A stretch of DNA of 64,000 bases from Kutzneria viridogrisea (GTDB lineage: Bacteria; Actinomycetota; Actinomycetes; Mycobacteriales; Pseudonocardiaceae), in contig JACJID010000001.1 of assembly GCA_014138725.1 (NCBI GenBank), positions 62,001-126,000 of the forward strand. Direction: 5' to 3'. The position numbers and the translations under genes were made by a program. Under the pieces are notes generated by a model. The model was not told where the DNA came from and ran no database searches. It was given only the letters and a program-made list of their open reading frames with translations. Below, in pieces: positions 1 through 64,000 of this stretch. Positions within the stretch are counted from its first letter, which is position 1, and each line of letters opens with the position of its first letter.

Positions 1-1048
1 CCACGCGGAGGTCTGCTCGCCCGGCGAGCTGGCCACCGCGCTGGACGCGGGCTTCCCCGCCGCCGAGGTGCTCTACACCGGCCCCGGCAAGCGCGACCAG
101 GACGTCACCGAGGCCGTCAAGTCCGGGGTTCGACTGTTCTCGGTGGACAGTCCACACGGGATTGATCAGCTCGATTCGGCCGCCGCCGCACAGGGTGTCA
201 CGGTGCGCAGCCTGGTTCGGGTCAACGACCTGAGCCCGGTGCCCGGCCAGGGCCTGACGATGACCGGGGTGGCCTCGCAGTTCGGTGCCGACGCGGACTG
301 GGTGCTGGCCGAGCCCGAGCGCTTCGGCGCCAGGGACCACGTCCTGCCGGCGGGGTACCACCTCTACATGGGCACCAACCTCACCGAGTCCGACGCACTG
401 CTCGCGCAGTTCCGGCAGTCGGCGAGCACCGCGCGCTGGCTCGCCGAGACCACCGGCACCGCCGTGCAGGTGCTGGACCTGGGCGGCGGCTTCGGTGCCC
501 CGTTCGCCAAGGCGGGCGTGCTGCCCAGGTTCGACGGCCTGGCCGAGCGGATCGCCGACCTGCTGGACGAGACCTTTCCCGGTTGGCGTGCGGGCAGTCC
601 CGTCGTGGCCTTCGAGTCGGGGCGCCACCTCGTCGCCACCAGCGGCACGCTCTACACGCGGGTGCTGGACGTCAAGCGCTCGCACGGCAGGGACGTGCTG
701 GTGCTGGAGTCGGGCATCAACCACCTGGGCGGCATGTCCGGGCTGCGCAGACTGCCGCCGATCACCCCCGACGTGCTGGCCGCCGAGGGCGTTGGCGAGC
801 CGCTGACCGGCGCGATCGTCGCCGGGCCGCTGTGCACCCCGTTGGACACCTGGTCGCACGCGGCGAGCCTGCCCGCGGTGCGCCCCGGCGACCTCGTGTC
901 GGTGCCCAACGTGGGCGCCTACGGGCTGTCCGCCAGCCTGCTGGCCTTCCTCGGCCACCCGGCGCCGGTCGAGGCGGTCCGCGAAGGCGGCCGGATCACC
1001 GACGTGTCCCGCTTGCACCTCCACCGACAAGACCTGAACAGGATGTGA
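1..1048 (+). CDS. Fold-III PLP-dependent decarboxylase (ornithine/DAP decarboxylase-like), 5' partial
   Basis: Reading is open from base 2 to the stop at 1046-1048, so the gene begins upstream of the window; about 348 residues are visible. They match the alanine-racemase-fold decarboxylases: CSPGEL near the start, the glycine loop GGGFG that binds the PLP phosphate, and GPLCTPLD near the C-terminus, the CxxxD element that completes the active site across the dimer. The PLP-binding lysine should lie upstream of the window. Relatives include lysA and ornithine decarboxylases, and also BtrK and VinO, which decarboxylate amino acids bound to a carrier protein. The ACP gene starts 6 bp downstream and a BtrH-like domain lies further along the operon, so I infer a carrier-bound substrate; the amino acid is unknown. 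Family assignment is firm, substrate is inference. Confidence 0.85.
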   Translation, partial: HAEVCSPGELATALDAGFPAAEVLYTGPGKRDQDVTEAVKSGVRLFSVDSPHGIDQLDSAAAAQGVTVRSLVRVNDLSPVPGQGLTMTGVASQFGADADWVLAEPERFGARDHVLPAGYHLYMGTNLTESDALLAQFRQSASTARWLAETTGTAVQVLDLGGGFGAPFAKAGVLPRFDGLAERIADLLDETFPGWRAGSPVVAFESGRHLVATSGTLYTRVLDVKRSHGRDVLVLESGINHLGGMSGLRRLPPITPDVLAAEGVGEPLTGAIVAGPLCTPLDTWSHAASLPAVRPGDLVSVPNVGAYGLSASLLAFLGHPAPVEAVREGGRITDVSRLHLHRQDLNRM

Positions 1049-1054
1049 TCAGCC

Positions 1055-1306
1055 GTGGATGCCAACTTCCCCGCCGTGCTCCAGCCGTTCCTGAAGTACG
1101 CGGGCGGTCAGGAGATCACCGGTGAGTCCCGGTTGCGCGACCTGGGCCTGGACTCGATGCAGTCCATCCAGCTGCTGTTCGCGGTGGAGGACGCCTACCA
1201 CGTGTCCCTGCCCGACGAGCTGCTCACCGACGACACCTTCGCCACCGTGGGCAGCCTCTGGGCGGCCATCGAGTCGGTGCGCCCGGCCGCGCAGGAGGCG
1301 TCGTGA
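1055..1306 (+). CDS. Discrete acyl carrier protein
   Basis: An 83-residue protein that fits a free-standing acyl or peptidyl carrier protein. Serine 34, in the motif LGLDSMQS, is the expected 4'-phosphopantetheine attachment site. The GTG start at 1055 is 6 bp after the decarboxylase stop, and the gene ends inside the start of the next gene (GTGA overlap), so it is translationally coupled on both sides. Its likely job is to carry the amino-acyl substrate that the decarboxylase and the dehydrogenase-like flavoproteins modify, as BtrI or VinL do in their pathways; that role is inferred from context. The phosphopantetheinyl transferase encoded at 3451 is the obvious activating enzyme. Confidence 0.88.
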   Translation: MDANFPAVLQPFLKYAGGQEITGESRLRDLGLDSMQSIQLLFAVEDAYHVSLPDELLTDDTFATVGSLWAAIESVRPAAQEAS

Positions 1307-2439
1307 ACCTGGACGAGCTGTTCGCGGTGACCGCCGAGCACGCCGCGCGCACCGACCGCGAGGCCGCGTTCCCGGTTGAGGCGCTGGATGTCATGCGCGC
1401 CAACGGAATGCTGGGCTTCGTCGTGCCGACCGAGCACGGCGGCGGTGGCGGCTCGGTCACCGAGGTGCTGGACCTGACCCTGCGGCTGGCCCGCGAGGAC
1501 ATGTCCGTGGCGATGATCTTCACCATGCACTGCCAGCAGGCGCTTGCCCTGGTGCGGCACGCCAATCCCGAGCTGGCGGCGCGGGTGCTGCCCCGGCTGG
1601 CCCGCGGTGAGCTGTACCTCGCCTCGGTCACCACCGAGCGGGGCAAGGGCGGCCACCTGCTCAGCTCCGAGTCGGTCGTGCACAGCGACGGCAGCCACCT
1701 CAAGATCGACCGCGACGCGCCGATCGTCACCGGTGGCCCGCACGCCGACGCCTACCTGGTCACGGTGCTCGCCCCGGACGCCACCTCGCCCAGCCAGGTC
1801 TCCCTGGTCTACGCGGAACGGTCCGAAGTGGACGTTGAGGTGCTCGGTGGTTGGCAGCCCCTGGGTATGCGTGCCACCCGCAGCGTGCCGATGCGGCTGA
1901 CCGGCCAGGTCCCGGTGCGCAACCTGGTCGGCGAGCCCGGCGGGTTCCGCGAGATCGTCACCGGCACCTTCGGACCGCTGGCCCACCTGGGTTGGTCGGC
2001 GGCCTGGCTCGGCACGGCGGCCGGTGCGCTGTCCCGCGTGGTGCAGTTCCTGCGCGGCGAGGCCGGCCGCAAGCAGTTCGACACGACCTCCGAGCTGTTG
2101 CTGACCGGCCTCGCCAAGGTGCGTGGTCGGATCGACACCGTGCACTCGTTGCTGCGCAACACATCACGCGTGGTTGAGTCCACTGAGGACCTGACACAAC
2201 CGCCCGTGCAGCTGCTGCTCAACACGCTGAAGATCACCGCCGCCGAGCAGTGCTTCACCGCCGTGGACGAGCTGATCGAGCTGGTAGGCCTGCGGCACGG
2301 CTACCTGACCGGCTCCCCGCTGCGCCTGGAGCAGGCGTTCCGCGACCTGCGCTCGGCCTCGCTCAACTACGGCAACCAGCGGCTGTACCTGGCCAACGGC
2401 ACGTTGTCCCTGCTGGACCAGCAGGTGCGCCTTGTCTGA
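1303..2439 (+). CDS. Acyl-CoA dehydrogenase-like flavoprotein (first of two)
   Basis: A 378-residue protein with the length and overall pattern of the acyl-CoA dehydrogenase superfamily: a helical N-terminal part, a middle beta domain, and a helical C-terminal part from about residue 225 with the typical AWLGTAAGAL segment. I see no YEGT-like motif carrying the usual C-terminal catalytic glutamate, so the enzyme may follow an atypical mechanism or act on a substrate with an already activated C-H bond. Related proteins in secondary metabolism oxidise carrier-protein-bound acyl or amino-acyl groups, for example in methoxymalonyl-ACP and aminomalonyl-ACP formation. The GTG start overlaps the ACP stop by 4 bp, which supports the ACP-bound species as substrate. 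Reaction unknown. Confidence 0.8.
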   Translation: MNLDELFAVTAEHAARTDREAAFPVEALDVMRANGMLGFVVPTEHGGGGGSVTEVLDLTLRLAREDMSVAMIFTMHCQQALALVRHANPELAARVLPRLARGELYLASVTTERGKGGHLLSSESVVHSDGSHLKIDRDAPIVTGGPHADAYLVTVLAPDATSPSQVSLVYAERSEVDVEVLGGWQPLGMRATRSVPMRLTGQVPVRNLVGEPGGFREIVTGTFGPLAHLGWSAAWLGTAAGALSRVVQFLRGEAGRKQFDTTSELLLTGLAKVRGRIDTVHSLLRNTSRVVESTEDLTQPPVQLLLNTLKITAAEQCFTAVDELIELVGLRHGYLTGSPLRLEQAFRDLRSASLNYGNQRLYLANGTLSLLDQQVRLV

Positions 2440-3454
2440 GCAGGCCCGCGAGCTGTGGCGCTCCCTCGGCGAACGGGGCGTGCTGCGCGCCCTGTTCGCC
2501 GAGGGCCCGTCGCGCGAGCAGTTGGGCGGCCTGCTCGCGGAGTTGGACCGCGAGCACCCGGTTGGCGTCGTGCTCTCCGCCTGCGTGCAGCTCGCCACGA
2601 TCCTGCCGATCCTGCGCGGGGAAACGGGTGCCGCCGCCAAGGTGTACGAGTCCGCGCTGTCCGGTGCGGCCGTGCTCGCGCTCGCCGCGACCGACGCCGC
2701 CGCGGCCGGGTCCGACCTGACCTCGTTGGGCACCAAGGCCGAGCTCGCCGAGGACCACCTGGTCCTCACCGGGGCCAAGCGGTGGATCACCAACGCCTGC
2801 ACCGCCGACCACGTGCTGGTGCTCGCCAGGCACCGGCCTGCCGACCACTTCACGAGCTTCCTGTGGGTGCTCGTCCCGGTGACGGCACCCGGTGTGCGCG
2901 TGGAACCGGCCAGTGGCGGGCTGTTCGCCGGGTCCGGGGTCGGCCACCTGGAGTTCGACCAGGTCCGGCTGGACCGCGAGCACGTGGTGGGCGGGGTCGG
3001 CCGGGGCATGGTGTCCTTCGGACGACATGTCACCACCGAACGGCTCGCCGGTGGGCTGTGGGCTGCGGCGATGTGCCGCCGGGTGCTTGCCGACACGCTG
3101 AAGTCCCTGTGCGAGCGGCAGTTGGGCGGAAGTCCCATGTGGACGAACGAGGCGATCCGGCACCGCTTCGCGCGCTGCCTGGTGGAGACCCGCCGCATCG
3201 AGGCGATGTGCGGGCAGGTCGAGCAGTGGTCCCTGCTGGGCAGCATGGTGCTCAAGGTCTCCGTGGCCGAGAGCCTGGACCTGGTGCTCACCGAGTGCGC
3301 GCAGTTGGCCGGTGCCGAGGCGTTCGCCGAGGGCGGGCTCGCCCAGCTGCGGGCGGAGATCGGCATGTTCGGCATCGCGGGCGGTGCTTCCGGCGCGATG
3401 CTCGCGGGCATCGCCGAGCACGCCCACGACCTGTTGGGGCTGCGGGCCGGATGA
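2432..3454 (+). CDS. Acyl-CoA dehydrogenase-like flavoprotein (second of two)
   Basis: A 340-residue acyl-CoA-dehydrogenase-fold protein, somewhat shorter than the usual 380. The superfamily pattern is clear in the middle domain: ALAATDAAAAGSDLTSL for flavin/substrate contacts, then the segment around KRWITNACTADHVLVLAR. The C-terminus reads MFGIAGGASGAM where many members carry a glutamate-containing segment, so the catalytic base is not obvious. It starts at TTG 2432, inside the end of the preceding gene (8 bp overlap), and ends in an ATGA overlap with the phosphopantetheinyl transferase. The two flavoproteins may form a heteromeric pair or catalyse successive steps; I cannot tell which. 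Confidence 0.75.
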   Translation: MSEQARELWRSLGERGVLRALFAEGPSREQLGGLLAELDREHPVGVVLSACVQLATILPILRGETGAAAKVYESALSGAAVLALAATDAAAAGSDLTSLGTKAELAEDHLVLTGAKRWITNACTADHVLVLARHRPADHFTSFLWVLVPVTAPGVRVEPASGGLFAGSGVGHLEFDQVRLDREHVVGGVGRGMVSFGRHVTTERLAGGLWAAAMCRRVLADTLKSLCERQLGGSPMWTNEAIRHRFARCLVETRRIEAMCGQVEQWSLLGSMVLKVSVAESLDLVLTECAQLAGAEAFAEGGLAQLRAEIGMFGIAGGASGAMLAGIAEHAHDLLGLRAG

Positions 3455-4077
3455 GCAGCACCTGGGTCGCCGACACCGTCAAGCTGGCCTTCGCCAGGGT
3501 GACGGAGACCAGTACTCGCCTTGCCACCGAAGAAGACCGCAGGGCAGGGGCGGAACAGGCCGCGTGGCGCCAACGCGAGTACCTGGCCGCCAGGGCCCTG
3601 CTGCGCGGACTGCTCACCGAGCTCGCCGACCTGGCGGCGGCGCGGGCGAGCCTGTCCGCCGACGAGGCCGGTCGCCCGTTCCTGCTTGGGCGGCCGGACC
3701 TCGCCGTCAGTCTGTCCCATGAGGACGGTTGGGTGGCCGCGGCCGTGGCGGTGGGGCAGGGCGCGCGGGTCGGGGTGGACGTGCAGGTGCCGGTGCAGGG
3801 CACGGACCTGTCGCTGATCAACCGCTGTTGCGGCCCCAGGGCGCGTGCCGAGCTTGCGGCCATGCCCGGTGAGCGCCGCGATCACGAGTTCGCCTGGATC
3901 TGGAGCGTGCAGGAGGCATGCGTGAAGGCAGAGGGCACCGGGCTGGCCGGTCGTCCGTGGACGGTCCCCGTCGAGGTCGGCGGCACGGCCGGTCGCTGGG
4001 GCGACTACCACTGGCGCAGCCTGCGCGACAGGGCGCCGATCCCGCTCAGCTGCGCCTACCGGCAGGTGGGCGGATGA
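3451..4077 (+). CDS. 4'-phosphopantetheinyl transferase (Sfp-like)
   Basis: A 208-residue protein that transfers the phosphopantetheine arm of coenzyme A to carrier-protein serines. The two Sfp-family motifs are visible: RVGVDVQ, whose Asp110 binds magnesium, and WSVQEACVKAEGTGL (about residues 151-165), which matches the WxxKEAxxKxxGxGL element with Glu155 and Lys159 in place. The first lysine of the usual KEA is glutamine here. It is coupled to both neighbours by ATGA overlaps. Natural targets are the ACP at 1055 and the PCP inside the protein at 6635. A cluster-linked transferase is common in NRPS operons and suggests the cluster is self-sufficient. Confidence 0.9.
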   Translation: MSSTWVADTVKLAFARVTETSTRLATEEDRRAGAEQAAWRQREYLAARALLRGLLTELADLAAARASLSADEAGRPFLLGRPDLAVSLSHEDGWVAAAVAVGQGARVGVDVQVPVQGTDLSLINRCCGPRARAELAAMPGERRDHEFAWIWSVQEACVKAEGTGLAGRPWTVPVEVGGTAGRWGDYHWRSLRDRAPIPLSCAYRQVGG

Positions 4078-6638
4078 CCGCGGCGCCGCAACCAGAACTG
4101 GCCGGGCTGAGCTGTTACACCGGCAGCCTCGCGGGCTACCTGGACGGTGAGCCGGTCGACGCCGCCGAGTTGCTGGCGAACTCGATCAGGCTGGCCGTGC
4201 GCATCGACCTGCCCGAGGGGGCGCTGGCCTTCTCCCACCACAGGTTCCCGCTCAACCGGCTGCCCAACGGTGATCAGCTGCACTACGCCGCCGAGGCCGA
4301 CCCGCAGCGCGCCCTCGCCGCGATCACCGCCGAGCTGAGCAGGCACGGACGTGTGATCGTGGTGGTGGACAACGCCGAACTGCCCTGGTCGCCCTCCTAC
4401 GGGGTCGGGCCGAGCGCTCCGCACTGGCTGCTGCTGTCCACCAGGGAGGAGGACAAGTGGCACGTGGTGGACCCGTTCAGCGGGCTGCTGCCGGCCGGGG
4501 AACAGCACCCGTTCACCGGCTGGCTGTCCACCGAGTCCTTGCTGGCGGCCCTCGCCCCGCGCGACTGGGCGCCAGAACAGTTGCGCCGCAACGAACTCGC
4601 CTTCGGACTGCCCGTGCCCGTTGCCGGATCGGGGCTGACCTGGCTGGGCCGGGTCCAGGCCACGCGGCAGGCCGAGGACCCGTTGCCCGGCAACTGGCTC
4701 ACCGGCTGCGACCAGGTGCTGCCCTTCCTCATCGGCCACCTGGAGCGGCGCCTGGCCGAGAGCGGTCCGCTGCTGGACGACCTGTGGGCCGCCGCCCAAC
4801 ACCACGTGTTCCGGCACCGCTGGCTCGGTGAGCGCGCGGGCGTGCTCGGTGACCTCGCCGGGGCGGCCCGGCACGAGTCCGCCGCCCAGGCCTGGGCCAG
4901 CCTGCCCAAGGCCCTGCGCTTCGCCGTGGAGTCGGCCTCGCGCGGACGGCCCAGGGCCACGCTCGTGCGCACCACGCTGAACCACCTGCTGGCACTGGAA
5001 ACCCCACCCGCCCCCGCCTACCACGCCGTGTCACACCACACGCCGATCTCCACCCGTGATCCGGAAGGACCTGCCATGCCCACCCGCACCCTCTACGACT
5101 GGTTCCTCAACTCCGCGACGCAGCACCCGGACAACACCGCGATCGAGGTGAGCACCCAGTCGCTGACCTACGCGGAGCTCAGGGCAGCGGTGGAACGCCT
5201 GTCCGGGGCTATGGTGGAGGTGCTGGGCCGCACCCCGACCAGGGTCGGCCTGCTCACCTCGCGCAGCCTCGCCGGGTACGTCGGATACCTTGCCGCGCAA
5301 CGACTCGGCGCCGCCTGCGTACCGCTGAACTCGGCCGCCCCCGCCGTGCGCAACCTGACGATCACCACCGAGGCCGAGCTGGACCTGACCCTGGTGGACG
5401 ACACCTCGGGCGACGGGCTGGCCGAGTACCGGCGCGACTGCGGCATCGCCCTGCTGGACCTGACCGGGGACCGGGTGCGCGAGCTGACCTCGCCCAGCCG
5501 TGAGTACAAGGAGACCGAGGTCGTGCCGCGCGGGGCCGAGGACGTGGCGTACATCATCTTCACCAGCGGCACCACCGGCAAGCCCAAGGGCGTGCCCACC
5601 ACACAGTCCAATGTGGACGCGTTTCTGGCCGAGGTGATCGAGCGCTACACCCTGCTGCCCACCAGCCGGGTCTCGCAGACCTTCGAGATGTCCTTCGACG
5701 GCTCCATCGTGGAGATCTTCGGCACCTGGGGCTCCGGCGGCGCGCTGTGCGTCGCCCAGCACGGGGACGTGTTCACCCCGGTGAAGTTCGTCAAGGCCAA
5801 GCAGTTGACGCACTGGATGTCGGTGCCCTCGCTGATCTCCTTCGCCACCAGGCTGCGCGCGCTGGCCCCGGGCAGCATGCCCACCCTGACCGGCAGCATG
5901 TTCGGCGGCGAGGCGCTGACCATGGAGCAGGCCGAGGCCTGGTCGGCGGCGGCGCCCAGCACGCGGATCCTCAACTGCTACGGGCCCACCGAGACCACGG
6001 TGACCGTCACCGGCTACGAGGTGCCGCTGGACGGCAGCCAGCAGGAGACCTCCAACCGCACGATCCCGATCGGGGACGTGTACCCGCGCATGGAGAGCGT
6101 GCTGCTGGACGCGAACCTGCGCCCGGTGGACGACGGGGAGCTGTGCGTGCGCGGCCCGCAGCGCTTCCCCGGCTACCTGGACCCGGCCGAGAACGCGGGC
6201 CGGTTCGTCTCCTTCGACGGGGTGCAGGGCGAGCTGTTCACCGGCGGCGCCCCGCTGACCGAGAAGCACTGGTACCGCACGGGCGACCGGGTGCGCCGCG
6301 AGCACGGCACGTTGGTCCACTTGGGACGGATCGACGAGCAGGTCAAGGTGCGCGGCAACCGGGTGGAGCTGGGCGAGATCGAGTCGGTGCTGCGCAGGCA
6401 CCCGGCCATCGCCGAGGTCGTGGTGCTCACGATCAGGGGCGCGGACGGGGAGATCGACCTGTACGCGGTCTACACCGGGGGCAAGGTCAGCGACGCGGAG
6501 TTCGCCGGTCTGGTCGAGGGCCTGCCCACCTACATGCACCCGCGCGGCTACCACCACCGCGAGGAGATCCCGCTGACCACGGTCGGCAAGGTGGATCGCA
6601 AGCTGCTCACCGACCAGTTCGTGGCGGTCGCCCGATGA
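4074..6638 (+). CDS. BtrH-like (C39-fold) domain fused to NRPS adenylation domain
   Basis: An 854-residue protein in two parts. Residues 1-330 resemble the BtrH N-terminal/peptidase-C39-like family: a candidate nucleophile Cys14 (LSCYTGSL), His117 (SAPHWLLL) and Asp133 (HVVDPFSG), followed by a helical stretch. BtrH transfers an acyl group from an ACP to an amine in butirosin biosynthesis. Residues 335-854 are a complete adenylation domain: FTSGTTGKPKG (near 496), SFDGSIVEI, NCYGPTETT (near 633), RIDEQVKVRGNRVELGEIE (near 750) and the catalytic lysine in TTVGKVDRK (near 838). It ends right after that core with no carrier domain, so it must load a carrier in trans. The Asp of SFDGS fits alpha-amino-acid activation. 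An in-frame GGAAGGA plus ATG at 5076 could start the adenylation domain alone. The start at 4074 overlaps the previous stop. Adenylation call is firm; the BtrH relation rests on motif spacing. Confidence 0.85.
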   Translation: MTAAPQPELAGLSCYTGSLAGYLDGEPVDAAELLANSIRLAVRIDLPEGALAFSHHRFPLNRLPNGDQLHYAAEADPQRALAAITAELSRHGRVIVVVDNAELPWSPSYGVGPSAPHWLLLSTREEDKWHVVDPFSGLLPAGEQHPFTGWLSTESLLAALAPRDWAPEQLRRNELAFGLPVPVAGSGLTWLGRVQATRQAEDPLPGNWLTGCDQVLPFLIGHLERRLAESGPLLDDLWAAAQHHVFRHRWLGERAGVLGDLAGAARHESAAQAWASLPKALRFAVESASRGRPRATLVRTTLNHLLALETPPAPAYHAVSHHTPISTRDPEGPAMPTRTLYDWFLNSATQHPDNTAIEVSTQSLTYAELRAAVERLSGAMVEVLGRTPTRVGLLTSRSLAGYVGYLAAQRLGAACVPLNSAAPAVRNLTITTEAELDLTLVDDTSGDGLAEYRRDCGIALLDLTGDRVRELTSPSREYKETEVVPRGAEDVAYIIFTSGTTGKPKGVPTTQSNVDAFLAEVIERYTLLPTSRVSQTFEMSFDGSIVEIFGTWGSGGALCVAQHGDVFTPVKFVKAKQLTHWMSVPSLISFATRLRALAPGSMPTLTGSMFGGEALTMEQAEAWSAAAPSTRILNCYGPTETTVTVTGYEVPLDGSQQETSNRTIPIGDVYPRMESVLLDANLRPVDDGELCVRGPQRFPGYLDPAENAGRFVSFDGVQGELFTGGAPLTEKHWYRTGDRVRREHGTLVHLGRIDEQVKVRGNRVELGEIESVLRRHPAIAEVVVLTIRGADGEIDLYAVYTGGKVSDAEFAGLVEGLPTYMHPRGYHHREEIPLTTVGKVDRKLLTDQFVAVAR

Positions 6639-8944
6639 CCGCGGCGACTGCCATGCAGGAGGCCCTCTGGTGGGTGCACCAGCGGGCGAAGAACAAGTCC
6701 GTCTACAACCTCACCTGGCGACTGGGCTGCGACAAGGCCCCGGACCTCGAGGCGCTCGGCCTCGCCTGGCAGGCGGTGGTGGACCGGCACGAGGCGTTGC
6801 GGACCTCGGTGGTGCAGCGCGAGGGCGTGATCGAACTCGTGGTGCGGCCGGAACTAGCCGTGCAGGTGCAGCTGGTCGAGGTGGACGAGGCCACGCCGGA
6901 GCTGCTGAGGCTGATCGCCGAGGAGATCCAGGAGCAGGCGATGCACCTGGACCAGGCCCCGCTGGCGCAGCTCACCGTGGTGCGGGTCGGCGAGGTGCAC
7001 GAACTGCTGCTGACGGTGCACCACGTGGTGCTCGACGGCTGGGCGAACCAGTTGCTGGTCAGCGAGCTGTCCTCGGCCTACGAGGCGGCCTGCCAGGGGC
7101 GCAAGCCGGAGTTCGCGACCGAGGCCGTGCCGTTCAGCGCGTACGCCCAGGAGTGCGCACAGGCCCGCGACGCGGGCAAGTGGCAGGCGAGCCTGGACCA
7201 CTGGCGCAAGACCTTGGACGGCGCGGTGTCCACGACTGTCGCCGCGGACCGGCACAACCTGGCCGGGACCGGGGCTCCGGGCACGACCCTGCGCTACGCG
7301 CTCAGCGACGAGGCGGTGGCCGGGGTCGGCGAGCTGACCAAGGCCACGTTCGCCACGCCCTTCGTGGTCGCGCTGGCGGCTTTGCAGATCGTGTTGGCAC
7401 GCGGCGGTGCGGGGGAGGACGTGGCGCTGGGTGTGGTGGTGGCCAACCGCATGTCCCAGCGCGACCAGGAACTCATGGGTTACACGGCCAACCTGTGCAT
7501 CGCCCGCGCCACGGTGACCGGGGCCGACACGGTGCTGGACGTGGTGGGCCGCGCGCGAGACGCGATGTGGACCATGCTCGCGCACCAGACCGTGCCCTAC
7601 CCGGCGGTGTTCGGGGCGCTGACCGAGTCCGCGCAGGCGATGTTGCGCGATTCGGCCCCGCTGCTGCTGAACTACCTGGGCCCGATCGGCAACGGGCTGT
7701 CCCTCGGTGACGTTCCGATGCAACTGCACCGCTCGCCGAACCGGGCGGCACGCGCGGATATCGCCGTGGCGATGTGGGAAACCCCTGACGGGTTCATGAC
7801 CGAGATCGAGTACAACACCGGCCGTTACGACCGGGAAACCGTGCTGCGGCTCATGGAGGACATCGACACTGTGCTGTCCGCACCCGGCGCGACCGCGGTG
7901 TCCGAACTGGACCTGGGCACGCGCTCGGTCGCGGGCTACGTCGACCACCAGGCCAAGCCGGTGACCACTGGGGCCGCGCTGCCCGAGTCCGCGGCGGCCG
8001 AGCAGGTCTCACGGGTGTGGGAGCAGGTGCTGGGTGAGCCGCCCGCCGAACCCGACGAGGACTTCTTCGCGCAGGGCGGACGTTCGCTCAAGGTGCTGCA
8101 ACTGGCCTCGGCCGTGCGCGAGGAGACCGGTACCGAGCTGGACCTGGTGCGGTGGCTGGCCGAGCCCACCCCGCGGCGGCTCGTGGAGCAGGTCGCCAGC
8201 ACCGCGGGCGGCCAGGACGCCAGCACGCTGGTGGTGCTGCGCGAGAGCGTGGACGGCGGCCCGCACCTGCACCTGCTGCCCGGCGCGGGCGGCGGTCCGC
8301 ACGACTACCGCGCACTGCTGGCGGCCCTGCCCGCGCACTGGCGGGTCACCGCATCCCAGGAGCGGCGCCCGTTCGGGTCGGTGGCCGAGATGGCCGCGGC
8401 CTACCGCGCCGATCTGGACGCCGCCGGGGCCCGGCCCGATCTGCTCGGCGGCTGGTCCATGGGCGGCCAGATCGCGTTCGAGCTGGCCAGGGGCTACCCC
8501 GTGCCGGTCCCGCTCGTGCTGATCGACTCCGCGCCCCCGGTGGGTTACGACTTCGGCGCCGACACCGACTCACTGCGCTTCGAGGCGTTCGCGACCGGGG
8601 CGTTCGGCGGCGGCCTGCCGCGCGTGCGTGGAGGCGACTCACTCCGGGTCGCCGCGCTGGCGGCCTGGCTCGCCGCCGACGGACGGGAGGTGTCGGCCAC
8701 CGTGCTCGCCCAGCAGTGGGCCACCTACCGGCGGCACGCCCAGGCCGTGTCCGACTACGTGCCCAGCGGCGGCGCGCCCGGACCTGCGCTCGTGGTGGCC
8801 GCCGACCTCGTGGACGCCCAGGTCGACCAGTGGGCGGAGCGGGTCGGCTCGGTGCGACGGCTGCGCGTCGCGACCGATCACGCCGGTGTCCTGCGTGGCG
8901 ACCCCGTCCGCGCCGTGGCCGAGGCGATGACCCACCTGCTCTGA
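6635..8944 (+). CDS. NRPS module: condensation - PCP - thioesterase
   Basis: A 769-residue protein. Residues 1-430 are a condensation domain with the active-site motif HHVVLDGW (His129, His130, Asp134). A carrier domain follows near 450-530, with Ser484 in FFAQGGRSLKVLQL; the residue before the serine is arginine where histidine or aspartate is more usual. The C-terminus is a type-I thioesterase with nucleophile Ser608 in GGWSMGGQIAFE and a candidate His749 in ATDHAGVL. There is no adenylation domain, so the upstream stand-alone one must supply it. The protein would condense two building blocks and release the product by hydrolysis or cyclisation. Its start overlaps the preceding stop (ATGA), and it is the last gene of the operon. 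Domain calls are firm, product unknown. Confidence 0.92.
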   Translation: MTAATAMQEALWWVHQRAKNKSVYNLTWRLGCDKAPDLEALGLAWQAVVDRHEALRTSVVQREGVIELVVRPELAVQVQLVEVDEATPELLRLIAEEIQEQAMHLDQAPLAQLTVVRVGEVHELLLTVHHVVLDGWANQLLVSELSSAYEAACQGRKPEFATEAVPFSAYAQECAQARDAGKWQASLDHWRKTLDGAVSTTVAADRHNLAGTGAPGTTLRYALSDEAVAGVGELTKATFATPFVVALAALQIVLARGGAGEDVALGVVVANRMSQRDQELMGYTANLCIARATVTGADTVLDVVGRARDAMWTMLAHQTVPYPAVFGALTESAQAMLRDSAPLLLNYLGPIGNGLSLGDVPMQLHRSPNRAARADIAVAMWETPDGFMTEIEYNTGRYDRETVLRLMEDIDTVLSAPGATAVSELDLGTRSVAGYVDHQAKPVTTGAALPESAAAEQVSRVWEQVLGEPPAEPDEDFFAQGGRSLKVLQLASAVREETGTELDLVRWLAEPTPRRLVEQVASTAGGQDASTLVVLRESVDGGPHLHLLPGAGGGPHDYRALLAALPAHWRVTASQERRPFGSVAEMAAAYRADLDAAGARPDLLGGWSMGGQIAFELARGYPVPVPLVLIDSAPPVGYDFGADTDSLRFEAFATGAFGGGLPRVRGGDSLRVAALAAWLAADGREVSATVLAQQWATYRRHAQAVSDYVPSGGAPGPALVVAADLVDAQVDQWAERVGSVRRLRVATDHAGVLRGDPVRAVAEAMTHLL

Positions 8945-8954
8945 CCACCACCCG

Positions 8955-9043
8955 CCGCGTGTCGGCGTTTCCCGTACGGTGTGTCGGCCCAACACGGCGT
9001 ACCGGAAGCGCCGACACGCGGTACCGGAACGCACGACACGCGG
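8955..9043. promoter_or_regulatory. Triple repeat of a ~22-bp motif upstream of a TetR gene (candidate operators)
   Basis: Between the NRPS operon and the TetR gene lie three copies of an element resembling GTGTCGGCGnTTCCGGTAC. The first (8955-8979) and second (8996-9021) are in inverted orientation to each other with only a few mismatches over about 25 bp. The third (9020-9043) repeats the second in direct orientation. The arrangement suggests binding sites for the adjacent TetR protein; the large inverted repeat could also end the upstream transcript. Confidence 0.5.
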
Positions 9044-9054
9044 GGGAGGTGGGC

Positions 9055-9603
9055 GTGGCACTGAGTCAGGCGGAGATCCTGGACGCGGCGACCGGGTTGC
9101 TGGACGAGGTGGGCGTGGACGAGCTGAGCACGCGCAGGCTCGCGGCGCGCCTCGGTGTGCGGGCCGGCGCCCTGTACTGGCACTTCCCCAACAAGCAGGC
9201 GCTGCTGGACGAGCTCGCGGGGCGGGTGCTGCTGCCGCTGCTGGACCTGGACCTCGGGGCGACCGGGCAGTGGGCGCACGGGGTGGCGGCCTTCGGCGGG
9301 GCGCTGCGGGCGGCGATGCTCGCGCACCGGGACGGCGCCCGGCTGGTGGCCACGATGGCCAGGCCGGTGGCGACGGCCCGCACGGCGCACGCGCGGCTGA
9401 TCGACCTGCTGATCGGCGGGGGAGCGCAGCCGGAGCAGGCGGGGTTCGCCGCGGACGCGCTCACCAGCTACGTCAACGGCTACACCCTGGAGGAGCAGGC
9501 CCGCCAGCTGGTGACCCTGTCCGAGGAGCACCGCGAGCGGGCGTTCGCCACCGGGATCCGGGTGGTCGTCAGCGGCCTGCGGGCGGAGTTGTCGTTGCGC
9601 TGA
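9055..9603 (+). CDS. TetR family transcriptional regulator
   Basis: A 182-residue protein with a TetR N-terminal helix-turn-helix: STRRLAARLGVRAGALYWHF spans the recognition helix and the conserved Tyr-x-His-Phe end. The C-terminal part (from about residue 70) resembles the TetR-class C-terminal domain, which often senses small molecules such as antibiotics. I chose GTG 9055 because GGGGGAGG lies 5 bp upstream; GTG 9049 is possible but lies inside that sequence. It follows the NRPS operon in the same direction behind a repeat-rich region, so it may control itself and the operon. Its 3' end overlaps the convergent monooxygenase-like gene by 35 bp. Confidence 0.85.
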   Translation: MALSQAEILDAATGLLDEVGVDELSTRRLAARLGVRAGALYWHFPNKQALLDELAGRVLLPLLDLDLGATGQWAHGVAAFGGALRAAMLAHRDGARLVATMARPVATARTAHARLIDLLIGGGAQPEQAGFAADALTSYVNGYTLEEQARQLVTLSEEHRERAFATGIRVVVSGLRAELSLR

Positions 9604-9922
9604 CCGAGTGGGTGGCGCACACGATGAACAGCCTTGGCTCGGTGTTGTCGGCGATCCGCATGATCTCGCCCATGTGTTGCTGGGCGTCGGGCCGCTGGAG
9701 CATCGCCTGGAAGTGCTCGGGGCTGGCCCACTGCGCGTAGTTGACCACCCGCGCGCCGTCGAGGCTCGCGTGGATGTTGGCCGAGACGAAACCCGGGATG
9801 CCCACGAACAACTGCTCGGTGGCCTGGTTCAGCGCGGCGACCAATTCGGCCTGGCGGGCCGGTTCGACGGTGAACACGTTGATCAGTGTGGCCACGGGTG
9901 CGTCGGCCTGGATGGTGGTCAC
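9569..9922 (-). CDS. Antibiotic biosynthesis monooxygenase (ABM) domain protein
   Basis: A 117-residue single-domain protein of the dimeric alpha/beta-barrel ABM family: INVFTVEPARQAELVAAL at the start, then GFVSANIHASLDGARVVNYAQW, the usual pattern of a small enzyme that oxidises quinone-like or aromatic compounds without a cofactor, or of a haem-degrading relative. It is transcribed divergently from a MarR gene and shares a 46-bp promoter region containing a clear palindrome, so it is very probably under MarR control. A substrate cannot be predicted. It may belong to a stress or quinone response and not to the NRPS cluster. Confidence 0.8.
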   Translation of the reverse strand: MTTIQADAPVATLINVFTVEPARQAELVAALNQATEQLFVGIPGFVSANIHASLDGARVVNYAQWASPEHFQAMLQRPDAQQHMGEIMRIADNTEPRLFIVCATHSVSATTTPPAGR

Positions 9923-9933
9923 GGGCCGCCTCC

Positions 9934-9970
9934 ATGTTAGCGTCCTAATATGTAATTAGCACGCTAACAT
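9934..9970. promoter_or_regulatory. MarR operator palindrome between divergent genes
   Basis: ATGTTAGCGT and ACGCTAACAT are the outer arms of an inverted repeat whose inner parts (CCTAAT / ATTAGC) extend the symmetry with one mismatch. It lies between the ABM gene and marR, and its right arm runs into the ATG start of marR at 9969. That position suggests autoregulation, and a leaderless or very short-leader marR message. Confidence 0.75.
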
Positions 9971-10454
9971 GTTTGGCGTGGACTCGCACGTGGACCCCGG
10001 CCAGTCGATGGGCTTCGCGCTGAAGCGGTTGCAGCAGGCGCTGCGCTCGCGCATGGACGCCGGGCTGGCGCGCTACGGACTGACCACCCCGCAGTACGCG
10101 GTACTGGCCCTGCTGGCCGACCAGCCGGGCATCTCCAACGCGGAACTGGCCCGGCGCGCGTTCGTCACCCCGCCGACGATGATCAGGATCGTCACCACCC
10201 TGGCGGAACTGGGCCTGCTCACCAGGCAGGGCACCCCGGTCGAGGGGCGGGCGCGGTCCACCCGGTTGACCGAGGAGGGGCGCCGTCGCCTGAACGCCGC
10301 GGCGCGGGCCGTGCAGCAGTGCGAGGACCTGCTCCGCGAGCAGGCCGGTCCCGGCGAACGGGAGCTCGTCCTGCGCTGGCTCGCCGACTGCGCGGATCGG
10401 CTGGAGGCCCCGCAGCGTGCCGGAGTGTTTCCTGATGAGCGTCCAGGACGGTGA
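9969..10454 (+). CDS. MarR family transcriptional regulator
   Basis: A 161-residue winged-helix protein. The pattern TPQYAVLALLADQPGISNAE, then LARRAFVTPPTMIRIVTTL (recognition helix) and the wing around GRARSTRLTEEGRR is typical of MarR. The ATG at 9969 lies inside the operator palindrome and lacks a Shine-Dalgarno sequence, compatible with leaderless translation; GTG 9978 is an alternative. It probably represses itself and the divergent ABM gene and releases on binding a phenolic compound or on oxidation. I see no clear conserved cysteine in the first half for a redox switch. Confidence 0.88.
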   Translation: MFGVDSHVDPGQSMGFALKRLQQALRSRMDAGLARYGLTTPQYAVLALLADQPGISNAELARRAFVTPPTMIRIVTTLAELGLLTRQGTPVEGRARSTRLTEEGRRRLNAAARAVQQCEDLLREQAGPGERELVLRWLADCADRLEAPQRAGVFPDERPGR

Positions 10455-10856
10455 TCCCCATGCGCCCGAAAGGCCGCCTTTGTGGACGTGCTGAGCTCTA
10501 CTCGGCACATTTCCGCAACTCTTGACGCACCCGACCGGGGGACGTGCACGGCGGGTCAACTGTTCACTCCGCGTCGTGACCTTGGCTGGGGTGAACACTG
10601 ATTTTCCTTGATGCCCTGGTTCAGTCATCGTAATCCATGTCACACGATCGGTGGGGGGTGCCCGCTCGCGCTCCCGTTTCGTATCGTCGCTTGCGTCACG
10701 GGCCGAATCGAGTATTCTCACCGGTGGTATTGGCGGTGCAATCACCGAGGCGGACCCGCAAAACTTCTGCCCGAACGGGTTTTCGCTGCTGGTGAAGTGG
10801 GTGTTGGGCCACTCGGCCGAGTGCCCCGTGATTGCAGGAGAAGACGGAGAAGGTTC
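10455..10856 (+). promoter_or_regulatory. Long leader/promoter region of lsr2
   Basis: About 400 bp without a convincing gene. A possible promoter is TTGCGT (10691-10696) and TATTCT (10713-10718), 16 bp apart, giving a leader of about 130 nt before lsr2. Near the marR end, AAAGGCCGCCTTT (from 10469) can form a small hairpin. Nothing resembling a tRNA is visible. Confidence 0.35.
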
Positions 10857-11201
10857 ATGGCGCAGAAGACGATCGTTCAGCTCATCGACGACGTCGACGG
10901 CAGTGAGGCGAACGAGAGCGTGTCGTTCGCGCTGGACGGCGTGGAGTACACCATTGACCTGTCCGACGACAACGCCGCCAAGCTCCGCGGGAACTTGGCG
11001 CCGTTTGTCGAGAAGGCGCAGCGCCTCGGTGGCCGCAAGCAGCGTGCGGGCGCGACCAGGACCGCTGTCCGCGCAGGTGGCGACCGCGCGCAGAACCAGG
11101 CCATTCGGGAGTGGGCCCGCAGCCAGGGAGAGACCATCTCCGACCGCGGTCGTATCCCGCAGGAACTGGTCACCCGGTTCCAGGCCGCGCACGGTTCCTG
11201 A
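10857..11201 (+). CDS. lsr2: Lsr2 nucleoid-associated protein
   Basis: A 114-residue protein matching Lsr2, the actinobacterial H-NS analogue that coats AT-rich DNA and silences foreign genes. The N-terminal dimerisation part carries TIVQLIDDVDGSEANESVSF and the segment GVEYTIDLSDDNAAKLR; the C-terminal DNA-binding part has IREWARSQGETISDRGRIP, which includes the conserved RGR hook that enters the minor groove. GGAGAAGG lies about 5 bp before the ATG at 10857. The next gene begins 1 bp after its stop. Confidence 0.96.
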   Translation: MAQKTIVQLIDDVDGSEANESVSFALDGVEYTIDLSDDNAAKLRGNLAPFVEKAQRLGGRKQRAGATRTAVRAGGDRAQNQAIREWARSQGETISDRGRIPQELVTRFQAAHGS

Positions 11202-11202
11202 A

Positions 11203-11694
11203 GTGGTAACACGGGCCGACGGACCGACCTCCGTCGGCTCGTGCACCGCTGCACCGATTCGCCGGGCGGTTCCCGGTGACCTGGAAGACCTGCTCGTGCT
11301 CGTCGGCGAGTTCTACGAGATCGACCGGCACGAGTTCGACCGGAGCACCGTGCTGCGGGGTCTTGGCCCGTTGCTCGACGGTGACGAACACGGTCAGGTT
11401 TGGCTACTCCTGGACAACCGTGACCGATCCGCGGCGGGCTATGCCGTGATGACCTGGTCGTGGAGTCTGGAGTCCGGCGGGCGTGAGGCCCTGCTCGACG
11501 AAATCTACGTGCGCGACCGCGCCTCGGGCGCGGGATCTGCGCTGTTGAACCGCGTTTTGCGGGAAGCTTCCGCCCGCGGAGCACGTGCGGTCTTCCTCGA
11601 AACAGAGGAGCACAACGAGCGCGTGCGGGCGTTCTATTCACGGCACGGATTCGCGGTGGAGAAGTCCACCTGGATGTCCCGCGTCCTGCCCTGA
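11203..11694 (+). CDS. GNAT family N-acetyltransferase
   Basis: A 163-residue acetyltransferase of the GNAT fold. The acetyl-CoA loop is seen as LLDEIYVRDRASGAGSALL (motif A; Q/RxxGxG/A-like RASGAGSA) near residues 103-122, and motif B as FYSRHGFAVEK near the C-terminus. Start GTG 11203 is 1 bp after the lsr2 stop without an evident ribosome site, so it may be translated by re-initiation; an internal start is also possible. The target (amine, antibiotic or protein) cannot be told from sequence. Confidence 0.8.
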   Translation: MVTRADGPTSVGSCTAAPIRRAVPGDLEDLLVLVGEFYEIDRHEFDRSTVLRGLGPLLDGDEHGQVWLLLDNRDRSAAGYAVMTWSWSLESGGREALLDEIYVRDRASGAGSALLNRVLREASARGARAVFLETEEHNERVRAFYSRHGFAVEKSTWMSRVLP

Positions 11695-11755
11695 ACCCGT
11701 TGACACCCGGCGAACGCGGGTGCGATGCTCGGCCCCGCGCCGACACGGCGCGGCC

Positions 11756-11847
11756 AGACCCGAGAGGCGCTGCGACGGACCACAGGTCCGCCACGCTCGG
11801 GTCTGCGTTCACCACTCAAGGGCGCCTCCCACACGGGAGGTGCCCTT
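11756..11847 (+). ncRNA. S-adenosylhomocysteine (SAH) riboswitch with overlapping terminator-like hairpin
   Basis: The leader folds like the SAH aptamer. A 9-bp stem pairs AGACCCGAG (11756-11764) with CTCGGGTCT (11796-11804). Inside it sit GGCGCTGCGAC, a CGGACC-ACA-GGTCCG hairpin and a GCCACG element resembling the conserved GCCAGG. The pseudoknot strand GAGGCGC (11764-11770) pairs with GCGCCTC (11822-11828). That second strand is also part of a 13-bp hairpin, 11818-11830 with 11835-11847, containing one G-U pair and an ACAC loop. SAH binding would hold the strand in the aptamer and prevent the hairpin, an ON switch for ahcY, as known for this class. There is no U-run after the hairpin, which is common in actinomycete terminators. 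Confidence 0.88.
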
Positions 11848-11922
11848 CAGCGTGTTTGCGGCAGTTCGCGGCCGTCCTCGCACCTCCCGTCCCCGACAAC
11901 CACGGGAAACGAGGTAGGGACC

Positions 11923-13380
11923 ATGAGCGACAAGTTGCGGAAGTCCAACGGCGTCGAGTTCGCCGTGGCCGACCTGGGGCTGGCCGCGCTCGGCCGGGAC
12001 CAGATCCGGCTGGCGGAGCACGAGATGCCGGGCCTGATGGCCACCCGGCGCGAGTACGCCGAGAGCCAGCCACTCAAGGGGGCGCGCATCGTCGGCTCGC
12101 TGCACATGACCGTGCAGACCGCGGTGCTGATCGAGACCCTGGTCGCGCTGGGCGCACAGGTGCGCTGGGTGTCCTGCAACATCTTCTCCACCCAGGACGA
12201 GGCCGCCGCCGCGGTGGTCGTCGGCGAGGGCACCCCGGAGCAGCCCGCGGGCACCCCGGTGTTCGCCTGGAAGGGCGAGACCCTTGAGGAGTACTGGTGG
12301 TGCACCGACCAGGTGTTCCGCTTCCCCGACGGCCAGCTGGCGAACATGATCGTCGACGACGGCGGGGACGCCACGGTGCTGCTGCACAAGGGTGTGGAGT
12401 TCGAGGCAACCGGCGTGGTGCCCTCTGCGGGGGAGAACGACCCCGAGGAGTACGGCATCCTGCTGCGCACCCTGGCGGCCAGCCTGGCCGAGGACCCGAA
12501 GCGGTTCACCCGCATCGCCGAGCAGATGCGCGGGGTCACCGAGGAGACCACGGCCGGGGTCAACCGGCTCTACCGGCTCGCGGCCGAGGACAAGCTGCTG
12601 TTCCCGGCGATCAACGTCAACGACTCGGTGACCAAGTCGAAGTTCGACAACAAGTACGGCATCAGGCACTCGCTGGCCGATGGCCTCAACCGGGCCACCG
12701 ACGTGATGATCGGCGGCAAGCTGGCCGTGGTCTGCGGCTACGGGGACGTGGGCAAGGGGGCCGCCGACGCGCTGCGCGGCCAGGGCGCCCGCGTGGTGGT
12801 CACCGAGGTGGACCCGATCTGCGCGTTGCAGGCCGCCATGGAGGGGCTGGAGGTCGTACGGCTGGAGGACGTGGTCGAGAAGGGCGACATCTTCATCACC
12901 ACCACCGGCAACTTCAACATCATCATGGCCGAGCACATGGCGCGGATGAAGCACAACGCCATCGTGGGCAACGTGGGCCACTTCGACAACGAGATCGACA
13001 TGGCCGGTCTGGCCAAGGTGCCTGGCATCCGCAAGCGCGAGATCAAGCCTCAGGTGCACGAGTGGGTCTTCCCCGACGGGCACGCGATCCTGGTGCTGTC
13101 CGAGGGCAGGCTGATGAACCTGGGCAACGCCACCGGCCACCCCAGCTTCGTCATGTCCAACTCCTTCACCAACCAGGTGATCGCGCAGATCGAGCTGTTC
13201 ACCAACGTGCGCGGCTACGAGCGTCAGGTCTACCGGCTGCCCAAGCACCTGGACGAGAAGGTGGCCCGGCTGCACCTGGACGCGGTCGGCGCCCGGCTGA
13301 CCACGCTCACCAAGGAGCAGGCCGAGTACATCGGGGTGGACGTGGCCGGGCCGTTCAAGCCCGACCACTACCGCTACTGA
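11923..13380 (+). CDS. ahcY: Adenosylhomocysteinase
   Basis: A 485-residue enzyme that hydrolyses S-adenosylhomocysteine to adenosine and homocysteine, keeping methyltransferases free of product inhibition. Family signatures are plain: [19 protein letters not shown], the NAD-binding loop [20 protein letters not shown], and the C-terminal PFKPDHYRY end whose lysine and tyrosine complete the neighbouring subunit's NAD site. Length is normal for actinobacteria. The start ATG 11923 has AGGTAGGGA just upstream, and the leader carries an SAH riboswitch. The stop overlaps the end of the convergent MFS gene by 7 bp. Confidence 0.98.
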
Positions 13381-14717
13381 TCCGCTAGCCCCTCCCTGGT
13401 CGCGCCGGACGAGAGCAGCACCCCGGCCAGCGCGACCAGGGCGGCGGCCCCGAACGCGAACGGGTAGCCCCCGCCGGAGACCAGGATCGCGGCGGCCAGC
13501 TGGCTGCCCACCGCCCCGCCCGCGGTCCTGGCCACGGTGTTCACCCCGTTGGCCGTGGCCACCCTGTCGTGTGGCACCGAGCCGGTGACCAGCCGGGGCA
13601 GCACCGCCATGACCAGGCCGAACCCCACGCTGGCGACCAGGTAGAACACCACCAGGTGCCACACCTGTCCGTTCCACAGCGCGAGCAGCCCGGCCGCCGC
13701 CGCCACGCAGCCCAGCCCGGCGGCCAGCGAGGTCCGCTCGCCAAGGCGCACCGCCAGCCAGCTCGCGGGCAGCATCACCAGCGTGCCCGGCAGCATGATC
13801 AGACCGGCCACCGTGACCCCGGTGCCGAACCCGGTCTGCGCGATCTTGGGCACCAGCACGTACAGCACGAACTGGGCCGCCCCCAGCGACAGCGCGGCCA
13901 GGTGGATCCACAGCACCGGCCGGTCGACCAGCACCTCGGGGTCCACCAGCGGGCTGGTGCTGCGCCGTTCCACCACGAGGAACGCGGCAAGGCCCAGCAC
14001 CGCCAGCGCGAACAGGCCAAGCACCCAGGCCGAGCCCCAGCCCAGGGTGGGGCCGAGGGTCAGCGCCAGCAGTAGCCCGCCGATGCCCAGGGCGAGCAGC
14101 ACGGCCCCGGGTACGTCCAACCGGCCGCCGGGCCGGTGCGGGCTCTCCGGCACACTGCGCGCGACGAGCACCAGAGCGGCGGTCACCAGTACCGCGCTGA
14201 CCGCGAACAGCCAGCGCCAGGACAGCAGGTCCACCAGCAGCCCGCCGAGGACCAGGCCCAGCCCGGCAGCCCCGCCGACCAGCCCTGAGGTCAGTGCGAG
14301 GCCGTGCGTGACCCGGTCGGCGGGCAGCGATTCCTTGACGATGCCGAACACCAGCGGCAGCACGCCCAGGCTCACGCCCTGCACCGCGCGGAACGCGATC
14401 AGCGAGCCGATGTCCCAGGCCACCAGCCCGCCCAGCGTGCCGAGCAGGAACACGGCCAGCACCCAGAGCAGCACCCGGCGTTTGCCGTGGAAGTCGCCGA
14501 GCTTGCCGATCAGCGGGGTCAGCACGGCGCTGGCCAGCAGCGGCGCGCTGAGCACGGCCCAGGCGGCCCAGGTCGCGGTGGTGTTCAGCGCGTGCTGCAA
14601 CACGGTGGTGGTGGGCACGAGCATCGTCTGCGTCAGCGAGTACGCCAGCACGGTCACGCTCATCGCGGTCAGCAGCGCGCCGCCGCGCACGGTCGGCCGC
14701 GCGGCCAAGTCGATCAT
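13374..14717 (-). CDS. MFS drug/proton antiporter (DHA2-like)
   Basis: A 447-residue integral membrane protein with about 12-14 hydrophobic helices. The loop-2 motif appears as [18 protein letters not shown], and the antiporter motif C region as [20 protein letters not shown], both typical of EmrB/QacA-type exporters. It is divergently oriented to a TetR gene across a 77-bp gap holding an inverted repeat, the classic layout of an inducible efflux pump. Substrates are unknown; multidrug or endogenous metabolite export are both possible. Confidence 0.88.
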
Positions 14718-14758
14718 CGGATCCCCCTCGAATCGATGCGAACTGCGTTCGCTGAAGT

Positions 14759-14772
14759 TTAGGTTACCCTAA
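14759..14772. promoter_or_regulatory. Candidate TetR operator between efflux pump and regulator
   Basis: TTAGG-TTAC-CCTAA is a short inverted repeat in the divergent promoter region of the MFS and TetR genes, continued by AACTAACT. It is the best candidate operator for the adjacent regulator. Confidence 0.45.
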
Positions 14773-14794
14773 CTAACTGGGGGGCGTCTACGGT

Positions 14795-15394
14795 GTGCGC
14801 GTGGTGACACCAGAGGCGAACAGACCGCGCCTGAGCCGGGACCTGATCGTGGCGGCGGCCCGCTCGGTCGCCGACTCCACCGGGCTGGACAGCCTGACCC
14901 TGCGCGAGGTGGCCCGCGAGCTGGGCACCGGCCAGGCCTCGCTGTACCGGCACATCGCCGACCGGCGCGAGCTGCTCGGACTGCTCGCCGACGACCTCGC
15001 GCTGGGCTTCCCGCTGGCCGATCCCGCGCTGCCGCCCCGCGAGCGGCTGCCCGCGCTGTGGCAGAGCCTGCACGGCTACCTGTCCCGGCACCGGTGGGCC
15101 GCGCGGGTGATCGTCGACGGGGAGCACACCTCCCGCAACGCCGTGCCCTTCGTGGACAGCCTCCTGGACTGCTCCGCGGCGGTGGGCATGGGTCCGGCGC
15201 TGGCCATGCGCACCTACCAGGCGGTGTACAACCTGCTGCTGGGCTACCTGCTCAACGAGCACCCGATGGGCCACGACCGCGAGGGCGGCCAGCGGCCGCT
15301 GCCCGGCTGGCACGTGGCTGGCGGGCAGGACGCCTTCTGCTGGGCGATGCGGTGCCTGCTGGACGGGGTGCTAGAAGGGCGTGGCGACCTGTGA
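14795..15394 (+). CDS. TetR family regulator of the adjacent efflux gene
   Basis: A 199-residue TetR protein. The helix-turn-helix is LTLREVARELGTGQASLYRH (about residues 38-57), and the C-terminal helical domain resembles TetR_C with hydrophobic pocket-lining stretches. Several GTG codons near 14795-14806 could be the start; I chose the first. It is divergent from the MFS transporter and most likely represses it. Its last 24 bp overlap the end of the convergent LysR gene. Confidence 0.85.
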   Translation: MRVVTPEANRPRLSRDLIVAAARSVADSTGLDSLTLREVARELGTGQASLYRHIADRRELLGLLADDLALGFPLADPALPPRERLPALWQSLHGYLSRHRWAARVIVDGEHTSRNAVPFVDSLLDCSAAVGMGPALAMRTYQAVYNLLLGYLLNEHPMGHDREGGQRPLPGWHVAGGQDAFCWAMRCLLDGVLEGRGDL

Positions 15395-16336
15395 GCGGGC
15401 AACGGAGTTCTCCCGCAGCCACACCGTGAAGACCGGGCTCGCCAGCGCACTGTCCACGTAGGACAGACGTAGTGCGGTGACCAGTTCCTCGGCGAGCGGT
15501 GCGAGCGGGCCGCCGGTGTGCCAGGCGAACAGTTGGCTCAGCCGCAGCGGGGACCCGATCAGCTCGCGGCCGACCACGCCCTCGGGCACCGGGGCGGTGG
15601 CCTGCAACAGCCCCACGCCCAGCCCGTGCGCCACGATCTCGCCCGCGGAGTGCAGATCGCTGGTCTCGTGCGGCACCCACGGGCTGAACCCGGCCGCCTC
15701 GCAGGCCGCGCGCACGTGCCCGCGCACCCCGTCCCCGGTGGCCGGGGGCAGTACCCAGTTCTCCTCGCGCAACTCCGCCAGGTGCAGCCGTTCACGGGCG
15801 GCCAGCGGGTGGGACCGCGCCAGCATCACGAACACCGGCCCCTCGCTCACCGTGCGCACCGCCACCTCCGGCAGGGTGCTGGCCGGGGCCGAGGGGAAGC
15901 CCACCAGCGTCGCCCCGTCCAGGCGCTGCTCGTCCAGCAGCCTGATCAGCGCGATCCCGCTGTAGTGCACGGAACTGGCCACCGGCGGTGCGCCCCTGGT
16001 GCGGCACAGGTGGTCCAGGCTGGCCGCGAACAGCGGGCCGGGCATGCCGCCGATCCGGATCCGCTCCCCGCCCGCACGGCAGGTGGCGTGCCTGCGCAGC
16101 TCCGTCATCCGGTCCAGGATCTCGTCGCAGGTGGACAACACGTACTCGCCCAACTCGGTGGGCACCGCGCCGTTCTTGCCGCGCAGGAACAACTGCCCGC
16201 CGACCGCCGACTCGATCCGTCTCAACTGGACGGTCAGCGAGGGCTGGGACACCCCCAGCGCGGCGGCCGCGGCGGTCAGCGAGCCCGCCTCCGCGATCGC
16301 CCGGACCGACCGCAGGTGGCGGATCTCCAGCTCCAT
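15371..16336 (-). CDS. LysR family regulator of aromatic-cleavage genes (putative)
   Basis: A 321-residue LysR protein: N-terminal helix-turn-helix with RHLRSVRAIAEAGSLTAAAA and ALGVSQPSLTVQLRRIE, then a substrate-binding domain from about residue 90. It is divergent from an intradiol dioxygenase and a carboxylesterase, with a T-N11-A type palindrome between. LysR proteins beside aromatic dioxygenases usually activate them in response to a pathway intermediate; I infer that here. Confidence 0.88.
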   Translation of the reverse strand: MELEIRHLRSVRAIAEAGSLTAAAAALGVSQPSLTVQLRRIESAVGGQLFLRGKNGAVPTELGEYVLSTCDEILDRMTELRRHATCRAGGERIRIGGMPGPLFAASLDHLCRTRGAPPVASSVHYSGIALIRLLDEQRLDGATLVGFPSAPASTLPEVAVRTVSEGPVFVMLARSHPLAARERLHLAELREENWVLPPATGDGVRGHVRAACEAAGFSPWVPHETSDLHSAGEIVAHGLGVGLLQATAPVPEGVVGRELIGSPLRLSQLFAWHTGGPLAPLAEELVTALRLSYVDSALASPVFTVWLRENSVARSQVATPF

Positions 16337-16360
16337 CGCACCAGGTTAGCCGGGGCCTGC

Positions 16361-16377
16361 CATAGAGCCGCCCTATG
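16361..16377. promoter_or_regulatory. LysR-type box
   Basis: CATAG-agccgcc-CTATG is a perfect 5-bp-arm palindrome with the T-N11-A shape of LysR sites. It lies 25 bp upstream of the lysR start and 87 bp upstream of the dioxygenase gene. Confidence 0.6.
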
Positions 16378-16463
16378 CCCGAGACGTAGTGGTGCGCCGC
16401 GCTGATCCGGTGCCAGTGTTGGTACCGGGCCGCCTGCCCGGTCGTCCAGAGAGGAATCCCCGC

Positions 16464-17099
16464 ATGGATCCCACCACACGTCGCGCCGCGCTCAAGGTCG
16501 GTGCCGCCGCCGCGCTGGCCGCTGGTCTCACCGCCGTGTCGGCCGGTTCGAGCCCGGCGGCCCGCCTGCCGCTGACCCCGGCCTGCACCGACGGGGACGA
16601 CACCCCCGGCAACATCGAGGGCCCGTACTTCAAGCGCAACTCCCCGCTGCGCTCGGACCTGCGCACCGCGGGTGTCACGGGTGTGCTGCTCACCCTGCGC
16701 GGCACCGTGCACAGCGAGCACTGCCTGCCGGTCCCCGGCGCGCTGCTGGAGTTCTGGCAGGCCGATGACAAGGGCGTCTACGACAACACCGGGTTCACCC
16801 TGCGCGGGCACCAGTACACCCCGGCCGACGGCACGTACTCGCTGGAGACGATCGTGCCCAAGGACTACGTGGACGCGGGTACGCACCGCACCCCGCACAT
16901 CCACGTGAAGGTGCAGCCCGCCAACGGCAGGGTGCTCACCTCGCAGCTGTTCTTCCCCGACACCACCACGGCGTACGGGCTGGACTTCGCGCAGCTCAAC
17001 GCCCGCGACCGGTTCCTCAACCGCAAGTGCACGCTCGCACTGGGCGTGCTGTCCGACAACCACTACGCGGCCAACTTCGACTTCGTCGTCGCGGCCTGA
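16464..17099 (+). CDS. Exported intradiol ring-cleavage dioxygenase
   Basis: A 211-residue protein. The N-terminus TTRRAALKVGAAAALAAG is a twin-arginine-like export signal. The rest has the intradiol dioxygenase core: PVPGALLEFWQAD, a candidate iron tyrosine in GVYDN, a second in KDYVDAG, and the iron histidines in HRTPHIHVKVQ. It would cleave catechol-like diols between the hydroxyls using ferric iron. Export is a recurring trait of the actinobacterial branch, whose substrates are poorly known. GAGGAATCC before ATG 16464 supports the start. The next gene, an exported esterase, begins 14 bp after the stop, so the pair may release and then cleave aromatic esters. Confidence 0.85.
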   Translation: MDPTTRRAALKVGAAAALAAGLTAVSAGSSPAARLPLTPACTDGDDTPGNIEGPYFKRNSPLRSDLRTAGVTGVLLTLRGTVHSEHCLPVPGALLEFWQADDKGVYDNTGFTLRGHQYTPADGTYSLETIVPKDYVDAGTHRTPHIHVKVQPANGRVLTSQLFFPDTTTAYGLDFAQLNARDRFLNRKCTLALGVLSDNHYAANFDFVVAA

Positions 17100-17113
17100 G
17101 AGCGGGAGACCCA

Positions 17114-18604
17114 GTGGAGTTGACCAGACGTGGCGTGTTCGCGCTGACCGCCGCCGCTTCGCTGACCCTGTGCGGCGGCGCGGGTGCGGCGGCGGCCACC
17201 GAGGAGGTGATCGCCAGGACCGCACTGGGTCGGCTGCGCGGCCTGCGCCAGGGCGGGGTGTGCGTGTGGCGGGGCGTGCCCTACGCGCAGCCGCCCGAGC
17301 GGTTCGCCCCGGCCAGGCCGGTGCAGCCCTGGCAGGGGGTGCGCTCGGCCACCGAGTTCGGACCAACCGCCATGCAGATCGCGCTCGGTCCCGGCGGGCC
17401 GTCCACCGCCACCAGGCAGAGCGAGGACTGCCTGTACCTCAACGTGTGGTCCCCGGGCACCACCGGCCGCCGCCCGGTGGTCGTGTGGATCCACGGCGGG
17501 GCCTTCGTCTCCGGCGCGGGCAGCGACTACGACGGCACCCAGTACGCCGCCCTCGGCGACACGGTGTTCGTCACGATCAACTACCGGCTCGGCGCCTTCG
17601 GCTACCTGTACCAGGCCGACCGGCCGGGCTCGGGCAACCTGGCCCTGACCGACCAGATCGCCGCCCTGCGCTGGGTGCGGCAGAACATCGCCGCCTTCGG
17701 TGGGGACCCGGACACCGTGACGGTGATGGGGGAGTCAGCGGGCGGCATGTCCATCGGCTACCTGCTGGGCATGCCCACCGCGCGCGGGCTGTTCCGCCGC
17801 GCGGTCGTGCAGAGCGGGGGAGCGCGCCCGCTGTTCACCCCGGAGCAGGCGGCGAAGACCACGGCGGCGGTCCGCGAGGCGCTGGGCGGTGCGGATCCGA
17901 AGTCGGTCACCGCCGAGCAGTTGCGCACCGCCTCCGCCGCCGTGGCCAAGGACTCCGCGCTGGGCGGTGAGCCCTTCCATCAGGTCGTGGACGGCGGCGT
18001 GGTGCCCGCACACCCGCTGGAGCAGCTCGACAGTCAGGTGGACGTCATGATCGGCACCTGCCGGGACGAGTCGAACGTGCTCGCCAGGATCCTGCCGCTG
18101 TTCGCGAAGGGCTTGCCTCAACACGTGAAGGAAGTGGTCGGCACGGCGAAGTGGGCGCAGTTGCAACGGGTTTACCGGGACAGCACCCCGTCCGACCGGG
18201 ACTGGGAGCTGGATCTGCTCAGCGCGTGCTTCACCGTCATGCCCTCGGTGTGGCTGGCCGAGGCGGCGCACAACGCGGGCGCGCGCGTCTGGCAGTACCG
18301 GTTCGACTACGCCGACGCCAGCCCGACAGGACCGGTGCACGCGGCCGACTTGATGTTCACCTTCAACTCGGTCGAACCGGACCTGTTGGCACCCAAGGCC
18401 GATCTCGCCGTGGCCCGTGCCGTCGCGAGGCGCGTGTTCGACGGGGTCGTGGCTTTCGCCCGGGACGGCAACCCCGGCTGGGCCGCGTTCGAGCCGGTCA
18501 GGCGGTGCACGATGCTGTTCGACGCCGAGCCGGGAGTGCGCGAGGACCGGATCGAGCGGGTGCAGCGCGAGGCCTGGCGTGGAGTCCGGCCCACGCACTT
18601 CTGA
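17114..18604 (+). CDS. Exported type-B carboxylesterase
   Basis: A 496-residue esterase of the alpha/beta-hydrolase type-B family. It opens with LTRRGVFALTAAASLTLCGG, a twin-arginine-like signal. Family motifs include EDCLYLNVW, the oxyanion loop IHGGAFVSGAG, the nucleophile elbow TVMGESAGGMS and the histidine region PVHAADLMFTF. It hydrolyses ester bonds outside the membrane, possibly of plant phenolic esters given the dioxygenase next to it, which is inference. The start GTG 17114 follows GGGAGACCC; an 11-bp gap separates it from that purine-rich site's beginning. Confidence 0.9.
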   Translation: MELTRRGVFALTAAASLTLCGGAGAAAATEEVIARTALGRLRGLRQGGVCVWRGVPYAQPPERFAPARPVQPWQGVRSATEFGPTAMQIALGPGGPSTATRQSEDCLYLNVWSPGTTGRRPVVVWIHGGAFVSGAGSDYDGTQYAALGDTVFVTINYRLGAFGYLYQADRPGSGNLALTDQIAALRWVRQNIAAFGGDPDTVTVMGESAGGMSIGYLLGMPTARGLFRRAVVQSGGARPLFTPEQAAKTTAAVREALGGADPKSVTAEQLRTASAAVAKDSALGGEPFHQVVDGGVVPAHPLEQLDSQVDVMIGTCRDESNVLARILPLFAKGLPQHVKEVVGTAKWAQLQRVYRDSTPSDRDWELDLLSACFTVMPSVWLAEAAHNAGARVWQYRFDYADASPTGPVHAADLMFTFNSVEPDLLAPKADLAVARAVARRVFDGVVAFARDGNPGWAAFEPVRRCTMLFDAEPGVREDRIERVQREAWRGVRPTHF

Positions 18605-18628
18605 GGGATTGGTCCATAATCCTGGTTG

Positions 18629-18826
18629 ATGACCCAACCGGACAGCACCGAGTTCTCCGCCACGCCGCAGCGGGCGATCGCGGCCAAGGGCCTGACCCTG
18701 GACCGGATCGTGCACCGGCCGCATGAGCGCGGGCACGCCCTCAGCGCCGACACCCTGAGCTACTGGACCACCGGTCGCGGCCAGTCCGAACGGCCGCGTG
18801 GCCTGCACTGGGACCGGACCCGATGA
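18629..18826 (+). pseudogene. Truncated tandem duplicate of the following HTH gene
   Basis: A 65-residue reading frame. Its residues from about position 6 align with the N-terminus of the next gene: 34 of 51 positions are identical, including GLTLDRIVHR and TLSYWTTGR. It then ends at TGA 18824-18826, inside the start of the full-length copy. So a gene duplication was followed by loss of everything beyond the DNA-binding part, or only the 5' end was copied. It could still make a small HTH protein, perhaps a competitor of the full one. Codon use remains GC-rich, so decay is not advanced. Confidence 0.65.
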
Positions 18827-19710
18827 ACGAGTCGGAGTTCTCCGCCGCGCTGCAACAGGCGGTCCTGGCCAGGGGGCTGACCCTGGACCGGATCGTGCAC
18901 CGGTTGCGGGAGCGCGGGTTCACGCTCAGCACGGCGACCCTGAGCTACTGGACCACCGGCCGCAGCCAGCCCGAGCGGCAGGAGTCGCTGGCCGCCCTGG
19001 ACGTGCTGGAGACCATCCTCGACCTGGAACCGGGTTCGCTGCGCGGAAAACTGGTGCCCAGGGCGCGCAAGAGCCGTCGCAAGCCCGACCGGCTCGTGCC
19101 GCTGGAGTTGCTGTGGCGGGAGATCAGCGGGCCGATCGGGCGGGTCGTGGACCCCGGCGAGCACTACGTGCGGGCGCGCAAGGTGCTCAGCATGCACGAC
19201 CGGTACACCCTGGACGCCAACGGGGCACTGGCGCACGTCCGTACGACCACCGTGCTGGAGGCCGACGAGGACGACGTGGACCACATGCTGATCATCTGCC
19301 ACGACGAGGACGTGGTGCACGACCTGCCCCAGGTGCGCCCGGTCAGCGGGGCCTACCTGGGGCGGGTGGACCGGTTCGACAGCGATCACGTGCAGATGGC
19401 CGAGCTGGTGTTCGACCAGCCGCTGCAACGGGGTGAACGCACCATGGTCGAGCACGAGCTGATCTTCCCGGCCGGGGGCAGGCGCGTGTGGCGCGGCGAG
19501 CGCAGGCTGCCCATGGCGATCCGCCAGCACGTGGTGGAGGTGGTGTTCGACCCGGCGGCGCTGCCCGCGGCGGCCCAGCACGTGACCGTGCCCGCCGACG
19601 GCACGGGCCGCACCGTGCAGCCGCTGGCCGTGGACCCGGCCAACACCGCCCGGCTGGTGCTGCTCGACCCACCAGCCGGGATCCACGGCATCCACTGGAC
19701 CTGGCCCTGA
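18823..19710 (+). CDS. XRE-like HTH protein with unknown C-terminal domain
   Basis: A 295-residue protein. Residues 1-70 look like a helix-turn-helix of XRE type (SEFSAALQQAVLARGLTLDR, then TLSYWTTGRSQPER as the recognition helix and turn). The remaining 220 residues contain no motif I recognise; they are rich in beta-strand patterns and acidic positions (LEADEDDVDHMLIICHDEDV). Similar HTH-plus-unknown proteins are frequent in actinomycetes. It is preceded by its own truncated copy and followed directly by a 21-bp repeat array beginning 5 bp after the stop. Confidence 0.7.
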   Translation: MNESEFSAALQQAVLARGLTLDRIVHRLRERGFTLSTATLSYWTTGRSQPERQESLAALDVLETILDLEPGSLRGKLVPRARKSRRKPDRLVPLELLWREISGPIGRVVDPGEHYVRARKVLSMHDRYTLDANGALAHVRTTTVLEADEDDVDHMLIICHDEDVVHDLPQVRPVSGAYLGRVDRFDSDHVQMAELVFDQPLQRGERTMVEHELIFPAGGRRVWRGERRLPMAIRQHVVEVVFDPAALPAAAQHVTVPADGTGRTVQPLAVDPANTARLVLLDPPAGIHGIHWTWP

Positions 19711-19714
19711 CCAC

Positions 19715-19941
19715 GAGTCCCGCTCTGGGGCGCGCGAGTCCCGCCCAGCGGTCGGCGAGTCCCGCTCTGGGGCGCGCGAGTCCTGTCCAGCCGTGCGTGA
19801 GTCCCGCTCTGCCGCAGCCGAGTCCCGTTCTCGGGTTGGCGAGTCCCGCTCTCCCGCACGCGAGTCCCGACCTCAGGTTGGCGAGTCCCGTCCTGCCGCA
19901 CGTGAGTCCCGCCCAGCGCACGTGAGTCCCGTGCGCCAGCG
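19715..19941 (+). repeat. 21-bp tandem repeat array, GAGTCCC units (11 copies)
   Basis: Units beginning GAGTCC start at 19715, 19736, 19757, 19778, 19799, 19820, 19841, 19862, 19883 and 19904, exactly 21 bp apart, and again at 19924 (20 bp). The first part of each unit (GAGTCCCGCTCT or close) is conserved and the last 9-10 bases vary. The array fills the gap between two convergent genes. A second array of the same unit is at 30186-30536. Coding in this stretch is unlikely, since all frames simply repeat heptads. Confidence 0.95.
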
Positions 19942-19942
19942 G

Positions 19943-22537
19943 TCAGTCCGCGGCGGACACCGTGCCCGCGGCTCCGTCCACGGTGATCCGGTCACCGGTC
20001 GCGATGCGGTGCGTGGCCTCGGCGACCCCGACCACGGCGGGGATGCCGTACTCCCTGGCCACGACGGCGCCGTGCGAGTTCGCGCCGCCCATCTCCATCA
20101 CCAGTCCACCCGCGGTCAGGAACAGCGGGGTCCAGCCGGGGTCGGTGGAGGGGGCGACCAGGATCTCGCCGGGCTCCAGCCGCGCGCCGACCGGGTCGAG
20201 CACGACCCGCGCCGTGCCGGTGACCCGGCCCGAGGAGGCCGAGGTGCCGACCATCGCGTCCCCGGTGGCCGCCGGGGCGGAGGCCTCGGGTTCGGAGCCG
20301 TCGGACAGCAGCACGCGGGGGACCTTGCGGCGGCGCAGTTCCCGCTCGTACGACTCGCGCCGTTCGGCCACCAGGTCCCGGCAGTCCCGGCCGTCCAGCG
20401 CGGCGAGGGCCTCCGCCACCGTCAGGAAGAACACGTCCTCGGCCCGCTCGATCCGGCCTGCCGCGGCGAGTTCCACCCCGACCTGTCCGAGCTGACGGCG
20501 CATCTCGGCCAGCGCCTGGATGAGGAAGAACTTGGGGGTCTCGCGCAGCCCGGCCAGTGCGCGCACCCGGCTCAGCGCGCGGCCGACCAGCCAGCCCCGC
20601 AGCGGGCCCGCCTTGGCCACGAGCGCGCGTACGGTTCGCTCCGCCTCGGCCCTGCCCCGCGCGAACTGCACGTCCGGCGCGGCCTGCGGGTCCGCCAACC
20701 GCAGGTAGTTGGCCAGCACACCGAGGATGTGCTCGGGCCGCTCGGACCAGCGGGGCATGCCGAGGTCGATCTCGGCGACGGCCCGGTGCCCGAACCGGGC
20801 GAGCCAGCCCGCCAGCTCGCGCCGCACCGCCTCCGGCAGCTCGCCCGCCTGGTAGCGCTCGGACAGTTCAGCGGGGCTGAGCGTGTCGAAGAGTTCGCCG
20901 TGCTCGCGAATTCGTGTTGCCAGCGCCCAGAGTTCCAGGTCCATCTCGGTGGTGACGTTGTGCGGCAGCCCGCGCAGCACGGCCTCCAACTGGCCGGGCT
21001 CCAGCTTGTCACCGAGTAGCTTGCCCACCAGCGCGAGCATCACGAACCCGGCCCCTGCCACGGGGAGCAAGCTGGGCAGCATGGGCACCAGCGAGGTGGA
21101 CAGGAACCGCTGCACGTGGTCCAGGCGTTCTCGCGAACTGGGATTTCCCCGCAGGGCAATGGCTTCCTGCAGATGAGAGCCGATCCGTGTCACGCGCCGA
21201 CGTGCCGCCTCCGGGCGCAGCACGGCCTCGACGAAGCGCCACGGCAGGCCCAACCTCAGTACGACCCTTAGCAGTCTGCGCAGCCCTGGCAGTCGCGAAC
21301 TGTCCACAAGGGACATGTCCGGATCCTGGTAGAGGGAGCGGAACACCACTGCCGACCGCGCCTCCATCAGGTCGAACACGCGTGGGACCACGTCCCGGCC
21401 CAGCCTGCTGCGCAGCACCGGCGTGATGTCGACGAACGCGCGCTGACCAGCCTCGGCGAAGACCCTTGGCCCGGCAAGGGGATTGGCGACCGGCACGCCC
21501 ACCATGCGGGCCATGCCCGCGCCGATCAGCCGGAACGCGGCCATGCCCATCGGCGTGATCGGCCGGTACAGGCCCTGCGCCACCGACAGACACAGGTAGG
21601 CCCTGCGCCCGGGGCCGGTGTTCGAGGGGCTGTCCGGCACCGGGAACAGGGTGGTGATCGGCCGGGCCTGGGTCAGCCAGAGCCGCCCGCCGGGGTCGAT
21701 GGCCCACTCGGTGTCCTGCGGGCTGCCGTAGTGCCGCTCCACCCGGTCGCCGAGCCGGGCCAGTTCCCGTACCTGCTCGTCGGACAGGCAGGCGCCCTGG
21801 TGGTCGAGTGCGACCTGCTCGGTGCCACCGCCCGCCAGCGAGCGGATCGCGTGCTTCTTGTCGCCCAGCCTGCGCTGGCGGATCTCGCCCGAGGCGGTGT
21901 CCACCACGAAGTGGTCAGGGTTGACCGAACCTGAGACCACAGTCTCACCAAGGCCAGGGTTGGCGTCGATCACCGCCTCGCGTCGGCGCCCGGTGACCGG
22001 GTTCGCGGTGAACAGCACCCCGGCCACCTGCGAGTCGACCATGTGCTGCACGACGACCGCCAGTTCCACCGCGCCCTGGTCGATGTTGTTGGCCTCGCGG
22101 TAGGCGTGCGCGCGGTCGGTCCACAGTGAGGCCCAGCAGCGGCGGACCGCGTCCAGGACGGCTTGCCCGCCGACCACGTTGAGGTAGGTGTCCTGCTGTC
22201 CGGCGAAGCTGGCGAACGGCAGGTCCTCGGCCGTGGCCGAGGACCGCACCGCCACCGGGACGTCCGCGCCGAGTTCCGCGTACCGGGCCAGCACCGCCTC
22301 GGCGATGTGCTCGGGCACCTCGGCGCCCAGCAGGGCCTCGCGGGCCAGGTGCGGCCGGTCCACCAGCGCCCGCACGCCCGCGGTCTCGGCGACCTGCCGG
22401 TAGGCGGCCGTGGTGACGCAGAACCCTTGGGGCACCGGCAGACCGGCCCTGCTGAGCACGCCGAGGTTGGCCGCCTTGCCGCCGACCGAGGCCAGCATGC
22501 TGCCGTCGATCTCGGTGAAGTCCACGGTCAGCGTCAT
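19943..22537 (-). CDS. rph: Rifampicin phosphotransferase-like / PEP-synthase-related enzyme
   Basis: An 864-residue protein starting at ATG 22537 (MTLTVDF), although reading is open upstream. The N-terminal 320 residues are an ATP-binding domain of the PEP-synthase type (SVGGKAANLGVLSRAGLPVP, VAVRSSATAEDLPFASFAGQ, DTEWAIDPGGRLWLTQARPI). A long helical middle part follows, and then a C-terminal swivelling phosphohistidine domain, GGANSHGAVVAREYGIPAVV, with His822. Length, domain order and histidine position match rifampicin phosphotransferase (about 865 residues), which inactivates rifamycins by phosphorylation at the C21 hydroxyl using ATP. No rifamycin genes or obvious rifamycin-associated promoter element are visible nearby. 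Drug specificity is inferred; another small-molecule phosphotransfer is possible. Confidence 0.8.
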   Translation of the reverse strand: MTLTVDFTEIDGSMLASVGGKAANLGVLSRAGLPVPQGFCVTTAAYRQVAETAGVRALVDRPHLAREALLGAEVPEHIAEAVLARYAELGADVPVAVRSSATAEDLPFASFAGQQDTYLNVVGGQAVLDAVRRCWASLWTDRAHAYREANNIDQGAVELAVVVQHMVDSQVAGVLFTANPVTGRRREAVIDANPGLGETVVSGSVNPDHFVVDTASGEIRQRRLGDKKHAIRSLAGGGTEQVALDHQGACLSDEQVRELARLGDRVERHYGSPQDTEWAIDPGGRLWLTQARPITTLFPVPDSPSNTGPGRRAYLCLSVAQGLYRPITPMGMAAFRLIGAGMARMVGVPVANPLAGPRVFAEAGQRAFVDITPVLRSRLGRDVVPRVFDLMEARSAVVFRSLYQDPDMSLVDSSRLPGLRRLLRVVLRLGLPWRFVEAVLRPEAARRRVTRIGSHLQEAIALRGNPSSRERLDHVQRFLSTSLVPMLPSLLPVAGAGFVMLALVGKLLGDKLEPGQLEAVLRGLPHNVTTEMDLELWALATRIREHGELFDTLSPAELSERYQAGELPEAVRRELAGWLARFGHRAVAEIDLGMPRWSERPEHILGVLANYLRLADPQAAPDVQFARGRAEAERTVRALVAKAGPLRGWLVGRALSRVRALAGLRETPKFFLIQALAEMRRQLGQVGVELAAAGRIERAEDVFFLTVAEALAALDGRDCRDLVAERRESYERELRRRKVPRVLLSDGSEPEASAPAATGDAMVGTSASSGRVTGTARVVLDPVGARLEPGEILVAPSTDPGWTPLFLTAGGLVMEMGGANSHGAVVAREYGIPAVVGVAEATHRIATGDRITVDGAAGTVSAAD

Positions 22538-22572
22538 CATGGCAGTCAGGTTAAGACCGCGCGGCGCGAAAC

Positions 22573-22705
22573 TCAACGGTTGTTGAAAATCTCGCGCCGC
22601 TCCAGGACCTGGACCACCCGGTCGGCCGTGGCCCTGCTCGACTGCGGGTTCTGCCCGGTGATCAGGTTGCCGTCCACCAGGACCTCGCTCGACCACGGCG
22701 GGCGC
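22573..22705 (-). pseudogene. 3' remnant of a DJ-1/PfpI-family gene
   Basis: The minus strand reads WSSEVLVDGNLITGQNPQSS and on through VVQVLERR before a stop at 22573. This is the typical C-terminal end of DJ-1/PfpI (class-I glutamine-amidotransferase-like) proteins, where the strand VDGNLITGQNP closes the fold. Nothing upstream in frame continues the domain, so only about 43 codons survive, joined to unrelated sequence near 22705. Confidence 0.7.
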
Positions 22706-22744
22706 TGAGCAGCGCGGCCACGGCAGGGTGCCATCGCCGCCGCG

Positions 22745-22985
22745 CCGCTGGTCGACGAGGAGTTCCTGCTCCTCGCCCCGCCGACGCTGGCGCGCAGCGT
22801 CGATCCGGCCCGGCTGCGGGAGGAGCCGGGCCGGGCGCGGCGTACCTGCCGTTGATCGCCTACTTCGAGGAGCTGCCGATCATCCGCCGCTACTGACGCA
22901 GCGAGTTCGGCCGCAGGCTGCCCAAGCGGGTCGCCGTGGTCGTGCCCGATCTGAGGGTGGTCCTGGCACACGCCGTGAGGGAGCT
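22745..22985 (+). pseudogene. Fragment of a LysR regulator with frameshift and nonsense codon
   Basis: One frame gives LVDEEFLLLAPPTLARSVDP and then a stop; a second frame continues with YLPLIAYFEELPIIRRY, a TGA at 22894-22896, then RSEFGRRLPKRVAVVVPDLR. Together they match the effector domain of a LysR subgroup with PLIAYAEDLPIIRRYWR, so the TGA replaces the tryptophan codon. The N-terminal DNA-binding half is missing. In such genomes this LysR type often sits beside PfpI-like genes, so both remnants may derive from one locus. Confidence 0.65.
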
Positions 22986-23130
22986 GGAGAACACCATTCG
23001 CATCTATGCCAACCAGATTCAGGTCCTCACGCTGCGCAACGCCGAACTGGAAGACAAGCTCCACCGACGCGCCGGCCACGACGTCAGCACGATCCGAGTC
23101 GGACCGGCGCACGTTGTCTCGCGTCCGTGA
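22936..23130 (+). CDS. Short coiled-coil reading frame joined to the LysR remnant
   Basis: A 64-codon frame. The first 12 residues (VVPDLRVVL) are the tail of the LysR fragment. Beyond them the sequence changes character to AVRELENTIRIYANQIQVLT and LRNAELEDKLH, a heptad-like helical stretch reminiscent of C-terminal tails of small transposon-associated helper proteins. The junction near 22968 therefore looks like a recombination point. It may not be expressed. I do not recognise a function. Confidence 0.35.
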   Translation: MVVPDLRVVLAHAVRELENTIRIYANQIQVLTLRNAELEDKLHRRAGHDVSTIRVGPAHVVSRP

Positions 23131-23507
23131 TGATCTAGTGCGATCCTCCGTGTGGCGCCAGCGAGTCAGGATCGGGGCTGTGTGGCACGTGATCGCGCCA
23201 GGTCCGGCGACCGCGAGTCGCCGGACCTCGGCGCGGCAACTGGGTCAGCCCGCGCCCTGTTTCGCCAGACGCCCTTGGCTGCCCTCGGCGGCGGATCGGG
23301 CCCAGTGGATTCGTTCGGTTGGCAATGGCCCAAACGGTCCAATATGGACACACCCGCGATGGTGTCAACGCAGCCGACCACCCGCTGCGACCGGCGAGGA
23401 TGGCCATTTCACCGGTCGCAGTCGCGAGTGGCGGAGGCCACAGTTGTCGTCAGCTGAGATTGCAGCTCCGATCCGAACTACCCGGACCCCGATGCCTGCC
23501 GGATCCA
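23131..23507. other. Gene-poor gap in the decayed zone
   Basis: No reading frame here has convincing codon use or family resemblance on either strand, and I see no RNA gene or strong repeat. The composition is less GC-biased than the flanking core genes. It is most likely leftover sequence between remnants. Confidence 0.5.
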
Positions 23508-23951
23508 TCAGGTGCCGCGCCGGGCTCTCGTGACGAGCTGGGCCTCGATGCGTCGAAGCGTCGAGTTCATGGCGTCGATCTCGTCGGGATCGGGCACAAT
23601 CCCGTCGAGCAGGCCGCTCCAGACCTCACGCAGTTGTCGCAGGTGGTCGTTTGCCCGCGCGGTGGGGTACAGGTGTGATCGCCGGCCGTCGTGTGGATCG
23701 ACGTCACGGCGCACCAAGCCCTTCTTCTCCAGGCCGCGCAACGCCCTGCTGAAGTTGCTGGAGATCAGTTGGGTCGCCTCCGCTGCCGCGCTGGCCGACG
23801 TGCCCGGGTTGCGGTCGATGAACCGCATCACCGCGCTCTCCAGCGGCGTCCACGACTCGGCCGCGAACTCCTTGGACGCGTGGATATGTCGGCCGACCGC
23901 AAGGATCAGGTCGGCGAGCTCGAACAACCGCGACGCTTGCTCGTCATCCAC
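23508..23951 (-). CDS. MarR family transcriptional regulator
   Basis: A 147-residue winged-helix protein: LESAVMRFIDRNPGTSASAA, AEATQLISSNFSRALRGLEK as recognition helix, and a wing at RDVDPHDGRRSHLY. The start is GTG 23951, right behind GGGAGG on the minus strand. It is divergent from a decayed MFS gene with a palindromic site between, so it once controlled, or still controls, an efflux gene that is now broken. Its codon use is less extreme in GC than that of the core genes, in keeping with acquisition of the region. Confidence 0.85.
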   Translation of the reverse strand: MDDEQASRLFELADLILAVGRHIHASKEFAAESWTPLESAVMRFIDRNPGTSASAAAEATQLISSNFSRALRGLEKKGLVRRDVDPHDGRRSHLYPTARANDHLRQLREVWSGLLDGIVPDPDEIDAMNSTLRRIEAQLVTRARRGT

Positions 23952-23976
23952 CCTCCCATGCTATCTTTGTTGTCAA

Positions 23977-23990
23977 TTGATAGCTATCAA
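23977..23990. promoter_or_regulatory. MarR operator palindrome
   Basis: TTGATAGCTATCAA is a perfect 14-bp palindrome between the marR gene and the MFS remnant. Flanking TATCTTTG and CAAAGGATA add partly symmetric outer arms. This AT-rich site stands out from the GC-rich background. Confidence 0.65.
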
Positions 23991-24009
23991 AGGATAGGTG
24001 ATGAGGTGG

Positions 24010-24345
24010 GTGCTCCGTCGCATGGCAACATCACCGTCCCGCTCCTGCTCGGGCTTGCCGCGGGGCAGCTGGCCTTCGGGCCGGTGTCGGACACAGTGGG
24101 GCGGCGTGGGCCACTGCTCGTTGGTTCGGTGGCGTTCGTCGCCGCGGGTGTCCTTGCCGCCTTCTCGCCCACCATCGGTATCTTGCTGGCCGCTCGCCTC
24201 GTTCAGGGGTTGAGTGCAGCGGCGGGCATGGTCGTCGGCCGCGCGATCATCGCCGATCCGGAAACCGGTCGTGCTGCCGCCCACGCCTTCAGTCTGATGA
24301 TGATCGTCAGCAGCATTGCCCCCGTAGTCGCTCCAAGCCCCGTAC
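24010..24345 (+). pseudogene. MFS transporter fragment (Bcr/CflA type)
   Basis: About 110 codons match the Bcr/CflA drug-transporter branch: GLAAGQLAFGPVSDTVGRRG (helix 2 and the loop motif), ARLVQGLSAAAGMVVGRAII (helix 4 region) and SLMMIVSSIAPVVAPS (helix 5). The first helix is missing upstream and the frame loses similarity after SSIAPVVAPS, so nearly three quarters of the protein is gone. No plausible start precedes it in frame. It probably was the target of the divergent MarR gene. Confidence 0.75.
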
Positions 24346-24491
24346 GGCGACGTGGACCAGACCGCTCGCCTGACCGACGTGAACACTGTGCCGCCACAAC
24401 CCGGCCCGCCCACCATTGACCCGGTCAGCAATCAAATCGGCTCACCGGACACTGGTCAGACAAACCACCAACGCGACACAAGGACAAAACC

Positions 24492-25472
24492 GTGCCCCTC
24501 ATCGCCATCGAAGAACACTGGATCATGCCGGACTTGACGTCCGCCCTTCGTGCCATGCCGGAGGATGTGCGCGACGAAAGCCTCGCCTTCAACGAGATGG
24601 GCGACCATCAACAGCGCCTGGAGGACCTTGGCGCGGGCCGCATCGCGGCCATGGACGCCCAGGGCATCGACGTGTCGATTCTCGCCCTGACGCCACCGGG
24701 AACCCAGCCGCTGCCCGCCAGGGATGCCCTGCGGCTGAGCCGCGCCGCGAACGACGTCGCGGCAGAGGCTGTCAGGAGCAATCCGTCCCGATTCCGATCG
24801 CTATGCACCCTGCCGATGTCCTCACCACCCGATGTCGCGGGCGAGCTTGAACGAGCCGCAGGTCTGGGCCACGTAGGCGCCATGGTCTACGGCCGAGCGG
24901 GCGGCCTCCTCCTCGACGACCCGGCCTACAACGACTTCTTCGCCGCCGCAGCCGAACTCGGCCAACCAGTGTTCATTCATCCGCAACTGCCGTCGGCCGC
25001 CGTCCGTGACGCGTCCTACCGCGGCTTCGATCCCATGACCGAGCTCGGCCTGGCCACCTTCGGATGGGGGTGGCACCTCGACGCCGCGACCGCGGCACTG
25101 CGACTGATCCTGCGAGGCACCTTCGACCGGCACCCCGACCTCCAGGTCGTGCTCGGCCATTGGGGTGAGATGCTGCTGTTCTGGCTGGACCGGGCCAACA
25201 GTCTTTCTCGCGTCGCCGGCTTGCAACGATCGGTGAAAGACTACATACGGTCGAACTTCTTCATCACCACCTCCGGCATGCTCAACCCGGCACTCCTGCA
25301 CCACGCTCTGTCGGTGACCACCGTGGACCGGTTGATCTTCTCCACCGATTACCCTTTCCAGCATCCGACGCGGGAAGAAATCACTTCTTTCCTGGAGAAC
25401 TTCACTTCCGATGAGGAACGGCAGAAGTTTTCGTCGGCCAACGCGGCATCCCTCTACGGCATCGACATCTGA
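24492..25472 (+). CDS. Amidohydrolase-2 family enzyme (resorcylate/ACMS decarboxylase-like)
   Basis: A 326-residue metal-dependent TIM-barrel enzyme. It shows the family's N-terminal metal motif IAIEEHW, then VFIHPQLP, GHWGEMLLFWLDR and FSTDYPFQHP, whose histidines and aspartate complete the metal site. This layout fits the decarboxylase branch (gamma-resorcylate, 5-carboxyvanillate, ACMS decarboxylases), which removes CO2 from aromatic acids without oxygen. GTG 24492 follows AAGGAC. It appears intact amid decayed neighbours and is followed by SDR genes, so it may belong to an acquired aromatic-compound pathway; the substrate is not predictable. Confidence 0.82.
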   Translation: MPLIAIEEHWIMPDLTSALRAMPEDVRDESLAFNEMGDHQQRLEDLGAGRIAAMDAQGIDVSILALTPPGTQPLPARDALRLSRAANDVAAEAVRSNPSRFRSLCTLPMSSPPDVAGELERAAGLGHVGAMVYGRAGGLLLDDPAYNDFFAAAAELGQPVFIHPQLPSAAVRDASYRGFDPMTELGLATFGWGWHLDAATAALRLILRGTFDRHPDLQVVLGHWGEMLLFWLDRANSLSRVAGLQRSVKDYIRSNFFITTSGMLNPALLHHALSVTTVDRLIFSTDYPFQHPTREEITSFLENFTSDEERQKFSSANAASLYGIDI

Positions 25473-25520
25473 CGTGCGACTGGATTCAAGGGAAAAAGAA
25501 TTCCTGTCACAGGAGCGATT

Positions 25521-25985
25521 ATGGGCACGTCACGTACCGTCGTCATCACTGGCGCAGCCGGAGGCATCGGCTCCGAGCTCGTCGAGCGGTTCCTCAAGAA
25601 CGGCGACACCGTGGTCGCCACTGACGTCTCGCAGGAGACGCTTGATAGCTGGCGCTCCCGCTGGGATGCCGACACCTTCGACGGGCGGCACTCGTTTCTG
25701 CACGCCGTCGCCGGGGACCTGTCCAGCGAACAGAGCATCGCGGCGCTGACCGAAACCACGCGGGACCGCTTCGGTATCGTCGACGTCCTGGTCAACTGCG
25801 GCGATCTTTCCCTCGATCCTGTTCGAGGAGATGCCCGTCGACCTCTGGCGGCGAGTCCTCGACGTCAACCTCACTGGCGCCAGATGCGCGCCCTTCACCG
25901 GGACGAAGTGCCACAGGACGTGGTTGGTTCGGTGTTCTTCCTCGCGCCCAGGCCCCACCCAATCGCACCGACCAGTCAATACGAC
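25521..25985 (+). pseudogene. SDR oxidoreductase with frameshift and internal deletion
   Basis: The start is good: VVITGAAGGIGSELVERFL is the Rossmann nucleotide-binding loop and VDVLVNCG is the NNAG-like strand. At about 25800 the frame changes: the continuation FEEMPVDLWRRVLDVNLTGA is read in another frame from about 25808 to 25880. Then only a tail, QDVVGSVFFLAP, typical of the far C-terminus, appears in the first frame again. The segment with the catalytic Ser and YxxxK is absent. The original frame runs on without a stop into the following intact SDR, so a fused product is formally possible but would carry a broken first domain. Confidence 0.75.
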
Positions 25986-26012
25986 CCACTCAATACGACA
26001 ACAGGAGCAGTC

Positions 26013-26717
26013 ATGAGCTCGACCTCAGTGAACACCACTGTTCTGCTCATCGGCGCGTCTCGTGGCTTGGGCCACGCCATCGCCGCGGAGTACCTCGACC
26101 GCGGAGCGCGCGTCGTGGCGACCGTCCGCGGTACCGGCCGCACCGCGCTGCACGAGCTGCAGGACACCGCCGACGGGCAGCTGGAGATCGAGCACGTCGA
26201 CATCACCGTGCCTGAGCAGGTCCAGGCCCTGCGCGACCGGCTCGGTGACCGCAAGTTCGATCTGCTGTTCGTCAACGCGGGCGTCAGCAACGGCCGGTAC
26301 GAGACCAGCGCGGATGTCACGACCGAGGAGTTCACCCGCGTGATGGTCACCAACGCGCTCAGCCCGATGCGGGTCATCGAAACGCTCGGCGAGCTCACCG
26401 GCCCGAACGGCACCATCGCGATCATGTCCTCCGGGCAGGGCAGCATCGCCAACAACGAGCGCGGCGGCTTCGAGATCTACCGGGCCAGCAAATCCGCCCT
26501 CAACCAGCTCATGCGCAGCTACGCCGCGCGCCACCGCGACGACAGCCGAACGCTGCTGCTGATGGCGCCCGGCTGGGTCAAGACCGAAATGGGCGGCTCG
26601 GACGCCCGCCTCACCATCAGCGAGAGCATCCCCAACCTCGTCACGGTCGTCGACGCCCAGCGCGGCCGCGCCGGCCTTCAGTACCTCGACTACCAAGGCC
26701 AGAGCGTCGCCTGGTGA
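26013..26717 (+). CDS. Short-chain dehydrogenase/reductase
   Basis: A 234-residue SDR with all family elements: LLIGASRGLGHAIAAEY for NAD(P) binding, LLFVNAG (NNAG-like), AIMSSGQGSI holding the catalytic serine, and YRASKSALNQ with the Tyr-x-x-x-Lys pair. AGGAGC lies 8 bp before ATG 26013, which supports this start over the longer open frame from the upstream pseudogene. Substrate unknown. It ends about 60 bp before the IS5-type element. Confidence 0.85.
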   Translation: MSSTSVNTTVLLIGASRGLGHAIAAEYLDRGARVVATVRGTGRTALHELQDTADGQLEIEHVDITVPEQVQALRDRLGDRKFDLLFVNAGVSNGRYETSADVTTEEFTRVMVTNALSPMRVIETLGELTGPNGTIAIMSSGQGSIANNERGGFEIYRASKSALNQLMRSYAARHRDDSRTLLLMAPGWVKTEMGGSDARLTISESIPNLVTVVDAQRGRAGLQYLDYQGQSVAW

Positions 26718-26780
26718 GGGGTCTCGACAGCAGCGGAGGAAAACCCACCGAGGTGCCTGGTCACAGGGTTCCCTCAACTA

Positions 26781-27420
26781 GGGTGCGTCTGACAAAGCGT
26801 TGGTCCAGGTGATCACGGCGTGCAGGACGATCGCTGCCCGGTAGACCACAGCAAGTTTGTCGTACCGGGTGGCGATGCCCCGCCACTGCTTGATGACAGT
26901 GGAGCCACACTCGATCACGTTGCGGCCCCGGTAGTCCACCGGATCGAACGCCGACGGCCGGCCACCACGAGACCCTCGACGAACGCGGTGACCGACCTGA
27001 TCAGCCGGCTCCGGAATGACCGCACGGATCCCACGCGACCGCAGATGAACCCGGATCGCCCGCGACGAATACGCCTTCGCCCGCGTCCGTCCACGAGATG
27101 GTGGATCTTGGTGGTCACCCCGCCCCGCGAGCGACCCAGAGCGTGGTCGGGCGGCTCGGCCAGCGGATTCATGTAGTTCGACCCAGCCCCCTGTGTCGCG
27201 GGTGATGCTGGTGGCGTGCTGGTGGGCGCGGGCGATCGTGGAGTCCACCGACGATGCCCTCCACCATCGACCGCGCATCGGCGAACGGCCTGCCCTGCCG
27301 ATGCGTCCGCACTGGTATCAGGTCCTCGATCAACGTCCACTGCTCGTCGGACAGCAGTGGGAACCGTGTCATGACCGCCAGGGTCGCAGCACCCCACCAC
27401 AATGTTTGTCAGACACGACC
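26781..27420 (-). mobile_element. Degenerate IS5-family insertion sequence
   Basis: A 640-bp element bounded by imperfect terminal inverted repeats: GGTGCGTCTGACAAAG at the left end (26782-26797) and, read on the other strand, GGTCGTGTCTGACAAA at the right (27405-27420). TA flanks both sides. The minus strand encodes pieces of one transposase scattered over frames: LLSDEQWTLIEDLIP near 27370, VDSTIARAHQHATS near 27240, GRSRGGVTTKIHHLVDG near 27130, then KAYSSRAIRVHLRSRGIR and YRGRNVIECGSTVIKQWRGI to 26800. The element is shorter than the usual 800-900 bp, so it has internal deletion as well as frameshifts and cannot move by itself. It sits right behind the glutaryl-CoA dehydrogenase stop codon. 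Confidence 0.85.
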
Positions 27421-27428
27421 TAATGCCG

Positions 27429-28598
27429 CTACCCGCGGAAGGCGGCCTGCCCGGTCAGCGCGTTGCCGATCACCAGCTGGTGCACCTCCGAGGTGCCCTC
27501 GTAGGTGAGCACCGACTCCAGGTTGTTGGCGTGCCGGATCACCGGGTACTCCAGGGTGATCCCGTTGGCGCCCAACAGGGTCCGGCACTCGCGTGCGATG
27601 GCCAGCGCCTCGCGCACGTTGTTCAGCTTGCCCAGGCTCACCTGCTCGGCGCGCAGCTGACCGGCGTCCTTGAGCCGTCCCAGGTGTAGCGCGAGCAGCG
27701 CGCCCTTGCCCAGTTCCAGCGCCATGTCGGCGAGCTTGGTCTGGGTGATCTGGTACCCGGCCAGGGGCTTGTCGAACACCTCGCGGTCCGCGGTGTAGGC
27801 CAGCGCGGACTCCAGGCAGTCGCGGGCGGCACCCAGCGCGCCGAACACGATGCCGAACCGCGCCTCGTTCAGGCAGGCCAGCGGCCCGGACAGGCCCTTG
27901 GCCCCGGGCAACATCGCCGACTCCGGCAGCCGCACGCCCGCCAGCACCAGCTCGCTGGTCACCGAGGCGCGCAGGGAGAGCTTGCGGTGGATCTCCGGCG
28001 CGGAGAAGCCCGGCGTGTCGGTGGGCACCACGAAGCCGCGGATGCCCTCGTCGGTGCGGACCCACACCACTGCCACGTCGGCGATCGAGCCGTTCGTGAT
28101 CCACATCTTGGACCCGTCCAGCACCCAGTCCGAGCCGTCCCGCTTGGCCCTGGTGCGCATGCCCGCCGGGTTCGAGCCGAAGTCCGGTTCGGTCAGCCCG
28201 AAGCAGCCGATCGCCTCGCCGGATGCCATGCGCGGCAACCACTCCTGCTTCTGCTGCTCGCTGCCGAAGTGGTGGATGGCGAACATCGCCAGCGAGCCCT
28301 GCACCGACACCAGGCTGCGCAGACCCGAGTCGGCGGCCTCCAACTCCATGCAGGCCAGGCCGTACGCGGTGGCGCTGGTGCCCGCGCAGCCGTAGCCCTC
28401 CAGGTGCATGCCCAGCAGCCCGAGCCCGCCCAGCTCGCGAGCCAGTTCGCGGGCGGGCAACCGCGCGGTCTCGAACCAGTCGGCCAGGTGCGGGCGGATC
28501 CGATCGGCGCAGAACCTGCGCACGGTGTCGCGGATCGCGCGCTCCTCCTCGCTGAGCAGCGAGTCGATGGCGAACAGGGTGAACGGGTGCTCAGACAT
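27429..28598 (-). CDS. Glutaryl-CoA dehydrogenase-like acyl-CoA dehydrogenase
   Basis: A 389-residue flavoprotein. It follows the glutaryl-CoA dehydrogenase pattern: MELEAADSGLRSLVSVQGSL, IGCFGLTEPDFGSNPAGM, KMWITNGSIADVAVVW, and the C-terminal TYEGTSEVHQLVIG with catalytic Glu367. Such enzymes oxidise and decarboxylate glutaryl-CoA to crotonyl-CoA in lysine and tryptophan breakdown, passing electrons to ETF. A related short-chain acyl-CoA substrate is possible. It starts inside the end of the acyl-CoA ligase gene (8 bp overlap), so the two form one operon, with the ligase supplying the CoA ester. The IS remnant lies immediately downstream. Confidence 0.85.
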   Translation of the reverse strand: MSEHPFTLFAIDSLLSEEERAIRDTVRRFCADRIRPHLADWFETARLPARELARELGGLGLLGMHLEGYGCAGTSATAYGLACMELEAADSGLRSLVSVQGSLAMFAIHHFGSEQQKQEWLPRMASGEAIGCFGLTEPDFGSNPAGMRTRAKRDGSDWVLDGSKMWITNGSIADVAVVWVRTDEGIRGFVVPTDTPGFSAPEIHRKLSLRASVTSELVLAGVRLPESAMLPGAKGLSGPLACLNEARFGIVFGALGAARDCLESALAYTADREVFDKPLAGYQITQTKLADMALELGKGALLALHLGRLKDAGQLRAEQVSLGKLNNVREALAIARECRTLLGANGITLEYPVIRHANNLESVLTYEGTSEVHQLVIGNALTGQAAFRG

Positions 28599-30099
28599 CG
28601 TCGTCCTTCGGTGTGGTGAGGATCCGGCGCAGCTCTCGCTTGAGCACCTTGTGGCTCGGGCCCATCGGCAGTTCGGCCACGAACTCCACGCGGCGCGGGT
28701 ACTTGTGCCCGGCGAGGTGTTCCCTGGCCCACGCGATGATCGCGGCGGCGTCGGTGTCGGCCCCCGGCTTGGCCACCACCACCGCCACGACCTCCTCGCC
28801 GCGCAGCTCGTCGGGCAGGCCGATCACCGCGACCTGACCCACCGCCGGATGGCGCGCCAGGACCTCCTCCACCTCCCGCGGGTACACGTTGTAGCCGCCG
28901 CGGATGATCAGGTCCTTCTTGCGGTCCACCACCGAGACGAAGCCCTCGGCGTCCTTGACCCCGATGTCCCCGGTGCGGAACCAGCCGTCCACCACGGCGG
29001 CCCGGGTGGCCTCCGGGTCGTCCAGGTACCCCGCGAACACGTTGTGCCCGCGGATCACGATCTCGCCGGACTCGCCCACGGGCAGCAGCTCGATCCGATC
29101 CTCCAGGTCGGCGCGGGCGATCTCCACGTCCACGCCCCACACCGGGTGGCCCACCGTGCCCGGCCGCGCGCCGTAGCACTGCTGGTTCACGCTGGCCGTC
29201 GGTGAGGTCTCCGACAGCCCGTAGCCCTCGTAGACCGTGGTGGCGAACTGGGCCTCGAACCGCTCCAGCACCGCCACCGGCAGCGAGGCCCCACCCGACA
29301 CGCAACTGCGCAACGTGGTCACCGGCGCGTGCCGCGCTGCCCGGTCCAGCAGGCGCATGTACATGGTCGGCACGCCGAAGAACGCCGTCACGCGCTCGGC
29401 GTGCACCAGCTCGATCGCCTCGTCGGCGTCGAACCTCGGTTGCAGCACCAGTGTGCCGCCGACCCGGAACGTGGAGTTCATCGACACGGTCTGGCCGAAG
29501 GTGTGGAACAGCGGCAGGCAGCCCAGCACCACGTCGTCCCGGTACAGCGGGTTCGCGTCGAAGGCGTTGACCGTGGCGTTCATGACCAGGTTCAGGTGGG
29601 TCAGTACCGCGCCCTTCGGCTGCCCGGTCGTACCGCTGGTGTAGAACACCACCGCCGTGTCGCCCGGGTCGCGCAGCTCGTAGCTCGGCACCGGCTCGTG
29701 GCCGGTCCAGTCGCCCGCGTCGAGCAGTGGGATGCCCGCGAGCTCGGCGGCCCGCTCGCCGACGGCGACGCAGGACCGCTCGCAGACCACGGCCCTCGCC
29801 CGGCTGTGGGTCAGGATGTGTGCCGCCTCCTCGGCGTTGAGCAGGGTCGGCACCGGCACGACGGCCGCCCCCAGCGCGAGGATCCCGTAGTAGTTGCGCG
29901 CGAAGTCCGCCACGTTCGGTGCCAGCAGGGCCACGTGGTCACCCGGCCGCACGCCGCGCTCGTGCAGCCGTGCGGCGCAGCTGCGCGCCTGCCGCCACAA
30001 CTCGCGGTAGGTGAGCCGGTGACCGCTCTCGATCAGCGCGGTCTTGTCCGGAACCCGCTTCGCCGACTCCGCGAGGATCGTTGCCAGTGACAGCCGCAC
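28591..30099 (-). CDS. Acyl-CoA synthetase (fatty-acid/dicarboxylate CoA ligase)
   Basis: A 502-residue AMP-forming ligase. The ATP loop is VVFYTSGTTGQPKGAVLTH, the second core is YEGYGLSETSPTASVNQQ, the hinge and FRTGDIGV regions follow, and the C-terminal lysine lies in PMGPSHKVLKRELR. It activates a carboxylic acid as adenylate and transfers it to CoA. Its operon partner suggests a substrate whose CoA ester is then dehydrogenated, such as glutarate or a fatty acid. The GTG start at 30099 is preceded by a palindromic operator and then by the second 21-bp repeat array. Confidence 0.88.
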   Translation of the reverse strand: MRLSLATILAESAKRVPDKTALIESGHRLTYRELWRQARSCAARLHERGVRPGDHVALLAPNVADFARNYYGILALGAAVVPVPTLLNAEEAAHILTHSRARAVVCERSCVAVGERAAELAGIPLLDAGDWTGHEPVPSYELRDPGDTAVVFYTSGTTGQPKGAVLTHLNLVMNATVNAFDANPLYRDDVVLGCLPLFHTFGQTVSMNSTFRVGGTLVLQPRFDADEAIELVHAERVTAFFGVPTMYMRLLDRAARHAPVTTLRSCVSGGASLPVAVLERFEAQFATTVYEGYGLSETSPTASVNQQCYGARPGTVGHPVWGVDVEIARADLEDRIELLPVGESGEIVIRGHNVFAGYLDDPEATRAAVVDGWFRTGDIGVKDAEGFVSVVDRKKDLIIRGGYNVYPREVEEVLARHPAVGQVAVIGLPDELRGEEVVAVVVAKPGADTDAAAIIAWAREHLAGHKYPRRVEFVAELPMGPSHKVLKRELRRILTTPKDDDV

Positions 30100-30112
30100 A
30101 TCGCCTCCGCCG

Positions 30113-30143
30113 ACCTAACCGAACGGTGTTAGGTAAAACCTAG
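30113..30143. promoter_or_regulatory. Palindromic operator upstream of the ligase-dehydrogenase operon
   Basis: ACCTAAC (30113-30119) and GTTAGGT (30128-30134) form a perfect inverted repeat with an 8-bp spacer; the right arm also pairs with ACCTA further on (TAGGT-aaa-ACCTA). Such sites are bound by TetR-type fatty-acid-degradation repressors. No such regulator is next to it, so control would be from elsewhere. Confidence 0.55.
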
Positions 30144-30185
30144 GCCACGGTCCCGGCTGATGACAACCCCCGCCCTTGCCCGCGC

Positions 30186-30536
30186 GAGTCCTGCTCTGGT
30201 GACGGCGAGTCCCGTTCTGGGGAACGCGAGTCCCGGCCTGGGGAGGCTGAGTCCCGCTCTGGCGCGCGATCCCGAGGGCAGGGGAGTGGATCTTGCCCGG
30301 GGAGGACGGGACTCGCGCTCCGGAGGCCGGGATTCGTGCGCTGGAGAGCGGGACTGGCGCTCCGGAGGCCGGGACTCGCGGGCGGCTCAGCGGGACTCGC
30401 GCTCTGGTCGGCGGGACTGGCGCGCGGCTGAGCGGGACTCGTGCCCCGGTCGGCGGGACTCGCGCTCCGGAGAGCGGGACTCGCGTGCTGGAGGCCGGGA
30501 CTCGCGCTCGCCAGGGCGGGACTCGCGGGGTGGGGG
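30186..30536. repeat. 21-bp repeat array with orientation switch (4 + 11 units)
   Basis: GAGTCC units in plus orientation start at 30186, 30207, 30228 and 30249. After a gap, the same unit appears reversed, as GGGACTC or a close variant, at 30308, 30329, 30350, 30371, 30392, 30413, 30434, 30455, 30476, 30497 and 30518. Spacing is exactly 21 bp within each block. The unit is the same as in the array at 19715. The reversed block ends at the stop of the response-regulator gene, so, read in that gene's direction, GAGTCCC units follow its stop just as they follow the HTH gene's stop in the first array. Confidence 0.95.
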
Positions 30537-31181
30537 TTAGGTGGTGCGGCCGATTCCTGCTTGGGTGGCTTTGCGGATGGCCTCGGCGCGGGTGGTGACC
30601 CCCAGCTTGGTGAAGATCGCGGAGTTGTGGTTGCCCACGGTCTTGGCGGCCAGGCGCAGCGTGCGGGCGATCGCGGGGTTGGACATGCCGCTGGCGAGCA
30701 GTTCCAGCACCTGGGACTCGCGGTCGGTCAGTTCGGGGAACGGGGCCTGGTGCGCGGTCGTGGCGTCCACCAGCAAATGCGTGAACCGGGACGCGATGCG
30801 CGGGCAGAAGATCGCACAACCGTCGGCCACGCTGCCGATCGCGCGGATCAGGCAGTTCTCGTCGGCGTCGTCGAGCAGATATCCGAGGGCACCGGCCCGC
30901 ACGGCGGACAGCAGGGATTGGGTGTCCGCCAGTTCGGTGCGCACGAGAACGGCGACACCGGGTGCCGTGCGCCGCACCTCACGAATAGTGGTGAACCCGT
31001 CGTGTTCCCGCAGTTGCAAATCCACCACCAGTACATCGGTGCGGTGCGACACCACTTCCCGCACGGCCTCGCGCCCCGTTCCGGCCGTGCCGGCGACTCG
31101 CATTCCTGGTACTCCGTCGAGCAGTGAGCTCAGGTGACGGCGCGCGTCCAGGTGCCCATCGGCGATCACCACGTTGACCAT
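30537..31181 (-). CDS. Orphan LuxR-type response regulator with atypical receiver
   Basis: A 214-residue protein from ATG 31181. Residues 1-120 form a receiver domain with the phospho-acceptor position Asp54 (DVLVVDLQL). The second acidic position is reduced (VVIADGH), and the usual conserved lysine of LLKDA is aspartate (GYLLDDADEN), so normal phosphorylation is doubtful. Residues 145-210 are a LuxR/NarL helix-turn-helix (LTDRESQVLELLASGMSNPA, IARTLRLAAKTVGNHNSAIF). No histidine kinase is adjacent; the large nSTAND protein lies 65 bp upstream on the same strand and could be its partner. Confidence 0.82.
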   Translation of the reverse strand: MVNVVIADGHLDARRHLSSLLDGVPGMRVAGTAGTGREAVREVVSHRTDVLVVDLQLREHDGFTTIREVRRTAPGVAVLVRTELADTQSLLSAVRAGALGYLLDDADENCLIRAIGSVADGCAIFCPRIASRFTHLLVDATTAHQAPFPELTDRESQVLELLASGMSNPAIARTLRLAAKTVGNHNSAIFTKLGVTTRAEAIRKATQAGIGRTT

Positions 31182-31246
31182 GTCAGCATGTCTACGGCAC
31201 CGGGCTTTGTCCGGCTCCGGGCGGCGGAGCCGTACAACCAATGCCC

Positions 31247-34200
31247 TCACAAAGGGCAGAGCTGCCGGTAATCGATATCCGGGAGGTAGCGCGCCCACTC
31301 CTCGGGGGTGATCCTTGGGTAGGCCACGGCGCAGATCCGGGCTTCGACCTCGTTCACATCCGTGTCCCACAGCCGCACGGTTCCGTCATTGCTGCCACTG
31401 ACAACGGTGTGCCCGTCCGGGGAGAACATCGAAGTCGCCACAGCCAGGGTGTGGCCCGACAGGGTTTCCAACAACCGCGGGGCCCGCGGATCGCTGACGT
31501 CCCACACCCGCACCGTCTTGTCGGCGCTGCTGGTGACCAACCGGTTCCCATCAGTGCTGAACGAGGCGTCGTACACGCCTCGGGTGTGACCGGTGAGTTG
31601 TGACAGTTCACGGGGGTTGTGCCGATCTGTCATGTCCACGAGCCGAACAAGTCCGTCATCGCGCACAGTGGCCAGCACATTCCCGTTCGGGCTGAAACCG
31701 CGTACCGGTATGCTTTCCGTGCTGCCCAGTGGGAAGGGCAGGCGACGCGGATTGCTCGGATCAGTGACATCCCACAGGAGCGATTTCGGGTCGCCGTTCT
31801 CGGTGGCCAGGGTCTTGCCGTCAGGGCTGAAAACCACGGCCCAGGAATTGACGGTGTAACCGGGCGGGCGGGACAGCTCGCGCGGGTTCTTCGGATCGCT
31901 GATGTCCCACAGCACGACCCCGTGCTCGGTGCCGGTGGCCAGCACCCGGCCGTCGGCCCGCAGGGACAGGGAGTCGACCTCCCCGGACTTGGGCTGCACG
32001 GAACCGACCTTCACCGGGTGCTCGGGGTCGCGGAGGTTCCACAGGGCGGCGGTGCCGTCGTCGCTGCCGGTGGCCAGCAGGGTGCCGTCCCGGCTGAACT
32101 CGACCGCCCGCACGTAGCCGGTGTGGTCGGTGAGCGTGGGCAGCGCGTGCCAGGACCGGGGGTCGGTGACCTCGGTGAGCCGCACCGTGCCGTCCCAGCT
32201 GCCGCTGGCCAGCAGGTGGCCGTTCGGGCTGAACTGCACTGAGGACACGAAGTTCTCGTGGCCGATCATAGGCAGCTCGCGCAGGTTGGTCAGCCGGACG
32301 GCGCGCTCGTCGTCGGTGACCAGCAGCCGGTTGCTGTCCGGGCTGAAGGCCACCGAGTAGACCCCGCCGCTGACCACGTTCGACAACCGGGGGTGCGCGC
32401 GGTCGGCCAGGTCCCACAGCCGGACGGTCAGGTCCCCGGTGGTGGCGAAGGTGTGCCCGTCCGGGCTGAAGCCCACACCCCACACGATGGAGTTCTGGCC
32501 GGTCAGCGTGGCCAGTCCGCGCGGCGCGGCGGGATCGCTGACGTCCCACAGCCGGGACTGGTGGTCCCAGCCGCCGGTGCCGACCGTGTGGCCGTCGGGG
32601 CTGAAGGCCAGCGAGGCGACTGTGCCGACGTGCCCGGCCAGCACGCCGCGCCGGACCGGGGCGGCCGGGTCGCTGAGGTCCCACAACCGCACGACGCTGC
32701 CGTCGACCGCGGCCAGCAGGTGCCCGTCGGCGCCGAACGCGGTCTGCCCGAACGGGGCGGATCGGCCCAGCTCGGCGGGCAGCTGCACGGGGTGGGCGGG
32801 ATCGCTCAGGTCGAACAGCCGGTCCGGGCCGTCCTGCACGCTGGCGACGGCCAGCCTGCCGTCCGGGCGGAACGCCACCCAGGTGAGGTTCTTGCCGTGC
32901 CCGTCGAGCAGCCCCGACTCGCGGGGGCTGGCCGGGTCGGTGACGTCCCACAGCCGCGCCGAGCCGCCGCCCACGGTGACCATCGTGCGGCCGTCGGCGG
33001 TGAACGCGAGCTGGACCAGTGGGTCGGCCTGCCGGATGGTCGCCAGCTCACGCGGCCGGTGGATGTCGGTGACGTCCCACAACCTGGCCGTGCGGTCCAG
33101 GCTGACGGCGGCGGCCACCTTGCCGTTCGGGGAGAACGCCGAGTAGGACAGGTCTCCGCTGAAACCGGTCAGCCGGGTGCCGAAGTCGGTGCTCAGCGAG
33201 CTGAGCAGGTTGTCCCGGCTCTCCTGGTTGGGCACCAGTTCGTACACGGCCAGGCTCAGTTGCAGCGACAGCGCGGGGTTGCCCGCCCGCATCGCGGCGG
33301 CATCGCCGATCGCCTTGCGCGACACCGCGATGTTGCGCTGCTCGGTCGCGGTCCGCTGGGTGTTCACCGCGTAGACCACCGCCGTGACGGCCATCAGCAG
33401 CAGCACCGTCAGCAGGGCCACGAGCTGGCGCAGGCGCTTGGCCCGGCGGCGGGCCGTGGCCTGCTCCGCCGCCTCCGCCGCGAGGCTGGCCTCGAGGAAT
33501 TCCCGCTCGCGCACGGTCAGCGCGGACCCGTTGGCCGCGGCGAAGTCCCTGGCCAGCGCCAGCCGCGTGCCCCGGTAGAGCGCGCCGGGGTCGCGGTCCA
33601 GCGCCCGCCAGGAGTCGGTGGCCTCCCCGAGTTGGCGGTGCACGCGCAACGCGTCCCGGTCCTCGGTCAGCCAGCCCCGCAGCCGCGGCCAGGACCGGAT
33701 CAGCGCCTCGTGCGCGATCTCCACGCTGTCCCGGTCCAGGGTCAGCAGCCGCGCGTCGGCCAGGGTCCGCAACACCGGCTCGGACTCGGGGTCCAGTTCC
33801 TCACGGCGGATCCGGCGCTTGGTGTCCTCGGTGCCCTCGCCCAGCGCCGTGAGTCGCAGGAACAGCTGCCTGGCCACCCGCTGCCCGGCCGGGTCCAGCC
33901 CGCTGAAGACCTGGTCGGCGGTGCGGGACACCGCGTGCTGGATGCCGCCGGTCTCCTGGTAGCCCTCCAGCGTCAGCCGGGTGCCGCGGCGCCGGTGCCA
34001 GGTCTCCAGCAGGGCGTGCGACACCAGCGGCAACACCCCGGCCTGCCCGGTCGCGTCGGCGATCAGCCGGGACACCAGTGCGGTCTCCACCGTGCAGCCC
34101 GCCCGCACGGCCGGGGCCGTGACCGCCTGGCGCAGCTCCTCGGCGGTCATCGGACCGACCAGCAACTGCCCGTCGCGCAGCGCCTCGACCAGGTCCGGGT

Positions 34201-35035
34201 GCTGGCCACAGTGCCCGTAGAAGTCCGCGCGCACCCCGAGCACCACCCGGGTACGGCTGGTCGCGGCCTGGGCGGCGTGCACCAGCGCCGCGATGAACCA
34301 GGTCCGCTCCGCCGGGTCGGTGCAGACGGTGAAGACCTCCTCGAACTGGTCGACCACCAGCAGCAGCTCGGCGTCCTCGGACTCGCCCAGCAGCGCCTGC
34401 CGCACCACCAGGTGCAGGTTCGCCGGGTCCTCGGCCAGCTCCGCGTGCAGGCCCGGCGCCGGCTCCCCGGTCAGCGGGGCCAGGTGCAGGGCGCACTCCT
34501 CCAGCGGGTGCGGACCCGGCGTGATCACCAGCGTGCGACCGCCCCCGGCGGCCACCTCGGCGACCAGGCCCGCGCGCAGCAGCGAGGACTTGCCCGAGCC
34601 CGATGCCCCGAACACGCCGAGCAGGCGCCGATCGCGGACCCGCGCCAGCAGCTCGCCGACCAGCCGCTCGCGGCCGAAGAACCGGTCGGCGTCGGTGGAC
34701 TGGAACGCGCCCAGCCCCACGTAGGGCGCGGGCTGCTCGGGCGCGCGGGGCAGCGGGGGCGCCGCCCCGGACAGCTCGGCGGCCACCTGCTGCCAGCGGT
34801 CCTGCCACTGGTCCGGATCGCCCTCGCAGGCCCGCACGTAGGCCAGCGTGACGGCCAGGGTCGGCAGCTTGCGCCCGCCCGCGGCCTCCGAGAGCACGGT
34901 CGCCGAGTAGTGCGCGGCCCTGCTCAGCTCGCGGTAGGTCGGGCTGCCCGCCTGCTCCCGCAGCTTGCGCAGCTCCACCGCGAACCGGCTGAGCGCCCCG
35001 TCCCCGGCGTCGAGCGGGCTTTCCCGTCGAGGCAC
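31247..35035 (-). CDS. HTH - nSTAND NTPase - WD40 repeat protein
   Basis: A 1262-residue multidomain protein. Residues 14-88 resemble an XRE-type helix-turn-helix (TYRELSRAAHYSATVLSEAA). An nSTAND P-loop ATPase follows: Walker A GASGSGKSSLL near 143-153 and Walker B ELLLVVDQFEEVFT near 225-238. A single membrane-spanning helix is predicted near 535-557 (VALLTVLLLMAVTAVVYAV). From about 620 to 1245 are tandem WD40 repeats with recurring FSPDGHT, LWDVSDP and similar motifs, enough for one or two propellers. I chose GTG 35033-35035 because GGGGAGG lies 7 bp upstream. Such proteins are common in actinomycetes and may sense a ligand through the propeller, but no function is established here. Confidence 0.88.
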   Translation of the reverse strand: MPRRESPLDAGDGALSRFAVELRKLREQAGSPTYRELSRAAHYSATVLSEAAGGRKLPTLAVTLAYVRACEGDPDQWQDRWQQVAAELSGAAPPLPRAPEQPAPYVGLGAFQSTDADRFFGRERLVGELLARVRDRRLLGVFGASGSGKSSLLRAGLVAEVAAGGGRTLVITPGPHPLEECALHLAPLTGEPAPGLHAELAEDPANLHLVVRQALLGESEDAELLLVVDQFEEVFTVCTDPAERTWFIAALVHAAQAATSRTRVVLGVRADFYGHCGQHPDLVEALRDGQLLVGPMTAEELRQAVTAPAVRAGCTVETALVSRLIADATGQAGVLPLVSHALLETWHRRRGTRLTLEGYQETGGIQHAVSRTADQVFSGLDPAGQRVARQLFLRLTALGEGTEDTKRRIRREELDPESEPVLRTLADARLLTLDRDSVEIAHEALIRSWPRLRGWLTEDRDALRVHRQLGEATDSWRALDRDPGALYRGTRLALARDFAAANGSALTVREREFLEASLAAEAAEQATARRRAKRLRQLVALLTVLLLMAVTAVVYAVNTQRTATEQRNIAVSRKAIGDAAAMRAGNPALSLQLSLAVYELVPNQESRDNLLSSLSTDFGTRLTGFSGDLSYSAFSPNGKVAAAVSLDRTARLWDVTDIHRPRELATIRQADPLVQLAFTADGRTMVTVGGGSARLWDVTDPASPRESGLLDGHGKNLTWVAFRPDGRLAVASVQDGPDRLFDLSDPAHPVQLPAELGRSAPFGQTAFGADGHLLAAVDGSVVRLWDLSDPAAPVRRGVLAGHVGTVASLAFSPDGHTVGTGGWDHQSRLWDVSDPAAPRGLATLTGQNSIVWGVGFSPDGHTFATTGDLTVRLWDLADRAHPRLSNVVSGGVYSVAFSPDSNRLLVTDDERAVRLTNLRELPMIGHENFVSSVQFSPNGHLLASGSWDGTVRLTEVTDPRSWHALPTLTDHTGYVRAVEFSRDGTLLATGSDDGTAALWNLRDPEHPVKVGSVQPKSGEVDSLSLRADGRVLATGTEHGVVLWDISDPKNPRELSRPPGYTVNSWAVVFSPDGKTLATENGDPKSLLWDVTDPSNPRRLPFPLGSTESIPVRGFSPNGNVLATVRDDGLVRLVDMTDRHNPRELSQLTGHTRGVYDASFSTDGNRLVTSSADKTVRVWDVSDPRAPRLLETLSGHTLAVATSMFSPDGHTVVSGSNDGTVRLWDTDVNEVEARICAVAYPRITPEEWARYLPDIDYRQLCPL

Positions 35036-35051
35036 CGCCCTACCTCCCCAG

Positions 35052-35639
35052 TCAGCCCCCGGCCACAGTGTCCCGGACGGCCACAAGAGCGGCGACCGCC
35101 TCGGTGACCACGTGGCGGCGGTGCTCGCTGGTGTGCCCCTCGATCAGCACGTGGTACTCGGGGGTGATCGAGGTCCACATCGCGGCCAGGGTGAGCACCA
35201 GCGCGAGCAGGTCGGCGGCGGCGAAGCGGTCGGTGACCAGGCCCTCGCGCTGGGCCTGTTCGATGGCCAGCACCTTGCCCCGGTTGGCCTGGACCACGCT
35301 GTCCAGCGGGACCTGGCTGTCGGCCCGCTCCAGGCGGTACCAGGTGGCCAGCCGCTGCACCTCGGGCCGCCGCTCGAAGCCGTCGAACAGCCTGCCCGCG
35401 TACTCGGGCAGGTCGGCCGGGTCGATCGGCACCTCGCGCAGGGTGGTGGCCACCAGCTCGTTGAACACCGCGTCGAACAGCTGGTCCTTGCTGCCGAAGT
35501 AGTGGTAGATCTGCGCCTTGTTCGCCTTGGCCACCAGCGCGATCCGGTCCACCCGGGCGCCCGCGATGCCGTACGCGGCGAACTCCTGCGCCGCGGCCTC
35601 GATCAACCGCTTCTGGGTGGCCTGCGCGTCTCCTGCCAT
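35052..35639 (-). CDS. TetR family regulator
   Basis: A 195-residue TetR protein from ATG 35639. The helix-turn-helix reads GARVDRIALVAKANKAQIYH followed by YFGSKDQLFDAV. The C-terminal domain is helical with an aromatic-rich stretch (AAMWTSITPEYH). It is divergent from the SDR gene at 35742, and two matching palindromes lie in the 100-bp gap, so it likely represses both itself and the SDR gene. The nSTAND gene follows 16 bp downstream. Confidence 0.87.
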   Translation of the reverse strand: MAGDAQATQKRLIEAAAQEFAAYGIAGARVDRIALVAKANKAQIYHYFGSKDQLFDAVFNELVATTLREVPIDPADLPEYAGRLFDGFERRPEVQRLATWYRLERADSQVPLDSVVQANRGKVLAIEQAQREGLVTDRFAAADLLALVLTLAAMWTSITPEYHVLIEGHTSEHRRHVVTEAVAALVAVRDTVAGG

Positions 35640-35652
35640 GACCCGAGGGTAG

Positions 35653-35720
35653 TCGACTAACCGGATAGTTGACAGCGGGGGCACCGCGTGGTTGTCTTTC
35701 AACTAACCAGATAGTTAGCA
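35653..35720. promoter_or_regulatory. Two tandem TetR operators
   Basis: GACTAACCGGATAGTTGAC (from 35655) and AACTAACCAGATAGTTAGC (from 35701) are near-identical partial palindromes of the form ACTAnCnGnTAGT, 46 bp between starts. They sit between divergent tetR and SDR genes, one close to each promoter. Confidence 0.75.
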
Positions 35721-35741
35721 ACTCGGAGGGAAGTGGGCGAC

Positions 35742-36566
35742 ATGTCCAAGGTCTGGTTCGTCACCGGGGCCTCGCGGGGTCTGGGGCGCAGTGTCGTGCT
35801 CGCGGCGGCGGAGGCGGGGCACCGGGTGGTCGCCGCGGCGCGCCGTCCCGAGCAGGTGTCCGACCTGGTCGAGCGCTACGGGGACCGGGTGCACGCCACC
35901 CGGCTCGACGTCACCGACGCGGCTGCGGCCGAGCGGGCCGTGCGCGAGGCGGTGGAGGTGTTCGGACGGCTGGACGTCGTGGTCAACAACGCGGGCTACG
36001 GGGACCTCGCCCCCGTGGAGGACGTGACCCCGGAGGCCTTCCGGGCCCAGATCGACACCAACTTCTACGGCACCGTGCACGTCAGCAAGGCGGCGATCCC
36101 GGTGCTGCGCGAGCAGGGCAGCGGTCACATCGTGCAGGTCTCCTCGATCGGCGGCCGGATCGGCAGCCCGGGGCTGGCCGCCTACCAGAGCGCCAAGTGG
36201 GCCGTCGGCGGCTTCTCCTCGGTGCTGGCCGCCGAACTGGCCCCGTTCAACGTCAAGGTGACGGTGGTCGAGCCCGGCGGCATGCGCACCGACTGGGCCG
36301 GGTCCTCGATGACCATCCCGCCGATGAGCGAGCCCTACCAGCAGACCCTTGGCCCCATGCTGAAGATGCTGGCGGACCTGCACGGCAACGAGCCCACCGG
36401 CCCGGACGCCGCCGCCGAGGCGATCCTGCGCGTCACCGAGGCCGAGCAGCCCCCGCTGCACCTGCTGCTGGGCGCCGACGCGGTGGCCATCGCCGAGCAA
36501 GCGGCCGAGCAACTCGCCGAGTCCGACGCCGCCTGGCGCGAGCTCAGCGTCTCCGTCTCGCACTGA
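35742..36566 (+). CDS. Short-chain dehydrogenase/reductase under TetR control
   Basis: A 274-residue classical SDR: VWFVTGASRGLGRSVVLAAA, NNAGYGDLAPVEDV, the serine strand VQVSSIGGRIGSPG and YQSAKWAVGGFS with the Tyr-x-x-x-Lys pair. The residues after the second strand (AAARRPEQ) favour NADPH. Start ATG 35742 is chosen over GTG 35733, which would lie only 3 bp from GGAGGG. Two operator copies in front point to repression by the divergent TetR; the inducing compound is probably its substrate or a relative. The identity of that compound is unknown. Confidence 0.87.
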   Translation: MSKVWFVTGASRGLGRSVVLAAAEAGHRVVAAARRPEQVSDLVERYGDRVHATRLDVTDAAAAERAVREAVEVFGRLDVVVNNAGYGDLAPVEDVTPEAFRAQIDTNFYGTVHVSKAAIPVLREQGSGHIVQVSSIGGRIGSPGLAAYQSAKWAVGGFSSVLAAELAPFNVKVTVVEPGGMRTDWAGSSMTIPPMSEPYQQTLGPMLKMLADLHGNEPTGPDAAAEAILRVTEAEQPPLHLLLGADAVAIAEQAAEQLAESDAAWRELSVSVSH

Positions 36567-36836
36567 CCTCCTCGGCGACCTGGCGACGCGTGATCGCGGC
36601 TCACCGCGGTCGGCCGGTGTGCCCGAGCAGGGCCGTGAGCAGGACGTGCACGGCCTCGCCGGGGTCCGCACTCGCCGCCTACGACTCCGCCCGCCGGGGC
36701 GTCACGCAGAAGCTCGCCCGCATGTCCTTGTCCGTCAACAGGATGGCGCACGCGCGCCGGTTCCTCTGGGCACGCGACCTCGCTGTGCGCGGCGCCATGC
36801 GGTTCGGTGAGCTGCCCGCGTAGTAGCGTGGCGGTG

Positions 36837-37202
36837 ATGCGCATCGGAGAGCTGTCGGAGCGCACCGGCACACCCCGTCGGCTGCTGCGCTACTACGAGG
36901 AACAGGGGCTGATCGTCGCCGCCCGCTGCGCCAACGGCTACCGCGCGTACGAGGAGTACAACGTCGACCGGGTCCGGCAGATCCGGGGCCTGCTCGACGC
37001 CGGACTGCCGACCCGGATCATCAAGCAGATCCTGCCCTGCCTGGACAAGCCGAGGGTCATCCACTTCACCGACGCGACCCCGGAGATGCTCGCCACCCTG
37101 GAGCAGGAGCTGGACCGCATGTCCGAGCGCATCCGGTTCCTCAGCCGCAACCGCGACGCCATCGCGGAGTACCTGGAGGCCGTGCGCGCCACCAGGGCCT
37201 AG
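36837..37202 (+). CDS. MerR family regulator
   Basis: A 121-residue protein with the MerR pattern: MRIGELSERTGTPRRLLRYY, EEQGLIVAARCANGYRAYEE, then IRGLLDAGLPTRIIKQILPC and a dimerisation helix (TLEQELDRMSERIRFLSRNR). There is no metal-binding cysteine pattern at the C-terminus, so it more likely answers an organic compound or acts within the SoxR/BmrR-like spread. The 270 bp between the SDR stop and this gene hold no feature I can support. Its end overlaps the convergent TPR gene by 4 bp. Confidence 0.87.
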   Translation: MRIGELSERTGTPRRLLRYYEEQGLIVAARCANGYRAYEEYNVDRVRQIRGLLDAGLPTRIIKQILPCLDKPRVIHFTDATPEMLATLEQELDRMSERIRFLSRNRDAIAEYLEAVRATRA

Positions 37203-37840
37203 CCCAGTGCGGCGATCGCCCCGCGCAGCAGGGCGAGCTCGTCCTCCGGCAGCGAGCGGCTCGCGTGCACCATGTGCAGCGCCGTGAGCAGTCGAGTCCG
37301 GTCCTCGTCCGTGCCCAGGTCGCCGAGGTACGCGGGCAGCAGCAGGGCGAGCGTGGTCAACTCCGCGCGGGCGCACAGTTTCGTGGCCAGCTCGGCCAGT
37401 TCCGCCGAGGCGGGCGCCGCCCGCGTGCCGGTGGCGCGCAGCCCTTCGGCCACCGCGAAGCGGATCCCGTCCGCGTAGGGCCCGGCGGCCGCGTCCTCGA
37501 TCGTGGCCGCGGCCCGCCGGTAGTGCTCGTGCGCCAGGTCCGCGGCGCCCAGTTGCTCGTGCGCCTTCGCCAGGTTCAGGTGCAGTGACGGGTAGAAGCC
37601 CCGGACCCGTTCGTCACCTACCGCGTCCGCACGGTCCAGGCATACCTGGTTCCAATGCAGTACGTCCTCGGGTCGCTTTTGGTGCCGTGCCAAGTAGTGC
37701 GCCGCGACGCACGCGTCGTAGTCGTCGGTCGCGGCGTCCCAGGCCTGGCGGAACAGCGCCTCGGCCTCGGCCGCCCGGCCCTCGGCCTCCGCCCGCATGC
37801 CCTGTGCGCACAACAGCACCACTGGGTTGTTCGGATCCAC
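37199..37840 (-). CDS. TPR-like helical repeat protein
   Basis: A 213-residue soluble protein built of helical pairs resembling tetratricopeptide repeats: AEGRAAEAEALFRQAWDAAT, YPSLHLNLAKAHEQLGAADL and AHEHYRRAAATIEDAA. Such repeats mediate protein contacts. I recognise no catalytic motif. It stands alone between convergent MerR and the peptidase promoter region. Confidence 0.7.
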   Translation of the reverse strand: MDPNNPVVLLCAQGMRAEAEGRAAEAEALFRQAWDAATDDYDACVAAHYLARHQKRPEDVLHWNQVCLDRADAVGDERVRGFYPSLHLNLAKAHEQLGAADLAHEHYRRAAATIEDAAAGPYADGIRFAVAEGLRATGTRAAPASAELAELATKLCARAELTTLALLLPAYLGDLGTDEDRTRLLTALHMVHASRSLPEDELALLRGAIAALG

Positions 37841-37904
37841 GGTCAGCAGTCTAGTCGCCCAGCGGAAAACTGTTTTCTCACAGTTGTTCTGCCTTTGAAA
37901 CTCG

Positions 37905-37926
37905 CCCTACTTTCGTCGGGTAACAC
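37905..37926 (+). promoter_or_regulatory. Conserved upstream element of papain-like gene 1
   Basis: CTACTTTCGTCGGGTAAC lies within a 22-bp block identical to 60133-60154, which is upstream of the paralogous gene. It is 95 bp before the start codon here. The surrounding leader sequences are otherwise mostly diverged, so conservation suggests a promoter or activator site shared by the two genes. Confidence 0.6.
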
Positions 37927-38020
37927 GAGTTCTGCTCGCCGGATAGCTTCAAATCGCTTGCTGGGAAACAGATTCCACCTTCTCAGTCCCTGTCACTGTC
38001 CGTGAGAGCAAGGAATCATC

Positions 38021-38893
38021 ATGTTCGCAAAGAAAGCGGCTGGCGTCGCCACCGTTCTCGCGCTGGCCGCCCTGCCGGTCGCCCTGTCCGCGACCACGGC
38101 CACCGCTGCACCCCTCGCCGAGGAGCACGGTCTGGGTCTGGACCTGAGCGCGGCCAAGGCAGCCAAGGCCGCCGCCCCGCACGCCGGGCAGCACGCGCAG
38201 GCCCCGCTGGAGCGCATCGGCGACGCGCCGAGCAGCTTCGACCTGACCAAGTACGCGCTGTCGGCTGGCAACCAGGGCAAGGTCGGCTCCTGCGTCACCT
38301 GGGCCACCGGCTACAGCGGCTACGGCATCCTGATGAACGAGCAGGGCATCAAGGGCGCCCCGATGGCCCCGATGTACATCTACTCGCAGATCGCGCGCGG
38401 TAACGACCGGGGCACCCTGGCCTCGGTGGCCCTGCCGATGGAGCAGAAGCAGGGCATCGACACCAAGGCCCACTACACCCAGGGCGACTTCGACTACACC
38501 ACCCAGCCCACCCAGGCCGAGCGCGCCAACGCCGCGCACTACAAGCTGTCCGGCTTCGAGGAGCTGCCCTCCAGCGGCGAGGGGCTCAAGTCGGCCATCA
38601 AGGACTCCATCTCGCGCGGCATGCCCGTGCCGATCGGAGTCCAGGTGCACCAGAGCTTCCGCTCGCTCAACAGCCAGACCGCCTCGGACTACAGCTACCT
38701 GCCCGGGGACAACGACCCGGTCATCGGCGGCCACGAGATCACCATCGTGGGCTACGAGGACCGCGGTGTGAAGATCGAGAACAGCTGGGGCACCAACTGG
38801 GGCGACCACGGCTTCTTCACCGTGCCGTGGGAGTTCTTCGACAGCAGCGACATGATGGAGGCCCACGCGATGGGCAAGCTCGTCCAGAGCTGA
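38021..38893 (+). CDS. Secreted papain-like (C1) cysteine peptidase, copy 1
   Basis: A 290-residue protein. Residues 1-30 are a signal peptide (FAKKAAGVATVLALAALPVA). Then comes a propeptide-like stretch and a papain fold with Gln85 and Cys91 in NQGKVGSCVTWATGYSGYG, His238 in VIGGHEITIVGY and Asn254 in KIENSWGTNWGDHGFF, so the full catalytic set is present. It should act outside the cell. Family C1 is less usual in actinomycetes than in eukaryotes. A paralogue (60267) shares the leader element, ribosome site and most of the coding sequence, and both genes are followed by the same type of palindrome. AAGGA lies before the ATG. Target proteins are unknown; self-processing or a role against competitors are possibilities. 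Confidence 0.88.
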   Translation: MFAKKAAGVATVLALAALPVALSATTATAAPLAEEHGLGLDLSAAKAAKAAAPHAGQHAQAPLERIGDAPSSFDLTKYALSAGNQGKVGSCVTWATGYSGYGILMNEQGIKGAPMAPMYIYSQIARGNDRGTLASVALPMEQKQGIDTKAHYTQGDFDYTTQPTQAERANAAHYKLSGFEELPSSGEGLKSAIKDSISRGMPVPIGVQVHQSFRSLNSQTASDYSYLPGDNDPVIGGHEITIVGYEDRGVKIENSWGTNWGDHGFFTVPWEFFDSSDMMEAHAMGKLVQS

Positions 38894-38908
38894 TCCTCCC
38901 GGGGGTCG

Positions 38909-38957
38909 CGTGAAGGTGGCTTTCACTGCGCTGGCCGCAGTGAAAGCCACCTTCACG
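38909..38957. terminator. Perfect 22-bp-stem palindrome, TGAAGGTGGC type
   Basis: The arms 38909-38930 and 38936-38957 are exact reverse complements; the loop is CTGGC. The core is GTGAAGGTGGCTTTCACTGC. It starts 15 bp after the stop of peptidase gene 1 and 14 bp before the end of the convergent SDR gene, so it can terminate transcription from both sides. It is one of five related palindromes in the window. Confidence 0.85.
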
Positions 38958-38971
38958 GCGTTGTTGCCGGG

Positions 38972-39691
38972 TCAGACGAGCACTGTGCCGCCGTCCGTGG
39001 TGAGCACCGTGCCGGTGGCGAAGGACTGGGTGAGGCAGTACAGGTAGGCCTGGGCGATGTCGGCCACCTCGCCGACCCGCCCGGCCGGGATCGCGGCGCC
39101 GACCTCGGCGTACATCCGCTCGCGGGCGGCGGGGTCCATGGCCGCCCACAGTTCGGTGCGCACCACGCCGGGGGACACGGCGTTGACCCGCAGCGGGGCG
39201 AGCTCCACGGCCAGCGCCCTGGTCAGGGCCTCGACGGCCCCGCACACGCTCGCGCCCAGCGCCCACCCGGCCCGCGGGCGGTCCTTGGCGACGCCGGTGG
39301 TCAGCGTGATCGAGCCGCCCGGCCGCAGCCTCGGGGCGGCGGCCCGCACGGAGGCCAGTGCGCCGAAGTAGCGGACGGTGAAGAAGGACTTGGCCGCGTC
39401 GAGGTCCAACTCCGCCAGTGTGCGCAGCTCCAGCGACTCGCCCGCCGTGTAGACGAGGTGGTCGATGGGGTCGAGCTGGGCGAACAGGGCCTCGATCGCG
39501 GCGGGCTCGGACAGGTCGGCCACGTGTCCGGTGCTACCCGAGGGCAGTTCGGCCAGTGCCTTGTCCACGCTGGTGCGGCGGCTGGAGGCGACGACCACGT
39601 CCGCGCCGCGCTCGGCGGCGGCCCTGGCGGTGGCCAGCCCGATGCCGGAGGTGCCGCCGAGCACGACGACCCGCTGTCCGTGCAGTTCCAT
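38972..39691 (-). CDS. SDR-fold protein lacking the YxxxK catalytic pair
   Basis: A 239-residue SDR: VVVLGGTSGIGLATARAAAE binds the nucleotide, and the C-terminus LRVNAVSPGVVRTELW and DGGTVLV are standard. Where the catalytic Tyr-x-x-x-Lys should stand the sequence is ALGASVCGAVEALTRALAVE, so both residues are missing, although the helix is otherwise conserved. It may be a non-catalytic or mechanistically different member; similar proteins exist as an actinobacterial subgroup to my knowledge. It is divergent from a LysR gene with a palindromic box between and is probably regulated by it. Confidence 0.82.
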   Translation of the reverse strand: MELHGQRVVVLGGTSGIGLATARAAAERGADVVVASSRRTSVDKALAELPSGSTGHVADLSEPAAIEALFAQLDPIDHLVYTAGESLELRTLAELDLDAAKSFFTVRYFGALASVRAAAPRLRPGGSITLTTGVAKDRPRAGWALGASVCGAVEALTRALAVELAPLRVNAVSPGVVRTELWAAMDPAARERMYAEVGAAIPAGRVGEVADIAQAYLYCLTQSFATGTVLTTDGGTVLV

Positions 39692-39770
39692 GTGAGTTCC
39701 TCTCGTGGTGACCTGCTCAACCCTGCGTCCGGTCCGGGTGCGGCGTCCAAGACCCGTGCCGCGCGCTGTA

Positions 39771-39785
39771 ATACCCTGGAGGTAT
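39771..39785. promoter_or_regulatory. LysR-type box
   Basis: ATACC-ctgga-GGTAT is a 15-bp palindrome of T-N11-A form, 25 bp before the lysR start and 80 bp before the divergent SDR start. Confidence 0.7.
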
Positions 39786-39809
39786 CAGCACTGATCCGGG
39801 GAGCTGCCG

Positions 39810-40664
39810 GTGGACGTGGACCTGCGCAAACTGCGCTACTTCGTGGCGGTCGCCGAGCAGTTGCACTTCGGGCGCGCCGCCGAGCGGCTGCACATCGCCC
39901 AGCCCGTGCTGTCCCGGCAGATCCGCGCACTGGAGGAGGAACTCAAGGCCCAGCTGTTCGTACGGGACAAGCGGCGCACCGAGCTCACGGCGGCGGGGGA
40001 GCAGTTGCTCGCCGACGCGCGGCCCCTGCTGGCCGCCGCCGAGGCCCTGCGCCGCAGGGTCGGCCGCGCGGCCCGTGGCAGGGACACCTTCACCGTGGGC
40101 TTCATGCCGGGCCTGATCGTCACGGCGGCGGTGCGGGCACTGGCGCAGCGGCACCCGGAGCTGACCGTGGAGGTGGTCCGCACCACCTGGGACGACCAGG
40201 TGGAGGTGATCAGGGACGGGCGGGTGGACGTGGGCTACGTGCGGCTGCCGGTGGACCAGCGCGGTCTGCGGCTGCGGCCGCTGCTGACCGAGCCGAGGGT
40301 GGCCGTGCTGCCCACCGAGCACCGGCTCGCGGGCAAGGAGGTGATCTCCATCGCCGACCTGGCCGAGGACCACCTGCTGCAACCCCCCGACGCCGTGCCG
40401 GAGTGGCGCGACCTGGCCACCGAGCTGCGCGAGGGCAGGCGCGAACCCGAGCCCGCGTTCCACTCCGTGGAGGAGAAGCTGGAGCACGTGGCCGCCGGGC
40501 AGGGCGTTGTCGTGCTGCCGTTGTCGGTGGCCAGCTTCTACACCCGGCCCGACCTCACCCACGCCACCGTGCGCGACATCGCCGACAACCAGGTGTGCCT
40601 GGCCTGGGACTCCGCCCGGCGCAGCCCCCTGATCCGCGAGTTCGTGGCCATTGCGGAAGGCTGA
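39810..40664 (+). CDS. LysR family regulator
   Basis: A 284-residue LysR protein: [20 protein letters not shown], then [20 protein letters not shown] as recognition region, and an effector-binding domain from about 90. It resembles the CatR/BenM-like group in its opening ([20 protein letters not shown]). Start GTG 39810 follows GGGGAG. It likely controls the divergent SDR gene. The next gene begins 4 bp after its stop. Confidence 0.88.
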
Positions 40665-40668
40665 GCGG

Positions 40669-41439
40669 GTGCACGAGGACGACCTGCGACTGGCCATGGA
40701 GCTCAACCTCGCCGAACACGCCGGCTACCTGTACGGCACGGTCCACCGCCAGCCGGACCTGGTGATCACCGACAGCGGGCTGGCCGAGGACACGTTCAAC
40801 ATCGTGGCCGCGGCGGACTTCACGGAGCGGACCGCCGACGCGCGCATCGCGCGGACCGTGGCGGCACTGCGGGCCACCGGCCGACCCTTCTCCTGGTGGG
40901 TGGGACCCGCTTCGCGCCCGGTGGACCTGGCCGACCGGCTGGCGGCGGCCGGGCTGGCCGCCAGCGAGCGGGAGACCGCCATGTGGGCCCCGCTGGCGGA
41001 GCTTCCCCCGGTGGAACCCTTGCCAGGACTGGACATCCGGCCGGTGACCGACCGCGCGCTGCTGGCCGGGTTCGCCGAGGTGCTGGCGGCCAACTGGCAG
41101 CCGCCCGCGCCCGGTGTGCGGCGCTTCTACGAGCTGGCGGCCGACCGGGCGCTGGCCAGCGGGCTGCTGCTGGTGGGCAACGCCGGGGGACAGGTCGTCT
41201 GCGCGGCCGAGGCCGTGCTCCACGCTGGGGTGGCCGGGATCTACAACATCGCAACGCTGGCAACACATCGGCGGCGCGGCTACGGCGGGGCGATCACCCT
41301 GGCCGTGCTGCACGCCGCGCGGGCCGCCGGGGCGGAGCACGCCGTATTGCAGGCGTCAGTGGAGGGGGAGCCGGTGTACCGTCGCCTCGGTTTCCGGTCC
41401 TGCGGGCAGTTCACCGAGTTCGCCGTGACCCCTGATTGA
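40669..41439 (+). CDS. GNAT family N-acetyltransferase
   Basis: A 256-residue protein with a GNAT domain in the C-terminal half: [20 protein letters not shown] (acetyl-CoA loop RRRGYGGA) and [13 protein letters not shown] near the end. The N-terminal half (about 110 residues) is a diverged GNAT-like or unrelated domain with WWVGPASRP. Start GTG 40669 has GGAAGG upstream. It lies between lysR and rnz in the same direction. Substrate unknown. Confidence 0.8.
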
Positions 41440-41456
41440 GTCTGGAGTGGACAGTC

Positions 41457-42371
41457 GTGTCACAGCGCGAGCTGGTGGTGCTCGGCACCGCGAGCCAAAC
41501 CCCCACGCGGCACCGCAACCACAACGCGTACCTGCTGCGCTTCGACGGTGAGGGCCTGCTGTTCGACCCCGGCGAGGGCACCCAGCGGCAGCTACTGCTG
41601 GCGGGGGTCGCGGCTACCCAGATCACCCGGATCTGCGTCACCCACTTCCACGGGGACCACAGCCTGGGCCTTGCGGGCATCATCCAGCGGCTGTCCCTGG
41701 ACGGGGTGACCCGCCCGGTCTCCTGCTACTACCCGGCTTCCGGTCAGGTCTACTTCGACCGCCTGCGGCACGCCACCTCCTTCCACGAGCGCGCCCCGCT
41801 GGTGCAGGTGCCGCTGGCCGCCGAGGGCCCCGTGCCGGGTGGGCCGCTGCTGATGTCCGTGCGCGAACTGGACCACCGCATCGACTGCTACGGCTACCGG
41901 GTCGCCGAGCCGGACGGCAGGCGGATCCTGCCGGAGCGGCTTGCCGAGCACGGCCTGAGCGGACCGCAGGTGAGCCAGGTGCAGCGCGCGGGCTCGATCA
42001 CCGTGGACGGCCGCACGGTGAGCCTGGAACAGATCAGCGAGCCGCGGCGGGGCCAGGTCTTCGCCTTCGTCATGGACACCCGCCTCTGCCCCGGGGCCTA
42101 CGAGCTGGCGGCGGGCGCGGACCTGCTCGTGGCCGAGTCGACCTACCTGGACGCCGACCGGGACATGGCGCAGCGCTTCGCCCACCTCACGGCACGGCAG
42201 GCGGGGCAGCTGGCGGCCGAGTCGGGCGTCCGCGAGTTGGTGCTGACCCATTTCTCGCAGCGGTACCCGGTGGAAGAGTCGGAGCGGTTCCGCGAGGAGG
42301 CGGCGGCCGTGTTCGACGGCCCGGTGCACGTGGCCCAGGACCTGACCCGCATCCCGCTGCCCCCGCGCTGA
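41457..42371 (+). CDS. rnz: Ribonuclease Z (tRNA 3'-processing endonuclease)
   Basis: A 304-residue metallo-beta-lactamase-fold nuclease. The metal motif THFHGDH (His63, His65, Asp67, His68) and the later [15 protein letters not shown] and [10 protein letters not shown] elements match RNase Z, which cleaves tRNA precursors just after the discriminator base. Its opening, [20 protein letters not shown], is the family pattern. The length fits the short form. GTG 41457 is chosen over an upstream TTG because TGGAG lies at a normal distance. Confidence 0.93.
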
Positions 42372-42376
42372 ACCGC

Positions 42377-42886
42377 TCAGAACCGCCAGCGGGTCTGGCT
42401 GTGCGGGTCCTTGCCGAAGCCGAACACGGTGCGCAGCGGCACGGCGAACACCAGCGCCTCGGACTCGCCGCTGCTGCGGAACGCCCCGTCGCCGACCTCG
42501 AAGCGCCAGTCGCTGCCGTACTTCTGTTCGTAGGCATCGGCGATGCGCCGCAACCGGGCGTTGTCGGTGACCTGCTCCGCCGTGCCCTCCACGACCAGGT
42601 CCAGGCCGCTGGCCCAGCTGTTGCTGCCCGTGGTCAGCACCACCTCGCGGTTCTGGGCGAGGTTGCGGGCCTTGCGCTCGTGCGAGCCGGTGCACAGGTG
42701 CAGCGCCCCGTCGAGCAGCACTGCGACCAGCGGGGTCACGTGCGGTCGTCCGTCCGGGCGCACCGTGCTCAGCCAGTACAGCTCGGCCTCGGCCAGGGCG
42801 CGCCGCGCCACCGCCCAGTCGGTGGGCGGCGCGGCCGGGTCGCCGTAGCGCAGGTCCTGCTGGGTCCGTGGATCGGTGCTGGTCAT
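42377..42886 (-). CDS. Pyridoxamine-phosphate-oxidase-fold flavin/F420 protein
   Basis: A 169-residue split-barrel protein: ELYWLSTVRPDGRPHVTPLV then VAVLLDGALHLCTGSHERKA is the usual flavin- or F420-binding start of this family in actinomycetes, where many members reduce substrates with F420. The C-terminal VFGFGKDPHSQTRWRF end is also typical. It converges with rnz, its stop lying 5 bp away. Cofactor and substrate remain open. Confidence 0.82.
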   Translation of the reverse strand: MTSTDPRTQQDLRYGDPAAPPTDWAVARRALAEAELYWLSTVRPDGRPHVTPLVAVLLDGALHLCTGSHERKARNLAQNREVVLTTGSNSWASGLDLVVEGTAEQVTDNARLRRIADAYEQKYGSDWRFEVGDGAFRSSGESEALVFAVPLRTVFGFGKDPHSQTRWRF

Positions 42887-42977
42887 CTCGTCTCCCGTCC
42901 TCGTACTGGAGGGGTTGACCGGCCGCGGGCCCGGAACTCATCGGGGCGGGCGCGAGCTCGCCGAGCTGCCCGGCACT

Positions 42978-43003
42978 TGTAGGATTGTTGAACGAATTCT
43001 ACA
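42978..43003. promoter_or_regulatory. Palindromic operator upstream of the D-glutamate-cyclase-like gene
   Basis: TGTAGGATTGTT and AACGAATTCTACA form an inverted repeat with two mismatches. It is AT-rich in a GC-rich setting and 46 bp before the start codon. The shape suits a GntR or TetR repressor encoded elsewhere. Confidence 0.5.
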
Positions 43004-43048
43004 GTGTGAGCTGGTTCACGAATCTTCCCCGACGGACGGAGGATCGAG

Positions 43049-43846
43049 ATGACCAGCAGCACCTCACCCGCCCAGGCCCGCGCCCTGTTCCGCGCCGGGA
43101 CCTCGGTGCCCACCGCGGGCTGGGCCAGCGGGTTCGCCCAGACCAACCTGATCGCCGTGCCGCTGGACTGGGCCCGGGACGTGCGGGAGTTCTGCGCCGC
43201 CAACCCGAGGGCCTGCCCGGTGCTCGACGTGAGCGCCCCCGGCGATCCGGGCAGCGGCCTGGCCGTTGGGGCCGACCTGCGCACCGACCTGCCCCGCTAC
43301 CGTGTGTGGCGGGACGGGGAACTCGTCGAGGAGACCGGGCACGTGCTGGACCACTGGCGCGCGGACCTGGTCGCCTTCTCGATCGGGTGCAGCTTCACCT
43401 TCGAGACGGCGCTGGCCGCCGAGGGGATCCCGCTGCGGCACGTGGCCCAGGGCCGCAACGTCGCGATGTACCTCACCGACCAGCCCTGCCGACCCGGTGG
43501 CCGACTGCACGGGCCGCTGGTGGTGTCCATGCGCTACATCCCGGCGGGCATGGTCGAGGACGCCGTGCGGATCAGTGGGCAGATGCCCGCCGTGCACGGT
43601 GCCCCGGTGCACGTCGGAGCCCCCGCCGCGCTGGGCATCCGCGACCTGGACCGCCCCGACTTCGGCCAGGCGTGCCAGCGCGAACCCGGTGACGTGCCGG
43701 TGTTCTGGGCCTGCGGCGTCACCCCGCAGGCCGCCCTGATGGCCTCCCGCCCGCCGTTCGCGATCACGCACGCCCCCGGCCACATGTTCATCTCCGACCG
43801 GCGGGACGAGGAGTACCGGGTGCCGACCCCGCTCGCGAGGTCATGA
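43049..43846 (+). CDS. DUF1445 putative hydro-lyase / D-glutamate cyclase-like
   Basis: A 265-residue protein that matches the DUF1445 family (YcsI-like): [20 protein letters not shown], the central [36 protein letters not shown] and the C-terminal [12 protein letters not shown]. The mitochondrial relative converts D-glutamate to 5-oxo-D-proline, and bacterial members are annotated as hydro-lyases. GGAGG before ATG 43049 fixes the start. The stop codon TGA is part of the left arm of a palindrome at 43841. Confidence 0.87.
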
Positions 43847-43891
43847 AGGTGCCCTTCATGACGGTGAACGTCCGCAACGGCACCTTCATGA
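43841..43891. terminator. Palindrome of the ATGAAGGTGCC type between convergent genes
   Basis: TCATGAAGGTGCC (43841-43853) and GGCACCTTCATGA (43879-43891) are exact complements; the interior is less symmetric. The left arm contains the stop codon of the upstream gene and the right arm ends 12 bp before the end of the convergent GAF regulator gene. It probably acts as a two-way terminator. Confidence 0.75.
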
Positions 43892-43903
43892 CGCTCGGGC
43901 ACT

Positions 43904-45352
43904 TCAGGACAGCCGCGCGGCCCTGGGGTCGGTGCTGGGCAGCACGCGCAGCAGGTGCTCGGCGATGGCCGGGTCGCCCGCGCCCTCGGCGGTGGTCGAC
44001 AGCCGCCACACCGCCGCCGTGTCCCCGCGGCTGAGCGCGGCGCGGCGCACCGTGGCCCACAGGTGCTCGCGCTCCTCGCGCACCGCGGGCGCCTCGGACC
44101 CGGGCAGCAGCGGCCCGCGGTAGCCCTCGGCGGCGGCCCGCACCCGGCCCCCGGCCAGTTCCGCGCGCACCGCGAGGAAGTCCGCGTCCAGCACGGCGCT
44201 GATCCGGTACGGCTGGGTGCTCAGCACACCGCCGGGCAGTTGCGCGCGCAGCCGGTGCACCTCGGCGCGGACCGTCACCGGGTTGCCACGCTCCCCGTAC
44301 AGCCCGGTGGCCAGCTGCTCGGCGGTCAGCCCCTCGGGGTGCAGCGCCAGCAGGGTGAGCAGCTCCGCGTGCCGCAGGCTCAGCCGCAGCTCGCGCCCGC
44401 CCACGTGGGCCACCGGCGCCGTCCCGCCCAGGAAAGCCAGTGACAGCACGGGATCCGCCCGCCTGGCCTGCTGGGGAAGCCGCAGCAGGTAGCCCTCCGA
44501 CAGCGGTTCGAGCAGCCCGTGGCCGTGCTCGCCCAGGTCCACCCGGTCCCCGCTGGCGGGCAGCGCCACGCGGTCGGGCAGCCACCCGAGCGGCTGCGTG
44601 GCGAGCACCCGCCCGCTGGCGCTGAGCAGCGCGCCGGACTCGCCGCGCAGGGCGGTGAGGTGGCCCAGGTTGCGGTCGAGCAGGCGCTGGTCGCGCACGG
44701 CGAGCTGGGCGTGCAGGTGCGCCTCGGCCAGCCGCACGCTCGCGGTGACCAGGGCCATCGTGGCCGGGTGGAAGGTGCGCACCGGGCCGGTGATGTCCAC
44801 GGCGCCGATGACCGCCCCGGAGTCCGGGTCGTGCACGGGAGCCGCCGCGCAGGTCCACGTGTGGTAGCGCCGCACCAGGTGCTCGGCGGAGTGGATCTGC
44901 ACCGCCCGGTTGGCGGCCAGCGCGGTGCCCATGGCGTTGGTGCCCACGGTGTCCTCGGTCCACCGCGTGCCCTCGGCCAGGCCCACCCGGTCGGCCAGCC
45001 GCAGCACGTCGGACTGGCCCTCGCACCACAGGATGTGCCCCTCGGCATCGGTCACGATCATCACGTGCATGGCCTCGTCGGCGATGGCCACCAGCGTGTC
45101 GCGCAACAGGGGCAGCACCTCGTTGAGCGGGTGGCCGGAGCGGATGCGGGTCACCTCGCTGTGCTCGAACACCCGGCGCGGTCCGCCCCGCTCGGGGTCC
45201 ACCCTGGCCGCCAGCGAACGCTGCCAGGAGTCGGCGACCACCGGGCGCGGGGCCTGCCCGCCGCGCTCCCCGCTCAGCACGGCCTCGCGGATGCCCGCCA
45301 GCACGCGGGCACGCGCCACCGGGTCGGTGATGGACGGCGGCTGGCCGGTCAT
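43904..45352 (-). CDS. GAF-domain transcriptional activator of the aldehyde dehydrogenase operon
   Basis: A 482-residue regulator from ATG 45352. Residues 80-240 form a GAF sensor of the AcoR type (VIADEAMHVMIVTDAEGHIL then RWTEDTVGTNAMGTALAANR, where the TNAMGTAL motif is diagnostic). Residues 345-420 look like a winged helix: LSLRHAELLTLLALHPEGLT and AEQLATGLYGERGNPVTVRA. It lacks the sigma-54 AAA domain of classical AcoR, as do actinobacterial relatives. It is divergent from an aldehyde dehydrogenase and surely controls it; the signal may be an aldehyde or alcohol. Confidence 0.83.
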   Translation of the reverse strand: MTGQPPSITDPVARARVLAGIREAVLSGERGGQAPRPVVADSWQRSLAARVDPERGGPRRVFEHSEVTRIRSGHPLNEVLPLLRDTLVAIADEAMHVMIVTDAEGHILWCEGQSDVLRLADRVGLAEGTRWTEDTVGTNAMGTALAANRAVQIHSAEHLVRRYHTWTCAAAPVHDPDSGAVIGAVDITGPVRTFHPATMALVTASVRLAEAHLHAQLAVRDQRLLDRNLGHLTALRGESGALLSASGRVLATQPLGWLPDRVALPASGDRVDLGEHGHGLLEPLSEGYLLRLPQQARRADPVLSLAFLGGTAPVAHVGGRELRLSLRHAELLTLLALHPEGLTAEQLATGLYGERGNPVTVRAEVHRLRAQLPGGVLSTQPYRISAVLDADFLAVRAELAGGRVRAAAEGYRGPLLPGSEAPAVREEREHLWATVRRAALSRGDTAAVWRLSTTAEGAGDPAIAEHLLRVLPSTDPRAARLS

Positions 45353-45501
45353 GGGCGTCCCCCGGCGACGTCGGCGGTGCGTCCCATCATGCGCCGATCG
45401 GGTTAGCCCGACAAGCGGCCTTCCCGGTGCATGCAACGTCGCTGCAACCCCACCGCCCCTAGCATCCCGGCAATCCGGCACGAGGACGTGGAGGATCGAA
45501 G

Positions 45502-47025
<1,524 letters not shown>

Positions 47026-47029
47026 GCCG

Positions 47030-47416
47030 ATGGGCGGCTCACGGGTAGACCTGACCCCGCAGGCGGCACAGCTGCTGTGCCGCCTGCGGGCGGTGCACGG
47101 TCCGCTGATGTTCCACCAGTCCGGCGGCTGCTGCGACGGCAGCTCGCCGATGTGCTTCCCGCTTGGCGAGTTCAAGCTCGGCGGCTCCGACGTGCACCTC
47201 GGGGACCTGGCCGTGGACGGGCTGGCGGAGCCGGTGCAGGTGTGGATGTCACGGGCGCAGTTCGAGTACTGGCGGCACACCCACCTGACCATCGACGTGG
47301 TGCCCGGCCGGGGCAGCGGCTTCTCCGTGGAGGCCCCGGAGGGCGTGCGCTTCCTGATCCGCTCGCGGCTGCTCACCGAGCAGGAACTGCTCGAACTGGA
47401 CGGATCCGTGGGCTGA
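47030..47416 (+). CDS. DUF779 protein, aldehyde dehydrogenase partner
   Basis: A 128-residue protein of the DUF779 family. The Cys-rich segment FHQSGGCCDGSSPMC (about residues 27-41) is its hallmark and may bind a metal. In many bacteria it follows the acetaldehyde dehydrogenase gene directly, as here, so a maturation or accessory role is likely, though none is proven. ATG 47030 is 4 bp after the ALDH stop. Confidence 0.87.
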   Translation: MGGSRVDLTPQAAQLLCRLRAVHGPLMFHQSGGCCDGSSPMCFPLGEFKLGGSDVHLGDLAVDGLAEPVQVWMSRAQFEYWRHTHLTIDVVPGRGSGFSVEAPEGVRFLIRSRLLTEQELLELDGSVG

Positions 47417-47476
47417 ACGCGCACGATCGGGTGCCCGCACGCGGTAGCGGGCCGTGCCGTTCCTAGCGTGGGGCAC

Positions 47477-47830
47477 ATGAACTTGGGCAAGGTGAGCAGT
47501 GCCGTGTTGATGCTGTCCGGGATCGCCGGTGTCCTGACCCCGCGCGGGGTGGGCCAGGCGCTGGAGCTGACCGCCCCGAGCGCGCGTGGCACCGCCGAGA
47601 TCCGCGCCGGGCTCGGCGGCACCTACGCCGCGCTCGGTGGCTGGTCGCTGGCGAGCCGGGAGCCCGCCGCCGACCTGGCCGTGGGCGCGACCTGGCTGGG
47701 CGCCGCCGCCGTGCGCACGGCGGCGCTGCTGGTGGACCGCCCGCGCACCACGTGGTCGTACTGGGCCTACCTCGCGCTGGAGGTCGGCATGGGCACGGCC
47801 TCGCTGCGGGCGGCCCGGGCCCGGCGCTGA
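47477..47830 (+). CDS. Small membrane protein (DUF4345-like)
   Basis: A 117-residue protein with about four hydrophobic helices (AVLMLSGIAGVLTPRGVGQA, AGLGGTYAALGGWSLA, LAVGATWLGAAAVRTAALLV and WSYWAYLALEVGMGTASL). The pattern resembles the small four-helix DUF4345 group. Function unknown. Its stop lies 6 bp before a perfect palindrome. Confidence 0.65.
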   Translation: MNLGKVSSAVLMLSGIAGVLTPRGVGQALELTAPSARGTAEIRAGLGGTYAALGGWSLASREPAADLAVGATWLGAAAVRTAALLVDRPRTTWSYWAYLALEVGMGTASLRAARARR

Positions 47831-47835
47831 GCCAG

Positions 47836-47890
47836 TGCCATGAAAGTGCCGTTCCTGGCGTTCAACGCCAGGAACGGCACTTTCATGGCA
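47836..47890. terminator. Perfect 27-bp-arm palindrome of the ATGAAAGTGCC type
   Basis: Arms 47836-47862 and 47864-47890 are exact reverse complements around a single central C. The core is ATGAAAGTGCCGTT. It begins 6 bp after one stop codon and contains the stop of the convergent gene (47883-47885). It is a strong two-way terminator candidate. Confidence 0.85.
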
Positions 47891-48362
47891 ACGCGATGCG
47901 TAGTTCGCGCCACACGGCGGCGGGCAGGTCGCGGCGGCTCAGGGCGAGCAGGGCGCCGCGGGCCCGCGCGCCGCCGATCTCGCCGAGCGCGCTCACCACC
48001 CGGATCATGTCCACATCGGACAGTCCAGGGTCCGCCAGCAGCGCGATGAGAGCCGGTACCGAGTCGGCGCGGCCCAACTCGGCCAGGGCGTCCAGGGCGA
48101 TCCGCCGGGTTGGCGGCGGCGCCAGCATGCGGTGTGCCCGCGCGAGCCGGGGGCCGTCGGTGCACCAGGCCACGAGCAGGTCGGCCATGGCCAGTTCCAG
48201 GTCGTCCCGGTGCAGGTCGGCGGGCAGCGGGTCGCCGCGACCGGCGAGCTCGGTCAGCAGCGCGGGCAGGTCCGGCAGGTCGCGGGCCACCTGCTCGGCG
48301 CGCTCGCGGCCTCGCCCGCGGGCCAGGTCGAGCAGCAGTGCGGACAGCTGCTCCGGGGTCAT
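47883..48362 (-). CDS. HEAT-like helical repeat protein
   Basis: A 159-residue protein made of short helices with HEAT/Armadillo-like repeats in the second half: IALDALAELGRADSVPALIA, LLADPGLSDVDMIRVVSALG and EIGGARARGALLALSRRDL. It probably mediates protein binding. I recognise nothing more specific. Its final codons lie in the palindrome. Confidence 0.65.
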   Translation of the reverse strand: MTPEQLSALLLDLARGRGRERAEQVARDLPDLPALLTELAGRGDPLPADLHRDDLELAMADLLVAWCTDGPRLARAHRMLAPPPTRRIALDALAELGRADSVPALIALLADPGLSDVDMIRVVSALGEIGGARARGALLALSRRDLPAAVWRELRIALP

Positions 48363-48417
48363 GCACTGATGGTTACCGGGCGGCTGTCACCTCGGCGTCA
48401 CTGGCCGGGCCCAGCCC

Positions 48418-49818
48418 TCAGCGACAGCCCCACGGGCCCAGCCCGCGCGCCGCGTACACCCGGTTGGCGACCGCGATCTGCTGCTCGCGGGTGGCCCCGT
48501 CGGCGTTGTCGGCGTAGGCCCCGCCGCCGTTGGCCATCCACGTGCCGTGGTCGAACTGCAACCCGCCGTGGTAGCGCCCGTTCGCGGAGACCGCGTGCCA
48601 GTTGCCGCTGGACTCGCAGCGGGCGATCCGGTCCCACATCGCCCCGTTGGGCGCGGAGGTGTCCACGGGCTCGGGCTTGCTGCCCACCCGCACGACCTTC
48701 GGCTTGGGCGGGGTGAGGACCTTGGCCTCGCCGACCTGCTCGCGGCGGACCTCGCGGCCGTTGCGGGTGGTCACCCGGTAGGTGACCTCCTTCTGGCCGG
48801 GTGCCCCGGGGTCGTCCACCTTCTGCTGGCCCACGGTCATCGACGGGTCCTCGGTGCGCTGCACCGGGGCCTCGATCGTCTCGTTCTGGTGCACCACGGT
48901 GACGCCGTTGCGGCTGATGTCCACCTGCGCGCCGGTCGCCAGCGGGGTCTGCACCGCGGGGCTGACCGAGTCCTCGGCGCCGAGCGTGATCGACAGCTCC
49001 CGCAGCAGCTCCTGCACGGAGTTGGCGTGCGTGGTCAGCTGCCGGGGCGCCGCGCCGCCGTCCAGCACGGTGATCGCCTTGGCGGTGCGCAGGTCCACGG
49101 CCATGCCGCCGAGCGGGATCTCGCTGTTCGGGTCGGCGGACAGCTTGACGTCCCGGTCCGGCACGCGCAGTTCGCGCAGCGCCCCGGACAGGGTGGTGGC
49201 CTTCACCCACTGGCTGCTCTGCTTGCCGTCCACGGTCAGGTGCAGCTGCCTGCCCCGTTGCAGGACGATCTTGCCGCCGTCGGCGATGGCGCTGTCGGTC
49301 GCGGGCACCACCGCGTCGTGCGCCCCGGGCAGCAGCCCGTCCCTGGCCAGCACGTCGCCGACGGTCCCGGCGTAGGTGTGCACGGTCCTGGTGTGCCCGT
49401 CCACGTCCACCGTGACGGCCTTGTCCATGGCCATGGCCGTGGCGCCGCCACCGGTCAGGCTGAGCAGGGTGGCCATCACCGCGGCCTTGACGAAGCGCCG
49501 CTTCCAGGACCGCTCGGGTGTGGTGGCCGCGGGCTCCAGGGTCAGCTCGCCGCCGAAGCGCTCCTCCCACTGAGCCCAGTCGGTGTCGGTGATCCTGGGC
49601 AGCAGGCAGGTCTTCGCGTTGAGCAGGTCGATCAGCTGGTCGACGCCCATGTCCACGGAGGCCAGCAGGGCGTCGGCGTCGGGACCCAGCACCTCGAACA
49701 GGTCCTGGGTCCGCACGTAGACCCCGCCGGGCACGTGCTGCTTGGCGGCCTCGAACTCGGCCTGCCAGTACCAGAGGCCCTGGTCCTCGGCGGTGACCCC
49801 GCCTGTTCCGCCGCTCAC
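48418..49818 (-). CDS. rpfB: Resuscitation-promoting factor, RpfB type
   Basis: A 466-residue surface protein from GTG 49818, preceded by GGGAGG. After an unusually long cytoplasmic N-terminus of about 110 residues come a membrane helix ([20 protein letters not shown]), three DUF348 repeats, a G5 domain ([20 protein letters not shown]) and the C-terminal Rpf lysozyme-like domain [20 protein letters not shown], whose glutamate in CESSGNW is catalytic. The end [12 protein letters not shown] is standard. Rpf proteins cleave peptidoglycan to wake dormant cells. In many actinobacteria ksgA and ispE follow rpfB; here the neighbours are membrane proteins instead. Confidence 0.95.
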
Positions 49819-50222
49819 CGGCCCACGCCCTCCCGCTCCCTCGACAGCCACCAGCCGGTCAGCACTGGCAGCAGCACGGGCACGAACCCGTAGCCGGAAC
49901 CAAACCGGGACCACACAGTAGCGTCCGGAAAAGCGGCGGGGTCGAGCACCGTCCAGCTCCCGACCGCCGCTACTCCCAGCAGCTCAACGCCACAGCACAC
50001 TAGCGCGGGGGTTCGTGGCTGGTCAGGATTCCGGTTGCTTCGGGACAGCAGAATCAGCCCGATCGTGTACACCAGCGCGGCGACACCCGAAAGGGCGTAG
50101 GCCAGCGGGGCCCTGGCCGGGTGGGTGATCAGCTGGACAGCGCAGCGCGCGGACGCGGCGACCACGAACAGCGTGTAACCAGCGAGGATGACCTGTGCCG
50201 GGCCGACCTTGCGATCAGCCAC
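49815..50222 (-). CDS. Small four-helix membrane protein
   Basis: A 135-residue protein with about four transmembrane helices ([75 protein letters not shown]). It overlaps rpfB by 4 bp and the gene before it by 8 bp, placing it in the PepSY operon. Its topology resembles small integral proteins beside PepSY reductases, but I do not recognise a family. Confidence 0.65.
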
Positions 50223-50580
50223 CGCCGACCCGCCAGGTGGTCTGCATACGCACCACGACCACCGCGAGCGCGATCAGTGCTGCTGCAAGCAACAGTCCCG
50301 CCCAGCGGCCGTTGTCCCGTGCGATCTGCGTTGCTGTGACCGGAAGCACAAGCAGTGAGGTGGCCAGGTAGGCGTTGTGCGTGAGCTGTTCAGCCATCCG
50401 GTGGCCCGCCAGTTGGCCGCACACGTCCGCCACGGCCTGCGCCAGCACCGCGAGTTCGACACCGGCCAGCGCGGGCCGGACCGCCCGCCAGCGGTAGCGC
50501 CCGGCCGCCGCAGTGAGCAGCACGCCGAGCGCGAGCAGCCCGCAGACCACCGTGGTGGCGAACGCCAGCACCTCGATCAC
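50215..50580 (-). CDS. Small membrane protein of the PepSY operon
   Basis: A 121-residue hydrophobic protein from GTG 50580 (GTGA overlap with the PepSY stop). It has about four helices: LAFATTVVCGLLALGVLLTA, LAGVELAVLAQAVADVCGQL, NAYLATSLLVLPVTATQIA and WAGLLLAAALIALAVVVV. Function unknown. The tight overlap with the PepSY gene implies co-translation and perhaps a shared complex. Confidence 0.65.
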   Translation of the reverse strand: MIEVLAFATTVVCGLLALGVLLTAAAGRYRWRAVRPALAGVELAVLAQAVADVCGQLAGHRMAEQLTHNAYLATSLLVLPVTATQIARDNGRWAGLLLAAALIALAVVVVRMQTTWRVGGG

Positions 50581-51824
50581 GCCGCGCGCCGCCTGCGCCG
50601 CTTGACCCCGGACCGGTAGAGCCAGGTGGACAGGCCGGTGAGCATCAGCGCCAGCGGGGCAAGGCCCATCGCCAGCCAGATCACCCGCCACCAGCCGTCG
50701 ACCAGCCAGCCGAAGTGGGCGGGCTCGAAGACCTTGTCGTAGAAGGCGTTCGCCGCGGGCTGGCCCGCATCGTCCACAACGGACACATGGCCCGGGTCGT
50801 ACCGGTCCACGTACACCGTCGTGTCCCCGCCGAAGAAGGCCCGCTCGCCGTAGGGGGCGTAGTCGCTCGCGATGTTCACCGTGTAGTAGTCGGTGTCCTG
50901 CTGGGGCGCCACCAGGTAGCGCACCTCGCCCGCGCTGTGCCGCACCGCGGCCTGTGCCGCCCGGTCCACGCCGATGTCCTGGGCGCCGGCCGCCGCGGGG
51001 TTCGGGGTGAAGCTGTACCGGTTCTCCTCCGGCGCGCTGCCGCCGGTGATCGTCAGCCAGGCCGTCTCCACCCCGGGCAGGTAGAACGCCGCCCCGGTCA
51101 CGCCCCACATCAGCACGAAGGGCAGCGCGATGATGCCGATCACGTTGTGCAGGTCGAAGTCCCTGGCGAACCGGCTGCCCTGTGTGCGGACCCGGAACCG
51201 GTGCGAGAGCTTGCGGATCCCCGGCCACCAGGTGATCAGCCCGGTCACCGCGAGCAGGATCATCAGCAGGCCCAGCACCACCAGCGCCAGCTGCCCCCAG
51301 TTGGCGGTGGCCACCGGTGAGGGCGCCGCCAGCCAGGGCACGTAGCCCGCGTAGCCCTCACAGGTGAACCCGCAGTCGTGCAGGTTCGCCAGCCAGCCCA
51401 TCACCCCGTCGTTCAGCTCCGCCGAGCCGTTGATCCGCCCGGTGCCCGGGTCCACCGCGTAGGCCGTGGTGTAGCGCGGATCACCGACCGCGATGATGCC
51501 GTGCTCGTTGCTCACCCAGGCCGCCTGGAACTCCGGGTGCGCCTTCGCGACGATCTCGCGCGCCTGTTGCAGCCCGATCGGGTGCGCGCTGTCGGTGTGC
51601 CGGTAGAACTCGGCGTGCGTCGCGCGGAAGATCTCCGCCCGGTACAGCAGCACGGCGCCGGAGGTGGTCTCCAGCACCAGGAACAGGCCGAGTACCAGGG
51701 AGGTCCAGCGGTGGGCGAGCACCAGCGAGGTGCGCACGGGTTTGCGGCGCCACCAGCGGCGCACGCGGCCGCGCGCGGGTCTCGGTGGCGCCGCTGTGGC
51801 CCGCTCCTCCGCCTGTGTGGTCAT
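50577..51824 (-). CDS. PepSY-associated transmembrane protein (iron/flavin reductase-like)
   Basis: A 415-residue membrane protein of the PepSY_TM group with about four helices and extracytoplasmic PepSY parts. It shows LVLAHRWTSLVLGLFLVLET at the first helix, QLALVVLGLLMILLAVTGLI in the middle, and the FDLHNVIGIIALPFVLMWGV segment; histidines in the helices may bind haem. Relatives reduce ferric siderophores at the membrane. An IdeR-like iron box 43 bp upstream of the start supports an iron-starvation role. It leads an operon with two small membrane proteins and perhaps rpfB. Confidence 0.83.
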   Translation of the reverse strand: MTTQAEERATAAPPRPARGRVRRWWRRKPVRTSLVLAHRWTSLVLGLFLVLETTSGAVLLYRAEIFRATHAEFYRHTDSAHPIGLQQAREIVAKAHPEFQAAWVSNEHGIIAVGDPRYTTAYAVDPGTGRINGSAELNDGVMGWLANLHDCGFTCEGYAGYVPWLAAPSPVATANWGQLALVVLGLLMILLAVTGLITWWPGIRKLSHRFRVRTQGSRFARDFDLHNVIGIIALPFVLMWGVTGAAFYLPGVETAWLTITGGSAPEENRYSFTPNPAAAGAQDIGVDRAAQAAVRHSAGEVRYLVAPQQDTDYYTVNIASDYAPYGERAFFGGDTTVYVDRYDPGHVSVVDDAGQPAANAFYDKVFEPAHFGWLVDGWWRVIWLAMGLAPLALMLTGLSTWLYRSGVKRRRRRAA

Positions 51825-51866
51825 GTCCGTCCCCCGGGATCGCGTGCCGCGTGTCGCGGATCGAGG

Positions 51867-51885
51867 GAAGGTTAGCCTTGCTTAA
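51867..51885. promoter_or_regulatory. IdeR/DmdR-like iron box
   Basis: Read on the minus strand, TTAAGCAAGGCTAACCTTC agrees with the iron-box consensus TTAGGTTAGGCTAACCTAA at 14 of 19 positions. It lies just upstream of the PepSY gene, so iron-bound IdeR would repress that operon. Confidence 0.65.
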
Positions 51886-51908
51886 CTAGCTGGTCCAGTT
51901 CCCGCCGC

Positions 51909-52241
51909 TCAGGCCAGCACGGTCAGCAGGGCGATGTGCTGCCCGCTGAGAGTGAAGTGCAGGTGCAGGTCGCGCGGGCCGCCCGCCAGCCCGTCCACCG
52001 CGAGCGCCACCAGCAGGGTGCGCTGGTCCACCTGGTGCGAGGCGGTGACCTGCGCGTCCAGCGGCTGCGTCCGCATGTGGTGGATGCTCCACCCGAGGAT
52101 CTCGCGGTGGCCGCGGAAGGTGCTGCCATCGCTGTCCTGCACGACCCCGTCCTCGGTGAAGGCCGTGACGAGTGAATGGGGGTCCTGCGCTCCGACGGCT
52201 TGCACGAATGTGGCGACCGGCTGCGGGAGGTTCACAGGCAT
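51909..52241 (-). CDS. SnoaL/NTF2-fold small protein
   Basis: A 110-residue protein of the NTF2-like fold: VATFVQAVGAQDPHSLVTAF and TEDGVVQDSDGSTFRGHREI are the usual first helix and cone entrance, and the last strands include LHLHFTLSGQHIALLTVLA. The family includes SnoaL-type cyclases, isomerases and many unknowns. No specific catalytic set is evident. It is divergent from the glycosyltransferase region. Confidence 0.75.
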   Translation of the reverse strand: MPVNLPQPVATFVQAVGAQDPHSLVTAFTEDGVVQDSDGSTFRGHREILGWSIHHMRTQPLDAQVTASHQVDQRTLLVALAVDGLAGGPRDLHLHFTLSGQHIALLTVLA

Positions 52242-52626
52242 GAATGGGCTCCAGTGACTGTCGGGGGCTGCGCCTCATTATTTCGGTGTGCGATTTTTTT
52301 CCGCGTTCGTGCACACCCTGTCCGCTCGTGGCGGCGGGTGTGCCGTGTCGTGTCGGTGTGTGATCGATGGACGGTGACCGTGCTGGTACTTCCTGTGACT
52401 ACAGCAGGTGAAGAGCGTATATCGGCTTTGGAAAACCTTTACCGTCGGTGGCGCTCCGTGAGCGAATCGTTGCCCGTCCGTGCCAGAAGGTCCTGCACGT
52501 TCGACCGTGGTCCTTCCGTTGTGCGCCGATCTTGTGCTTGCCGGTCCGGCCGTGCGGAAAGAAATGATTTCCCTAGTGTGGGTGGTGCTACAACGGTCGT
52601 AGGCGATTCCGCAATTGAGGTTGGTG
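52242..52626. other. Leader/promoter region of the glycosyltransferase gene
   Basis: About 385 bp of noticeably lower GC content, including a run of seven T near 52294 and GTATATCGGCTTTGG near 52417. I see no gene. It probably contains the promoters of both flanking genes, but I cannot fix them. Confidence 0.4.
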
Positions 52627-53826
52627 ATGATGGCCGGTCACATCGCGTTCTTCAGTTTTCCCGCCTACGCGCACCTGGCGCCGACCCTCCCGGTGGTGCG
52701 CGGACTGGTCGAGCGGGGACACCGGGTGACCTGCGTGGTGGCCGACCGGTTCGCCGACCGGGTGGCCGAGACCGGAGCCGAGGTGCTCCGCTACGAGTCC
52801 ACCTTCCCGTGGCAGACCGGGCTGTCCGACGCGGGCGACCACGAGGCGATGGTGCAGACCGCGACCAGTTTCGTGCGCGAGGGCCTCGCTCCGCTGGAGG
52901 TCGCGCTGCGTCGGTTCGCCGAGGACGTGCCGGACCTGTTCGTACACGACCTTGCCGCCTCGGAGACCGCGCGCATCCTGGCCAAGCACTGGGGCAAGCC
53001 GATCGCGCAGAGCTGCGTCAGCATGGCCTCCGGCCCCGCGTTCTCGATGAACGAGGCGCAGGCCGCCAAGGGATCCGTCGAGGTGGACCTGGACGATCCC
53101 GTGCTGGCCGAGTTGTTCGCCGAGCAGGCCAAGCTGGTCGAGGACCTGGGCCTGGGCGAGGTGGACATCGAGGGCTTCGGCGGGGACCACGCCCCGAACC
53201 TGGTGTTCCTGCCCAAGCAGTTCCAGGTCAACGGTGCGGATTTCCCGGACAGGTACGGCTTCGTCGGGCCCTGCGTGGTGCCCGCCGCGGACTCGGACTG
53301 GGCACCTCCGCCCGGCGCGGGCGGGGTTGTGCTCATCTCGCTGGGCACCTCGTACAGCCCGGGTCGCGCCGAGTTCTTCCGCCGCTGCGCCGAGGCCTTC
53401 GCCGAGCAGCCCTGGCACGTGGTGATGACGCTGGGGTCCGCCGTGGACCCCGCCGAACTCGGTGCGCTTCCGTCCAATGTGGAGGCTCGCCAGTGGGTGG
53501 CCCACCCCGCGGTGCTCAAGCACACCAACGTCTTCGTCACGCACTGCGGCATGGGCAGCGTCATGGAGGCGCTCAGCCTTGGCGTGCCGATGGTCTGCGT
53601 GCCGCACCACGTGGACCAGCAGGTGATCGGCGGCCAGGTGGCGAACCTGGGACTGGGCCGCATGATCGACCGTGGTGTCGGCGCCGAGGAACTGGTGGCC
53701 GCCGTGGCCGCGGTCGGCGCGGACCCGGCATACCGGCGGCGCGCGGTCGAGATGCGAGGTGAGATCGAACGTGCCGGCGGGACCGAGCGGGCGGTGCGGC
53801 TGGTGGAGTCGTGGCTGGTGGGGTGA
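52627..53826 (+). CDS. Macrolide-type UDP-glycosyltransferase (GT1)
   Basis: A 399-residue GT-B enzyme. The acceptor half opens with HIAFFSFPAYAHLAPTLPVV and the donor half carries VLISLGTSYSPG and the sugar-nucleotide motif HCGMGSVMEALSLGVPMVCV followed by PHHVDQQ. This is the OleD/MGT branch, which inactivates macrolides with UDP-glucose and accepts many other acceptors. ATG 52627 is 6 bp after GAGG. Standing alone away from a polyketide cluster, it may serve self-protection or detoxification; that is inference. Confidence 0.88.
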   Translation: MMAGHIAFFSFPAYAHLAPTLPVVRGLVERGHRVTCVVADRFADRVAETGAEVLRYESTFPWQTGLSDAGDHEAMVQTATSFVREGLAPLEVALRRFAEDVPDLFVHDLAASETARILAKHWGKPIAQSCVSMASGPAFSMNEAQAAKGSVEVDLDDPVLAELFAEQAKLVEDLGLGEVDIEGFGGDHAPNLVFLPKQFQVNGADFPDRYGFVGPCVVPAADSDWAPPPGAGGVVLISLGTSYSPGRAEFFRRCAEAFAEQPWHVVMTLGSAVDPAELGALPSNVEARQWVAHPAVLKHTNVFVTHCGMGSVMEALSLGVPMVCVPHHVDQQVIGGQVANLGLGRMIDRGVGAEELVAAVAAVGADPAYRRRAVEMRGEIERAGGTERAVRLVESWLVG

Positions 53827-53874
53827 GGGCGAAGGCCGGGTGGGGTGGGCGAGCCCGCCCCACCCGGCCTCGGC

Positions 53875-54258
53875 TCAGACGGTGCCGTAGGGCTCGGTGA
53901 TGACTTCCATGCCGTGGCCCGCGGGGTCCATGAAGTAGACGCCGCGGCCGCCGTGGTTGTGGTTGATCTCGCCGACCTGCTTGCCCATGGGGTCGGCGAA
54001 GTAGGTGATGCCCGCGTCCTTCAGGCGCTGCCAGATCTCGTCGAACTCGGGCTCGGAGACGAGGAAGGCGTAGTGCTGGAGGACGATCTTCTCGGGGTCA
54101 GCGGTGGCGAAGTCGAGGGTGACGCCGTTGCTGAGTTGCAGGGGGACGAAGGGCCCCCACGGGGTGCCGATCTGCAGACCGAGGATGGTGGCCAGGAAAT
54201 CGGCCGATTCGTGCCTGTCCTTGGACAGCACGATGGTGTGGTTGAACTCGACGGACAC
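53875..54258 (-). CDS. VOC (glyoxalase/dioxygenase) family protein
   Basis: A 127-residue protein of the vicinal-oxygen-chelate fold, with two beta-alpha-beta units: FNHTIVLSKDRHESADFLAT opening with the metal histidine, and NHGGRGVYFMDPAGHGMEVI with a later histidine and glutamate. It may be a lyase, dioxygenase or resistance protein of the bleomycin/fosfomycin type; the sequence does not decide. GGAGG lies 8 bp before the GTG at 54258. Confidence 0.83.
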   Translation of the reverse strand: MSVEFNHTIVLSKDRHESADFLATILGLQIGTPWGPFVPLQLSNGVTLDFATADPEKIVLQHYAFLVSEPEFDEIWQRLKDAGITYFADPMGKQVGEINHNHGGRGVYFMDPAGHGMEVITEPYGTV

Positions 54259-54365
54259 GGTGCAATGCCTCCAGGGGCATCTCAAGACACCTCCACGCCT
54301 CACCCAGCCGGTGACCGACGCGCGATGGCTTCCCGTGCATCGTAACCACGGGGCGGTGACCGGGG

Positions 54366-55259
54366 TCAAGCGCCTTGCACGGCCTCGCGGACGTGGTCGC
54401 GCAGCCAGGCGTGGGCGGCGTCGGCGTCGTAGCGGTGGTGCCAGGACTGGTGGATGAGCAGTGGGGGCACGGTCACGGGCAGTTCGAAGGTGTGCAGGCC
54501 CAGTGCGCGCACGGCGGTGCGGCACAGCCGGTCGGCGACGACGCCGACGAGGCCGCTCTCGCGCACGAGCAGCAGCCCGGCGGTGACCGAGGCGGCGGTG
54601 GCGGTGACCTCGCGGGAAAGTCCCTGGGCGGCAAGGGCTTCGTCGATGGGGCCGGTGCCGCGGCCGCGGCGGGAGATGCTCAGGTGCTCGGCGCGGGCGA
54701 AGCGCTCGGCGGTGACGGCACCGCTGGCGAGGGGGTGGTCGGCGCGCACCACGCCGATCATGCGGTCGCGGGCGAGCAGTTCGACGCTGATCTCGGGCGG
54801 GGCGGAGTGCACGGTGCCCACGGCGAGGTCCACGGAGCCCTGGCGCAGGTCGTTGGTGTCGGTGGCGGCCTCGGGCAGCAGCCGCAGCCGCACACCGTGG
54901 GCCTCGGCGCGCAGGGCGGCGAGCAGCCGGGCGCCGACCCCGGCGCCGAACGCGTCGTGGCACTGCAGGCTGAAGGTCCGGTCCAAAGTGGACAGATCGA
55001 GTTCCTGGTCGGGGCGCAGCAGGGCCTGCGCGCGCTCGACGAGGGTGTGCACCTCGGCGCGCAGGGCGAGCGCCCGCGGCGTGGGCACCATGCAACGCCC
55101 GGAGCGGACCAGGATCGGGTCCCCGGTGGCCTTGCGGATGCGGCCCAGGGTGCGGCTCATCGCGGGCGCGGACAGCCCCAACCGGTCGGCGGCCCCGCCG
55201 ACGCTGCCCTCCTCGAGCAGCACGTCCAGGGCCACCAGCAGGTTCAGGTCCAGTTGCAC
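54366..55259 (-). CDS. LysR family regulator
   Basis: A 297-residue LysR protein: LDLNLLVALDVLLEEGSVGG and AADRLGLSAPAMSRTLGRIR define the DNA-binding part, of the NodD/SyrM-like type with ATGDPILVRSGR. The effector domain follows from 90. It is followed 107 bp later by the VOC gene on the same strand and divergent from the GntR operon. Its target may be the VOC gene. Confidence 0.87.
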   Translation of the reverse strand: MQLDLNLLVALDVLLEEGSVGGAADRLGLSAPAMSRTLGRIRKATGDPILVRSGRCMVPTPRALALRAEVHTLVERAQALLRPDQELDLSTLDRTFSLQCHDAFGAGVGARLLAALRAEAHGVRLRLLPEAATDTNDLRQGSVDLAVGTVHSAPPEISVELLARDRMIGVVRADHPLASGAVTAERFARAEHLSISRRGRGTGPIDEALAAQGLSREVTATAASVTAGLLLVRESGLVGVVADRLCRTAVRALGLHTFELPVTVPPLLIHQSWHHRYDADAAHAWLRDHVREAVQGA

Positions 55260-55333
55260 GGGTAGACGCTAGCCCTTGACAGCCTGTGGCAGACTTTGTG
55301 TTGAGTGATTGATACAAACCGGGGAGTGGGGGC

Positions 55334-56185
55334 ATGGGCGAGTACAGCGGCACGCACATCGTGATCATCGCGGTGGTGCTCGCGCTGATCGTGGCGGCGC
55401 TGTGGCCCACGGAGGCGGGCGGCGGGCGGCTGCTGCGCGGCTGGGGGCTCCCGGACGCCGACCGGGAGCAGCGGCTGATCGCGCGGAGCTACCTGCGCAA
55501 CCGGCGGGTGCTGTACCTGGTGTTCAGCCTGGCACCGCTGCCCCTGTTCGGCTCCAGCGGCTGGCTGGTGGTCATGCTCGCCGGGCTGTTGCTGGCGGAA
55601 CTGGTCGCTGCCTTCACCCCGGTGCGTGGCGGCACGCGGGTTGCCACCCTGCGCAGGCGCACCTGGCGCGACCTGGTGCCACGCTGGGTCATGGCCACCT
55701 ACCTGACCTTCGCCGGGCTGGCGGTGCTCGGGTCGGTGCTGGTGCTGCTGGCGACACCGTGGGCGGCCGAGTCGGCGGCCAACCAGCCGTTCTCCCAACT
55801 GGACGACTCGACGCCGGTGCTCTCGCTGGTGATCGTCGGGGTGGCCACGCTCGCGGCGGGCGGGCTGGTCCTGCTGGCGACGGCCCGCCCCTCGGTGGGG
55901 GACGCGGCGGCCGACTCGGCGCTACGGGTGCGCAGCGCGCGGGTGACGATCGCCCTGGCCACGGTCGTGCTCGCGGACCAGGCCTCCCGCCAGCTGCGCA
56001 TGGTGGGTGACTACAACTCCCCGCAGTTGGCGGGCCACCCCGGCAAGCCGGAGTGGCTCGCCCTGGCCGGTGCCGTGTTCGGCGGTGCGACGAGCTGGTT
56101 CCTGCTGCTGGCCGCGGCCCTCGCGTGGATCCTGATCGCGAACCCGATGCGGCGGCCGGGCATCGTGGTCGCGGCGACCCGATGA
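55334..56185 (+). CDS. Integral membrane protein co-transcribed with a GntR regulator
   Basis: A 283-residue protein with about six transmembrane helices (THIVIIAVVLALIVAALWPT, WLVVMLAGLLLAELVAAF, VMATYLTFAGLAVLGSVLVL and more). I do not recognise a family. It is coupled by an ATGA overlap to a YtrA-like GntR gene, a pair seen in actinobacteria where the regulator controls its own membrane operon, usually in response to cell-envelope stress. An imperfect palindrome TTTGTGTTGAGTG/TTGATACAAA near 55294-55317 precedes it. Confidence 0.75.
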   Translation: MGEYSGTHIVIIAVVLALIVAALWPTEAGGGRLLRGWGLPDADREQRLIARSYLRNRRVLYLVFSLAPLPLFGSSGWLVVMLAGLLLAELVAAFTPVRGGTRVATLRRRTWRDLVPRWVMATYLTFAGLAVLGSVLVLLATPWAAESAANQPFSQLDDSTPVLSLVIVGVATLAAGGLVLLATARPSVGDAAADSALRVRSARVTIALATVVLADQASRQLRMVGDYNSPQLAGHPGKPEWLALAGAVFGGATSWFLLLAAALAWILIANPMRRPGIVVAATR

Positions 56186-56541
56186 GCCGCGCGTTGATCA
56201 CGGTGGACACCACCAGCGGGGTGCCGCCGTGGCGACAGATCCACGACCAGATCGTGCGGGTGGCAGGCGGCCCGCTGCTGCCCGCGGGCTCGCGATTACC
56301 CACGATCCGGCAGCTCGCCGGTGACCTCGGACTCGCGGCGGGCACCGTGGCGCGGGCCTACCGCGAACTGGAGGCCGCGGGCATCACGCGCACGGCCCGC
56401 CGCCTGGGCACGGTGGTGCAGGAACGGACCGGCCCCGCGCCGGACCTGTTGCGCGTGGCGGCGGCGGAGTACCTGGCGCGGGCCCGTGAGCTGGGCGCCG
56501 ACCTGGAGGCGGCACTGGAGGCGGTGCGCGCGGAGTACTGA
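56182..56541 (+). CDS. GntR family regulator, YtrA subfamily
   Basis: A 119-residue protein with the GntR winged helix: PPWRQIHDQIVRVAGGPLLP, LPTIRQLAGDLGLAAGTVAR and AYRELEAAGITRTARRLGTV. The C-terminal extension is only about 50 residues, the size of the YtrA subgroup, too short to be a metabolite-binding domain. These repressors commonly regulate the membrane or ABC genes next to them; ATG 56182 overlaps the membrane-protein stop. Confidence 0.88.
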   Translation: MSRALITVDTTSGVPPWRQIHDQIVRVAGGPLLPAGSRLPTIRQLAGDLGLAAGTVARAYRELEAAGITRTARRLGTVVQERTGPAPDLLRVAAAEYLARARELGADLEAALEAVRAEY

Positions 56542-56625
56542 GCCGGTGTCCAGTTTCGCGCTGTGGTCAGTGCACGGCGGGCGGTGCCACGATCGGCGCC
56601 GCACGCCGAGCGAGCGAGGAGCGCC

Positions 56626-57110
56626 ATGTCCCACGCCGCGCAGTGGCCCGATTTCGTCGACACCCAGGCACGCGCCGAGCACGAGCGCATGGCACTGCTG
56701 GAGCAGGTCTTCGACCCGCACAGCCTGCACCACCTCGATCGGATCGGGGTGGCGCGGGGCTGGCGCTGCCTGGTCGCCACCGACCTGAGCACGGTGCTGC
56801 GGCACGACGTGCTGGTGGACCCGGCGCCGGGCGAGTTCGACCTCATCCACAGCAGGTTCGTGCTGGACCACCTGCCGGAGCGGCAGAAGGCGTTGCGGCG
56901 CTTGGTGTCCTGGCTCAGGCCCAGTGGGGTGCTGCTGATCGAGGCGGGCACCACGGCCCCGGAGCTGTCCTCGGTTCCGCTGGTGGGCAAGGCCATGGCG
57001 GCGGCGAACTCCGTGCTGGTCGCGCAGCCGCGCGGCACACGGCTGGACCCTCCAGTCGTCGTGTCCACCGACCAACGCTGGAGCGGTTCTACCGCCGGGA
57101 GCGCAAGAGC
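56626..57110 (+). pseudogene. SAM-dependent methyltransferase remnant lacking motif I
   Basis: It starts well (ATG 56626 after GAGGAGC) with LEQVFDPHSLHHLDRIGVAR, then jumps from GWRCL straight to VATDLSTVL. In intact relatives the SAM-binding loop (ExGxGxG) lies between, so about 20-25 residues are deleted in frame. The next parts, DPAPGEFDLIHSRFVLDHLP and LVSWLRPSGVLLIEAGTT, are normal class-I methyltransferase. After about 57060 similarity stops, and the frame runs antisense through the next gene, so the C-terminus is lost. It should not bind SAM. Confidence 0.75.
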
Positions 57111-57132
57111 CGCGCAACCGGCCGCGCGCGGG

Positions 57133-57753
57133 CTACTCGAACCGGGAGGTGTCCCCCGCGCCGCGGCGGATGATCTCCGGCTCGTCCTCCGAGAAGTCGA
57201 TCACCGTGGTCGGCTCGGTGCCGCAGTCCCCGGAGTCCAGCACTGCGTCCACCACGTGGTCGAGCAGCTCCTTGATCTCCCAGCCCTGGGTCATCGGCTC
57301 GTCCTGGCCGGGCAGCAGCAGGGTGCTCGACAGCAACGGCTCGCCCAGTTCCTCCAGCAGGGCCTGGGTGGTCACGTGGTCGGGAATGCGCACGCCGACG
57401 GTCTTCTTCTTGGGGTGCATCAGCCTGCGCGGAACCTCCTTGGTCGCGGGCAGGATGAAGGTGTAGCTGCCGGGGGTGCACGCCTTGATCGTGCGGAACA
57501 CCGTGTTGCTGATGTGCGCGAACTGCCCGAGCTGGGCGAAGTCCCGGCACACCAGCGTGAAGTGGTGCCGGTCGTCGAGGTGGCGGATGGTGCGGATGCG
57601 GTCCAGGCCCTCGCGGTTGCCCAGCGCGCAGCCCAGCGCGAAGCAGGAGTCGGTGGGGTAGGCGACCAGCCCACCGGACCGGACCAGGTCGACCACCTGA
57701 CCGATGGCTCGCCGCTGGGGGTTGTCCGGGTGCACGTCGAAGTACCTCGCCAT
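57133..57753 (-). CDS. Sua5/YciO/YrdC-family protein
   Basis: A 206-residue protein. The opening AIGQVVDLVRSGGLVAYPTD is the nucleotide-binding part, followed by SCFALGCALGNREGLDRIRT, and KKKTVGVRIPDHVTTQALLE is the typical central motif. TsaC/Sua5 enzymes form threonylcarbamoyl-AMP for the tRNA base t6A. This length, without a Sua5 domain, and the sequence flavour fit the YciO branch, whose exact role is less sure. Stop 57133 lies just downstream of the methyltransferase remnant. Confidence 0.87.
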   Translation of the reverse strand: MARYFDVHPDNPQRRAIGQVVDLVRSGGLVAYPTDSCFALGCALGNREGLDRIRTIRHLDDRHHFTLVCRDFAQLGQFAHISNTVFRTIKACTPGSYTFILPATKEVPRRLMHPKKKTVGVRIPDHVTTQALLEELGEPLLSSTLLLPGQDEPMTQGWEIKELLDHVVDAVLDSGDCGTEPTTVIDFSEDEPEIIRRGAGDTSRFE

Positions 57754-57803
57754 GTGCCGAGCCTAGGGCCAGGCGGTCAGCACCGGCACATCGGCCGGGG
57801 CGC

Positions 57804-58934
57804 TCAGCCCGCGCGCAGGATGTAGCTGGCGTAGCTGCCCGCGCCCCGGTAGGACTGGGTGTTGACCACCACCCAGGTGGGTCCGCCGTGCCCGGCGGCC
57901 ACGGCCCAGCCCTGCCCGCTGCCCGCGAGCAGTTCGGCAGGCACGGGGTAGGCCACCCACTTCGTCCCATCCCAGCGCAGGATGCGCGGCGCGGACCGGT
58001 GCGAGCCGGTCAGCTGCTGCGCGGCGATCCACAGCTGACCCGGCGACCCCGCCGAGGCCCCGCGCACGATGTTGACCGCGGCCCCGCCGTCGTCCTCGGT
58101 GGGCGCGGCCGGGCCGAGCTCCCAGGCGTGCCCGTTCCAGTGCTCGAAGGTGTAGATCTCCCGGCGGAACGCGGTGTTGCCGCCCACCAGCCACGGCCCG
58201 GTGAGCAACTCGCCCGAGGCCACACCGCCGGTGGGCAGGCTGGGCACCGGCGGGGTGCTCACCGGAGTCCAGGCGTGGCCGTCCCAGCGCGTCACGAAGA
58301 TCCGCGAGTGCGAGGTCCCGTCCGGGTCGGGGGTCACCGCGCTGCCGGTGGCCCACACCTCGTGCGGGCCGTGCGCCTCCACCGCGTTCAGCGCGCCCTC
58401 GACCACGCCCGCCGGCAGCGGTACGGGGACCTCCAGCCAGGCGTTCCCGTTCCACCGCAAGCTGATCGGCAGCCGGTGGCCCGCGCGGAGCACGGTCCCG
58501 ACGAGCCAGCCCTCGGTCAGCCCGGTCAGCTCCGGCTGGTCCTCGGCCCGCAGCGGGACCGGCACCTCACGCCAGTCCGCGCCCCGCCCGTGCGCCACGA
58601 TGGGCAGGCCGGGGGCCTTGGTGCCGATCGCCCACGCCTCCGCGTGGCCCACGGCCAGCACCGTGGTCAAGGCGCTGTCGGGCAGGTTCGGCGTGGCCAC
58701 CTCGCTCCAGGTGTGCCCGTCCCAGTGCACGACCAGTGGCCGCCCGCTGTTGCCGGTCGAGCCGGTGGCCCACGCGCTGTTCGCGTCGTGGCTCGACACG
58801 GAGTCCAACTGCCCGTAGTCGGCCGACGGGCGGGTGTAGGCCACGCTCAGGTCGGTCGGCGCCGCCTGCGCGCTCGCCGTTCCGGTCACCGCCAGCGCCG
58901 AAGCCGCCAGCAGGCCGATGACTGTTCTCCCCAT
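57804..58934 (-). CDS. Secreted repeat protein, probable beta-propeller
   Basis: A 376-residue exported protein from ATG 58934: a signal peptide (GRTVIGLLAASALAVTGTAS) is followed by repeats in which WDGHTWSEVATP, WNGNAWLEVPVP, WDGHAWTPVSTP and WNGHAWELGPA recur every 60-70 residues. The pattern implies a five- to six-bladed propeller of unknown ligand. Similar extracellular propellers are found in actinomycetes without assigned roles. Confidence 0.75.
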   Translation of the reverse strand: MGRTVIGLLAASALAVTGTASAQAAPTDLSVAYTRPSADYGQLDSVSSHDANSAWATGSTGNSGRPLVVHWDGHTWSEVATPNLPDSALTTVLAVGHAEAWAIGTKAPGLPIVAHGRGADWREVPVPLRAEDQPELTGLTEGWLVGTVLRAGHRLPISLRWNGNAWLEVPVPLPAGVVEGALNAVEAHGPHEVWATGSAVTPDPDGTSHSRIFVTRWDGHAWTPVSTPPVPSLPTGGVASGELLTGPWLVGGNTAFRREIYTFEHWNGHAWELGPAAPTEDDGGAAVNIVRGASAGSPGQLWIAAQQLTGSHRSAPRILRWDGTKWVAYPVPAELLAGSGQGWAVAAGHGGPTWVVVNTQSYRGAGSYASYILRAG

Positions 58935-58985
58935 GGGTTCACCGTCACACGGTCGTCGGGGGAAAACCACCGCCAGGAAGCGGAT

Positions 58986-59951
58986 TCAGCGGATGCGGCC
59001 CCTCGGCTTGAGAGGTGTGCCCGGAAGTGCGGGGGCCGGGATCGGCCCGCCCTGGTAGCCGTGCACGGTGCCGAACCGGTCCCCGCCCATCCAGTCCGCG
59101 CGGGCCTGCGTGATCTCCTCCCCGCTGCGGGCGACGAAGTTCCACCACATCACGATGCGCTCCTCGAAGGGCTCGCCGCCCAGCAGCATGACAGCGCTGT
59201 CCACCGAGGCGCGCAGCCGCAGCTCGCGCCGCCCGCAGCCCAGGTACAGCAGGTTGCCCGCGGCCACCTCCACCCCGTCCACCTCGGCCGCGCCGGACAT
59301 GGACAGCGCCGCGTACTCGAAGTCCGGCCGCACCGGCAGCCGCACGTCGGTACCGGCGGCCAGCGCCAGGTCCGCGCCCACCAGTGGGGAGTAGGTCGTG
59401 CCGGGGGACTCGGCGCCGGCCAGCTCGCCGAGCAGCACGGTGGCGGTCAGCCCGCCGCTGGTCAGCACGGGCAGGTCGGCGTGGAACTCGAAGCTCGGGT
59501 CCACGTGCCGGTGCTGGTCGGGCAGCGCCACCCACAACTGCGCCCCGTGCAGCACCGGGCCGTGCGCCCCGGGGGACTGCTCGGAGTGCGAGATCGCCCG
59601 CCCCGCCGTCATCAGCCCCAGCTGGCGTGGCCGCACCGTCTGCAGGCTGCCCAGGCTGTCGCGATGCTCCACCTCGCCCTCGTGCAGCCAGCTCACCGTC
59701 TGCAACCCCGTGTGCGGGTGCGGGGCCACCTGCATGCCCGGCTCGCTCGCGATGTCCTCGGGGCCGTAGTGGTCCACGAAGCACCAGGCACCGATCATCC
59801 GGCGCCCGATGTTGGGCAGCAGCCTGCGCACCACCGTGGACTCGCCGAGCTTGACCTGCTTGCCGATCAACAGTTCGCGCACCGGCCGCGCGGTGACGTC
59901 GGTGCGGCCCCCGCACTCGGTCAGCGAGGGCCGGAGGTCGAGGTTGCTCAT
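58986..59951 (-). CDS. Pirin family protein
   Basis: A 321-residue bicupin from ATG 59951. The pirin metal-binding residues lie in VAPHPHTGLQTVSWLHEGEV and RDSLGSLQTVRPRQLGLMTA, and the motif GRAISHSEQSPG is characteristic. Bacterial pirins can act as quercetinases or regulatory partners. Its reading is open upstream to 60089, but the shorter start fits the family. Confidence 0.88.
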   Translation of the reverse strand: MSNLDLRPSLTECGGRTDVTARPVRELLIGKQVKLGESTVVRRLLPNIGRRMIGAWCFVDHYGPEDIASEPGMQVAPHPHTGLQTVSWLHEGEVEHRDSLGSLQTVRPRQLGLMTAGRAISHSEQSPGAHGPVLHGAQLWVALPDQHRHVDPSFEFHADLPVLTSGGLTATVLLGELAGAESPGTTYSPLVGADLALAAGTDVRLPVRPDFEYAALSMSGAAEVDGVEVAAGNLLYLGCGRRELRLRASVDSAVMLLGGEPFEERIVMWWNFVARSGEEITQARADWMGGDRFGTVHGYQGGPIPAPALPGTPLKPRGRIR

Positions 59952-60132
59952 GGGCGTGAGCGTAGCGCCAGAGGCGGCACCGAACTGACCGGTCGGACGA
60001 TCAGAAAATTGCTGATGATTTTTCCGGGAACGCTCCCGACAATTCGCGATATGTTCCGCATCGCGGACGAAACGGACATAAATTTCCAAACTTCTGTTAA
60101 TTTCACAGAACCCTCCGGTGGTCCCGTCAACT

Positions 60133-60154
60133 CCCTACTTTCGTCGGGTAACAC
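60133..60154 (+). promoter_or_regulatory. Conserved upstream element of papain-like gene 2
   Basis: The same 22-bp block as at 37905-37926 (contains CTACTTTCGTCGGGTAAC), here 112 bp before the start codon. It lies in the otherwise gene-free 315-bp region 59952-60266, which is relatively AT-rich. Confidence 0.6.
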
Positions 60155-60266
60155 CTACAGTGAGCCCTCGCTAACGTCGTTCGCGTTTTCCCCTGTCGGA
60201 TATTCGTTCTTGATTGGTTTCCGTTTCTCGTCCCTGCGAGACAACACCGAGAGCAAGGAATCAACC

Positions 60267-61157
60267 ATGTTCGCAAAGAAGGCGGCCGGCGCCGCCGTCG
60301 TACTCGCCGTCGCCGCCATGCCGCTCGCGCTGACCGTGACCGACGCCGGCGCCCAGGCGCCCGCCAAGCCGCACCACGGCATGGGCCTGGACCTGGCGGC
60401 GCTCAAGGCCGCCAAGGAGCACGGCACCTTCTCGGCGCACGCCGCGCAGGCCGTCGAGGGCCCGCACAAGCGCATCGGTGCCGCCCCCGCCAGCGCCGAC
60501 CTGTCGCAGTACGCGCTCAGCCCCGGCGACCAGGGCCAGGTCGGCTCCTGCGTCACCTGGGCCACCGGCTACACCGGCTACGGCATCCTGATGAACGAGC
60601 AGAACATCGACGGTGGCCCGATGGCCCCGATGTTCATCTACTCGCAGATCGCCAAGGGCAACGACCAGGGCACCTATGCCTCGGTCGCGCTGCCGATGGA
60701 GCAGAAGCAGGGCATCGACACGAAGTCCGACTACACCCAGGGCGATTTCGACTACACGACGCAGCCGACCCAGGCTGAGCGTGAGAACGCCGCGCACTAC
60801 AAGCTGTCGGGTTTCCAGGAGTTGCCGACGAGCGGTTCCGCTGCGAAGCAGGCCATTGAGAACGCGATTTCCCAGGGCTCCCCGGTGCCGATCGGTTTCC
60901 AGGTGCACCAGAGCTTCCAGTCGCTGGACAGCTCCACCGCCTCGGACTACAGCTACATGCCCGGTGACTCCAGCAGCGACCCGGTCATCGGCGGCCACGA
61001 GGTCACCATCGTGGGCTACAACGAGCAGGGTGTGAAGATCGAGAACAGCTGGGGCTCCGGCTGGGGCGCCAGCGGCTTCTTCACCGTGCCGTGGGACTTC
61101 TTCAACACCGGTGACGTGAGCGAGGTCCACGCCATGGGCAAGCTCGTCCAGGGCTGA
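60267..61157 (+). CDS. Secreted papain-like (C1) cysteine peptidase, copy 2
   Basis: A 296-residue paralogue of the gene at 38021. It has a signal peptide (FAKKAAGAAVVLAVAAMPLA) and the full catalytic set: Gln89 and Cys95 in DQGQVGSCVTWATGYTGYG, His244 in VIGGHEVTIVGY and Asn260 in KIENSWGSGWGASGFF. Long stretches, such as SVALPMEQKQGID and GDFDYTTQPTQAE, are unchanged between copies. Differences cluster in the propeptide region, in line with altered regulation of activation. The same ribosome site (AAGGAATC), leader element and downstream palindrome type show that the whole transcription unit was duplicated. A tract from about 60770 to 60900 has more T-ending codons than the rest. Confidence 0.88.
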   Translation: MFAKKAAGAAVVLAVAAMPLALTVTDAGAQAPAKPHHGMGLDLAALKAAKEHGTFSAHAAQAVEGPHKRIGAAPASADLSQYALSPGDQGQVGSCVTWATGYTGYGILMNEQNIDGGPMAPMFIYSQIAKGNDQGTYASVALPMEQKQGIDTKSDYTQGDFDYTTQPTQAERENAAHYKLSGFQELPTSGSAAKQAIENAISQGSPVPIGFQVHQSFQSLDSSTASDYSYMPGDSSSDPVIGGHEVTIVGYNEQGVKIENSWGSGWGASGFFTVPWDFFNTGDVSEVHAMGKLVQG

Positions 61158-61171
61158 TCCCCGCCATCGCC

Positions 61172-61216
61172 TGAAGGTGGCTTTCACTGCGCCCAGCGCA
61201 GTGAAAGCCACCTTCA
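61172..61216. terminator. Perfect 21-bp-stem palindrome, TGAAGGTGGC type
   Basis: Arms 61172-61192 and 61196-61216 are exact complements around a CCA loop. It begins 14 bp after the stop of peptidase gene 2, almost the same distance as the palindrome at 38909 from gene 1, and the arm sequence is nearly identical. Confidence 0.85.
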
Positions 61217-61245
61217 CGGCGTTCTGCATCGCATGGGACCTGTCG

Positions 61246-61398
61246 GTGTTCACCACGGCGCCGCACAACGGTTCCCAGTACTCTGCCACCGTGTACGGCA
61301 ACGGAGTGGAGTTGCAGCAGGCGATCGAGCCGCTGTTCGAGGCGTACTTCTCCCACGCGCGCAACGACGAGGTGTTCACCGAGATGGCCAGGAAGTGA
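61246..61398 (+). CDS. Short ORF translationally coupled to the alpha-galactosidase
   Basis: A possible 50-residue protein (GTG 61246) ending in YGNGVELQQAIEPLFEAYFS and ARNDEVFTEMARK. Third codon positions are strongly G/C, as in real genes here, and the stop overlaps the GTG start of the GH36 gene (GTGA). It may be a small leader protein or the surviving 3' end of a larger gene cut off by the peptidase duplication. The frame is open further upstream through the palindrome. I recognise no family. Confidence 0.45.
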   Translation: MFTTAPHNGSQYSATVYGNGVELQQAIEPLFEAYFSHARNDEVFTEMARK

Positions 61399-63488
61399 TC
61401 GTCGCACTGCGCGGGGCGGGCACCTCGCTGGTGGTCCGCGTCAGCGAACCGGTCCCCGAGGTGCTGCACTGGGGCGCGGATCTGGGTGATCTGTCCGAGG
61501 AGGACTTGTCCGCGCTGGAGCTGACCGGGCAACTGGCCGTGCTGAACAACTCCGTGGACTCACCGCGTGTCCTCTCGGTCTGGCCCACCCAGGCCGAGGG
61601 CTGGTTGGGAACGCCAGCGCACCAGGGCCACAGCGAGGGCACACGCAGCACTCCCCGGCCCAGGCTCACCGGGTACGACCTGCGCGGCGAGGAACTCGTG
61701 CTGCGGCTGGACGACGCGGTGTCCGAAGTGGACATCGAGCTGAGCTACCGGCTCACCGGCAGCGGCGTGCTCGCCGTGCGGTCGAGGCTCACCGCGCGGG
61801 CGCCGTACGAACTCACCGGCGTCACCACGCTCGTGCCGTTGCCACCGCGTGCCACGGAGATCCTGGACTTCACCGGCAAGTGGTGCCGGGAACGCGCCCC
61901 GCAGCGCACCGCGCTCGGGCACGGGGCCCACGTGCGCGAGGTCCGGCGCGGCAAGCCGGGGCAGGACTCGCCCTACCTGCTGGTGGTCGGCGTGCCGGGA
62001 TTCCGGTTCGGCGCGGGTGAGGTGTGGGGCCTGCACGTGGCGTGGAGCGGTGACCAGCGGTACCTGGTGGAGCAGCTGCCCGAGTCCGCCGGCGTGCTGG
62101 GCGGTGGCGAACTGCTCCGGCCCGGCGCGGTGAGGTTGGCGGCGGGGGAGAGCTACGAGTCGCCGACCTGCTACCTGGCCTGGTCGGACACCGGCCTGGA
62201 CGGGCTCGCGCACCGGTTGCACGCCATGCAGCGCGGCACACCGCGTGGCCCGCGCCCGCTGGTGCTCAACACCTGGGAGGCCGTCTACTTCGACCACGAC
62301 CTGGACCGGCTGCGCGAGTTGACCACGCTCGGGGCGCAGGTCGGCGTGGAGCGGGTGGTGCTGGACGACGGCTGGTTCCTGGGCCGCCGCGACGACCGTG
62401 CCGGGCTCGGCGACTGGACCGTGGACCCGCAGGTGTGGCCGCGTGGCCTGCACCCGCTGGTGGACCACGTGCGCGGGCTCGGCATGCAGTTCGGGCTGTG
62501 GGTGGAGCCGGAGATGGTCAACCTGGACTCCCGGCTGGCCCGCGAGCACCCGGACTGGGTGATCGGCCCGGTCCTGCCCTCCCGCAACCAGCAGGTGCTG
62601 GACCTGGCCAACCCGGACGCCTGGGCGTACCTGCTGGAGTCACTGGACGACCTGGTCGGCGAGTACGCCATCGACTACCTGAAGTGGGACCACAACCGGG
62701 ACCTGCTCGAGGCCGACGCGCACGCGCAGACCCACGCGCTGTACCGGTTGATCGACGCGCTGCGGGCCAGGCACCCCGCGCTGGAGATCGAGAGCTGTGC
62801 CAGTGGCGGCGGCCGGGTCGACCTGGGCATCCTGGCCCGCACCGACCGGGTGTGGGCCTCGGACTGCAACGACCCCGTGGAACGCCAGCACATCCAGCGC
62901 TGGACGGGGCAGCTGGTGCCGCCCGAACTGGTCGGCAGCCACGTCGGACCGGCGCGCTGCCACACCACCGGGCGGGTCACCGAGGGCTCGTTCCGCATGA
63001 TCACCGCCCTGTTCGGGCACGCGGGCATCGAGCAGGACCTGACCCGGTGCACGCCCGAGGAACTGGACGACCTGCGCCGGTGGGCCGCGCTGTACCGGGA
63101 GCTGCGCCCGCTGCTGCACAGCGGTCGGGTGGTGCGCGCCGACCTGCCCGACGAGGCCACCCTGTTGCACGGGGTCGTCGGCGCCGAGTCGGCGATCTAC
63201 TGCTGGGCCCGCACCGAGACCTCCGCACCGGGGCAGTCCGGACGGGTCCGCCTGCCCGGCCTGGACCCGCGCGCGGCATACCGGGTACGGGTCCGCACCG
63301 AACTCGGCCTGCCCTCGATGCGCCAGGTGAGCCCGCCCGCGTGGATCGGCCAGGCCCTGCGCGGCTGGGTGCGGCTGCCCGGCGCCGTGCTGACCGGCTC
63401 CGGCGTGGCGCTGCCCGTGCTGGACCCGCAGCAGGCGATGCTGATCGAGGTCGCAGGGCGCGAGCGGGAGGTCCTGGCAGGTGGGTGA
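61395..63488 (+). CDS. Alpha-galactosidase (GH36)
   Basis: A 697-residue enzyme of glycoside hydrolase family 36. The catalytic nucleophile lies in YLKWDHNRD and the acid/base in VWASDCNDPVERQHIQ; the N-terminal beta-sandwich and LVLNTWEAVYFDHD and VVLDDGWFLGRRDDRAG at the barrel start are typical. It has no signal peptide, so it acts inside the cell on raffinose-type or other alpha-galactosides taken up by a transporter not seen here. It starts at GTG 61395 by overlap with a small ORF. Confidence 0.92.
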   Translation: MIVALRGAGTSLVVRVSEPVPEVLHWGADLGDLSEEDLSALELTGQLAVLNNSVDSPRVLSVWPTQAEGWLGTPAHQGHSEGTRSTPRPRLTGYDLRGEELVLRLDDAVSEVDIELSYRLTGSGVLAVRSRLTARAPYELTGVTTLVPLPPRATEILDFTGKWCRERAPQRTALGHGAHVREVRRGKPGQDSPYLLVVGVPGFRFGAGEVWGLHVAWSGDQRYLVEQLPESAGVLGGGELLRPGAVRLAAGESYESPTCYLAWSDTGLDGLAHRLHAMQRGTPRGPRPLVLNTWEAVYFDHDLDRLRELTTLGAQVGVERVVLDDGWFLGRRDDRAGLGDWTVDPQVWPRGLHPLVDHVRGLGMQFGLWVEPEMVNLDSRLAREHPDWVIGPVLPSRNQQVLDLANPDAWAYLLESLDDLVGEYAIDYLKWDHNRDLLEADAHAQTHALYRLIDALRARHPALEIESCASGGGRVDLGILARTDRVWASDCNDPVERQHIQRWTGQLVPPELVGSHVGPARCHTTGRVTEGSFRMITALFGHAGIEQDLTRCTPEELDDLRRWAALYRELRPLLHSGRVVRADLPDEATLLHGVVGAESAIYCWARTETSAPGQSGRVRLPGLDPRAAYRVRVRTELGLPSMRQVSPPAWIGQALRGWVRLPGAVLTGSGVALPVLDPQQAMLIEVAGREREVLAGG

Positions 63489-63506
63489 GCTGCGGCTGGC
63501 CCACGA

Positions 63507-63561
63507 TGTCATGAAAGTGCCGTTCGAGACATCCAGTGTCTCGAACGGCACTTTCATGACA
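63507..63561. terminator. Perfect 25-bp-stem palindrome of the ATGAAAGTGCC type
   Basis: Arms 63507-63531 and 63537-63561 are exact complements with loop TCCAG; the core ATGAAAGTGCCGTTC is shared with the palindrome at 47836. It separates the convergent GH36 and oxygenase genes, 18 bp after one stop and 4 bp before the other. Confidence 0.85.
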
Positions 63562-63565
63562 GGGG

Positions 63566-64000
63566 TCAGACCAGCACGTATCCGTCGCTCGGGCGCTGGT
63601 GGCGGGAGCGGCGCAGGTCGGTCATCACGAAGGTGCGCTGCAACCAGCGGTCCTGGCCGTCGTAGCGCGGGGTGAAGCCGGTGCGGCCGTGCACGGTGAC
63701 CCGGTTGTCCACAATGGCCAGATCACCGGGTCGCAGCACGAGGGTCTGCGCCGCGTCGTTGAACCGCTCCTGCAACTCGGTCAGCGCGGCGGCGGCCCGG
63801 TCGGTGCGCGGGCTGGTGGCGGCCAGGTCCACCTGCAGGTTCGGGTCCTCCTCGGCGCCGGTCAGCACCGCGTGGTGCACGGCACCTTCCGGTCCGAGGT
63901 CGAACGAGGGCGGGGCCTGGGTCACGAACTCGTTGCTGAACAAGGCTTCCCGCGCCGAGCTGGACAGCAGCGGCAGCACCGTGCGGATGCACGCGGTGCG
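63566..64000 (-). CDS. TauD/VioC-type Fe(II)/2-oxoglutarate oxygenase, 5' part outside the window
   Basis: The visible 144 C-terminal residues match the clavaminate-synthase-like oxygenases: AIVDNRVTVHGRTGFTPRYD holds the distal iron histidine and GQDRWLQRTFV the 2-oxoglutarate arginine. The combination resembles VioC, AsnO and relatives, which hydroxylate the beta-carbon of arginine or asparagine for non-ribosomal peptides. The first iron ligands (HxD/E) lie beyond the window. It may be part of another biosynthetic cluster further on. Confidence 0.82.
   Translation of the reverse strand, partial: RTACIRTVLPLLSSSAREALFSNEFVTQAPPSFDLGPEGAVHHAVLTGAEEDPNLQVDLAATSPRTDRAAAALTELQERFNDAAQTLVLRPGDLAIVDNRVTVHGRTGFTPRYDGQDRWLQRTFVMTDLRRSRHQRPSDGYVLV

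Follow-up and report, generated by a model that had tools for sequence, protein, structure and literature searches.

Seven genes of Kutzneria viridogrisea are the tail of a nonribosomal peptide cluster that seems to convert carrier-tethered aspartate into a small N-oxidised or aziridine unit

The window analysed here is a 64,000-nucleotide stretch of the Kutzneria viridogrisea genome (assembly GCA_014138725.1, contig JACJID010000001.1, forward-strand positions 62,001 to 126,000). Its first 8,944 nucleotides carry seven genes, all on the plus strand and separated by intergenic gaps of -8 to +6 nt:

1..1048, plus strand: Dec, the 3' part of a fold-III PLP decarboxylase (Pfam PF02784/PF00278; best solved match BtrK, 2j66, 6e-54)
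1055..1306, plus strand: ACP3, a stand-alone ACP with a GLDSM serine motif (PF00550; sequence)
1303..2439, plus strand: ACAD1, an ACAD-fold protein that lacks Glu at both of the usual places and is presumed to be an AlnG-like N-oxygenase
2432..3454, plus strand: ACAD2, ACAD-like, with Glu203 in TTERL and a short N-terminal domain
3451..4077, plus strand: a 4'-phosphopantetheinyl transferase (PF01648, PF17837)
4074..5063, plus strand: BtrHA_N, an acyltransferase domain of the BtrH/CtaG/CcbD/AziU3 fold (fold and invariant residues; Pfam BtrH_N below cut-off)
5064..6638, plus strand: a VinM/DltA-like adenylation domain fused to BtrHA_N (whole fusion gene 4074..6638)
6635..8944, plus strand: a C-PCP-TE protein with HHVVLDG and GWSMG motifs (domain search, sequence)

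The first-pass annotation described these genes as a compact operon. The seven genes, their order and their overlaps stand as described, but the operon extends further, as nine more co-directional genes, spaced by -11 to +11 nt, precede it. The gene set is genuine but truncated by the window edge: extension upstream of base 1, as that annotation had proposed, showed it to be the 3' part of a 16-gene one-strand NRPS array (G000:C1:51749-70944) starting 10 kb upstream of the window, beyond which lies a divergent group of six genes, giving 22 genes in all. The whole Dec gene spans -163..1048 (G000:C1:61837-63048), and its start therefore falls outside the window. The seven genes form the end of a larger gene cluster of antibiotic type, and because only this truncated tail was in view, the first reading missed what the upstream part encodes, i.e. 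a VinN-like ACP loader, a second BtrH-like protein, ProA-like and TrpB-like enzymes, two more ACPs and a C-A-PCP NRPS. The cluster seems to turn carrier-tethered aspartate into a small N-oxidised or aziridine unit, and then to place it in a peptide.

The upstream ligase is nearest to VinN (3wvn, 9e-103). Among the residues D230, F231, S299, K330 and R331, which we take to be those of VinN that bind the amine and the carboxylate, D230, K330 and R331 are kept, while F231 is replaced by Tyr and S299 by Thr; the TExKR motif is kept in 49 of 51 ligase homologues and the Asp motif in 50 of the 51. Dec is nearest to the carrier-specific BtrK, an L-glutamyl-[BtrI ACP] decarboxylase (186 bits, against 128 bits for the next sequence family), and is closer to it than to the diaminopimelate decarboxylases (at most 128 bits). 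Since its nearest relative is carrier-specific, it is probably on an ACP that an amino acid is loaded and undergoes decarboxylation and oxidation, as had been suggested from the seven genes. The operon's adenylation protein had been put forward as the ACP loader; its domain resembles DltA/VinM-type enzymes, and the VinN-type ligase just outside the window is the better candidate. Judged by sequence, Dec is a BtrK-type enzyme that, with the VinN-type loader, should very probably yield beta-alanyl-ACP from aspartate.

The two ACAD-like proteins, both of which had been thought to have no obvious catalytic glutamate, are two different kinds. The description holds for ACAD1, which in the alignment has Tyr at the MCAD place and no Glu at the isovaleryl-CoA dehydrogenase (IVD) place, although other acidic residues (E315, E343, D348) are invariant. 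It does not hold for ACAD2, in which Glu203, invariant in 11/11 aligned rows, stands at the place of the Glu of isovaleryl-CoA dehydrogenase, presumably the catalytic one. The best NCBIfam match of ACAD2 is the prolyl-PCP dehydrogenase RedW, and ACAD2 is present in 40 of 42 type A and BCD loci (the type labels A, BCD, E, ALN and F were coined in this analysis). Its start at 2432 is a TTG; by coding score, a GTG at 2480 would be the better start.

ACAD1 is 57% identical to AlnG, which in alanosine biosynthesis is the N-hydroxylase of carrier-bound diaminopropionate, a role that is itself only proposed. In a tree of 86 of the 116 ACAD1 matches and the window sequence, the AlnG clade is nested inside the ACAD1 cassette clade, with forks of 98-100. 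AlnG is among the ACAD1 relatives taken from the scan (the best 80 of 492 confirmed matches); its L101 and S. hirsutus (L082) copies are 89.7% identical, and a passage of PMC7347517 gives 89% for the same comparison. Of 49 cassette-type loci, 21 encode a flavin reductase near the ACAD1 relative, as against 0 of 24 type F loci; none was found in the window cluster or in the 6 loci that share its type, and six are encoded elsewhere in the genome. The predicted fold of ACAD1 matches dehydrogenases and oxygenases about equally and does not separate the two. The ambiguous fold, the invariant acidic residues and the lack of a flavin reductase gene in the cluster count against an oxygenase, but its sequence relationships indicate that ACAD1 is probably an N-oxygenase, with N-hydroxylation as the probable reaction.

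The description of gene 4074..6638 as a BtrH-like/adenylation fusion is supported by the predicted fold and by Cys14, His117 and Asp133 of BtrHA_N, invariant in 18/18 rows, though not by the sequence match to BtrH_N, which is below the Pfam cut-off (17.5 vs 29.7 bits). Its best fold match is 8gs1 (AziU3/U2; E 2e-11, TM 0.59). In the second BtrH-like protein, BtrH1, the Cys, His and Asp are invariant in 20/20 rows. The same fold and Cys as in BtrHA_N were also seen in CtaG and CcbD. The adenylation domain scores 278 bits against 8k4r, which we take to be VinM, and 265 bits against an ordinary NRPS A domain, a slight lead.

Searching for the proteins as a set across genomes, which had been recommended, covered 79 loci anchored on ACAD1, with the window, the weak matches L060 and L061, the copies L069, L100 and L105, and the distant L108-L143 left out. 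In 25 of the 79 all eight core functions occur together, a recurrence that rules out chance clustering. ACAD1 relatives are frequent in the family, where 46 of 297 genomes have them at E<=1e-30, though often with the full cassette missing, and are rare in the phylum sample (2/396 at E<=1e-60, own genome included). In three genomes, one of them Kibdelosporangium persicum, the distance between the core and type II PKS genes is 2-15 kb, and the cassette is also found without TrpB and ProA beside such genes. No report of the whole gene combination was found in open PMC papers, weak evidence of absence, those on alanosine, TAN-950, azicemicin and aziridines being reviews and one genome announcement. 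The earlier statement that no cluster with this set had been described stands for these papers, but Kibdelosporangium, to which the azicemicin producer belongs, does have the core beside a type II PKS.

The ProA-like gene lies within 700 bp of ACP2 in 19 of 21 copies, and the TrpB-like enzyme is TrpB2-like, with the catalytic Lys motif; genes of both kinds are missing from many cassette loci. Gene linkage is the evidence for the role of this pair, and on it we give ACP2-dependent reduction by the ProA-like enzyme an even chance and regard the TrpB-like coupling step as tentative. That a ProA-like enzyme is repeatedly paired with its own carrier suggests that unusual amino acids are assembled while linked to a carrier.

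Several known systems share parts of this gene set. The azicemicin cluster of Kibdelosporangium sp. MJ126-NF4, reportedly published by Ogasawara and Liu in 2009, is said to make its aziridine from Asp and to encode a decarboxylase, additional ACPs and two adenylating enzymes, one of them specific for Asp. In K. persicum the core shared with the window cluster sits near a type II PKS, and the link to the azicemicins, aziridine-bearing type II polyketides of Kibdelosporangium (PMC4384478), consists of genus and PKS type. The window cluster, in contrast, is built around an NRPS: none of its 22 genes belongs to a type II PKS, and it carries ProA-like, ACP2 and TrpB-like genes in addition. With the vicenistatin genes VinN/VinO/VinL/VinM it shares a VinN-nearest ligase, a carrier-type decarboxylase, a stand-alone ACP and a VinM-like domain, but it has no listed glutamate mutase, adds two ACAD-like and two BtrH-like proteins, and has an NRPS rather than a PKS. 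Alanosine (aln/ala) biosynthesis contributes AlnG as a relative of ACAD1, whereas 6/6 aln-type loci have no Lig, Dec, ACAD2 or BtrH-like genes and follow a diaminopropionate route, with SbnA and SbnB families in L101. Carrier-bound decarboxylation and BtrH-like transfer are common to butirosin (BtrI/BtrK/BtrH) and the window cluster, which differs by a VinN-type ligase in place of BtrJ, by ACAD-like enzymes, and by listing no aminoglycoside genes. AziU3/U2 of azinomycin acts, according to a passage of PMC12559475, by sulfate displacement; no sulfotransferase was found among the 20 window-cluster genes scanned with Pfam and the 2 named by eye, and a sulfated substrate is not indicated there.

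Taking the observed gene content, families, conserved residues, linkage and phylogeny together, we interpret the core as a portable cassette of the aziridine type, set in an NRPS cluster and combined with a ProA/TrpB add-on that is linked to a carrier; the N-oxidation step is likely, and the ring and the product are what we infer. The probability of this explanation as a whole is about 0.5. The VinN-type ligase would load L-aspartate onto ACP3 through the carboxylate of its side chain, the BtrK/VinO-type Dec would remove the alpha-carboxylate to give beta-alanyl-ACP3, and ACAD1, as an AlnG-like reduced-flavin N-oxygenase, would hydroxylate the beta-amine. The VinM-type adenylation domain and the two BtrH-like acyltransferases may then acylate and move the unit, and ACAD2, with a base, may take the alpha-proton, followed by N-C bond closure to an aziridine-2-carbonyl thioester, or by desaturation. 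In the add-on, the ProA-like reductase would act on a thioester of the partner ACP2, and the TrpB-like enzyme would couple what the reductase makes to an aminoacrylate derived from serine, which would supply the NRPS with an unusual amino acid. Aziridine formation itself we put at slightly under even odds. An N-oxidised or aziridine unit is more likely than the unsaturated or amine-ended peptide first envisaged.

In a more specific and rather speculative version, which we consider unlikely, carrier-bound beta-alanine would be made electrophilic at nitrogen: ACAD1 would hydroxylate it, VinM-like/BtrH-like acylation would activate the N-O bond, ACAD2 would close the aziridine-2-carbonyl thioester as an enolate-forming cyclase, and the ProA-like and TrpB-like enzymes would then reduce the unit off a dedicated ACP and join it to serine. 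If true, such a closure would reverse the polarity of both enzymatic aziridine routes given in a 2025 review, i.e. sulfate displacement by an amine and TqaL.

An AlnG-like N-oxygenase, a dehydrogenase with Glu (ACAD2) and a TrpB2-like enzyme with its Lys motif could also produce an N-O heterocycle. ACAD2 would desaturate N-hydroxy-beta-alanyl-ACP, and ring closure would then give an isoxazolin-5-one (an isoxazoline after ProA reduction), which the TrpB-like enzyme would attach to serine as a TAN-950- or beta-IA-like isoxazolinyl-alanine; a passage of PMC9293202 states that Streptomyces sp. A136 makes such an amino acid (TAN-950). We doubt this route, however, as the cassette also occurs beside type II PKS genes without TrpB and ProA, and no gene link to a TAN-950 producer was found. 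A ring-free outcome, in which the VinM-like or BtrH-like protein would N-acylate N-hydroxy-beta-alanine and the peptide would be a metal-binding hydroxamate, agrees with the VinM-like domain (in vicenistatin VinM acylates the beta-amine, according to a passage of PMC11284099) and with transporter genes resembling siderophore uptake, by eye, in the type F relative L053; leaving both the prevalence of ACAD2 and the PKS context unexplained, it is less likely again. Improbable, too, is the original proposal, taken here to mean that glutamate or a different amino acid would be loaded and decarboxylated and that both ACAD-like proteins would desaturate it, for although BtrK is a glutamyl-ACP enzyme and RedW the best match of ACAD2, the VinN-type ligase, the AlnG-like ACAD1 and the flavin reductases near ACAD1 relatives all speak against it. 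A glutamate/GABA route ranks lower in spite of BtrK being the nearest solved decarboxylase, the ligase being VinN-type and AlnG being thought to use a beta-amine; 3-methylaspartate as substrate ranks lower for want of a glutamate mutase among the listed genes, and N-N bond formation, for which valanimycin is the precedent, for want of gene evidence here.

Formation of aziridine-type rings is poorly understood, and this cluster supplies named candidate enzymes for studying it. Sequence ties together three stories, i.e. the vicenistatin beta-amino acid cassette, the presumed N-hydroxylase of alanosine and the azicemicin-type clusters of Kibdelosporangium, and thereby offers a few enzymes (ACAD1, ACAD2, the two BtrH-like transferases and the VinM-like domain) with which to test the origin of an Asp-derived aziridine.

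Further upstream lies a gene that was compared with SznF (-12109..-10766). In the alignment to 6m9r its cupin ligands H407, H409 and H448 are not kept, Arg, Ala and Tyr standing in their places, and its diiron HDO ligands E215, H225, E281, H311, D315 and H318, as listed in a passage of PMC11705231, are all kept.

The seven genes described in the first-pass annotation as a compact operon are real, but the operon is incomplete: upstream DNA and a simple codon-position gene caller place them at the 3' end of a sixteen-gene, one-direction array in this 10.25 Mb genome (the window spans G000:C1:62001-126000; negative window positions lie upstream of it). A Pfam scan covered 20 of the 22 genes listed for the array and the group preceding it, the SARP and MFS genes being assigned by eye.

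Window -10251 to 8944 (C1:51749-70944), one strand, gaps -11 to +11 nt: sixteen-gene array
Array genes 1-7, in order: ACP1, C-A-PCP NRPS (CAT), thioesterase, SDR, ProA-like, ACP2, TrpB-like
Array genes 8-10: BtrH1 (BtrH-like, C-terminal carrier domain), VinN-like ligase (Lig), decarboxylase (Dec)
Array genes 11-16: ACP3, ACAD1, ACAD2, PPTase, BtrH-like/A fusion, C-PCP-TE
Upstream of the array, opposite strand, six genes: SznF-like, Rieske, PRMT-like, MFS, adenylation protein (Aad3), SARP-like regulator
Window -12109..-10766 (G000:C1:49891-51234), minus strand: full-length SznF homologue (match 1.3e-86)
Window 9049-9603, downstream of the array: TetR-like gene (by eye)
Window 11923-13380: S-adenosylhomocysteine hydrolase look-alike (by eye), not part of the cluster

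Inspection of the array sequences found the serine in all three stand-alone ACPs and in the CAT carrier domain, HHxxxDG in both condensation domains and GxSxG in both thioesterases. The ProA-like protein has a cysteine within PTACNTLE, and the TrpB-like protein a lysine within GSHKLN; both are second copies, since the genome has stronger ProA and TrpB matches outside the cluster.

The earlier annotation's central idea of an amino acid being processed on an ACP still stands; its choice of loader gives way to Lig, encoded upstream of the window. Dec is closest to BtrK. VinN is the best relative of Lig among solved structures (3wvn), and in the printed alignment (3wvn numbering, offset of 16) D230, K330 and R331 are kept while F231 is replaced by Tyr and S299 by Thr, these five being what we take to be the amine- and carboxylate-binding positions of VinN. 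In one account of these pathways, the amino acid loaded by VinN is 3-methylaspartate and that loaded by FlvN is aspartate; the thioester is decarboxylated by VinO, and VinM, which activates L-Ser and Gly too, then attaches L-Ala (PMC11284099). No glutamate mutase is present among the listed cluster genes, and therefore aspartate is taken as the substrate and beta-alanyl-ACP3 as the product. The fused A domain best matches 8k4r, presumably VinM (278 bits), followed by a linear gramicidin synthetase domain (265 bits).

ACAD1 relatives occur in 46 of 297 genomes of the family at E<=1e-30, and in 2 of 396 phylum genomes, the window genome included, at 1e-60. Among 79 ACAD1-anchored loci, 25 encode all eight core functions (Lig, Dec, ACP3, ACAD1, ACAD2, the N-terminal BtrH-like domain of the fusion (BtrHA_N), VinM-like and BtrH1, the last scored present if only its carrier domain matched) and 28 at least seven. 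ACAD1 accompanies ACAD2 in 41 of 41 loci, which carries little weight, every locus having been chosen by ACAD1. ProA, ACP2 and TrpB are also present in 13 of the 25 complete-core loci. In 19 of the 21 copies, ProA and ACP2 share a strand and lie less than 700 bp apart (776 and 794 bp in the other two). Among seven genomes that carry all or most of the core but lack the add-on there, one has a ProA match at E<=1e-60 (37% identity). Because the core is found without SDR-ProA-ACP2-TrpB, we term these four genes the add-on. The window arrangement with C-PCP-TE recurs in six loci (L024, L025, L026, L035, L064 of Salinispora fenicalii and L065 of Micromonospora deserti), four of which have the SDR. 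The Asp cassette is of a kind already known; its setting and the add-on are new.

Neither ACAD-like protein had been credited with an obvious catalytic glutamate. This stands for ACAD1, which in alignments carries Tyr where MCAD has its Glu and lacks a Glu at the IVD position, other acidic residues being invariant, but not for ACAD2, which keeps the Glu of ERL in 11 of 11 rows; the roles of both change. The best NCBIfam match of ACAD2, below cut-off, is the prolyl-PCP dehydrogenase RedW, and KtzA, an ACAD-like protein that forms a cyclopropane on a carrier, is a precedent for ACAD2 as a cyclase. The predicted model of ACAD1 (pLDDT 91.4) is about as close to true ACADs as to the oxygenases TdsC, DszC, KijD3 and DnmZ, so the fold leaves dehydrogenase versus oxygenase undecided.

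L101, the ACAD1 homologue from Streptomyces alanosinicus, can very probably be identified with AlnG of the alanosine pathway: its 89.7% identity to the S. hirsutus homologue agrees with the published 89% (PMC7347517), and SbnA- and SbnB-family genes, a nitrosuccinate lyase and an FMN reductase lie nearby. For AlnG, N-hydroxylation of diaminopropionate on a carrier is proposed but unproven (PMC11705231). The tree, built from 87 sequences (86 of 116 matches plus the window), places the aln clade inside that of the cassette, ultrafast supports along the path being 98-100 and the window's own clade weaker (87/94); AlnG (L101, L080, L081, L082, L085, L092) thus appears to have arisen within the Asp-cassette ACAD1 clade. 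Flavin reductase matches, with queries taken from three of the counted loci and three matches confirmed with Pfam, were found by locus type (our own labels) in 0/6 A, 14/36 BCD, 7/7 E, 0/6 aln and 0/24 F loci; the L101 reductase belongs to another family. PF01613 has six matches in the window genome, none inside the cluster.

Aspartate would be loaded to give Asp-ACP3 and decarboxylated to beta-Ala-ACP3; every step beyond this we infer. Beta-Ala-ACP3 may be converted to N-hydroxy-beta-Ala-ACP3, followed by N-O activation, and ACAD2 might then catalyse alpha-deprotonation with N-C closure, or desaturation, before transfer. The add-on could reduce an ACP2-bound acyl group to the aldehyde for coupling to a serine-derived aminoacrylate, and CAT and C-PCP-TE would assemble the peptide. 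The likely product shifts as well, from the unsaturated or amine-ended peptide suggested earlier towards one that more probably contains an N-oxidised or aziridine unit.

The best structural match of the BtrHA_N model (pLDDT 90) is AziU3 of azinomycin (E 2e-11, TM 0.59), which, taken alone, is no proof of aziridine chemistry; CtaG (variants C11A, H128A and D144N listed) and CcbD (C19S listed) follow. Invariant residues are C14, H117 and D133 in BtrHA_N (18 of 18 rows), with a His-Asp spacing of 16 residues identical to that of CtaG, and C25, H114 and D126 in BtrH1 (20 of 20 rows); both proteins are read as predicted carrier acyltransferases.

The 2009 azicemicin paper reportedly traces the aziridine to aspartate and describes a cluster encoding two adenylating enzymes, one of them Asp-specific, together with a decarboxylase and additional ACPs. 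KSa, CLF and ACP genes 73-84% identical to their G030 counterparts lie 2-15 kb from the core in three core-only genomes (G030, G065, G114); Pfam confirmed the KSa, a cyclase and an acyltransferase, and FAD oxygenases were assigned by eye. One of these core and type II PKS genomes, G065, is Kibdelosporangium persicum, and azicemicins are described as aziridine-containing type II polyketides from Kibdelosporangium sp. MJ126-NF4 (PMC4384478). Of the aziridine routes named in a 2025 review (PMC12559475), neither the AziU3/U2 type, which proceeds by sulfate displacement, nor the one using the iron enzyme TqaL was seen in the cluster, TqaL-like genes being judged from the Pfam scan. G065 has two core cassettes (L030, L031) with differing surroundings.

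Upstream of the array, the SznF homologue adjoins the Rieske gene and the PRMT-like gene, the latter SznE-like by analogy. Because its diiron ligands are kept and three cupin histidines are replaced, and given these neighbours, its sequence suggests N-hydroxylation of methylated arginine without nitrosation. The flanking regions examined around related clusters (L144-L149 and L151 listed) showed no SznF homologue.

Type F loci (L044-L059) have a reduced set, Lig-Dec-ACP-ACAD1, with no ACAD2, and several have NRPS and ABC transporter genes nearby (by eye). In type E (L041, L042, L043, L063, L091, L094), ProA-ACP2-BtrHA_N form a separate group and a flavin reductase is present; no ProA/ACP2 was seen in L041, and TrpB adjoins the PPTase in L042, L043 and L063. 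Look-alikes of a 2-oxoglutarate oxygenase, ArgG and a formyltransferase adjoin the related cluster in L064 (17899-20805) and L065 (17925-20829), by eye. In L144 (genome G131), about 6 kb from the cluster, positions 4983-8146 hold genes for a MetRS-like protein, a small cupin and a lysine N-oxygenase-like protein, which by eye resemble a hydrazine synthetase set.
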